Source of the DNA: Longimicrobiaceae bacterium
Lineage (GTDB): Bacteria > Gemmatimonadota > Gemmatimonadetes > Longimicrobiales > Longimicrobiaceae
Length of the DNA stretch: 33,577 nucleotides
Direction of reading: 5' to 3'
NCBI GenBank assembly: GCA_036375715.1
Contig: DASVBS010000080.1
Location: 1 to 33,577, forward strand
A program made the translations under genes and the position numbers. Shown here piece by piece: positions 1 to 33,577 of this stretch. The notes under the pieces were generated by a model. It did not search any database, was not told the origin of the DNA, and was given only the letters and a program-made list of their open reading frames with translations. Position 1 is the stretch's first letter, and the number at the start of each line of letters is the position of its first letter.

Positions 1-476
1 CCAGCTATGACGTAGTCTTCCACGTCGACCTGCTCAGTCACTTTCCGGATCCGATCAGGGCGCTCAAAGCAATGGCGAGCCTGCTTCGCCCCGGTGGAGT
101 ACTCTGTTTCGAGGTAGGTATCTTCGCCGGACTCTCGCCTCGTTGGTATCGCTGGATCGGACGGCTCGGATACCCTCAACATCGATGGTTCTATTCCGAA
201 GCCGCGATACACCAGCTACTCGACCGAGCAGGTCTGAAGGTCGACGCAATGAAGCGATTCGGGCTATTTCCCGCGACCATCCTGAGCACTGTAGGGAACC
301 GATTCCTGCGAAGCCCGGAAGACAAGCCGCGCGGACGGGACGGAAGACCCGCTCCCACCAGAGGTTTGAACAAGATATACAGCCGGCTTCAATACCTTCT
401 GCGCTACCGTATCGGTGCATTCGTCCCGCCCGTCGGCCCCCACGCCGTGTTCGTGACCGCCAGTCCGAAAAGTTGA
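1..476 (+). CDS. SAM-dependent methyltransferase, C-terminal part (5' end outside window)
   Basis: The frame is open from base 3 to the TGA at 474-476, so the gene begins left of the window; about 158 residues are visible. The visible part opens with SYDVVFHVDLLSHFPDP, the usual post-motif-II strand and loop of class I methyltransferases. It continues with LLRPGGVLCFEVG (motif III region, L-x-PGG). This pattern is typical of the Methyltransf_11/23 type that methylates small molecules or glycan/lipid acceptors. The SAM-binding glycine motif must lie upstream and cannot be checked. The tail is basic and aromatic (KIYSRLQYLLRYRIG), which could mean membrane proximity, but that is a guess. The gene is followed 52 bp later by a glycosyltransferase in the same orientation, so it most likely methylates a sugar or lipid-linked intermediate of the same pathway. 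Substrate unknown. Confidence 0.75.
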   Translation, partial: SYDVVFHVDLLSHFPDPIRALKAMASLLRPGGVLCFEVGIFAGLSPRWYRWIGRLGYPQHRWFYSEAAIHQLLDRAGLKVDAMKRFGLFPATILSTVGNRFLRSPEDKPRGRDGRPAPTRGLNKIYSRLQYLLRYRIGAFVPPVGPHAVFVTASPKS

Positions 477-528
477 TCGCCATCGCACTGCCGATCTCCG
501 GCGGGCATACTCTGCACCTGAAGGACAA

Positions 529-1815
529 ATGGACGGTCCTATCAGGGTATACTTCCTGGCTCACCAGCTGGGACGCTTCGTCTCGGACTTCGGCGCCCTT
601 CCTCGCTACCTCACGCGTCGGGGTATCGCCGCGACCGTTTTCGTACCCGAGCACCCGCGCACCATCCGAGCTGGCTGGTCACGACCCGATCAGATCGCGG
701 CCAGCCGGCGGCGACTACCGGAGAGCACCGACGTCCGCCAGCTCCCGTTCGACCGGGAGGCTCTAAGCCTATCCGCTCTCCTTCGCACGGCCTGGGTAGT
801 GTACCGGGTTGCACAGAAGAGCGTTGCGGCCGCCTATGTCCTGTGCGGATTCGTGCCCAATGTCGTGTGCGGTCTTCCCCTGCGCCTGCTGGATCGTCCT
901 TGCGTATTCCTCGTGACCGGGCTGGGCAGCGCTTTCGATGCTCCCACCTGGCGCAGGCGCTGGTCCCGGTTCGCTGCCGCGTCGCTGTATCGCTACCTCT
1001 TCGCTGGCAAGAACAGTCGGGTGATTGTGCACAATCACGAGGACCGTGACTATCTCGTCCACGAGTTGCACGTGGCCCGCTGGCGGGTGGAGGTGACACC
1101 GGGATGCGGGGTCGATCCCGAAGAATATCCGTGGCTTCCTCCTCCTCCACCTCGTTCCAGAAAGATCGTTCTCGTACCGGTTCGGCTATTGAAGGAGAAG
1201 GGAGTGCTGGACGCGGCTGCAGCCTCCGCGAGGCTGCGGGCGCGTGGCATCGACCACGAGATGTGGTTCTCCTGTTCCGTCGATCCTGGCAATCCCTCCT
1301 CGCTGACTGAACCCGAGATCGAAGCGCTGAAGCGAGACATTCCCACCATTCGCTTCGTGGGATACCAGCCCACCACGCAGCCCCTCTACGCTCAATGTGA
1401 CGTGGTTCTCATTCCCACCCGCTATCGCGAGGGGCTCCCCACCGCCATCCTCGAAGCTGCTGCATGCGGACGACCCATCGTCGCGACAGACAATGTGGGG
1501 TGTCGAGAGTTCGTCGAAGACGGTCGAACGGGCCTACTGGTCTCCCCCGGGGACCCCGAGGACATGGCGCAGGCTCTTTCCCGCCTACTGACTGATCACG
1601 ATCTCGCCGAGGACCTCCGCAGGGATGCATACCAGAAATTTCTCTCGGGATATACCAAGGCGGTGATGGTCAAGAAGACGATGGACACTCTCGCCGCGCT
1701 CGGCGTGCCCCTGAGGCGTCGTCCTGAGTCAGATCGAGCGAGCCGTCCGGTCCCCCCTCGCCTTCAAGCCTCCCCTGCCGGCGAGATCCACCTGCATACA
1801 GGGAGCACACGATGA
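529..1815 (+). CDS. Glycosyltransferase family 4 (GT-B fold)
   Basis: The product is 428 residues, a normal length for a GT4 retaining transferase that moves a sugar from a nucleotide sugar to an acceptor at the cytoplasmic membrane face. The N-terminal acceptor domain (about 1-200) has the short loop GLGSAF and the strand RVIVHNHEDRDYL. The C-terminal donor domain starts near VLVPVRLLKEKGVLDA. It carries the family signature EGLPTAILEAAACGRP, in which the two glutamates (E-x7-E) contact the donor sugar and diphosphate, followed by FVEDGRTGLLV. The ATG at 529 is preceded by GAAGGAC, an acceptable ribosome binding site. The last ~40 residues are proline- and arginine-rich and look disordered. 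The stop overlaps the cupin start (ATGA), so the two are translationally coupled. Donor and acceptor cannot be read from the sequence. Confidence 0.88.
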   Translation: MDGPIRVYFLAHQLGRFVSDFGALPRYLTRRGIAATVFVPEHPRTIRAGWSRPDQIAASRRRLPESTDVRQLPFDREALSLSALLRTAWVVYRVAQKSVAAAYVLCGFVPNVVCGLPLRLLDRPCVFLVTGLGSAFDAPTWRRRWSRFAAASLYRYLFAGKNSRVIVHNHEDRDYLVHELHVARWRVEVTPGCGVDPEEYPWLPPPPPRSRKIVLVPVRLLKEKGVLDAAAASARLRARGIDHEMWFSCSVDPGNPSSLTEPEIEALKRDIPTIRFVGYQPTTQPLYAQCDVVLIPTRYREGLPTAILEAAACGRPIVATDNVGCREFVEDGRTGLLVSPGDPEDMAQALSRLLTDHDLAEDLRRDAYQKFLSGYTKAVMVKKTMDTLAALGVPLRRRPESDRASRPVPPRLQASPAGEIHLHTGSTR

Positions 1816-2195
1816 CACGATCCGTAGCGCAGTTATCCTTCGATCGATGCAACCTGCAGGACCTCTCCCTTGAACAGCGACGCGCCCACCACGGGCAGGG
1901 TGAGATCAGCTTCCGAAGGATCGTCGAGCGTGGTGAGGTCTCCGGTCCCTGCAACTTCATCGATTACGCCGTTGTACCCCCCGGCGCATCGATTGGTGAG
2001 CACCGTCACCGGTCCGACGAGGAGGAGTTCTACCTGATCCTGGAGGGAGAGGGGACGATGTGGCGCAACGGGGAGGAGTTCCGCGTACGCAAGGGGGATC
2101 TCATTCGCAATCCACCGAACGGGTTGCACCGACTGGAGAACCGAGCGGATCGTCCGCTTCGACTGTTCGTGTTCGAGCTGGCAGTGATCCCATGA
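1812..2195 (+). CDS. Small cupin-domain protein
   Basis: This is a 127-residue single-domain cupin. Cupin motif 1 is visible as GASIGEHRHRSDEEEFYLILEGEG: two histidines (H-x-H) and a downstream glutamate, the usual metal ligands. Motif 2 is GDLIRNPPNGLHRLEN, supplying the last histidine. All four expected ligands are therefore present and a divalent metal is likely. Small cupins of this kind are isomerases, epimerases, dioxygenases or ligand sensors, so the fold does not fix the reaction. It overlaps the glycosyltransferase stop by ATGA and its own TGA overlaps the nucleotidyltransferase ATG at 2192. It is thus embedded in the sugar operon, where a sugar-phosphate isomerase or epimerase role is the simplest reading (inference). 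Confidence 0.85.
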   Translation: MTRSVAQLSFDRCNLQDLSLEQRRAHHGQGEISFRRIVERGEVSGPCNFIDYAVVPPGASIGEHRHRSDEEEFYLILEGEGTMWRNGEEFRVRKGDLIRNPPNGLHRLENRADRPLRLFVFELAVIP

Positions 2196-2992
2196 ACGTC
2201 GTGGGCCTGGTGATGGCCGGCGGCCGCGGCGAGCGCGCGCGTCGATCGATCGCGGACATTTCGAAGCCGCTTCTCGAAGTCGGCGGGGTGACCTTGATCG
2301 AGCGCAACCTTCTCGCCCTGGTGGAGGCAGGCTTTCGGAAGCTCGTGGTCTCGGTGTCGGCAGCCGATTCCGCGCTCAGTTCCTTCGTGGCAGACCGGTG
2401 CGGGACGCTGGTCGGATCGTGGGGAGGATCGCTAGAGCTGCTGGCTGAGCGCTGGCCGCGGGGAAACATCGGGTGCGCGGCCGAGCTGCGGGGTCGCGGC
2501 GCGACGGTCCTGGTTGTCTTCGCCGACAACCTTACGAGCATGAGCTTGCACTCGATTGTGCGGTCGCACGTCGAGCACGACGCGGATCTCACCCTGGCGA
2601 CTCACCGGGAAGCAATTCCCATCCCCTACGGAGAAGTTCGCGTCCGCCAGGGGCGGGTGACGGAGTACTCGGAGAAGCCCGTACACCGCGTCCTGATCTG
2701 TAGCGGCATCGCCGTCCTAGGAGAGCGAGCGCTGGCCGCCATTCCCGCGGACGAAGCGATGGGCATCTCCCAGCTCGCACGGAAGCTCATCGACCAGGGA
2801 GCGCTGGTGCGCGAATATCGCCATTCCGCATCCTGGGTAGACGTAAACGATGCTGCCTCCCTCAGCCGAGCGGAGCTCCTGTTCTCCAGATCGCAGCGCG
2901 AATTCACGCCCCCGTCCAACGACCCGCGCGCCGACCGTTCACGACCGCTCGTCGAAGCCGGCGCTCCCCATACGTCGCGAAGGCCTGGATGA
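2192..2992 (+). CDS. Sugar-phosphate nucleotidylyltransferase (NTP_transferase fold)
   Basis: The product has 266 residues from the ATG at 2192, which overlaps the cupin stop. A longer in-frame start at 2060 lies inside the cupin gene and would add 44 unrelated residues, so I reject it. The N-terminus MNVVGLVMAGGRGERARR is the nucleotide-binding G-G-x-G-x-R loop, and SKPLLEVGG follows with the conserved lysine-proline. VVFADNL is the family's metal-binding (G/A)D strand. EYSEKP and the late WVDVNDAASLSRAE match the glucose-1-phosphate/mannose-1-phosphate nucleotidylyltransferase pattern. The enzyme should couple a sugar (or cyclitol) phosphate to NTP to give an NDP-activated donor for the glycosyltransferase upstream. 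The stop (2992) overlaps the next start by ATGA. The ~20 terminal residues are low-complexity and probably disordered. Confidence 0.87.
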   Translation: MNVVGLVMAGGRGERARRSIADISKPLLEVGGVTLIERNLLALVEAGFRKLVVSVSAADSALSSFVADRCGTLVGSWGGSLELLAERWPRGNIGCAAELRGRGATVLVVFADNLTSMSLHSIVRSHVEHDADLTLATHREAIPIPYGEVRVRQGRVTEYSEKPVHRVLICSGIAVLGERALAAIPADEAMGISQLARKLIDQGALVREYRHSASWVDVNDAASLSRAELLFSRSQREFTPPSNDPRADRSRPLVEAGAPHTSRRPG

Positions 2993-5190
2993 CCGGCAAC
3001 CGCGTTCTCATCACCGGCGTACAAGGATTCATCGGGTCGTACCTGACCGCCCACTGGTTACAGTGCGACACGACGGCCACGATTATCGGCGTCGGTCGTT
3101 CGCCGGAAGCTTTCCATGCCTTCACACACGAGATCCGCCCCGCGGAGACTCCCTTCAAAGCCCCCCTACCCGAGGCACTGATACACGCGCGGCGGGATGA
3201 GCGGTACAGCTATCACAGCCTGGACCTGCGTGACCGCGCGGCGGTGAGGCGACTGATCGAGGACTGTTCCTTTACGCATATCGTTCATCTCGCCGGCTCT
3301 CTTCGGGACGAACCGGCCGAGCAACTGTTCACGAATAATGTCCTGGCGACGGCCACCCTGCTGGAGTGTATCGCCGAAACGGCCCTTCCCCCTCCGCGCA
3401 TCGTCATCGCTTCGACAGGATCCGTGTACGGAAAGGCCGGAGGCGGTGCACCTCCGCGAGGACCCGCGCCGGAGCAGCCCGTCGATCTGTATTCCACCAG
3501 CAAGCTAGCCACCGAGCAGGCCTCCAAGATCCTGGCAGCACGTCACGCCCTTCCTCTGCTCCTTGCTCGCATCTTCAATGTTGTCGGACCAGGTCAGGAC
3601 GAGCGTCACCTCTGCGGCTGGCTTGCGCGCCAGATTGCTCAGATCCGAAACCGGTATCAGGCACCGGAGATCAGGGTGGGTCCGCTGGATACGACTCGAG
3701 ATTTCCTCGACGTGCGTGAGGTGGCACTCGCCCTCTATTTGCTCGCCACCCGGGGTCGCGCGGGGGCGACGTATGACGTGGGATCGGGTGCGGAGACTCC
3801 CGCCGGCCGGGTACTCGAGCACCTCTGCGAGATCGCCGGCCTGGATGGCTCCCTGACCATACGCAGGCTCCCTGCGCGGGCGGCCGATATCCCCAGGCTG
3901 GTGGCGGATACTGCACCACTTGCCGAGCTCGGCTTTGCCCCGGAAATACCGCTCCGCACCAGTCTCGTGGACCTGCTCACCTATTATGAAGATATTCTTC
4001 TAGCCCGACGTCCCCACCACCTCTCCAGCCGACGATTGCCCGGTGCCGCAGATGCGGAGCTACCGGGCGTCTCTCTGCTGGAAGTACGCAATCAGCGGGA
4101 GCATCGCTATACGATTCATGTTGGGCCGGATATTCTGCAGACATTACCCCAGCTTCTGGCTCGCGCCTATCCGGGAGTCCGTATGGCGGTGCTCACGGAT
4201 GATCGTGTTTTCGCCCTGCTCGGCGAAGCATTCGTGCGCGATCTCTGTTCGGTCGACATCGCGACTGTACCCATTGTAGTCGAGCAAGGGGAACAATCGA
4301 AATCACTCCACGTGCTGTCGTCGATTGCGGAACAGCTATTCCGTGGCAAGCTGGACCGCCGGGGCCTGCTGCTGAACCTGGGTGGCGGCATGATCACCGA
4401 TCTCGGCGGGTTTGTGGCCGCCACCTACATGCGCGGCATTCGCTACGCCAATGTTCCCACCACATTGCTGGCACAGCACGATGCAGCCGTGGGTGGTAAA
4501 GTGGCGGTCAATACTCCCTGGGCGAAGAACTTCCTGGGAGCGTTTCACGATCCGGCGGCGGTCTACTGTGACACCGCCGCGCTGAGATCATTGGATGCGC
4601 GCGCGATCAGCTCCGGTATCGCCGAGGCCATCAAAGTGGCCATCATCCGCGAGCCCGATCTCTTCGGCTTGCTGGAACGAGAGGAGCGCGCCATTCGGGA
4701 GCTCCGCGATGCGGCTGTGCTCGGGGAAGTCGTCCTCCGGGCGACGAAAGCGAAGATCGAGTTGCTCGCCCCCGATCCTTTCGAGGCGGACCTGCGGCGC
4801 GCTCTGAATCTCGGTCACAGTTTCGCGCACACACTCGAGACGACGCTCGGCTACCGCCGAATCCTTCACGGTGAGGCAGTCGGATTCGGGATTGCCGTGG
4901 CCGCGGAGATCGCTTGTTCGCGGGGGGTGTGCGACCGGACCACAGCCGATCGAATTCACCAACTGTTGGCTGCCTACGATCTGCCTCCGCGGGTGGAGAT
5001 GGAGGATCTGTTGAGTGCCATCGATCACATGGCGGCGATCCGACTCATCCGCGGGAATCACCTGCACTTCGTTCTGCCCGAGGGAATCGGTGCAGTGCGG
5101 ATCGTGCCTGACCTCTCGCGAGACGAACTGCGCCAGGCTCTGGAGGCGATCGCCGAACATCCGACACTCGGCAATTGCATCGCGGCGTGA
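2989..5190 (+). CDS. Fusion: NAD-dependent SDR sugar epimerase/dehydratase + 3-dehydroquinate-synthase-like sugar phosphate cyclase
   Basis: A single 733-residue frame holds two complete enzymes. Residues 1-~345 are an extended SDR: VLITGVQGFIG (Rossmann G-x2-G-x2-G), VHLAGSL, ASTGSVYG and Y168-STS-K172 (catalytic YxxxK). Residues ~365-733 are a sugar phosphate cyclase: GGG near 465 followed by a TD, PTTLLAQHDAAVGGKVAVN with K504 and N508, KNFLGAFHDP, E546/K549 (AEAIK), R603, N607, H610 and H614 in RALNLGHSFAHTLE, and H627 in LHGEAV. These match the NAD, zinc and substrate residues of AroB-type dehydroquinate synthases. However, the C-terminal lysine pair that usually precedes G-K-x-RFVLP is not evident (AAIRLIRGNHLHFVLP at ~683). 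The central operon position between a nucleotidyltransferase and a ROK kinase argues for a dedicated sugar-cyclising step rather than housekeeping shikimate synthesis. The exact substrate is unknown. Confidence 0.85.
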   Translation: MTGNRVLITGVQGFIGSYLTAHWLQCDTTATIIGVGRSPEAFHAFTHEIRPAETPFKAPLPEALIHARRDERYSYHSLDLRDRAAVRRLIEDCSFTHIVHLAGSLRDEPAEQLFTNNVLATATLLECIAETALPPPRIVIASTGSVYGKAGGGAPPRGPAPEQPVDLYSTSKLATEQASKILAARHALPLLLARIFNVVGPGQDERHLCGWLARQIAQIRNRYQAPEIRVGPLDTTRDFLDVREVALALYLLATRGRAGATYDVGSGAETPAGRVLEHLCEIAGLDGSLTIRRLPARAADIPRLVADTAPLAELGFAPEIPLRTSLVDLLTYYEDILLARRPHHLSSRRLPGAADAELPGVSLLEVRNQREHRYTIHVGPDILQTLPQLLARAYPGVRMAVLTDDRVFALLGEAFVRDLCSVDIATVPIVVEQGEQSKSLHVLSSIAEQLFRGKLDRRGLLLNLGGGMITDLGGFVAATYMRGIRYANVPTTLLAQHDAAVGGKVAVNTPWAKNFLGAFHDPAAVYCDTAALRSLDARAISSGIAEAIKVAIIREPDLFGLLEREERAIRELRDAAVLGEVVLRATKAKIELLAPDPFEADLRRALNLGHSFAHTLETTLGYRRILHGEAVGFGIAVAAEIACSRGVCDRTTADRIHQLLAAYDLPPRVEMEDLLSAIDHMAAIRLIRGNHLHFVLPEGIGAVRIVPDLSRDELRQALEAIAEHPTLGNCIAA

Positions 5191-5193
5191 CCG

Positions 5194-6120
5194 ATGGAAG
5201 CGACCCTTGGAGTGGACCTGGGCGGTACGAAGTTGCTCGCCACAGCGAGCGACCGCACGGAGAATGTCGTCGCCAGTTTCCAGCACGCGACCGGCCCTGC
5301 TTTCCGACCGGAACAGATGCTGACCGTGCTCCGATCCATTCTTGCGAAGCTTTCCACCAGCGGAGTCCGCGTTCAACGTGTCGGCATTGGCTTTCCCGGT
5401 CTGGTCGAACGGCATTCGGGACGAGTGCATTCATCCGTGATTCTGCCCACCTGGCGGGACTACCCGCTCGCAGAACGCGTCGAAGACGACCTCGGAGTCC
5501 GGTGCTATGTCGACAATGACGTGAATGTTGCCGCCCGAGCCGAAGCCAGGGAACGCAATCTGGGCCGCGGCGATAGCATGCTGTTCGTGTCCATCGGAAC
5601 CGGCGTCGGGGGAGCGCTCGTGCTGGATGGGCGGATATGGGAAGGCGCCTCCGGCCTGGCAGGAGAGATCGGCCATGTGAGCATTTCGCGGACTGGCCCG
5701 AGGTGCCTCTGCGGACGTCGAGGGTGCGTGAACCTTTTCGCGTCAGGCACCGCCATTGAAAGACAGCTCCGGCATCAGAGCGCAGGGGTGGCGCTCGCCC
5801 ACAAGCGAGATCCGTCGGTGGTCAGTGTGGTGAGGAAGGCGGCGCAGGCGCTGGGAATCGCGGTTGGGAGCGCCATGAACCTGCTCAACCCGACATTGGT
5901 GGTGCTCGGAGGAGGAGTCGCGCAGTACGGAGCGGCGTATCTGGAGGCCGTACGCGACGCGGTCGCGCGGGAAGCGTTTCCGGAAATTGCCCAAGCATGC
6001 CGGGTGGAGCTGACTCGCGCAGGCTACGCAGCCGGAGCCTACGGCGCAACAATCCTGGCCGGTGAAGCCGAGGTACGGTCGCGCACCGCGGGGCCGGCGC
6101 TGGCGAGGCCCAGCCACTGA
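5194..6120 (+). CDS. ROK-family sugar kinase
   Basis: This 308-residue protein begins 3 bp after the fusion gene's stop. GVDLGGTKLLATA is the ATP phosphate-1 loop, GIGFPGLVE is conserved, and YVDNDVNVAA carries the catalytic aspartate (second D of DND). SIGTGVGGALVLDG is the second phosphate loop. The ROK zinc signature is intact: the histidine of GEIGHV plus the C-x-C-G-x2-G-C set in CLCGRRGC. LNPTLVVLGGGVA closes the adenosine site. The enzyme should phosphorylate a hexose, an amino sugar or, by analogy with ROK/glucokinase-like kinases in C7-cyclitol pathways, a cyclitol. Family membership is certain; substrate is not. There is no helix-turn-helix domain at the N-terminus, so it is a kinase rather than a ROK repressor. 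Its TGA overlaps the next ATG (TGATG). Confidence 0.93.
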   Translation: MEATLGVDLGGTKLLATASDRTENVVASFQHATGPAFRPEQMLTVLRSILAKLSTSGVRVQRVGIGFPGLVERHSGRVHSSVILPTWRDYPLAERVEDDLGVRCYVDNDVNVAARAEARERNLGRGDSMLFVSIGTGVGGALVLDGRIWEGASGLAGEIGHVSISRTGPRCLCGRRGCVNLFASGTAIERQLRHQSAGVALAHKRDPSVVSVVRKAAQALGIAVGSAMNLLNPTLVVLGGGVAQYGAAYLEAVRDAVAREAFPEIAQACRVELTRAGYAAGAYGATILAGEAEVRSRTAGPALARPSH

Positions 6121-7385
6121 TGGGTACCATTGCTGAATGTGCGAAAGTCGCTCTGATCGGTGGCGGTGTCTACGTAGCCAGGCTATGTGAGCTGCTCGCC
6201 GCCACAAGCCCGCTCCCAAACCTCCATCTTTCTCTCGTCGCTCGACGTGCCAACCGGCTGCGGGTGATCGCGGAGCATGCCAAGCGCCGCGTTCGATTGC
6301 ACCGCACCGATTGGCAACTCACTGCACATGTCGATATCGAGTCGGCCGTCGCAGGCGCGAGCTTGGTAGTCTTGCTGATCCGGGTCGGCGGCCTCCGAGC
6401 GCGATTGTACGACGAGACGTTCCCGGAGCGCTTTGGGCTGGTGGGGGACGAAGGGCTCGGCGCGGGAGGCATGGCCAACGCCTGGAGGACCCTGCCGGTG
6501 CTCACAGCGATAGCGGATACGCTCCGTCGTGTCGCGCCGAAGGCGCCCGTGGTGAACCTGGTTGCTCCGCTCGGGATCACCACACGATTGTTGCTGGACG
6601 AAGGGCTGCGGGCTTTTGGTATTTGCGAGCTTCCCCATACGACGCAGCAGAGATTGCTCTCGGCCCGGGGCGATCACCGAGGAGCGCGGTTGCACTATGT
6701 GGGGCTCAACCACCTCGGCTGGTTCTGGGGCGCCAACGCGGCCGGAGAGGTGGCACTCCACGAAGCAGTGCGATTCGGACTCGTCGAACAACGCGTTCTG
6801 CGCGAATTCGGCGCCGCCCCGCTGCATTACTACTACCGGATCTATGATCCCCCCGCAGCGCTACGGCTGGGCGTGAACGCGCCCCGCGGGCGGGCTCGTT
6901 GGCTCATATCCCTGGACCACCACATTTACCGACGCATCCGTTGCGAACCGGGAGGCGACGTGCCGGAATACGGTGAGCGGCCGACGCCGTGGTTCGAGCA
7001 CGCGATCATCCCGGTGATGACTGCGTTGCTCAGCGGTGGTACCCATGTTGGCTTCGCCGATTTCGTCGTCGAGCCGCAAATGACATGGGCTCCGCGAGGC
7101 GTCGTGGTAGAGGTGCCGGCGGCAATTGCCTCCGGTACCGCCGTGGCCGATTCCCTACCCCACCCGCCGCCACGCGTGGTCGACTTCCTCTCCAGAGTTG
7201 CCGAGGCCGAAGACCTCACCTACCGCGCCGCCATCAATCGAGACCGAAGAAGAATGAAGGCGGCGGCACGCCTGCTAGCGCGGCGACTCGAACCACCTCT
7301 CCTCGATGAGTTGACGAACGCGATCTGCGGCGGCGTCAGCCCCTATGTCGCGGAGCCGCTGCCCTCCGACAATATCGCCCTATGA
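6120..7385 (+). CDS. Divergent GH4-like NAD-dependent glycosidase/oxidoreductase
   Basis: A 421-residue protein with the layout of glycoside hydrolase family 4, enzymes that use NAD and a divalent metal to oxidise the sugar at C3 before eliminating the aglycone. Visible family marks are VALIGGGVYVARL (Rossmann loop), LLIRVGGLRARLYDE (the RVGG-x-x-AR-x-x-DE block), the cysteine in FGICELP and the histidine in YVGLNHLGW; cysteine and histidine are the usual metal ligands. Differences are marked: the family GQET block reads GDEGLGAGG, and the Asn-Pro of the N-P-S-G-I block is replaced (NLVAPLGI). The fold and cofactor use look conserved but the substrate pocket is changed, so hydrolysis of a 6-phosphoglycoside should not be assumed. 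It may instead be an NAD-dependent redox or epimerase step on the pathway sugar. ATGA overlap with the following gene. Confidence 0.78.
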   Translation: MGTIAECAKVALIGGGVYVARLCELLAATSPLPNLHLSLVARRANRLRVIAEHAKRRVRLHRTDWQLTAHVDIESAVAGASLVVLLIRVGGLRARLYDETFPERFGLVGDEGLGAGGMANAWRTLPVLTAIADTLRRVAPKAPVVNLVAPLGITTRLLLDEGLRAFGICELPHTTQQRLLSARGDHRGARLHYVGLNHLGWFWGANAAGEVALHEAVRFGLVEQRVLREFGAAPLHYYYRIYDPPAALRLGVNAPRGRARWLISLDHHIYRRIRCEPGGDVPEYGERPTPWFEHAIIPVMTALLSGGTHVGFADFVVEPQMTWAPRGVVVEVPAAIASGTAVADSLPHPPPRVVDFLSRVAEAEDLTYRAAINRDRRRMKAAARLLARRLEPPLLDELTNAICGGVSPYVAEPLPSDNIAL

Positions 7386-8341
7386 AGCTCGGTGTCTGCC
7401 TGCAGGCGCTCTATCATCTTCCCTTTGAAGAAGCTATTCGAGCAGCCGCATCGCTAGGGTACGAAGCGGTGGAACTGCCCGTGGACAGCAGATCACCATT
7501 CGTTGACCTGGAAGCTGCTTTGAATGGTGACTGGAAGCGGATTCAAAGGGCGATTGAAGCTGCCGGTCTTGAGATTTCCGCCCTCTCCAATCATCAGGAG
7601 GGCCAGCTGCTGCTCGGCCCTCACGGAGAAGATACCGATCCGATTTTCAAGGGGTCGCCGAAAGCCAAGATCGACTACGCAGAGCACCGTCTCCGCTGCA
7701 CCGCGGATCTGGCAAAGCTGCTCGACGTCACCGTCGTCTGCGGGTTCACCGGATGTGAAGACTACTCGAGGTGGTTTCCCTGGCCGCTGGCTGATGGGTA
7801 CGAACGGATGGCCTCGGTATTCCGTGAACGCCTCCTCCCCATCCTGGATCACTTCGACGCCCGTGGCGTGCGTTTCGCCCACGAATGTCATCCCCGGCAG
7901 TTCGCGTACAATCTCGAGACCGCGCTCTGGACAGTCGATCTCCTGGACGGACATTCAGCGTGGGCATTCAACCTCGATCCCGGCAATTTAGCCCTGGCGG
8001 GTGTGGACCCGGTGGTGTTCGTCTCCGAGTTGCGAGACCGCATCGTGCACGTGCACGCCAAAGACTGCGAGCGAGTCGCGCACAACATCGATCGCTCGGG
8101 ACTGCTCGCACATGGCCCCTGGAACCGACCCGATCGCGGATTCAGGTTCAGGGTTCCGGGTTGGGGAGGGATCCCCTGGAAACGATTGATTTCCGAGCTA
8201 CAGATGCGCGGCTACCGCGGCGTCCTCGCCGTCGAGCACGAGGATCCCACTATGGATCCGATCGAGGGGCTGGAGCAGGCGCGGGACTACCTTCAACCAA
8301 AGCTGCTCCGCCGCCCACCGCCACAGACAACGTGGTGGTGA
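7382..8341 (+). CDS. Sugar phosphate isomerase/epimerase, xylose-isomerase-like TIM barrel
   Basis: This 319-residue protein starts at the ATG overlapping the GH4-like stop and is the last gene of the operon. MKLGVCLQALYHLPFEEAI and LGYEAVELPVDS are the first barrel strands of the AP_endonuc_2/IolE-type superfamily. The four metal ligands expected at strand ends can be placed: glutamate in VRFAHECHP, aspartate in FNLDPGN, histidine in IVHVHAKD and glutamate in LAVEHEDP. A divalent-metal isomerase or epimerase acting on a ketose, keto-inositol or keto-cyclitol is expected. An apurinic endonuclease role is unlikely because the metal set is of the isomerase type and the context is sugar metabolism. 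The tail after DYLQPKLL is proline-rich and probably disordered. Confidence 0.88.
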   Translation: MKLGVCLQALYHLPFEEAIRAAASLGYEAVELPVDSRSPFVDLEAALNGDWKRIQRAIEAAGLEISALSNHQEGQLLLGPHGEDTDPIFKGSPKAKIDYAEHRLRCTADLAKLLDVTVVCGFTGCEDYSRWFPWPLADGYERMASVFRERLLPILDHFDARGVRFAHECHPRQFAYNLETALWTVDLLDGHSAWAFNLDPGNLALAGVDPVVFVSELRDRIVHVHAKDCERVAHNIDRSGLLAHGPWNRPDRGFRFRVPGWGGIPWKRLISELQMRGYRGVLAVEHEDPTMDPIEGLEQARDYLQPKLLRRPPPQTTWW

Positions 8342-8400
8342 CGAACTCCGGCTCCACCTTCTACGCCTGCTTCTACCTCCGACTGACGGGTTGGAGGCTT

Positions 8401-8463
8401 CGCTTCCCGTAGACCGCGGTCGGAAGCGCAAACCCCGCCCGGCGCCATCGGGCACCGGGCGGG
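8401..8463. terminator. Two stem-loops at the convergent end of the sugar operon and the ferritin-like gene
   Basis: CGCTTCC at 8401-8407 pairs with GGAAGCG at 8422-8428. A stronger 9-bp all-GC stem follows, CCCGCCCGG at 8434-8442 with CCGGGCGGG at 8455-8463. The position between two convergent genes fits bidirectional transcription termination. Neither side has a real T-run (minus strand GGTTTGCGC), so efficiency is uncertain. Confidence 0.45.
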
Positions 8464-8483
8464 TATGAACGGCGGGACTCAGG

Positions 8484-8993
8484 TCACGCCTTCCCCTCGG
8501 CCTTGTACTCGCGCAGGAACCCTTCGAAGAGGCGCAGGTGCTGTTCCTCGTCGTGCAGGATCCCGATCACCATGTCCTGCGTGACCCAATCGAATCCCTC
8601 GCACGCCTCAATGATGCCGTTGTAGAAATCGATGGCCCCCTTCTCGGCCTCGATCACCCCCTTGATGACGTGCACGATGTCGGTCTGCTCGCTGGGGGGT
8701 TGCAGGTAACTCTGCTCCGCCTTGAACTCGAGCGAGCCGGGCACCACCCCCCAGAGCTCCTTGATGCGAGCCGCGAACTGCCGGGCGTGACCCAGTTCCT
8801 CCTCGATGTCGGATTGCAGTGATTCGATGATCTCCTGGGCCCGTACGCCATCCGGATTGGTCGAGTTGGTGATGTAGTTCATCACCGTCTCGATCTCCAT
8901 CCAGTACGCCTTCTTCAACAGCTCGACGATCTGCTCGCGCTTCTCACGGTTTTCCTCGGCGAGAACGCCGCGATCCAGTGCGGGTGAGGTCAT
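8484..8993 (-). CDS. Ferritin-like four-helix diiron protein
   Basis: The product has 169 residues from the ATG at 8993, which has GGGAG about 4 bases upstream on the minus strand. A longer frame reaches 9113 but its extra 40 residues look non-coding, so I chose the internal start. The helical protein shows two repeats of the diiron pattern: ...MEIETVMNYI with EEELGHARQF (E-x2-H), then VIEAEKGAIDFYNG with DEEQHLRLFEGF (E-x2-H). Two glutamate helices plus two ExxH helices are the layout of bacterioferritin, rubrerythrin and Dps-like proteins. There is no rubredoxin domain and no visible haem methionine motif. It probably binds or oxidises iron or detoxifies peroxide in the cytoplasm. The gene stands alone; an inverted repeat (CGAACGT...ACGTTCG, 9001-9041) lies just upstream and could be regulatory. 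Confidence 0.85.
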   Translation of the reverse strand: MTSPALDRGVLAEENREKREQIVELLKKAYWMEIETVMNYITNSTNPDGVRAQEIIESLQSDIEEELGHARQFAARIKELWGVVPGSLEFKAEQSYLQPPSEQTDIVHVIKGVIEAEKGAIDFYNGIIEACEGFDWVTQDMVIGILHDEEQHLRLFEGFLREYKAEGKA

Positions 8994-9200
8994 GATCTCC
9001 CGAACGTGTCTGGTTTGTGTCCTGCTGGTTGCTGACGTTCGGTCGCACTGCGAAGGTCGTACCGCCACGGTCGGCCCGCGAAGCAGACCGACGGGGACCG
9101 GATGTTTGTTCACGTTCGTCCAACCGAAGGCCCGCGGCGCGACGTCCCATCATCGCCGTGCCTTCAACACGCTCGCGCTGAAGCGCGATTGCACGTCGCG

Positions 9201-9947
9201 TTACCCCACCACCACTGGTCGCCTGGGAGTGAGCGGAACGACGTCCGCAAAGTAGAACCCCTCTCGCTCCACGATCTCACCCACGACGGCCTCCACGCTC
9301 GATCGGAAGCCCGGGCCGGCGAGCACGCAGGTGTGGAACTCGCCGTTCTCGCCGCAGGGATCGATTTCCTCCGGCAGGTCGCTCAGGAACTCATGGTCGA
9401 AGCGTCGCCCGACGAAGCGGCGGGCCAGCTTCGCGGCATCGACGCAGGTGACGACCGCCTCGAGCCCTGAGTCAATCATGCGGCGGGCGAGTTCGCCGGT
9501 TGGTTCGCCCCACAGGGGGAACAGGGGCTCCAGGCCGGTTCCGTCCATCTGGCGGACCCGGTAGTCACGAATCTCCTCCAGAAAGAGGTCGCCAAACGCC
9601 ACATGGGTCACTCCCTGTGCTCGAGCGGCATCCACCGCAGCGCGCATGCGCTCCTCGTAGACCTCGTTCGGGCAGGGCCAGGGGAGTGGAACGATCTGCA
9701 CGGGCAGGCCCACAGCTTCGGCCTGGGCCTCCAGGACCGTCCTCCGGGTGGCGTGCATGGCGACACGATCGTGGGTGCTGTTCACCGTGGTGAGCAAGCC
9801 GACCACCTCCACCTCCGGATCGGCGAGCAGGCGGTGCAGGGTCCACGCGCTGTCCTTTCCCGAGCTCCAGGAGAGGAGGACGCGGCGCAGGGGTCCATGC
9901 CCGGTGGAAGCTGCTTGGCTACGCGCGATCCCGTCTGGTGAGCTCAT
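9201..9947 (-). CDS. DUF71/ATP_bind_4 PP-loop ATPase (diphthine-ammonia-ligase-like)
   Basis: A 248-residue protein whose ATG at 9947 overlaps the arginase-family stop (ATGA). LLSWSSGKDSAWTL is the PP-loop (S-G-G-K-D-S type) that binds ATP and adenylates a substrate. The family-specific C-terminal signature EIDPCGENGEFHT is intact, as is GVTHVAFGDLFLEEIRDYR. In archaea and eukaryotes this family makes the amide of diphthamide. Bacteria lack diphthamide, so the bacterial members act on another, generally unassigned substrate; nucleotide or cobalamin-salvage roles have been proposed. Coupling to a ureohydrolase suggests amide or amidine chemistry on a shared metabolite (inference). Length is normal for the single-domain bacterial form without the extra YjgF-like domains of eukaryotic homologues. 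Confidence 0.88.
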   Translation of the reverse strand: MSSPDGIARSQAASTGHGPLRRVLLSWSSGKDSAWTLHRLLADPEVEVVGLLTTVNSTHDRVAMHATRRTVLEAQAEAVGLPVQIVPLPWPCPNEVYEERMRAAVDAARAQGVTHVAFGDLFLEEIRDYRVRQMDGTGLEPLFPLWGEPTGELARRMIDSGLEAVVTCVDAAKLARRFVGRRFDHEFLSDLPEEIDPCGENGEFHTCVLAGPGFRSSVEAVVGEIVEREGFYFADVVPLTPRRPVVVG

Positions 9948-10969
9948 CCTCTGGTATCCTCTGGTCGATTCGGAGATCCGGCCGGAGCGCCGGCGACGGA
10001 GTTCACCGCGTGCAGCGCATCGGGATTCGTAGCCTGCCCTGCTCCGAATATGCGCTCCAGCAGCGACGCCAGCACCCTGCCCGCCCGAAACCCCGGATCG
10101 AGCGCCGGATCGTAGATGGTGACCTGCATGCCCAGCATGCGCGGATGGTGCGCCAGAGGGATGAGCAGCTCGACCAGCTCGTCGATGCCGGGACCGCCGG
10201 GCACGGGCGAATCGACGGCCGGCATGAGATCGGGGTCGATGACGTCCGCATCCAGATGGACCCAGAACCCCTCGATCCCCTCGCGGGTGACGCGTTCCAG
10301 CGCGCGGTCGGCCGCGGCGACAAAGCCCATCCTACGTACCTCGTCGTCCGTCAGGTCGAGCACCCCGTGTCGGGCGAGCGCCTTCTGCCCGTACCACTCC
10401 TCCTGGTCGCGCCGCGCCACGACCACGGCATCCGCGCCGTGGACCAGCGGCCCATCGGGGTGCAGCCGGGCCAGCGGAGAATCGCCCCGTCCGACTGCCA
10501 TCGCCAGGCACATGCTTGCTGCGGACCCGGTGGTCGACTCCTGCGGAGTGGCGAAATCGGCGTGAGCATCCACGTACACGAGCCCCACCCGGCGGTGCGA
10601 GGCCCTGAGGCCGAGCAGCGAGCCGAGGACGATACTGCAGTCGCCGCCGATCACCAGGGCTTTCCGGCCACCGGCGGTTGCCGCCGCGACCCGCTCCGCG
10701 AGAGCACGACTGTATTCTACCAGACCCGCCTCGTTGCGCACCTGACCCGGAGTGCGCACCCGGTCCTGATAGGGTCCGGGTCGGAGATCGCCCAGGTCAA
10801 CCGCGCCCAGGGCCGCCGCGAGACCCAGCTCCCGCAGGGCGGCGGGCGCGCGACCGAGGGCTCGCTCCTGCCCACCCTCATCGTACGGACGAATACCGAT
10901 CGAAGAGGCGGCACCCACCAGCGCCAGGTTGCTCTCCGACGCTCCCGTACTCGAGCCGGTTGGATTCAT
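9944..10969 (-). CDS. Arginase/agmatinase-family ureohydrolase
   Basis: This 341-residue protein has GAGAGGGGG just upstream of the ATG at 10969, a good ribosome binding site. The manganese motifs of the family are visible: GGDCS (108-112), VDAHADF with D134, H136 and D138, and HLDADVIDP with D240 and D242. In classical arginases the first motif is GGDHS and its histidine is a metal ligand; here it is cysteine 111, a variant seen in some family members. It should hydrolyse a guanidino or formimino compound such as arginine, agmatine, guanidinobutyrate or formiminoglutamate, but the substrate loop does not tell me which. It is first in an operon with the DUF71 gene and divergent from a CGNR regulator that probably controls it. 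Confidence 0.88.
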   Translation of the reverse strand: MNPTGSSTGASESNLALVGAASSIGIRPYDEGGQERALGRAPAALRELGLAAALGAVDLGDLRPGPYQDRVRTPGQVRNEAGLVEYSRALAERVAAATAGGRKALVIGGDCSIVLGSLLGLRASHRRVGLVYVDAHADFATPQESTTGSAASMCLAMAVGRGDSPLARLHPDGPLVHGADAVVVARRDQEEWYGQKALARHGVLDLTDDEVRRMGFVAAADRALERVTREGIEGFWVHLDADVIDPDLMPAVDSPVPGGPGIDELVELLIPLAHHPRMLGMQVTIYDPALDPGFRAGRVLASLLERIFGAGQATNPDALHAVNSVAGAPAGSPNRPEDTRG

Positions 10970-10985
10970 CTTGCCCCCTCTCTCT

Positions 10986-11017
10986 GTAACTGGTTAAGAT
11001 GAGTTCACTGGTTACAT
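10986..11017. promoter_or_regulatory. Repeated ACTGGTTA box, candidate operator of the CGNR regulator
   Basis: Between the divergent ureohydrolase and CGNR genes the octamer ACTGGTTA occurs twice on the + strand, at 10989-10996 and 11007-11014, 18 bp apart. The first copy sits in TAACTGGTTA, a near-palindrome (TAAC-TG-GTTA), and the second in a weaker form (TCAC-TG-GTTA). GTAAC at 10986-10990 and GTTAC at 11011-11015 also form an outer inverted pair. The spacing and position suit a transcription-factor site controlling both genes. Binding by the adjacent CGNR protein is an inference. Confidence 0.55.
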
Positions 11018-11054
11018 AGGAGTGCACGAGGGCCGTGTCAAGGATGCAAGGCTA

Positions 11055-11741
11055 ATGTCCGAAGATCGTCTGGCCGAGGATCGGGGGATGGGAAGCGGGG
11101 TGGTCAAGCGGGTCGGGGGAAGGCTCTGTCTGGATTTCGTGAACTCGGTGCGCGCGCGGCTTCCCGGTGGGACGGATTCGGCCGGCCGGGAGTGGATGGA
11201 TCGCATCGCCGACGAACGCATCACCTCCTACGCTGCACTGGTGCGGTGGGGAGCGGCGGCCGGGGCGATCAGCGATGGGGATGCCTCGGCGCTGCTGCGT
11301 ACCGGTACGGAGCAACCGGAGGCGGCCCAGACCGTCCACGCGAGAGCCCTGGCGCTGCGCGAAGCGATCTACCGGATCTTCAAGGCCGCGCTCGAGCGTT
11401 GGCCGATCCCATCCGGCGACCTGGCCGTCCTGAACGACGAAGTATGGATCGCGCGGGGGCACGAGAAGATCGTGGCCGCCGTGCATCCGCGCTGGGAGTG
11501 GACGAACAGCACTGAGGACCTCGACCACGTGCTCTGGCCGATCGCCGTGGACGCCGCGGCGCTCCTCACCTCGCCAGAGCTGGGGCGCGTAGGTCAGTGT
11601 CCGGGGACCGAATGTGGCTGGCTCTTCCTCGACCGCAGCCGCTCGGGTCGGAGACGCTGGTGCGACATGGCCGACTGCGGCAACCTGGCCAAGGTGCGGC
11701 GTCACCGGGAGCGGGGGCGAGGGAGCAGAGCAAGCAGCTGA
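11055..11741 (+). CDS. CGNR zinc-finger transcriptional regulator (ABATE domain)
   Basis: From the ATG at 11055 the protein has 228 residues; an upstream GTG at 11022 has its AGGA directly abutting and an ATG at 11088 is also possible, so the start is uncertain. VGGRLCLDFVNSV opens the N-terminal ABATE (putative stress-induced ligand-binding) domain. The C-terminus holds the zinc finger CPGTECGWLFLDRSRSGRRRWC followed by DMADCGNL, with four cysteines and the DNA-binding basic stretch KVRRHRER. The family name motif CGNR reads CGNL here. These proteins are believed to be one-component regulators that often control a divergent neighbour, consistent with the ureohydrolase/DUF71 operon across a short gap with repeated boxes. 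Confidence 0.85.
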   Translation: MSEDRLAEDRGMGSGVVKRVGGRLCLDFVNSVRARLPGGTDSAGREWMDRIADERITSYAALVRWGAAAGAISDGDASALLRTGTEQPEAAQTVHARALALREAIYRIFKAALERWPIPSGDLAVLNDEVWIARGHEKIVAAVHPRWEWTNSTEDLDHVLWPIAVDAAALLTSPELGRVGQCPGTECGWLFLDRSRSGRRRWCDMADCGNLAKVRRHRERGRGSRASS

Positions 11742-11823
11742 GCTGCCGCGAACATCGCCGAAGCTCGATCGGAGGTAGAGGGTTCGCGCCAGAGCGGCCA
11801 CTCTGCTACCTTCCGAGGCCTCG

Positions 11824-11852
11824 AGGTCGTCCGTCCTGGTGGCGGACGACCT
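11824..11852. other. Stem-loop between the CGNR and ClC genes
   Basis: AGGTCGTCCG (11824-11833) and CGGACGACCT (11843-11852) form a perfect 10-bp stem with a 9-base loop. It sits 83 bp after the CGNR stop and 113 bp before the ClC start. The bases after it (GTAGGCGTTTC) contain only a short T-run, so it may be a weak terminator or a leader structure. I see no fluoride-riboswitch pattern and no gene in this 224-bp gap. Confidence 0.4.
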
Positions 11853-11965
11853 GTAGGCGTTTCACCACCCCGGTGGCCCGCGGCGGCCAGGACAAGACGC
11901 TTTGACGCGCCCGACGCATGCGGTTCCCGTCCGGCGCTCTTCACTGCGACAGAAGCATCACAAGG

Positions 11966-13855
11966 ATGAGCAAACATAAAGACCGTTCCGACCGGACCCA
12001 CCTGCCGGTCGCTCCATCCATGGACGCCGCGACCGCGAGCGTCCTGGTTCCCGACGAGGATACGATCCGACCTACACGCCTTGTCCGCCTCACCGCCGTG
12101 GCTGTGGTCCTGGGAATCGGCGGCGGGGTGGTCGCGTGGATCCTGCTCGCCCTCATCTCCCTGATCACCCACCTCGTCTTCAGAGGGGAGATCTCGACGG
12201 CGGAGCCGGTGATCGAGCCCGGATCGGTTACCCTGTGGGTTCTGCTCGTCCCCGTGATCGGAGCGATCGTCATCGGCCTGATGGCTCGCTTCGGCTCGCC
12301 GGCCATCCGCGGCCACGGGATCCCGGAGGTGATGGAGCGTGTGCTCCACGGCGAAAGCCGCATCGCGCCCCGTCTTCTTTTTCTCAAGCCCCTCTCGGCG
12401 GCGATCGCTATCGGCACCGGCGGTCCATTCGGCGCCGAAGGACCTATCATCGCGACCGGCGGAGCGATGGGGTCGCTGGTGGGTCAGGTCATGCGAATCA
12501 CCGCCGATGAGCGGAAGACCCTGCTGGCCGCGGGGGCCGCGGCGGGGATGGCTGCGACCTTCGGCACCCCGGTGTCCGCGGTACTGCTGGCGATCGAGCT
12601 CTTGTTGTTCGAGTTCAGGGCCCGCTCCATCATCCCCGTTGCCTTGGCGGCTTCCGCCGCGACGGCCGTGCGACTGGTGCTGATCGGCTCGGGGCCTGTT
12701 TTCGCCATGCCGAATATCTCGGAGCAGAGCTGGCCGGCCCTGGTAGCATACGTGGTGATCGGGGCGCTGATCGGGCTTCTTGCGGTCGGCATCACCCGCC
12801 TGGTCTACGCGATCGAGGATCGCTTCGAGCGCCTTCCCGTCCACTGGATGTGGTGGCCCGCGATCGGAGCCGTAGTGGTGGGCGTGTGTGGCTACCTGGA
12901 CCCGCGGATCCTGGGCGTCGGGTACGTGCACATCGAGGCGATCCTCTCCGGCACGGTGGTCGGTTGGAGCCTGCTGCGACTGGTCGGGCTGAAGTTCGTG
13001 GCCTGGTCGATCTATCTGGGAAGCGGTACGTCGGGCGGTACGCTTGCACCCTTGTTCATCATCGGCGGGGGCGTGGGCGCCGCGCTGGGCACCCTGGCCG
13101 CGGCGCTGCTGCCGGATGTGGGGATCAGCGTGCCGATTGCGGCACTGGTGGGGATGGCGGCGGTGTTCGCCGGGGCGTCACACGCCCTTCTCGCCTCGAT
13201 TGTGTTCGCCTTCGAGGCCACGCGGCAGCCGCTGGGTCTCCTGCCGCTGCTTGCCGGGTGCAGCGCGGCGTACCTGATCTCCGTGGCCTTGATGCGCACG
13301 TCGATCATGACCGAGCGCCTGGCGCGCCGCGGGACGGCCGTGCGGCCGGAGTACTCGATCGACTATCTGTCCCAGGTGCTGGTCAGGGATACAATGAGCC
13401 GTGACGCCGTGGTACTCCAAGCCGACGAGACGGTGGGCGCGGTGCGCGAGAGGCTGCTCGACCCGCGTGCAGCCGGGGGGCACCACGGTTTCCCGGTGGT
13501 GAATGGAAACGGCGAGCTGATCGGCGTTGTCACCCGGAAGGATACACTCTCTCCCGATCTCGACCCGGACACCCCGCTGCGCAACCTGATCCGCCGGAAG
13601 CCGGTGGTGGCGCTCCCCGACAACACGCTGCGGGAGGCGGCCGATCACATGGTGAGGGAGCGGGTCGGGCGACTCCCCGTCGTGGACCGCGCCTCGGGGA
13701 AGCTCGTGGGGATCATTACCCGCAGCGACCTGCTGACGGCCCATGCCCGCAGGCTGCGGGCCCGCGATCAGGCGGAGCGCAGCCTGGCGTCGCGGCGGTG
13801 GCTGGTCACTGCCTACAAGCTCAGCGGGCGGCGAGGCGTCCGGGGAAGGCAATGA
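11966..13855 (+). CDS. ClC-family chloride channel/transporter with two CBS domains
   Basis: The product has 629 residues from the ATG at 11966; an ATG at 11918 would add 16 residues and neither has a convincing ribosome site. The membrane part (about 35-440) is a typical ClC: AIRGHGIPEVM, GTGGPFGAEGPIIATGG with the gating glutamate, FGTPVSAVLLAIELLL and GSGTSGGTLAPLFIIGG. These form the anion pathway of the GSGIP / G-x-EGP / GxFxP blocks. The first block has histidine (GHGIP) where model ClCs have the central serine. After residue ~460 come two CBS domains (VRDTMSRDAVVLQADE... and VVALPDNTLREAADHM...), which usually bind adenosine nucleotides and gate the channel. The last 35 bp overlap the convergent Usp gene. 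Confidence 0.92.
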   Translation: MSKHKDRSDRTHLPVAPSMDAATASVLVPDEDTIRPTRLVRLTAVAVVLGIGGGVVAWILLALISLITHLVFRGEISTAEPVIEPGSVTLWVLLVPVIGAIVIGLMARFGSPAIRGHGIPEVMERVLHGESRIAPRLLFLKPLSAAIAIGTGGPFGAEGPIIATGGAMGSLVGQVMRITADERKTLLAAGAAAGMAATFGTPVSAVLLAIELLLFEFRARSIIPVALAASAATAVRLVLIGSGPVFAMPNISEQSWPALVAYVVIGALIGLLAVGITRLVYAIEDRFERLPVHWMWWPAIGAVVVGVCGYLDPRILGVGYVHIEAILSGTVVGWSLLRLVGLKFVAWSIYLGSGTSGGTLAPLFIIGGGVGAALGTLAAALLPDVGISVPIAALVGMAAVFAGASHALLASIVFAFEATRQPLGLLPLLAGCSAAYLISVALMRTSIMTERLARRGTAVRPEYSIDYLSQVLVRDTMSRDAVVLQADETVGAVRERLLDPRAAGGHHGFPVVNGNGELIGVVTRKDTLSPDLDPDTPLRNLIRRKPVVALPDNTLREAADHMVRERVGRLPVVDRASGKLVGIITRSDLLTAHARRLRARDQAERSLASRRWLVTAYKLSGRRGVRGRQ

Positions 13856-14768
13856 CCTTCGCCTGATACTCGAGCTTCGCCGAGAGGCGCGGCGGAAAGA
13901 GCACCACCGGCACCGAGGAGCGCCGCAGCACTGAGCTAGAAACGCTTCCCAGGGCCGCGTGGAGCAGCGGACCCCGTTCGCAGACCCCCATCGCCACCAC
14001 GTCCACCCGGGAGCCCTCGGCGATGCGCACGATCTCATCCCCCACAGCACGGCTCCAGGCGACGGCGCGGCGCAAGCGGAGCCGCGCCTCCACCTCGGGG
14101 ATCTCGGCCGCCTCGCGGATCCCGCGGGCCAGGACGGGCGAGAAGTCGCGCCAATCGTTCGCGGAGCGGACCACGTGAAGAATCCGGACGTCGCAACGGT
14201 CGCGAATCGGATTCCCCATCGCCTCTCTCCGGAAATCGGCGATCCACCGCAGCGCGGTACGTAGTAGCCCCCTTTCCACGTCCGCCGCCCCGACCGGAAG
14301 CAGGACGCTCTCCCATGGCCAGGGCATCGGTCCGCGAGTGACCAGGCAGGGCACCGACGCCTCCTGCACCACCCGCTGTGCCGTTGTCCCCAGTAGATAG
14401 CTGCCGCGCAGCAGCCCGCGGTGCGGACCCACGATGATCAGATCGGCGCTGAGCTCCTTCGCCCGCCGGACGATGGCCTCGTGGGCCGGCAGGTGCTCCA
14501 GCTTGATCGTTCCCAGGCTGACGCCCGAGGGAGCAACCCTGGCGAGTTGCTCCTCCAGCGTGGTTCGCGCGTGTGCGAGCCTCCGCTGCAGGGCGGTCAA
14601 GCCAAAGCCGCGATCTACGAACGGCAGCCCCTGCTCTTCCAGCGCATGGACCGCGTGCAGCTCGGCGCCGACCTGACGCGCCAGATCTGCGGCCGCCTGG
14701 ACGACCTCATCCGATCCCTCGCTGAGCTCGGTGGCCACGAGGATCTTCGGCACGACCATGTCGACCAT
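13821..14768 (-). CDS. Tandem universal stress protein (two Usp domains)
   Basis: This 315-residue protein starts at the ATG at 14768, chosen because a perfect GGAGGT lies 9 bases upstream on the minus strand. Domain 1 begins PKILVATELSEGSDEVVQAA and ends with the nucleotide-binding run VGPHRGLLRGSYLLGTTAQRV. Domain 2 begins ESVLLPVGAADVERGLLRTA and ends with MGVCERGPLLHAALGSVSSSV. Both retain glycine-rich loops similar to the ATP-binding G-2x-G-9x-G-S/T pattern, though the first is irregular. Tandem Usp proteins are cytoplasmic stress or signalling proteins. The gene is convergent with the ClC gene and overlaps its 3' end by 35 bp, so each transcript would be antisense to the other at the end. 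Confidence 0.9.
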   Translation of the reverse strand: MVDMVVPKILVATELSEGSDEVVQAAADLARQVGAELHAVHALEEQGLPFVDRGFGLTALQRRLAHARTTLEEQLARVAPSGVSLGTIKLEHLPAHEAIVRRAKELSADLIIVGPHRGLLRGSYLLGTTAQRVVQEASVPCLVTRGPMPWPWESVLLPVGAADVERGLLRTALRWIADFRREAMGNPIRDRCDVRILHVVRSANDWRDFSPVLARGIREAAEIPEVEARLRLRRAVAWSRAVGDEIVRIAEGSRVDVVAMGVCERGPLLHAALGSVSSSVLRRSSVPVVLFPPRLSAKLEYQAKVIAFPGRLAAR

Positions 14769-15093
14769 CGCCTACCCACCTCCGGGAAAGAGACGATTTG
14801 CGCCCGGCCGGCGCCGTAGCGCACCCATCCCATCGGTCCCGGAGGGCGGAGGCGTGTTACAGAAGGCGGACTTTTCGCGGATGCGCGTGCGGCTTGTAAC
14901 GCACCGCGCGTTGCGGAGACAGTACAGGTGAACGCAACGACCATGGCCCCCGGCGCGGAGGCGATTCCTACCGCGCCGGGGGCAAGCGCTTATGGGCGAG
15001 GGCGAACGAAATGAGCAGACGTTCCGGAACTGCGGTACCTGCCCGGAATGCTTGTCAGGGCCGAGGTGCCCACAACCCTCATAGGAGGAGGCC
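14769..15093. other. Non-coding gap between divergent usp and gre-like genes
   Basis: No convincing gene in 325 bp. It holds the usp ribosome site at the left edge, a 7-bp inverted repeat CGTTGCG (14909-14915) with CGCAACG (14933-14939), a perfect 13-bp GC hairpin (14946-14983, listed separately) and the AGGAGGAG of the gre-like gene at 15083-15090. No sigma-70 consensus promoter is obvious. Confidence 0.6.
14946..14983 (+). promoter_or_regulatory. Perfect 13-bp GC hairpin in the leader of the gre-like gene
   Basis: GCCCCCGGCGCGG (14946-14958) is exactly complementary to CCGCGCCGGGGGC (14971-14983), with a 12-base loop. No T-run follows on either strand, so it is not a standard terminator. 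It lies about 110 bp before the ATG at 15094 and may be an mRNA leader structure affecting transcription or mRNA stability (inference). Confidence 0.5.
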
Positions 15094-15609
15094 ATGATCA
15101 CCGAACTGAGCACCCGCATCCAGGAGCAGCTGGAGACTCTGGGGGAGGAACTGACGGAGAGGATCCCGCAGCAGCTCGGCACGGAAGTGTCAGAGACTCG
15201 TCGTGCGGCGCTCGTCGAGCGGCAGCGGGCCCTTCAGTCGCGGGTTCAGTACCTCGAGCGTATCGCCGCGGGTCTCGTGCTGGTCGATCCGGCGACCCTG
15301 CAGCCGGACCGCGTCGGCTTCGGGTCGAGGGTAGAGGTGGAGGACGTGCGAACCGCCGAGCGGATGACGTACACCATCATGAACGGCGAAGAGCTGGACC
15401 TCGACGCGGGGGAGATTTCGATCAACTCGCCGGTCGCACAGGCACTGCTAGGTCAGCCGGAAGGCGCGGTGGTCGACGTGGTGACCCCGCAGCGCGAGCG
15501 CCAGCTACGCATTCTGTCGATCACCACGATCTACGACGTGGTGGATGCGTCGGGTCTGGACAACGAGGCGGATTCCCCCCAGGATCCGGTCTCGGCCCTC
15601 GCCTCCTGA
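15094..15609 (+). CDS. GreA/GreB-family transcription factor with an altered coiled-coil tip
   Basis: The product has 171 residues, and AGGAGGAG three bases before the ATG predicts strong translation. The C-terminal half matches the GreA FKBP-like domain closely: VGFGSRVEVEDVRTAERM, EELDLDAGEISINSPVAQAL and GAVVDVVTP followed by RILSI. The N-terminal ~75 residues form charged helices that would be the coiled coil entering the RNA polymerase secondary channel. At the tip, where GreA has the acidic G-D-L-S-E-N run, this protein reads GTEVSETRRAALVERQ. By my alignment the two acidic residues needed for transcript cleavage are not conserved in place. It may bind polymerase without normal cleavage activity, like other Gre homologues with changed tips (inference). 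The last ~20 residues are disordered. A strong terminator follows. Confidence 0.85.
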   Translation: MITELSTRIQEQLETLGEELTERIPQQLGTEVSETRRAALVERQRALQSRVQYLERIAAGLVLVDPATLQPDRVGFGSRVEVEDVRTAERMTYTIMNGEELDLDAGEISINSPVAQALLGQPEGAVVDVVTPQRERQLRILSITTIYDVVDASGLDNEADSPQDPVSALAS

Positions 15610-15683
15610 GTCCGCCTCTCACCGCGGTGGGAGCGGGCGGCGGGCAAGCGCGCCTCCGGAGGGGGCGCCCTTCGTCGATCCCG

Positions 15684-15725
15684 AAGAGGAGCGGCGGCCG
15701 ATCTGGGCCGCCGCTCCTCTTTCTT
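15684..15725 (+). terminator. Rho-independent terminator of the gre-like gene
   Basis: A perfect 16-bp stem runs from AAGAGGAGCGGCGGCC (15684-15699) to its complement at 15706-15721, with a 6-base loop GATCTG and a trailing TTTCTT tract. It lies 75 bp after the gre-like stop and just before the ribosome site of the deaminase gene, so it separates the two transcription units. Confidence 0.85.
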
Positions 15726-15741
15726 CCAGGGAAGGCATCGC

Positions 15742-16233
15742 ATGCGCGAGAACGACGAGAAGTTCCTGCGCGAGGCGATTCGCCTCGCAGGCGAAGCGCG
15801 AGCGTCGGGTAATCAGCCCTTCGGCGCCATCCTCATCGGCCCCGATGGCTCGGTACTCGGCGAAGGGCGCAATACCGCCGCCACCACCGGTGACCCCACC
15901 GGCCATGCGGAGATCAACCTCGTCCGTGAGGCCTGCCCGGGCATCGATCACACGCTCCTGGCCGGTGCTGTGATGTACGCCAGCGCCGAGCCCTGCCCGA
16001 TGTGCGCAGGGGCGATCTTCTGGAGCGGCATCGGCCGGCTGGTCTACGGAGCGGGTAGCCGCAAGGTGTACGCGCTGCTGGGGGAGCCGCCCGACCAGTT
16101 CCGCCTCTCCTGCCGTGAAGTGCTCTGGAGTGGCCGGCGCCGCGTCCAGGTGGACGGGCCTCTCCTCGAGGACGAGGCGCTGGAGGTTTTTGCCGGCTAC
16201 CGCAACGACGACACCGTTCGGAGGAATCGATGA
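15742..16233 (+). CDS. Nucleoside/nucleobase deaminase (cytidine-deaminase fold)
   Basis: This 163-residue protein has AGGGAAGG upstream of the ATG. It carries both zinc motifs of the family: GHAEINLVREA (H-A-E, with the zinc histidine and catalytic glutamate) and EPCPMCAGAIFWSGI (P-C-x2-C). The combination, with QPFGAILIGPDG at the N-terminus, is shared by guanine deaminases, tRNA adenosine deaminases and cytosine deaminases. GDPTGHAEI and the C-terminal LLEDEALEVFAGY tail favour a free-base or nucleoside deaminase such as guanine deaminase over TadA, with moderate confidence. Its TGA overlaps the ATG of a secreted repeat protein, an unexpected partner for a cytoplasmic purine enzyme. Confidence 0.85.
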   Translation: MRENDEKFLREAIRLAGEARASGNQPFGAILIGPDGSVLGEGRNTAATTGDPTGHAEINLVREACPGIDHTLLAGAVMYASAEPCPMCAGAIFWSGIGRLVYGAGSRKVYALLGEPPDQFRLSCREVLWSGRRRVQVDGPLLEDEALEVFAGYRNDDTVRRNR

Positions 16234-17441
16234 GAACCGCGTGCATCGCCCTCTCTCTCCTGTGCACCATGGCCGCCTGCGCCGCAGGCCAGGAGCCCAG
16301 CCAGAGCACCCTGTTTCGCGACGTCACCGCGACCCATCTCCCACAGGCGCCCCAGTTGCACGCGCTCGACGGAGCCTTCGTGGATGTAGACGGCGATGGA
16401 GACCTCGACCTCGCGATCGCGGTCGAAGGAGGCGCGAACCGCCTGTACCTCAACGACGGCGAGGGGCGCTTCACCTGGCAGGAGGGCGCTCTGGGCACAG
16501 CCGCCGGCGACTACGAGCACGTCCTCAGCGCGGACTTCGATCGAGATGGACAGGCGGACCTGGTCTTCGTCGCGGAGGATACGGAAACGCACGCCTATTT
16601 CCTGGGCAGAGGCGACGGAACCTTCACTGACGTCAGCGATCGACTGCCGGGTCGTAGCGAAGGGAATGGCCTGGATGTGGGCGACGTCAACGGAGATGGC
16701 CTCCCGGACGTCGTGGTAGGCAATTCGGGCAGGGGCAGTGGGCAGGACTTCCTCTGGCTCAACGACCCGGAACACCCGGGGCACTTCATCGATGCCACCA
16801 CCACCCATCTTCCCGCCGTCGACGACGGCACTCAGGATATCACCCTCGCCGATCTCGACGATGACGGGGACCTCGACATGGTCGTGGCGAACGAGGTGCC
16901 GCCCAGCCGGCTTCTGCTCAACGACGGGTCGGGGCGCTTCACCGATGCGTCGGACCGGCTGGACCTCCGCGTTCCGCTGGAGACGCGCCAGGCGCACGTC
17001 TTCGACGCGACCGGGGACGGTGCCCTCGACATCGTCCTGTTCAACCTCACCAGCAACGCTCGCGGGTGGGATAAGGATCCCCAGGTCCGGATCCTGGTGA
17101 ACGACGGCAACGGCCGGTTTCAGGACGAGACCGAGGATCGCCTTCCCCCGAACCGATTCTCCGTGTGGGCGGGCACCCCCATGGACTTCAATCACGACGG
17201 CGCGATGGATCTGGTGGTCGGGCCGATCGAGGTACCCGGCTTCAACCCGCAGCGCGTACGGGCCTACCAGAACGACGGCAGCGGCCACTTCACGGACGTC
17301 ACCGACGAGGTGATCCCGAGTGAAACGGTGGGGAGGAACTGGGGGATGGCCGTCGGAGACGTGAACGGAGACGGCGTGGAAGACCTCTTCATCGGAGGGT
17401 GGGGAACGCAGGCGAGGCTGCTGCTGGGCAGTCGGCGCTGA
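16230..17441 (+). CDS. FG-GAP/VCBS repeat lipoprotein (predicted beta-propeller)
   Basis: This 403-residue protein starts at an ATG overlapping the deaminase stop, with GGAGGA five bases before it. The N-terminus MRTACIALSLLCTMAAC has a hydrophobic core and a lipobox-like MAAC, so it is probably an exported lipoprotein. At least seven FG-GAP repeats follow, each with a calcium-loop D-x-D/N-x-D-G-x-x-D core. Examples are DVDGDGDLDLAIAV, DFDRDGQADLVFVA, DVNGDGLPDVVVG, DLDDDGDLDMVVAN, DATGDGALDIVLF, DFNHDGAMDLVVG and DVNGDGVEDLFIGG. Seven repeats equal one integrin-like seven-bladed propeller, so it appears complete. Such proteins are surface or periplasmic binding modules; no catalytic domain is present. 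Ligand unknown. Confidence 0.88.
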   Translation: MRTACIALSLLCTMAACAAGQEPSQSTLFRDVTATHLPQAPQLHALDGAFVDVDGDGDLDLAIAVEGGANRLYLNDGEGRFTWQEGALGTAAGDYEHVLSADFDRDGQADLVFVAEDTETHAYFLGRGDGTFTDVSDRLPGRSEGNGLDVGDVNGDGLPDVVVGNSGRGSGQDFLWLNDPEHPGHFIDATTTHLPAVDDGTQDITLADLDDDGDLDMVVANEVPPSRLLLNDGSGRFTDASDRLDLRVPLETRQAHVFDATGDGALDIVLFNLTSNARGWDKDPQVRILVNDGNGRFQDETEDRLPPNRFSVWAGTPMDFNHDGAMDLVVGPIEVPGFNPQRVRAYQNDGSGHFTDVTDEVIPSETVGRNWGMAVGDVNGDGVEDLFIGGWGTQARLLLGSRR

Positions 17442-17462
17442 GCGAGCCGCCCGTCCGCCCGT

Positions 17463-18206
17463 TCACCCGCCCGCCAGCATCCGCAACCGCGCGATCAGCG
17501 CTTCATCCGTTGCTTCACGCAGGTCGTCCGCGGGCGCGGGGCGACCGCCGAAGGTGACGGCGGGGTTACGATAGGTCATCGCGCTCCGCCGCACGGACGT
17601 GCCGCGGACGTGGACCTCGCGCACCCCGGTGCCCGTCACGATGGACTGCACGTTGTGCTCGCGAATCCCTCCGCCGGCGAGCACAACGAGGCGGTCCCCG
17701 GCCCGCTCCACCATCCGCCGGAGGATTTCGATTCCCGCATCCGCCGTTGCCGCCCGACCGGAGGAGAGGACGCGGTCCACGCCGATCTCCAGGAGCGCAT
17801 CGAGCGCCTCGTCCGCGTCTCGGGTCACGTCGAAGGCGCGATGAAAGGTCACTGCCAGCGGCCGGGCCTCCTCGACTAAGACGCGGGTGCGCTCCACGTC
17901 GACGGTGCCGTCGGGACGCAGCAGGCCCAGCACCACTCCGGAGGCCCCGAGCTCAGCCGCCCGCGTCACATCCCTGCGCATCACCTCGAACTCGAGGTCG
18001 GAGTAGAGGAAGTCGCCGCCGCGCGGGCGGATGATCACGAAGACAGGAATCGAGATGCGCTCCACGCAGAGCTCGATCATCCCCGCGCTCGGCGTCGTGC
18101 CTCCCTCGACGAGATCGTCGCACAGCTCCACCCGATCCGCCCCACCAGCCTCCGCCGCCAGGGCCGATTCCACCGAATCCACACACGCTTCAACGCGCAC
18201 TCTCAC
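17463..18206 (-). CDS. cutC: CutC family protein (TIM barrel)
   Basis: I start the gene at the GTG at 18206, which has AGGA six bases upstream and gives 247 residues, the usual CutC length. The longer frame to 18335 adds 43 residues without family similarity. Family blocks are clear: VEACVDSVESALAAEAGGAD, RVELCDDLVEGGTTPS, VFVIIRPRGGDFLYSDLE, GVVLGLLRPDGTVD, TFHRAFDV, RVLSSG and LAGGGIREHNV. CutC was named for copper tolerance in E. coli, but that role has been questioned and the barrel looks like a metabolic enzyme, so the true substrate remains open. It is convergent with the FG-GAP gene 21 bp away and stands alone on its strand. Confidence 0.9.
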   Translation of the reverse strand: MRVRVEACVDSVESALAAEAGGADRVELCDDLVEGGTTPSAGMIELCVERISIPVFVIIRPRGGDFLYSDLEFEVMRRDVTRAAELGASGVVLGLLRPDGTVDVERTRVLVEEARPLAVTFHRAFDVTRDADEALDALLEIGVDRVLSSGRAATADAGIEILRRMVERAGDRLVVLAGGGIREHNVQSIVTGTGVREVHVRGTSVRRSAMTYRNPAVTFGGRPAPADDLREATDEALIARLRMLAGG

Positions 18207-18571
18207 GATCGTTCCTGTCCTCTCGTACGCGGCCGCGGTGACCGACACTTCGAGTGAGGTGGTCGGCGACCCGGCCGCCGACGCCCCCCCAATCACACCG
18301 CAAAAACCCACCAGAAACCCGCCTTCCACCATCAAGATGACCGCAACATCACTATTCCGGTCCGCCTTGGGGCTGTCACAGGCTAGCGTCTTCCGCCATC
18401 ATACATGCTCGATGGCGGATCTCAAACGCGGAGCGGAGGGGGATTTCGCGGGCTTGGAGGTCCGACTCGAGACCGTTCGCGCGTTTAATCGCGGGGGTGA
18501 TCTCCGGTCATGGCTTCAGGCGCTCGCCAGGACCGTATCGGTACGCGACATGCCAGAAGAGATGCAGATTC
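18207..18571. other. Non-coding gap between divergent cutC and TPR genes
   Basis: I see no supported gene in these 365 bp. The only long frames are extensions of the two flanking genes. It must hold promoters for both directions, but no clear -35/-10 pair stands out. The minus-strand AGGA of cutC is at the left edge and a GAAGAG before the TPR start at 18555-18560. Confidence 0.55.
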
Positions 18572-19519
18572 ATGCGTGCCAACCATTTGCGCCCTGAGCC
18601 CGTGGTTGATTCCCCCACCTCGATGCTGGCGGATGGCATCCGCTATCTGCGCGGCGGCTCGCTCGACCGGGCACGTGCCTGCTTCGAGCAGGCGACGAGT
18701 AGCCGGGATCCGCGCATCCGGAGCGAGGCCCTCCGCCGGCTCGCCGACATCAAGCGTCGGCGAGCCGAGTGGGAAGATGGATTGATGTTGACCCGGCGCG
18801 CCCGGTCGGTCGCGCGCCGGGCCGGACTGCGCGAAGAAGAGGCCGCGGCGTTGAACATCGAGGCGACGATCCACCTGCAGAAGGGCGACTTCGAGCCGGC
18901 AGTCGCGCTCTATCGAGCGGGCCTGGAGCTGAAGCCAGGAGCGCGGCAGCGCGGGCTGATCTGCCAGAACCTGGGAACTGCCTACGCCCAGCATGGCCGC
19001 CTCGCCGAGGCCAGCGAATGGTACGCCCGCTCCGCCGCCGCATTCCGCGTGGCCGGGCAACGGCGGGAGGCGATGCTGGCGCTGATCAATCAGGGGAATC
19101 TGCAGATGGACCGCGGCGAGCTGGCCGAGGCCGAGAAGATCTTCCGGGACGGTCTCGCCTACATGAACGAGGATCCGAGTCCCGATACCGAGCTGCACGG
19201 CCTGATCGAGATGAACCTGGCGGAGGCGCTGGGTCGGCAGGGGAGTGAGCTGGACCACGCCCTCGACCTGGTCCTGAGTGCGACCGGCACCTTTGCCGCC
19301 TCGGAAAATCGGCCTTATCTGGTCGCCTGTCACCGGGTGCTCGCGCTGATCAGCGAGCGCCGCGGTGAGTGGGAGACCGCAATCAGCGCCCTCGAACATG
19401 GGCGCGACCTGGCCGCGGAAATCGGCAGCGGCCCCGAGGTTGTCAGGTTGGAACAGGAGCTTTCCCGCCTTCAGCGCGAAAGAGAACAGTCCCCCGCCCA
19501 GAGCACCGAGGCACCATGA
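18572..19519 (+). CDS. Tetratricopeptide-repeat protein
   Basis: The product has 315 residues from the ATG at 18572; starts at 18497 and 18623 are also possible. The protein is built of helical pairs with the TPR spacing of small and large residues, for example YLRGGSLDRARACFEQATS, IHLQKGDFEPAVALYRAGLE, LGTAYAQHGRLAEASEWYAR, NQGNLQMDRGELAEAEKIF and LISERRGEWETAISALEHG, giving roughly six to seven repeats across the length. There is no signal peptide or enzymatic domain, so it is probably a cytoplasmic protein-protein scaffold. The terminal segment is glutamine- and glutamate-rich. It is coupled by an ATGA overlap to a secreted lipoprotein, implying joint expression. Partner unknown. Confidence 0.82.
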   Translation: MRANHLRPEPVVDSPTSMLADGIRYLRGGSLDRARACFEQATSSRDPRIRSEALRRLADIKRRRAEWEDGLMLTRRARSVARRAGLREEEAAALNIEATIHLQKGDFEPAVALYRAGLELKPGARQRGLICQNLGTAYAQHGRLAEASEWYARSAAAFRVAGQRREAMLALINQGNLQMDRGELAEAEKIFRDGLAYMNEDPSPDTELHGLIEMNLAEALGRQGSELDHALDLVLSATGTFAASENRPYLVACHRVLALISERRGEWETAISALEHGRDLAAEIGSGPEVVRLEQELSRLQREREQSPAQSTEAP

Positions 19520-20046
19520 TCCCCATGCGCAAACTCCTCCGCTTCTCCGTTGTTGTTGCGTTCGCCGCGGTCTCCGGCTGCGGCGAGACGCCGGCCACCC
19601 CCCTCGAACCTGGTCCAGCGTCTGAAGATCTGATCGGCGGAGTCCTGCGACTCGTAGGAGAGACCCTGCCGGTCCTGAACACCGTGTCGAGCGCGACGAT
19701 CGGCCCGGAGGGCGGCACGCTCAACATCGCAGGCGGACACTCGCTGTACTTCCCGGCCGGCGCACTCGCGCAGCCCACGACGATCGTGGCGGTGCGCGAC
19801 CCATTGCAGCTGGTGGTTAACTTCTCTCCGGAAGGGCTCGTCTTCCCGGATAGCGCACGTCCGGTCCTCTCCTTTGACTACAGCACGGCGGGGCTGCTGA
19901 CGCAGCTGAACGCGCTGAATCTCAACGTCGTCTACCTGGATGGGTTCCAGCTTCTGGACGTGCTGCCCACCACGGTGGACACGCAGGAGAAGGTCGTCCA
20001 GGCACAGCTGGAGCACTTCTCTACGTACGCCCTGGCCACCGACTGA
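19516..20046 (+). CDS. Lipoprotein with a ZU5-like domain
   Basis: This 176-residue protein starts at the ATG overlapping the TPR stop; a second ATG lies at 19525. MRKLLRFSVVVAFAAVSGC is a lipoprotein signal peptide with lipobox VSGC. After a short linker the segment SATIGPEGGTLNIAGGHSL followed by YFPAGALAQPTTI has the IGP-x-GG-x-L ... x-PAGAL pattern of bacterial ZU5-like beta domains. The C-terminus ends LEHFSTYAL, the usual closing strand of that family. It is probably anchored on the outer membrane or periplasmic face as a structural or adhesion module. The function is otherwise unknown. Confidence 0.78.
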   Translation: MIPMRKLLRFSVVVAFAAVSGCGETPATPLEPGPASEDLIGGVLRLVGETLPVLNTVSSATIGPEGGTLNIAGGHSLYFPAGALAQPTTIVAVRDPLQLVVNFSPEGLVFPDSARPVLSFDYSTAGLLTQLNALNLNVVYLDGFQLLDVLPTTVDTQEKVVQAQLEHFSTYALATD

Positions 20047-20063
20047 ACCCGGGCGAGGAACCG

Positions 20064-20114
20064 CTAACGCAGAACCAGCGGTAACGTAGAACCAGCGCTA
20101 GCGCAGTACCAGCG
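20064..20114. repeat. Three tandem 17-bp repeats at the 3' end of the outer-membrane protein gene
   Basis: Copies occupy 20064-20080 (CTAACGCAGAACCAGCG), 20081-20097 (GTAACGTAGAACCAGCG) and 20098-20114 (CTAGCGCAGTACCAGCG). The third copy codes, on the minus strand, for the last residues LVLR and the TAG stop of the barrel protein. The other two lie just beyond the stop. They look like tandem duplications of the gene's last 17 bp that later drifted. Confidence 0.85.
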
Positions 20115-21387
20115 ACAATGACACCATCACCTGGGAGGCCATGCCCAGGTGAGTGCGTCGCCGCGCGAAGGCTGCGTCGAGCTGCAGCAGGGTGAGGTCC
20201 AGGCCCAGGCCGCCGGAGAAGAGATAGCCGTCCGAGATCGCCGCGGCCCCACCCCGGACCGGCAGCCACGGTAGCGGGCGGTACTCGGCACCGGCGCCGA
20301 CATGGGTGTTCGGAGACGGGCTGCGGTCATCCCCCACCTGCTGACGAACGTCCGCGGACACGTACAACTGCGGCCCGACCTCATAGCCGACGCCGGCCGC
20401 TACCACCGGCGAGTACCCGAGCTCACGAACCCGTGCTCGCACCCGCTCGGGAGCCTCTGCATAAGCGCGGGCGCGAAAGTCGGTTCGGCGCTCTTCGGAA
20501 GTGAGGGAGATCGTTCCCGGGCGGAAGAGTAGCTTGTCCTCGTCCCAGGAAAAGGTGTTGAAGAGGTTCTGAACCGAGAGCCCCGCCTGGAACCGCCCTT
20601 CCCGCCACGCCACGCCAGCATCCAGCCCCACCCCGCTTCCACGGTCGCCATCCCCCAGCCCGAGGTTCTCGTCTGACTGCACGACGGGGAATTCAACTGC
20701 GACCTGTACCGGATCCGCGCTGGCCGCTCCACCCAGGTCCATCGCGGTCATCATCGCGTGGCCTACGGTGTACTTGAGCGTCGCACCCACCGCCACCGCA
20801 CGCTCCTCCGTCTCCACCAGTGCACGCCCATAGCCCAGCGCCGCAGTAGAAGCGGCCACGACATCGAGGGAGGAACCCGTCAGCTCGATCTCGGCGGGTT
20901 CGCCAGTGCGCCCGGCGTTTCCGAAGAGGAGGAGCTCGGCCGCGCCCGGCCCCAGGTCGGCCACTATGTCGGCCGTGGTGGAGAGCTGAAAGGCGAGGCC
21001 ACCCATCTGCACGCTGAGATAGGTAAGCTCGCCTCCCGCCCATCCCCGCTCCCCGTTCGCGCGGTCGATACGCTCCAGCCACCGCTCGCGCACCTCGTGG
21101 GGCACCTCGGAGTCGTCGTAGTCCGCCAGGTCCCCAAGGCCGATCGGCCCCAGACCCGCCGATCCGCGCACCGTCGCCACGGAACCGGAGACACTCGGTC
21201 CGTCCGGCATCCCCAGCCCAGCCGGGTTGATGCTGAGGGCGCTGAAACCCCGCACCCCCGCCGTCTGGTTTCCTCCCATCCCGAGCACCCCGGCCGCCGG
21301 GTTGGGGAGCTGCGCGCTCAGCGGACTCGCCGCGAAGGCCAGGGCGAGCACGACCCATCGCGCACCCATACCAGCCAACCGGCTCAC
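20098..21387 (-). CDS. Outer-membrane beta-barrel protein (PorV/FadL-like)
   Basis: This 429-residue protein starts at an ATG that overlaps the stop of the upstream lipoprotein gene. WVVLALAFAASPLSAQ is a signal peptide with an A-x-A-type cleavage site. The mature start (AAGVLGMGGNQTAGV) and SALSINPAGLGMPDG follow the pattern of PorV/PorQ and FadL-type barrels, in which an N-P-A-G-L motif sits in the first strand. The rest is alternating polar/aromatic beta strands ending SQVMVSLSLVLR, although the last residue is arginine rather than the usual aromatic. Likely role: outer-membrane transport or a protein-export accessory. Substrate unknown. It is co-transcribed with a lipoprotein of unknown family. 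Confidence 0.75.
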   Translation of the reverse strand: MSRLAGMGARWVVLALAFAASPLSAQLPNPAAGVLGMGGNQTAGVRGFSALSINPAGLGMPDGPSVSGSVATVRGSAGLGPIGLGDLADYDDSEVPHEVRERWLERIDRANGERGWAGGELTYLSVQMGGLAFQLSTTADIVADLGPGAAELLLFGNAGRTGEPAEIELTGSSLDVVAASTAALGYGRALVETEERAVAVGATLKYTVGHAMMTAMDLGGAASADPVQVAVEFPVVQSDENLGLGDGDRGSGVGLDAGVAWREGRFQAGLSVQNLFNTFSWDEDKLLFRPGTISLTSEERRTDFRARAYAEAPERVRARVRELGYSPVVAAGVGYEVGPQLYVSADVRQQVGDDRSPSPNTHVGAGAEYRPLPWLPVRGGAAAISDGYLFSGGLGLDLTLLQLDAAFARRRTHLGMASQVMVSLSLVLR

Positions 21388-22454
21388 TGCTCCCTCCTCG
21401 ACCCCACGACCATTTCGAGCGCGGTGGTGAGGCTCACCTCGTCGTCGGGTCGGATGACCGTGCCCTCATCCCCCGAGCTTACGCGCCCGGCGAACTCGAA
21501 GACCACTTCGGCCTGCCCCACAATCGCCCGAGCTTCATCTCGGGTCAGATCGATCCTCAGCTCGGAGCTCCCCGGGGCGACTTCCAGCGGCTTGGTGATC
21601 TGCGCTCCTCCGGCCGTAATGTGCAGATCGAGGTCGGCGGTGAGCTCAAAGGGGTTCTCCAGCTCGATCAACACCGCGCCGCCGCGCAACCTCTCCGCGG
21701 CGGCATCGTCGATCTCGTTGAGCGCCAGGAGGATCGGATCGCTGGCTACCTCACGGTCACGCAGCCGCAGACGCACCTCGGCGAGGGCGACTCGAGCGGA
21801 GAGCTCGAGCAGGAATCGGTCGGTGAGGTCGATTGTCACCGGATCGCCCGCCGGCGAGCGCAGCGTGGCCGTCACTTCCAACGGCGCTGCCACCTCCGCG
21901 GCGCGCAGCGGGAGTGTGCGTCGGAGGACGGTGCCCGGAGGCAACGCCACCTCCCTCCCATCAATCGAATCCCGTGCGAGCAGCGCGGATCCACTGCGGA
22001 CTGTCAGCACCAGGGTGCCGGGTTCGTCCCCGCCCGGGCGCAGCGGATCGAACGGGAAGTCATGCTGGATGGCTATCGCCAGCTCGCCCCCCTCCAGCCG
22101 TGCGGAGATCAGCTCTTCCGGAAGGGGCACCCCGCTGGAGACCGAGACGTCGAAGGCTGGTTTGGGTACGGTGCGCCCGTCGAGCGGGCCGCAGAGGGGA
22201 CATATCTCTCCCAGCGAACGGGTGACCGATATTCCCGGCAGCTCGAGCTCGAAGGCTTCGCCCTCGTCACCTCCGCCCGCATCGCCGGTCACGATCGACC
22301 GCGCGGTGATGGTGGTGCGATCCACGGGGATCACCCAGCGGGTGTCCCAGTCGGGCAGCTCGGTGGGCAGGTCGCAACTCGTGAGTGCGAGCCCCAGCAG
22401 GAAAAGCGATGTCCCGGCGGCACCTGAGCGGGGGACGGTCTGGTGCAACGGCAA
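21384..22454 (-). CDS. Lipoprotein of unknown function, operon partner of the barrel protein
   Basis: This 356-residue protein has a lipoprotein signal: SLFLLGLALTSC with lipobox LTSC, the cysteine near residue 27. I do not recognise the family. The mature part opens with DLPTELPDWDTRWVIPVDRT and is beta-rich. Near residue 285 the run LIELENPFELTADLDLHI followed by an I-x-x-P-L-x-V-x-P strand resembles LEA/WHy-type Ig-like domains, but only weakly. One CPLC pair is present in the N-terminal third. It overlaps the barrel gene by ATGA, so the two are coupled and may form one outer-membrane complex with a lipid-anchored plug or chaperone (inference). Confidence 0.7.
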   Translation of the reverse strand: MPLHQTVPRSGAAGTSLFLLGLALTSCDLPTELPDWDTRWVIPVDRTTITARSIVTGDAGGGDEGEAFELELPGISVTRSLGEICPLCGPLDGRTVPKPAFDVSVSSGVPLPEELISARLEGGELAIAIQHDFPFDPLRPGGDEPGTLVLTVRSGSALLARDSIDGREVALPPGTVLRRTLPLRAAEVAAPLEVTATLRSPAGDPVTIDLTDRFLLELSARVALAEVRLRLRDREVASDPILLALNEIDDAAAERLRGGAVLIELENPFELTADLDLHITAGGAQITKPLEVAPGSSELRIDLTRDEARAIVGQAEVVFEFAGRVSSGDEGTVIRPDDEVSLTTALEMVVGSRREQ

Positions 22455-22820
22455 TGGAGGAGTCTATCTGGTGATCGGTGCTGGCTAGGCCAGGAGAAAG
22501 TGAATTCACGCGGATCGATGGAGATGCCCGACCGGGTGCTTCGGTCGTCGGCCATCTCCTTGTCGTCACGGATCGCGCTCACGGGAGTGCGTGCGGCAAC
22601 GCACCGGCCATGCCACCACCCTCGGTCCGCGGCGTCCGTTCCTGGGACGCCGCCATCCCGCAAACGAACGTGATCGATCACGCCCCCACGTCGTCGTCCG
22701 ATACCCAAGCCGTTGCGCCCCAGAGGGATGCCCGTGCAGACGGCGACTCGCCCCCGGTTTGCAGGGAGCGGCGACGAGAGCCCCGCGGGCACGCCCGCCA
22801 CACCACCGCGATCGAATCGA
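22455..22820. other. Non-coding gap between the divergent lipoprotein/OMP operon and the ADOP gene
   Basis: No supported gene in 366 bp. It holds a stem-loop (GGCGTCC 22631-22637 with GGACGCC 22645-22651) and a 14-bp perfect palindrome at 22669-22682. Long frames crossing it are extensions or antisense shadows of flanking genes. Confidence 0.55.
22669..22682. promoter_or_regulatory. 14-bp perfect palindrome, candidate operator
   Basis: CGTGATCGATCACG reads the same on both strands. It lies 138 bp before the ADOP start and about 215 bp upstream of the divergent lipoprotein gene, a position suited to a dimeric regulator. No adjacent regulator gene identifies the ligand, so this is a candidate only. 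Confidence 0.35.
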
Positions 22821-25238
<2,418 letters not shown>

Positions 25239-25337
25239 ACACCAAACTCAGGAGGCGGCAAATTTCGCCGCGCGGAAGGGAATGCGGCAGGAATTTCCGG
25301 CAGAATCGACCGGGCGGCGGGAGGTTCGGAGCTCGGC

Positions 25338-25343
25338 TATAAT
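25338..25343 (+). promoter_or_regulatory. Perfect -10 TATAAT upstream of the sigma factor gene
   Basis: TATAAT occurs 128 bp before the sigma factor ATG in a locally AT-rich stretch (25338-25375) unlike the rest of the window. The -35 position (25315-25320, CGGCGG) does not match TTGACA, so an activator or an alternative holoenzyme may be involved. The long leader has no clear gene. Confidence 0.4.
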
Positions 25344-25470
25344 CCGGTATTTATTTGCACAAAAACGACTTAGAGGTCATGAGCAGAACCCGCATCGGAA
25401 CGGTACACGGCGTGCCTGAGGGGCTGGGCGACCTGATGTTCCGAGTACCCGCGCACGACCGGAATCGCTC

Positions 25471-26253
25471 ATGCACGCCGACACCGTCTCGACCACGACC
25501 CCTGCCGCCTCCGTCCTCATGCCCGGCGCGCCGGGGAGCGAGGATCGGGAGGCACTGATCGCGAGCCACCTTGGACTCGTCCACCACGTCGCCCGGCAGA
25601 TCTCCCGCCGCCTCGCGGTGGACGTCGATTTCGACGAGCTGATCAGCGCGGGGACGATCGGCCTGATGAACGCCGTCGACTCCTTCGACGCGGACCGGGG
25701 AGCTGCTTTCAGCACCTTCGCGGCCCCTCGCATCCGGGGGGCGATCCTGGACGAGCTGCGGCGGCAGGATCATGTACCGCGGTCGATTCGGCGCAAGATG
25801 AAGGACCTCGCCGCGGCCCGTGAGGCGCTCACCCGGGATGACGGGCGCCCTCCCACGGACCAGGAGATGGCCGACTACCTCGAGATCGACCTGGACACCT
25901 TCTGGCGCTGGCAGTCGGAGGTGGAGTGCTCCTTCTTCCTTCCGCTCGACCAGCCGGTGGACGAGGACAACCCACGCGCCGGGACCGCCTCTCAGACAGT
26001 CGCGGGCGCCACCGCCGAGATGATCGAGAACGAGATCAACCTCCAGGAAGAGGTGGAGGTGCTCCGCGAAGCGATCATGGGGCTGAAGGAGCAGGAGCGC
26101 ATCGTCCTCTCCCTCTACTACTTCGAGGAGCTGAAGCTGCACGAGATCGGCGCGATCATCGAGCTGACCGAGTCGCGCGTCTCGCAGATCCGCAGCCGCG
26201 CCGTCGCGAAGCTCCGGGCTCGCATCTCGAACCTGCGCGAGATGGCCGCCTGA
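25471..26253 (+). CDS. RNA polymerase sigma factor, FliA/WhiG (sigma-28) type
   Basis: This 260-residue protein has sigma-70 regions 2, 3 and 4. Region 2: HLGLVHHVARQISRRL, DFDELISAGTIGLMNAVDSF, FSTFAAPRIRGAILDELRR. Region 3: QDHVPRSIRRKMKDL and GRPPTDQEMADYLEI. Region 4: LKEQERIVLSLYYFEELKLHEIGAIIELTESRVSQ followed by IRSRAVAKLRARI. The RIRGAILDELRRQDHVPRS block is diagnostic of the FliA/WhiG group, which controls flagella, sporulation or stress programs. No flagellar gene and no anti-sigma gene are adjacent, so its regulon cannot be inferred here. An internal ATG near 25519 is an alternative start. It is expressed alone: a hairpin follows the stop. Confidence 0.92.
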   Translation: MHADTVSTTTPAASVLMPGAPGSEDREALIASHLGLVHHVARQISRRLAVDVDFDELISAGTIGLMNAVDSFDADRGAAFSTFAAPRIRGAILDELRRQDHVPRSIRRKMKDLAAAREALTRDDGRPPTDQEMADYLEIDLDTFWRWQSEVECSFFLPLDQPVDEDNPRAGTASQTVAGATAEMIENEINLQEEVEVLREAIMGLKEQERIVLSLYYFEELKLHEIGAIIELTESRVSQIRSRAVAKLRARISNLREMAA

Positions 26254-26316
26254 GGCGAGTCCCGCGCACGGCGTCAGGCTCTGCCCCGCCCCACATAAGC
26301 GGAAGGCAGCGGCTGC

Positions 26317-26350
26317 GAAGCCCCGTCATCGACCCGATGGCGGGGGCTTC
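26317..26350. terminator. Stem-loop between convergent sigma factor and glycosyltransferase genes
   Basis: GAAGCCCCGTCATCG and CGATGGCGGGGGCTTC form a long stem with one bulge or wobble and a 3-base loop (26317-26350), followed on the + strand by TGGTTGGG. The site lies between two convergent stops, so a bidirectional terminator is likely although T-runs are poor. Confidence 0.5.
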
Positions 26351-26370
26351 TGGTTGGGATCCCGGAGGGG

Positions 26371-27477
26371 TCAGCCGCCTGCCTCGGCCACGATGGCTTC
26401 GAGCTGCTCGGCCCGGTGGTCGCAGGTGTGGCGCGCCCTGATGGTCTCCAGGCCACTCTCCGCAAGCCGTGCGCGCGCCTCTTCGTCCCGGCTCAAGTGC
26501 TGGATCTGCTCACGCATCTCGGTCGGGCTCTGGACCGGCAGATAGTCCTGGCCGGCGCGGAAGAGCCCCTCCACATCGGGCCAGGGGGTGGACAGCAGCG
26601 GGATCCCGCAGGCCAGCGCTTCGAACGGGCGGATGGTGGGGATACCCGGAAGGAGGTCGAGGTACGGACCGCGGGGAATGTGGAGAGTCATTCGCGCCCG
26701 CGCGAAGGCCTCCGGTACGCGATAGTTCGGGATCCACCCCCGGAACTCGATCCCTGCCTCTTTGATCCGTCGCAGCCCTTCCGGAGGGTAACGCACACCA
26801 TGCACGGCGAAGCGCAGCTCGGGTAACCGACGAGCCGACTCAACCAGGTACTCGTCGATCTCGCGAGTGCGCTCGTCGTCACCCCAGTTGCCGATCCACA
26901 CCACGTCGTCGAGCTCACCTTCCGGAGCGGGGCGCGGGTAGAAAACCGAAGTGTCCGCGCCCTCGTGAAAGGTCCACACCCGGCGTGGGCCGAAGTCGCG
27001 CCGGTATACCTCCGCCAGGGACTCGCCATACGCGAGCACACCGTCGTAGTGCTGCAGGTTGAATCGAGCCGTCTGCCAGGGCACGGTGGCCGGACGATGA
27101 TGGGTGTCGTGGAAGAGGAGGAGAAAGTCGTCCCGCCGCCTTCGAACATAACCCACCGCTCCGACCAGCTCCGGCTCGTTGAACTCGTGGACGATGACCA
27201 CGTCGGCGCCACGGGTCAGCTCGTCCGTGCGTTCCAGGATCTCCTCCCAGGGCCCGTAGGTCCGGACTTCCAGGTCGGGGAAGAGGCGGGCGAATTCGAC
27301 GATCGGTTCGTGTCCGTGGTCCCGGATCAGCTCTTCCGTCGACCAGTTACGCGCGCGCTCCACCGCGAGCACCTGGTGCCCTCGCCGCCTGAGCGAGCGC
27401 AGCAGCCCACGCAGGAAATGCGCATTACCGTGGCTCCAGTCGCTCACCACGGAGTGGGCAAAGAGGACGAGGTGCAT
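26371..27477 (-). CDS. CgeB-like GT-B glycosyltransferase
   Basis: This 368-residue protein has the two-domain GT-B plan. The N-terminus MHLVLFAHSVVSDWSHGNAH and HFLRGLLRSLRRRGH, VVIVHEFNEPELV and LLLFHDTHHRPA form the acceptor domain. DDVVWIGNWGDDERTREI opens the donor domain, and RPFEALACGIPLLSTPWPDV is the C-terminal E-x7-type signature. The combination with HIPRGPYLDLLPGIPTIRPF matches CgeB/Glyco_trans_1_2 proteins first named in spore coats but widespread in surface-glycan loci. It is a monocistronic gene here with no polysaccharide neighbours. No strong ribosome site precedes the ATG; the upstream bases are a heptanucleotide repeat. Donor and acceptor unknown. Confidence 0.85.
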   Translation of the reverse strand: MHLVLFAHSVVSDWSHGNAHFLRGLLRSLRRRGHQVLAVERARNWSTEELIRDHGHEPIVEFARLFPDLEVRTYGPWEEILERTDELTRGADVVIVHEFNEPELVGAVGYVRRRRDDFLLLFHDTHHRPATVPWQTARFNLQHYDGVLAYGESLAEVYRRDFGPRRVWTFHEGADTSVFYPRPAPEGELDDVVWIGNWGDDERTREIDEYLVESARRLPELRFAVHGVRYPPEGLRRIKEAGIEFRGWIPNYRVPEAFARARMTLHIPRGPYLDLLPGIPTIRPFEALACGIPLLSTPWPDVEGLFRAGQDYLPVQSPTEMREQIQHLSRDEEARARLAESGLETIRARHTCDHRAEQLEAIVAEAGG

Positions 27478-27491
27478 GGCGGTGGAAATTG

Positions 27492-27525
27492 GAAGCTAGA
27501 AGCTAGAAGCTAGAAGTTAGAAGCC
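27492..27525. repeat. Heptanucleotide tandem repeat GAAGCTA (about 4.5 copies)
   Basis: Units at 27492, 27499 and 27506 are identical GAAGCTA; 27513 reads GAAGTTA and 27520 begins GAAGC. The last units code for the terminal Phe and TAA stop of the nitrilase gene on the minus strand. The rest fills the 39-bp gap before the glycosyltransferase start. Slipped-strand expansion is the simplest origin. Confidence 0.9.
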
Positions 27526-28488
27526 ATACCCTTCCCCGAACCTCACCTTCCTGGTCTCCTCTTCCTTCCCTGTCGGGGTTGCCAGAAGGGTGTACAACTC
27601 GGGTCTTCTGGCCCGCAGCCACCGGCGGCCGGAGGAGAGCGGTTGCTGCGAGGCGTCGAGGTCGGCGATCACGAGGTCGTCGCCCAGCGCCGTGGATTCC
27701 GCAATCACCTCGCCGTACGGATCGAGAACCATGGCGTTGCCGGTTCTCACCTCATCGTCGTCCAGGCCCACTCCGTTGCTGAAGATCAGAAAGAGGCCGT
27801 TGTCGTGGGCCCGGCTCGGTAGCCAACGCATCAGCCATGCGCGCCCCTTGGGTCCCTGGAACTCCGCCCGCAGCCGCTCTGGGTCCATGTCGCGGCGCAC
27901 CCAGAGCTCCGGGTCGATCCGCTTCATCCCGCGCGGGCTGACCGAGTCGCACCCGCCGGTCTGGTGGGGCGCCAGCAGGATCTCGGCGCCGAGCAGGGTG
28001 GTGATGCGGGCGTTCTCGACGAGGTTGTTGTCGTAGCAGATGAGCACGCCAACCCGGCAGCCGTGCGGCGTGTCGAACACGGTGTAGCGGTCCCCCGGCG
28101 ATAGATGTTCGCTGACGAAGACGTGCAGCTTGCGGTGCACGGCATACCTGCCGTCGGGCATCGCCACCAGGTACGAGTTGTACAATCGCCCCTCCCTGTC
28201 CCGCTCCACCAACCCGGCCCCGATGGTGATCCCCAGCGCGTGTGACAACTCGATCAACTCGCGCGAGACGGGTCCGTCGGGGATGCTCTCGGCGAGGGCT
28301 TCGACGCCCTCACGAGGAAGCTTTCGCACGTGCCAGTAGCCGGTGAGGCACATCTCCGGGCAGGCGAGGATTTCCGCTCCCGCCGCGGCAGCCTCCTCGG
28401 CGAAGCGGCGTACCCGGGCGAGGTTGCGCGAGATGTCGCCGGGAGCGTGCTGGAACTGCGTGGTGGCTACGCGGATGTCGCGCATCAT
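27517..28488 (-). CDS. Carbon-nitrogen hydrolase (nitrilase superfamily)
   Basis: I start at the ATG at 28488 (323 residues) because RDIRVATTQFQ is the normal family opening; upstream in-frame ATGs (28554, 28512) cannot be excluded and no start has a clear ribosome site. The catalytic triad is visible: glutamate in CPEMCLTGY, lysine in HRKLHVF and cysteine in LICYDNNLVEN. After the cysteine there is a longer than usual insertion (about QTGGCDSVSP to MRWLPSRAHDNG) that probably forms part of the substrate pocket. The enzyme cleaves a C-N bond in an amide, carbamoyl or nitrile compound. It lies upstream of the glycosyltransferase on the same strand and shares its promoter gap with the divergent TonB receptor. 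Confidence 0.87.
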   Translation of the reverse strand: MMRDIRVATTQFQHAPGDISRNLARVRRFAEEAAAAGAEILACPEMCLTGYWHVRKLPREGVEALAESIPDGPVSRELIELSHALGITIGAGLVERDREGRLYNSYLVAMPDGRYAVHRKLHVFVSEHLSPGDRYTVFDTPHGCRVGVLICYDNNLVENARITTLLGAEILLAPHQTGGCDSVSPRGMKRIDPELWVRRDMDPERLRAEFQGPKGRAWLMRWLPSRAHDNGLFLIFSNGVGLDDDEVRTGNAMVLDPYGEVIAESTALGDDLVIADLDASQQPLSSGRRWLRARRPELYTLLATPTGKEEETRKVRFGEGYGF

Positions 28489-28596
28489 TGAATGGAGTGC
28501 GGGTGAGTGCATCAAAGCCACATCCTCGGCAGCGATCTCTGCCTCCGCAAGCATCCTCTTGCGCGGCGCAGCGCGAGCCCTATCTTCCCCAGCGCT

Positions 28597-28611
28597 TGAA
28601 ATTGATTCTCA
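28597..28611. promoter_or_regulatory. Fur-box-like site upstream of the TonB receptor
   Basis: TGAAATTGATTCTCA matches the 7-1-7 Fur consensus TGATAATNATTATCA at 11 of 14 defined positions and lies in an extended partial palindrome TTGA...TCAA. It is 18 bp before the receptor's GTG, where repressor binding would block transcription. Iron control of the receptor/PepSY pair is therefore likely (inference). Confidence 0.6.
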
Positions 28612-28629
28612 AACGCAAGGGAGGAATTG

Positions 28630-31014
28630 GTGCGCAGCATTTCGGGGCTGTTGGTGCTGGCGGTTGCATTCGCCGTCCTGGTGGGAAGCGAGCCGCTGGG
28701 GGCGCAGCAGCCGGCGGTGACGGTTCGCGGTCGGATCGTGGACGAGCGTGGCGCGCCGGTAGCGGGAGCCACCGTGCACGTGCGAGGGGCAGCCGAGGAG
28801 GCGGCCGTGACGGATCCGCTCGGCTCGTACGAGCTGGGTCCGTTGCCGCCCGGAAGCTACCGGCTGGTGGTGACCGGCGCCGGCTACCGGACCACGGAGA
28901 GGCGGATCGAGGCGCAGGCTTCGACGGTTCAAGCAGACGTGGTGCTGGCCGCCGAACCTCTGTCGCTGGCGCCCCTGCAGGTGGTCGCGGCGACACGAAC
29001 CGGCACGGCCGCGGCTACTCTGCCGGTGAAGGTCAACGTGGTGGAGCAGGCCGAGGTGTCGCTCCAGCGCAGCCTCGCCACCAGCCCGACGGAGATCCTG
29101 GCGAACCTCATTCCCAGCTTCTCGCCCCCCCGGCAGAAGCTATCCTCCGCCGGTGAGAGCTTCCGCGGACGGCGCCCGCTGTTCCTGATCGACGGCGTGC
29201 CGCAGTCCAATCCCCTGCGCGACGGTCGCCGCGACGGCTTCACCATCGACATGGAGGCGATCGAGCGGGTCGAGGTGATCTTCGGCGCGAACGCCATCCA
29301 GGGGCTGGGGGCGACCGGCGGGATCGTCAACTACGTGACCGTCAGCCCTCCAGTGACGGGGGAGCTGATGCAGCGCGCCTCCGTCGCCACCACCAGCGGC
29401 GACGGCTTCGATGACGACGGCCTCGGCTGGAGGGCACACTACCTGGCGGGCAAGCGATGGGACCGGTTCGACCTGCTCGGCTCCTTCAGCTATGAGCACC
29501 GGGGCCTTCAGTTCGACGGACGCGACCGCCCCATCGGCGTGGACAACGTGCAGGGAGACGTAGCCAACTCCCACAGCCGCAACTTCTTCGCGAAGCTGGG
29601 CTGGGAGCCGACCGCGAGTCAGCGACTGCAGTTGATGGTCAACGACTTCCGCCTCGCCCAGGAGGGGGAGTTCGAGCTCGTCCCCGGAGACCGGGCGAAC
29701 GGCATCCCCGCAACCGCCGTAGCCGCCCACCCGGAAGGCGTCGAGCCGATCAACGACGTCACCACGGCTTCGCTCGACTACGAGCACGGCGACGTTGCCG
29801 GCGGCCGGCTCTCCGCCAAAGTGTACGTCCAGGATTTCCGGGCGCTCTTCGGCGGCGGCCGCTTCGATTCGTTCCAGGATCCCCGCATCGCACCGATCGG
29901 CGAGCTCTTCGACCAGTCGGAGAACAACTCGCAGAAGTACGGGGCGCGGCTGACTTACGCCCTGGATCACATCGCCGGGGCGCCGGTCGGGCTCATCTCC
30001 GGCTTGGACTTCCACCGCGACCGCACCTTCCAGCGGCTGGCGCACACGGACCGCAACTGGGTGCCGGAGACCACCTTCCTCAACTACGCCCCGTTCGCCC
30101 AGCTCGACCTTGACGCCACCTCGTGGCTGTCACTCTCGGGAGGACTGCGCTGGGAGCTGGCCGAGCTGGACGTACCGGACTACACACCGCTCGCGGCCAA
30201 TCGGCCGGATTACGAGCTGATCACCGTCACGGGCGGAAGCCCGGGCTTCGACGAGCCGCTCTTCAACGTCGGAGCGGTGGTCAACCCGATCGAAGGACTG
30301 CGCTTCTACGGCACCCTGTCGCAGGCGTTCACCATGCCCGACGTGGGGAGGGTACTGCGCGCGGTGTCCGAGCCGGGAACGAGCGTCGAGAGCTTCCTCG
30401 CCCTCGAACCAATCAAGACCGACAACCTCGAGTTTGGCGGCACATACGGCAGCGATCGGGCGCTGGTCGGCGTGACCTACTTCGAGTCCGAGGCGGAGAT
30501 GGGCTCCCGCCTGGTGCCGAACTCGGATGGAATCTTCCAGGTGATGCGCCAGCCGACGCGCACCAGCGGCTGGGAGGTCACCGGCCGGGTGGCGCCGAGC
30601 CCCATGCTCGCCCTGCACGGCGGCTACTCGATTCTCGAGGGCTCTTTCGACGGGGATGGAGACGGGAGCCTCGAGTCGGACCTGGGTGCGGCGGACATCG
30701 GGCCGAACCGACTGAACCTGGCGCTGGACCTGACCCCAGGCGGGCGCCTCAGCGGCCGGCTGCAGACGCTGACCTTCTTCGACCGCGACTTCCGCGACGG
30801 AGCGGGCGAGCTCACGGCCCAATTCGACGGCTACACCACCGTGGACGCTTCGCTGGGCGCAGATCTTGGCCGCTCCAACCTGACTCTTTCCGTCTCGAAC
30901 CTGTTCGATGAGCAGTACATCACCTATTACGGGCAGGCGGCGACCGACCTCGCCGACCGGTACTTTGCCGGGCGCGGCCGGACGCTCACGCTCAGGCTCG
31001 AGACGCGCTTCTAA
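28630..31014 (+). CDS. TonB-dependent outer-membrane receptor (siderophore/iron type)
   Basis: This 794-residue protein uses the GTG at 28630, 4 bases after GGAGGA; a TTG at 28627 is too close to the ribosome site. SGLLVLAVAFAVLVGSEPLG with AQQ is a signal peptide. Residues ~30-110 are a carboxypeptidase-regulatory-like beta domain (VRGRIVDERGAPVAGATVHV ... LPPGSYRLVVTGAGY). The plug follows with SFRGRRPLFLIDGVPQSNPL and RVEVIFGANAIQGLGATGGI. The 22-strand barrel carries FFAKLGWEPTASQ and NLFDEQYITYYGQA near the end and finishes LTLRLETRF with the terminal aromatic. A Fur-like box upstream and a PepSY gene downstream point to ferric-siderophore uptake, energised by TonB-ExbBD encoded elsewhere. 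Confidence 0.93.
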   Translation: MRSISGLLVLAVAFAVLVGSEPLGAQQPAVTVRGRIVDERGAPVAGATVHVRGAAEEAAVTDPLGSYELGPLPPGSYRLVVTGAGYRTTERRIEAQASTVQADVVLAAEPLSLAPLQVVAATRTGTAAATLPVKVNVVEQAEVSLQRSLATSPTEILANLIPSFSPPRQKLSSAGESFRGRRPLFLIDGVPQSNPLRDGRRDGFTIDMEAIERVEVIFGANAIQGLGATGGIVNYVTVSPPVTGELMQRASVATTSGDGFDDDGLGWRAHYLAGKRWDRFDLLGSFSYEHRGLQFDGRDRPIGVDNVQGDVANSHSRNFFAKLGWEPTASQRLQLMVNDFRLAQEGEFELVPGDRANGIPATAVAAHPEGVEPINDVTTASLDYEHGDVAGGRLSAKVYVQDFRALFGGGRFDSFQDPRIAPIGELFDQSENNSQKYGARLTYALDHIAGAPVGLISGLDFHRDRTFQRLAHTDRNWVPETTFLNYAPFAQLDLDATSWLSLSGGLRWELAELDVPDYTPLAANRPDYELITVTGGSPGFDEPLFNVGAVVNPIEGLRFYGTLSQAFTMPDVGRVLRAVSEPGTSVESFLALEPIKTDNLEFGGTYGSDRALVGVTYFESEAEMGSRLVPNSDGIFQVMRQPTRTSGWEVTGRVAPSPMLALHGGYSILEGSFDGDGDGSLESDLGAADIGPNRLNLALDLTPGGRLSGRLQTLTFFDRDFRDGAGELTAQFDGYTTVDASLGADLGRSNLTLSVSNLFDEQYITYYGQAATDLADRYFAGRGRTLTLRLETRF

Positions 31015-32086
31015 GGCGGCCTTCGCTCGACGGCTGACGCGCCAGCTCCACGCCTGGGTGGGGCTGGCGCTCTCCGTGGCGATGTTGGTGCTGGCGCTGA
31101 CCGGCTCGGCGCTGGTCTACAAGGAAGCGTACTGGCGGCTGGTCTATCCCGAGCTGCGAGTCGCGGCACCGACACCGACGCCCGAGGAGCAGGCGGCGGC
31201 CATCGAGGCGGCAGCGGACGCGTTCGGAGAGCGGTTGCGATCCGTGAAATTTCCCGAGCCGGGGGTGGCTGGCTACCACCTCTACCTCGAAGGGGGCGAG
31301 GCATTCCTCTCGATCGGAGACCACCGGGTCATCGACGAGTGGGGCTCGCGGGATCGCCTGATGAGCTTCCTCTTCGACCTGCACGCGCACCTGCTGGCAG
31401 GCGAGGCCGGCGAGCGGGTCGGCGGAGTGATCTCGCTGCTGGGGGTGTTCCTGGCCGTTACGGGGCTCGTACTCTGGTGGCCGGCGCGACGGCAGTTTCG
31501 TGTGCGGCACCTGCTGCCGAGTGGAGTCCGTCGTCGCGACCTCATCGCCTGGCACCGCAACCTCGGCCTGGTGAGCACCCCGATTCTGTTGGTCATCCTC
31601 CTCTCGGGCAGCGGGCTGGTCTTCTACGCTACCGCGGGGAAGCTCCTTAACCGACTCTTCGGTGATCCCCCGCACACGGCCTCAGCTCCTCGCAACGAAC
31701 CGCGTCCGCCGGTTCAGCCGGCGGATGCCGGGATCCTGCTTCGGGTGAAGGAGGAATTCCCGGAAGCCCGCCTGGTGTTCTACTACCCACCCGGCGCGGC
31801 AGCCGGGCACCACGAGTTTCGGCTGAAGCAGCCGTGCGAGCTCCATCCCAACGGCCGATCGTACCTCTACCTGGACGGGGCAGGACGCGTACTCGCCAAG
31901 GAAGATGGCTGCGCGATCGCGCCGGGACAGGTCGCGCTCCATGCCACCTATCCCCTCCATTCGGGCAAGGTCGACAGCGCGCTCTACCGCCTCGCGGTGT
32001 TCCTGAGCGGCCTCGTCCTCGCGGCCCTGTCCGCTAGCGGTGCGATCGCGTACGCCCGCAAGCTGGGCTGGCTGGGACGATCCTGA
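30908..32086 (+). CDS. PepSY-associated transmembrane protein (iron-uptake/ferric-reductase type)
   Basis: The only in-frame ATG (30908) gives 392 residues but overlaps the receptor gene by 107 bp. The first ~35 residues look non-native, and homologues start near RRLTRQLHAWVG, so the true start is uncertain. Helix 1 is LHAWVGLALSVAMLVLALTG. A periplasmic PepSY-like region follows, then FDLHAHLLAGEAGERVGG with helix VISLLGVFLAVTGLVLWW, WHRNLGLVSTPILLVILLSG, and a last helix after YPLHSGKVDSALYRLAVF. Histidines at helix ends (HAW, DLHAH, WHRN, LHSG) are the probable haem ligands of this family. These proteins act with TonB receptors in siderophore-iron reduction or release. Its stop abuts the convergent DUF72 stop. 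Confidence 0.85.
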   Translation: MSSTSPITGRRRPTSPTGTLPGAAGRSRSGSRRASKAAFARRLTRQLHAWVGLALSVAMLVLALTGSALVYKEAYWRLVYPELRVAAPTPTPEEQAAAIEAAADAFGERLRSVKFPEPGVAGYHLYLEGGEAFLSIGDHRVIDEWGSRDRLMSFLFDLHAHLLAGEAGERVGGVISLLGVFLAVTGLVLWWPARRQFRVRHLLPSGVRRRDLIAWHRNLGLVSTPILLVILLSGSGLVFYATAGKLLNRLFGDPPHTASAPRNEPRPPVQPADAGILLRVKEEFPEARLVFYYPPGAAAGHHEFRLKQPCELHPNGRSYLYLDGAGRVLAKEDGCAIAPGQVALHATYPLHSGKVDSALYRLAVFLSGLVLAALSASGAIAYARKLGWLGRS

Positions 32087-32971
32087 TCATCCCTGGTCCT
32101 CGAACTTCAGTCCCAGCCGCTCCGCCAGCCGCTGAGCGTCGCGCGGGGCGTGCACCTTGGCGTCGTTGTCGAAGTAGATGTAGGCGTCGCGGCTACGGTG
32201 ACGCCGCGGGGGAAGGTCGGTGCACCGCCTCGCATCGGGCGGCTCCTTCCCCGCCTGCCAGAGACGGATCCGCTCCGCCCACCAGTCCAGCTCCTCGTCG
32301 GTGTAGCGGCTGGCGTAGGTCTCCTGGGAGCCGTGCAGGCGCAGGTAGACGAAGCCGGCGGTCACCTCCTCGGTGGAAGGCCAACTGGCGCTGTCAGAGA
32401 AGACGATGGCGACGTCGTACCGCCGGCAGAGGCGCACGAACGGCTCGCAGAAGAAGCTCTCGTGACGCGGTTCGATCGCGTGCCGAAGCTTCCGCTTGCG
32501 GCGCGACGTGGTCCAGGCCCGCCCGTTCAGCCGATGATCGTGACGCTTTGCGATCCTCGCCGCCTCGGCCGTGTCCCGCGGCAGGGCCGAGAAGAACTCT
32601 TCGATCCTCTCTTCGTCGAAGCGGAATCGTGGTGAGAGCTGCCACAGTAGCGGACCGAGCTTCTCCTCCAGACGCAGGATCCCGGAAGCCAGGAAATTCG
32701 CCAGCGCAGACTCGATGTCCCGCAGCTTCTTGTTGTGCGTGATGTAGCGGCTCCCCTTGACCGCGAAGCGGAAGCCGTCCGGCGTCTCCTCGTACCAGCG
32801 CTGATAGGTATCGGGTTTCTGGAGGGAGTAGAAGGATCCGTTGATCTCGATGCTGTTGAGGTGGCGGCTGGCGTACCACAGCTCACGGCGCGCGGGTAGC
32901 CCCTTGGGATAGAAGTCCTTGCGCCACCCCGCGTACGTCCACCCGGAGATCCCCACGCGGAGATCCGGCAT
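32087..32971 (-). CDS. DUF72 family protein (TIM-barrel-like)
   Basis: This 294-residue protein has a strong ribosome site (AGGAGGG, 5 bases before the ATG). It opens RVGISGWTYAGWRKDFYP and continues LNSIEINGSFYSLQKPDTY, FRFAVKGSRYITHNKKL, PLLWQLSPRFRFDEERIEEF, IEPRHESFF and VYLRLHGSQETYASRYTDEE, all hallmarks of DUF72. The fold resembles a TIM barrel and the conserved E, H and R residues suggest an enzyme, but no reaction is established. The tail has DAYIYFDNDAKVHAPRDA, also conserved. It is monocistronic, with its stop immediately after the PepSY stop on the opposite strand (TGATCA shared at 32084-32089). Confidence 0.92.
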   Translation of the reverse strand: MPDLRVGISGWTYAGWRKDFYPKGLPARRELWYASRHLNSIEINGSFYSLQKPDTYQRWYEETPDGFRFAVKGSRYITHNKKLRDIESALANFLASGILRLEEKLGPLLWQLSPRFRFDEERIEEFFSALPRDTAEAARIAKRHDHRLNGRAWTTSRRKRKLRHAIEPRHESFFCEPFVRLCRRYDVAIVFSDSASWPSTEEVTAGFVYLRLHGSQETYASRYTDEELDWWAERIRLWQAGKEPPDARRCTDLPPRRHRSRDAYIYFDNDAKVHAPRDAQRLAERLGLKFEDQG

Positions 32972-33074
32972 ACAGCCCTCCTGAAGGTCGTCCGCGAAGG
33001 CAGAGGGCGGCGGCCGCCGCCCACGCTATGGGGCACGACCCACGCAACCCGCGCTCCTCAGCCTCCCGACAAAC

Positions 33075-33106
33075 GAAAACCCCCGGCGGGCGAACCCGTC
33101 CGGAGG
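33075..33106 (-). terminator. Rho-independent terminator with a UUCG tetraloop
   Basis: Read on the minus strand, CCTCCGGACGGG pairs with CCCGCCGGGGG (one bulged A, one G-U) around a TTCG loop and is followed by TTTTCG. The very stable UUCG loop and the T-run make a strong terminator. It lies 31 bp past the stop of the Ig-like lipoprotein gene, isolating it from the DUF72 gene. Confidence 0.85.
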
Positions 33107-33136
33107 TCTTGGGGAATCCGCAAACGAAGACTCTTC

Positions 33137-33550
33137 TCAGAGGCCGGTCGCCTCGAACGTGCCGAACACGATGGGCTGTCCCGTGGTGCTGTCGACGGCG
33201 CGAGCCTCCAGGCGGTTCACTCCCGGCTCCTCCCCGAGGGTCCACCAGTCCCGCGCGAAACCTTCTTCGTTCGTCACCCCCGCCCCGGCATAGACTGAAC
33301 CTCCGCCAGCCACGACCACGAAGTTGACGATCTGGTTCGCGACGGGCCTGCCGAGCCCGTCCAACACCTGCACCACCACCGGATCGGGCAGCTCGCTCCC
33401 GGCGGGGGCCTGCTGCCCGCCGCCGATGAGCACCGCCGTGATCGGTCCTGCCGTCTCGAGGCTGTCCACGACTCCGGCGCGGCTGCACCCGGCGAGCCAG
33501 CCGATCGAGAGAACCAGGACAGCAGGAATGAACTTCCTGAAGATGGTCAT
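33137..33550 (-). CDS. Lipoprotein with a bacterial Ig-like (Big-1-type) domain
   Basis: This 137-residue protein starts at the ATG at 33550, 27 bp from the window edge, so its promoter is not visible. FIPAVLVLSIGWLAGC is a lipoprotein signal with lipobox LAGC. The mature part is one Ig-like beta domain: LPDPVVVQVLDGLGRPVANQ, IVNFVVVAGGGSVYAGAGVT, NEEGFARDWWTLGEEPGVN and RLEARAVDSTTGQPI match the invasin/Big-1 pattern (V-x-V-x-D-x-x-G-x-P-V ... G-x-A ... W-x-LG). It is a small surface or periplasmic structural lipoprotein; no ligand can be named. A strong terminator follows. Confidence 0.83.
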   Translation of the reverse strand: MTIFRKFIPAVLVLSIGWLAGCSRAGVVDSLETAGPITAVLIGGGQQAPAGSELPDPVVVQVLDGLGRPVANQIVNFVVVAGGGSVYAGAGVTNEEGFARDWWTLGEEPGVNRLEARAVDSTTGQPIVFGTFEATGL

Positions 33551-33577
33551 GGAGATGCGTCGTTCTCGGAAATCGCG

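Follow-up and report, generated by a model that had tools for sequence, protein, structure and literature searches.

The question raised by this locus was what is made by the row of eight genes at the left end of a Longimicrobiaceae contig, which a preliminary description had likened to a cyclitol-type pathway. The window analysed here comprises 33,577 nucleotides and is the whole of contig C80 of an 87-contig, 4.37-Mb genome (G000). Open reading frames and Pfam searches placed eight co-directional genes at positions 1-8341, head to tail and in the families and order described before. The start of the nucleotidylyltransferase gene was set to 2192, which corrects an earlier reading.

1..476, + strand: SAM-dependent methyltransferase, C-terminal part (PF13489, 2.4e-13), with its 5' part on contig C85
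529..1815, + strand: GT4 family glycosyltransferase (PF13692, 2.1e-28; PF00534)
1812..2195, + strand: single-domain cupin with an HxH...E...H metal motif (PF07883, 2.7e-18)
2192..2992, + strand: sugar/cyclitol-phosphate nucleotidylyltransferase (PF00483, 6.9e-15)
2989..5190, + strand: fusion of an SDR and a sugar phosphate cyclase (PF01370, 5.1e-38; PF01761, 2.7e-41; PF24621)
5194..6120, + strand: ROK family kinase (PF00480, 7.7e-62)
6120..7385, + strand: GH4-family NAD/metal-dependent enzyme with a C-E-L-P motif (PF02056, 1.1e-26)
7382..8341, + strand: xylose-isomerase-like TIM barrel, metal site E168/D199/H225/E285 (PF01261, 3e-30)

In the fusion protein, an extended, RMD/epimerase-like SDR occupies about residues 1-335 and the cyclase about residues 365-733. 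Overlaps of 1-4 bases had been noted for most junctions and were measured at five of seven: the gaps are +52 bases for methyltransferase/GT4, -4 for GT4/cupin, cupin/nucleotidylyltransferase and nucleotidylyltransferase/SDR-cyclase, +3 for SDR-cyclase/ROK, -1 for ROK/GH4 and -4 for GH4/TIM barrel. The operon contains no transporter, no regulator and no other shikimate gene. It also holds no cyclitol phosphatase and no second kinase, which counts against a cyclitol product.

The window spans the entire contig, so only the C-terminal 157 residues of the methyltransferase are encoded there. The end of contig C85 (L124) is identical to positions 1-141 of the window. Across the two contigs the methyltransferase frame is open from position 19187 of L124, and the joined reading frame is 39% identical over 304 residues to the methyltransferase of a Myxococcota cluster (L118). 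C80 and C85 are therefore probably adjacent in the assembly graph, as judged from the overlap, and the promoter region of the operon would lie on C85. On C85 the methyltransferase is preceded by an unrelated gene of opposite orientation, which makes the methyltransferase the first gene of the operon; genes further upstream are likewise unrelated. With this gene completed, the operon comprises eight genes in full, none of them for an aminotransferase. The lack of an aminotransferase, previously stated for the part in view, thus held after the leftward extension. The same was found for UbiA and TatD genes, since genes of the eboB, eboC and eboF type are absent from the operon and no such cluster lies upstream on C85.

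Conservation of the genes as a unit was examined in other genomes. When the GH4 protein was searched for across the phylum, one ortholog was found, in G312; searches of the order and class returned mostly unrelated GH4 genes. The proteins of the G312 locus (L051, on the contig of L057) are identical to those of the window at 57% (cupin), 50% (nucleotidylyltransferase), 48% (SDR), 55% (cyclase), 46% (ROK), 45% (GH4) and 67-68% (TIM barrel). When an alignment of the two TIM-barrel proteins from the window and L051 was used as the query against 84,980 species genomes, five loci were returned and the cluster was present in 5/5. These lie in one Gemmatimonadales MAG (the G312 record), three Myxococcota MAGs and one actinobacterial MAG; in one genome, G410, the cluster is divided between two contigs (L118 and L055). 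A seventh locus, L119 in G532, is partial, as its contig ends inside the cyclase and the cupin and nucleotidylyltransferase genes are not visible there. The conserved core consists of the cupin, the nucleotidylyltransferase, the SDR-cyclase, the ROK kinase and the TIM barrel, and the SDR is joined to the cyclase in a single gene in each of the six loci that show both. The fusion is rare, for only the members named here were found among 284 Myxococcota and 296 Actinomycetota genomes, samples that include the seed genomes. This conservation rules out a chance arrangement. The preliminary description had made its proposal depend on co-occurrence elsewhere, and the genes do occur as a unit in six other genomes. 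Every carrier genome that can be named is a MAG, which counts against the cyclitol reading. No paper describing the cluster was found in the literature searched, where most subscription journals are missing.

Locus L035 of G241 was rejected as a relative, being a sugar catabolic GH4 neighbourhood. A plasmid of Streptomyces NBC_01456 (L060:7256-16094) encodes a cyclase with 46.5% identity across 79% of the query, next to inositol monophosphatase-like and NDP-sugar synthase genes; as genes for a BadF-type kinase and a TPP-dependent enzyme also adjoin it, this was rejected as the same cluster.

The genes around the core vary between the loci. In five loci (the window, L056, L057, L058 and L059) the GH4 gene lies immediately 5' of the TIM-barrel gene and overlaps it by 4 bases, whereas in L055 and L119 the ROK gene is followed directly by the TIM-barrel gene. 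As it is missing in two of seven loci, the GH4 gene is accessory, which changes the earlier view of it. The Myxococcota clusters L056, L059 and L118 have as extras a radical SAM/SPASM protein and a DegT/DnrJ aminotransferase, and in them a Nudix domain is fused to the nucleotidylyltransferase; the L056 protein hits both the NTP transferase and the Nudix models. The radical SAM/SPASM protein is conserved at 57-59% (L056:16475-17473, L059:2814-3800, L118:4290-5291), and a search of G000 for a homologue gave a distant match only. A homologue of the DegT/DnrJ-type aminotransferase is absent from the window operon, L057 and L058. The methyltransferases of L118 and L056 are 42-44% identical to that of the window, a further SDR gene and a GT4 ortholog occur in several loci, and a Polysacc_synt_3 flippase-like gene lies 3' of the cluster in L055. 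A protein of about 600 residues with a weak thymidylate-kinase-like P-loop domain is encoded 3' of the TIM barrel in the Myxococcota clusters (L055:1727-3631, L056:10951-12666, L059:10936-12810 and, incomplete, L119:1-979); its N-terminal part matches no family. With their common core and variable tailoring genes, the loci resemble natural-product or glycan clusters.

The third-position GC content (GC3) is 0.64-0.78 in the eight operon genes and 0.78-0.90 elsewhere in the window; nearly all genes of the contig at 8342-33577 exceed those of the operon. The SDR-cyclase fusion was absent from 60 genomes of the same family and order. Both results fit, and suggest, that the operon was acquired horizontally.

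The cyclase domain was compared with AroB, EEVS and DOIS in an alignment of the seven cluster cyclases with some 60 AroB proteins, one DOIS and three proteins annotated as sedoheptulose-7-P cyclases. It had been considered that the domain might be the only AroB of the genome. G000 has a second cyclase-family gene on C23, which is 36-37% identical and has the full set of AroB residues, and the five further cluster genomes checked each have one fused copy and one separate stand-alone AroB. Every AroB in which this stretch could be read has the DKK motif (the K356 region in A. nidulans numbering), which is replaced by IR[LR] (IRL or IRR) in 7/7 fused cyclases. In two maximum-likelihood trees the cluster cyclases formed one clade (100/99) outside the AroB clade (100/99). 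With the TIGR01357 AroB model, the window cyclase scored 297 bits and those of L056 and L059 scored 285 and 289 bits, all below the cut-off of 305. On the score, the lost DKK and the position in the trees, an AroB identity was rejected.

The metal ligands E194, H271 and H287 and nearly all other catalytic residues are retained in the cluster cyclases, N162K in L056 being an exception and L119 a fragment. The EEVS signature M/D/P at 250/268/275 is absent, as all seven have K250, N268 and H275, and an EEVS identity was rejected. A DOIS identity was rejected as well, since R264 and N268 are found instead of A264 and E268, the reference being a single long-branched Sodalis DOIS. Searches of the PDB by sequence and by fold ranked DHQS first for the cyclase, which counts against the cyclitol reading, and K250, R264, N268 and H275 are kept as in DHQS. 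With these DHQS-like residues and no EEVS signature, sedoheptulose-7-P is not established as the substrate. We take K250 and R264 to contact the substrate carboxylate in DHQS, and K356 presumably has an active-site role too; with K250 and R264 retained, the substrate may be an acid. Enzymes of the EVS clade would also pass for DHQS by sequence (PMC5133447). The cluster cyclase shares with AroB the fold and most of the active-site residues and would share the NAD/metal chemistry, but it differs in the IR[LR] motif, the separate clade, the N-terminal SDR and its presence as a second copy beside AroB. Taken together, the sequence comparisons support the assignment of the fused cyclase to a sugar phosphate cyclase subfamily other than AroB.

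The other core enzymes were compared with solved structures and known clusters. The nearest structures to the SDR half are GDP-4-keto-6-deoxymannose reductases, and sugar 4,6-dehydratases and epimerases were also found. The metal residues of the cupin (H64, H66, E70-72 and H106) are invariant. The protein is 47% identical to a cupin adjoining the sedoheptulose-7-P cyclase of an acarbose-like cluster in Streptomyces NBC_00467, which gives independent support for tying the cupin to cyclitol synthesis. The ROK kinase has a low identity of 25-31% to the kinases of other cyclase clusters, and this counts against the cyclitol reading. For the TIM barrel, which keeps the E/D/H/E metal site, the nearest solved proteins are 2zds and 8ro4 (2-hydroxy-3-keto-glucal hydratase); an identity as inosose dehydratase IolE was rejected, with 45.6 bits on TIGR04379 against a cut-off of 290. 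A plasmid of Rhodococcus WB1 (L126:5182-13113) encodes a 42% identical TIM-barrel protein; the genes around it, among them a levoglucosan/inositol-dehydrogenase-like one and one for a fused E1-type TPP enzyme, form a cluster that looks catabolic.

For the GH4-like protein, the top 49 Foldseek matches of a model of modest confidence (pLDDT 66.6) were all GH4 proteins. C169 and H198, the metal-binding Cys and His, and Y237 are conserved. The predicted fold, the Cys/His ligands and the candidate base Tyr place it in the GH4 family. It has the full fold, the metal-ligand Cys/His and the candidate base Tyr in common with the GH4 glycosidases BglT and Gan4C, but has C-E-L-P where the compared GH4 proteins have CDSP/CHGV, GDEGLGxGG where they have GQETxGPGG, and a biosynthetic context.

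On balance, we favour the reading that the operon produces an NDP-activated cyclitol, a carbocyclic sugar, and transfers it to an acceptor, with substrates and products proposed by analogy to AcbC, AcbM, AcbO, AcbN and AcbR. The cyclase would convert a sugar phosphate, most likely sedoheptulose 7-phosphate or a related ketose phosphate, to a ring ketone by NAD/metal-dependent oxidation, phosphate elimination, reduction and aldol reaction, as across the superfamily. The TIM-barrel protein and the cupin may epimerise, dehydrate or hydrate the ring ketone, and the fused SDR may reduce or epimerise the cyclitol ketone. The ROK kinase would phosphorylate the cyclitol, the nucleotidylyltransferase would form the NDP-cyclitol, the GT4 enzyme would transfer it and the methyltransferase would O-methylate it. 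The role of the GH4-like enzyme is the most tentative of all. GH4 enzymes oxidise C3 ahead of elimination, so a coupled redox and isomerisation branch is most likely, in which it would act as an accessory NAD/metal-dependent redox enzyme at a sugar or cyclitol carbon together with the TIM-barrel protein.

Other readings of the operon were weighed against the cyclitol pathway. The fused cyclase could be a second dehydroquinate synthase whose product gives rise to a DHQ- or shikimate-derived C7 acid that is glycosylated or methylated. The four DHQS-like residues, the near-threshold AroB score and the best structural matches agree with this, but the loss of DKK in all seven proteins, the place outside the AroB clade, the separate AroB in the checked genomes and the lack of other shikimate genes speak against it, and the kinase and nucleotidylyltransferase point to a sugar-like product; we regard it as rather unlikely. 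A C7N-aminocyclitol pathway of the acarbose/validamycin type, with a window version whose gene for amine addition was lost or lies elsewhere in the genome, would account for the aminotransferase adjoining L056, L059 and L118 and for the related cupin of the acarbose-like Streptomyces cluster. It is nevertheless quite unlikely, as three loci including the window have no such aminotransferase homologue, the radical SAM protein is matched only distantly in G000, no pseudoglycosyltransferase was seen and the cyclase is not EEVS-like.

The genes could also form a catabolic operon, with the GH4, TIM-barrel, ROK, SDR and cupin proteins degrading a glycoside via 3-keto intermediates. GH4 chemistry, which begins with oxidation at C3, the hydratase next to the TIM barrel in structure and the TIM-barrel relative in Rhodococcus would suit such a role, but the cyclase, nucleotidylyltransferase, GT4 and methyltransferase are biosynthetic, the operon has neither transporter nor regulator, and GH4 is missing in two loci; this makes it very improbable. 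Equally, GT4, methyltransferase, nucleotidylyltransferase and SDR genes are typical of O-antigen or exopolysaccharide operons, and L055 has the flippase-like gene. That the operon is an ordinary one of this kind, with a cyclase that has no role in the sugar, is highly improbable, because the cyclase retains its catalytic residues and forms one protein with the SDR in every locus that shows both.

The cyclitol pathway, if correct, would have consequences beyond this genome. Carbasugars, acarbose and validamycin among them, are of importance as glycosidase inhibitors, and most of what is known of their pathways comes from actinomycetes. The cyclase-fusion cluster would carry carbasugar chemistry into Gemmatimonadota and Myxococcota, phyla whose natural-product biochemistry is poorly known, and its five core genes are a defined, expressible set for finding a new cyclitol. 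Cluster cyclases come so close to the AroB model that they could be mislabelled as 3-dehydroquinate synthase.

The operon was compared with known cyclitol systems. On Rhizobium rhizogenes pC6.5b (L064:2827-6344), genes for a sedoheptulose-7-P cyclase, a ROK kinase and a TIM-barrel protein lie in a row. The TIM-barrel protein fails to align with that of the window, so the likeness is one of gene content only, and this plasmid was rejected as a relative. In the Ebo operon, too, a xylose-isomerase-like TIM-barrel protein is encoded together with a cyclase that belongs to a clade of its own (PMC5133447), but the window operon has a kinase, a nucleotidylyltransferase and a glycosyltransferase instead of the UbiA prenyltransferase, TatD-like hydrolase and phosphodiesterase; an Ebo identity was rejected as eboB (TatD-like), eboC (UbiA) and eboF (phosphodiesterase) are absent. 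The acarbose-like plasmid cluster of Streptomyces sp. NBC_00467 (L125) also has a cyclase beside a cupin, together with ROK, nucleotidylyltransferase, SDR, Nudix and HAD genes. Its cyclase is unfused and of the EEVS type, it has an aminotransferase, RmlA/RmlB and transporters of its own, and no TIM-barrel or GH4 gene is among those listed.

In acarbose synthesis, the ROK kinase AcbM, the epimerase AcbO, the SDR AcbN and the GTP-using AcbR lead to GDP-valienol (PMC9200736, PMC7081202). The cyclase, ROK kinase, SDR, nucleotidylyltransferase and glycosyltransferase of the C7-cyclitol gene set are found together in the window. In common with the acb and val clusters are the DHQS-superfamily cyclase, the ROK-type cyclitol kinase (AcbM, ValC), the SDR reductase (AcbN), the nucleotidyltransferase giving a GDP-cyclitol (AcbR, ValB) and the glycosyltransferase (PMC9200736, PMC7081202). 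Unlike in those clusters, the cyclase has an SDR as its fusion partner and no EEVS signature, aminotransferase and pseudoglycosyltransferase are absent, and a GH4-like enzyme and a methyltransferase are added. Because the EEVS signature is absent and the substrate is an inferred one, we do not class the operon as a C7-cyclitol pathway; by sequence, it is no known cluster type in the tests made. The first interpretation is supported in part: the resemblance to C7-cyclitol pathways without a match to any of them is borne out by the conserved unit with its non-AroB cyclase, while the lack of an aminotransferase holds for this operon but does not extend to three Myxococcota versions, which carry a DegT/DnrJ aminotransferase and a radical SAM gene. 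In conclusion, the best explanation would be that the operon follows the logic of acarbose and validamycin synthesis, but with a cyclase of another subfamily and in another architecture.
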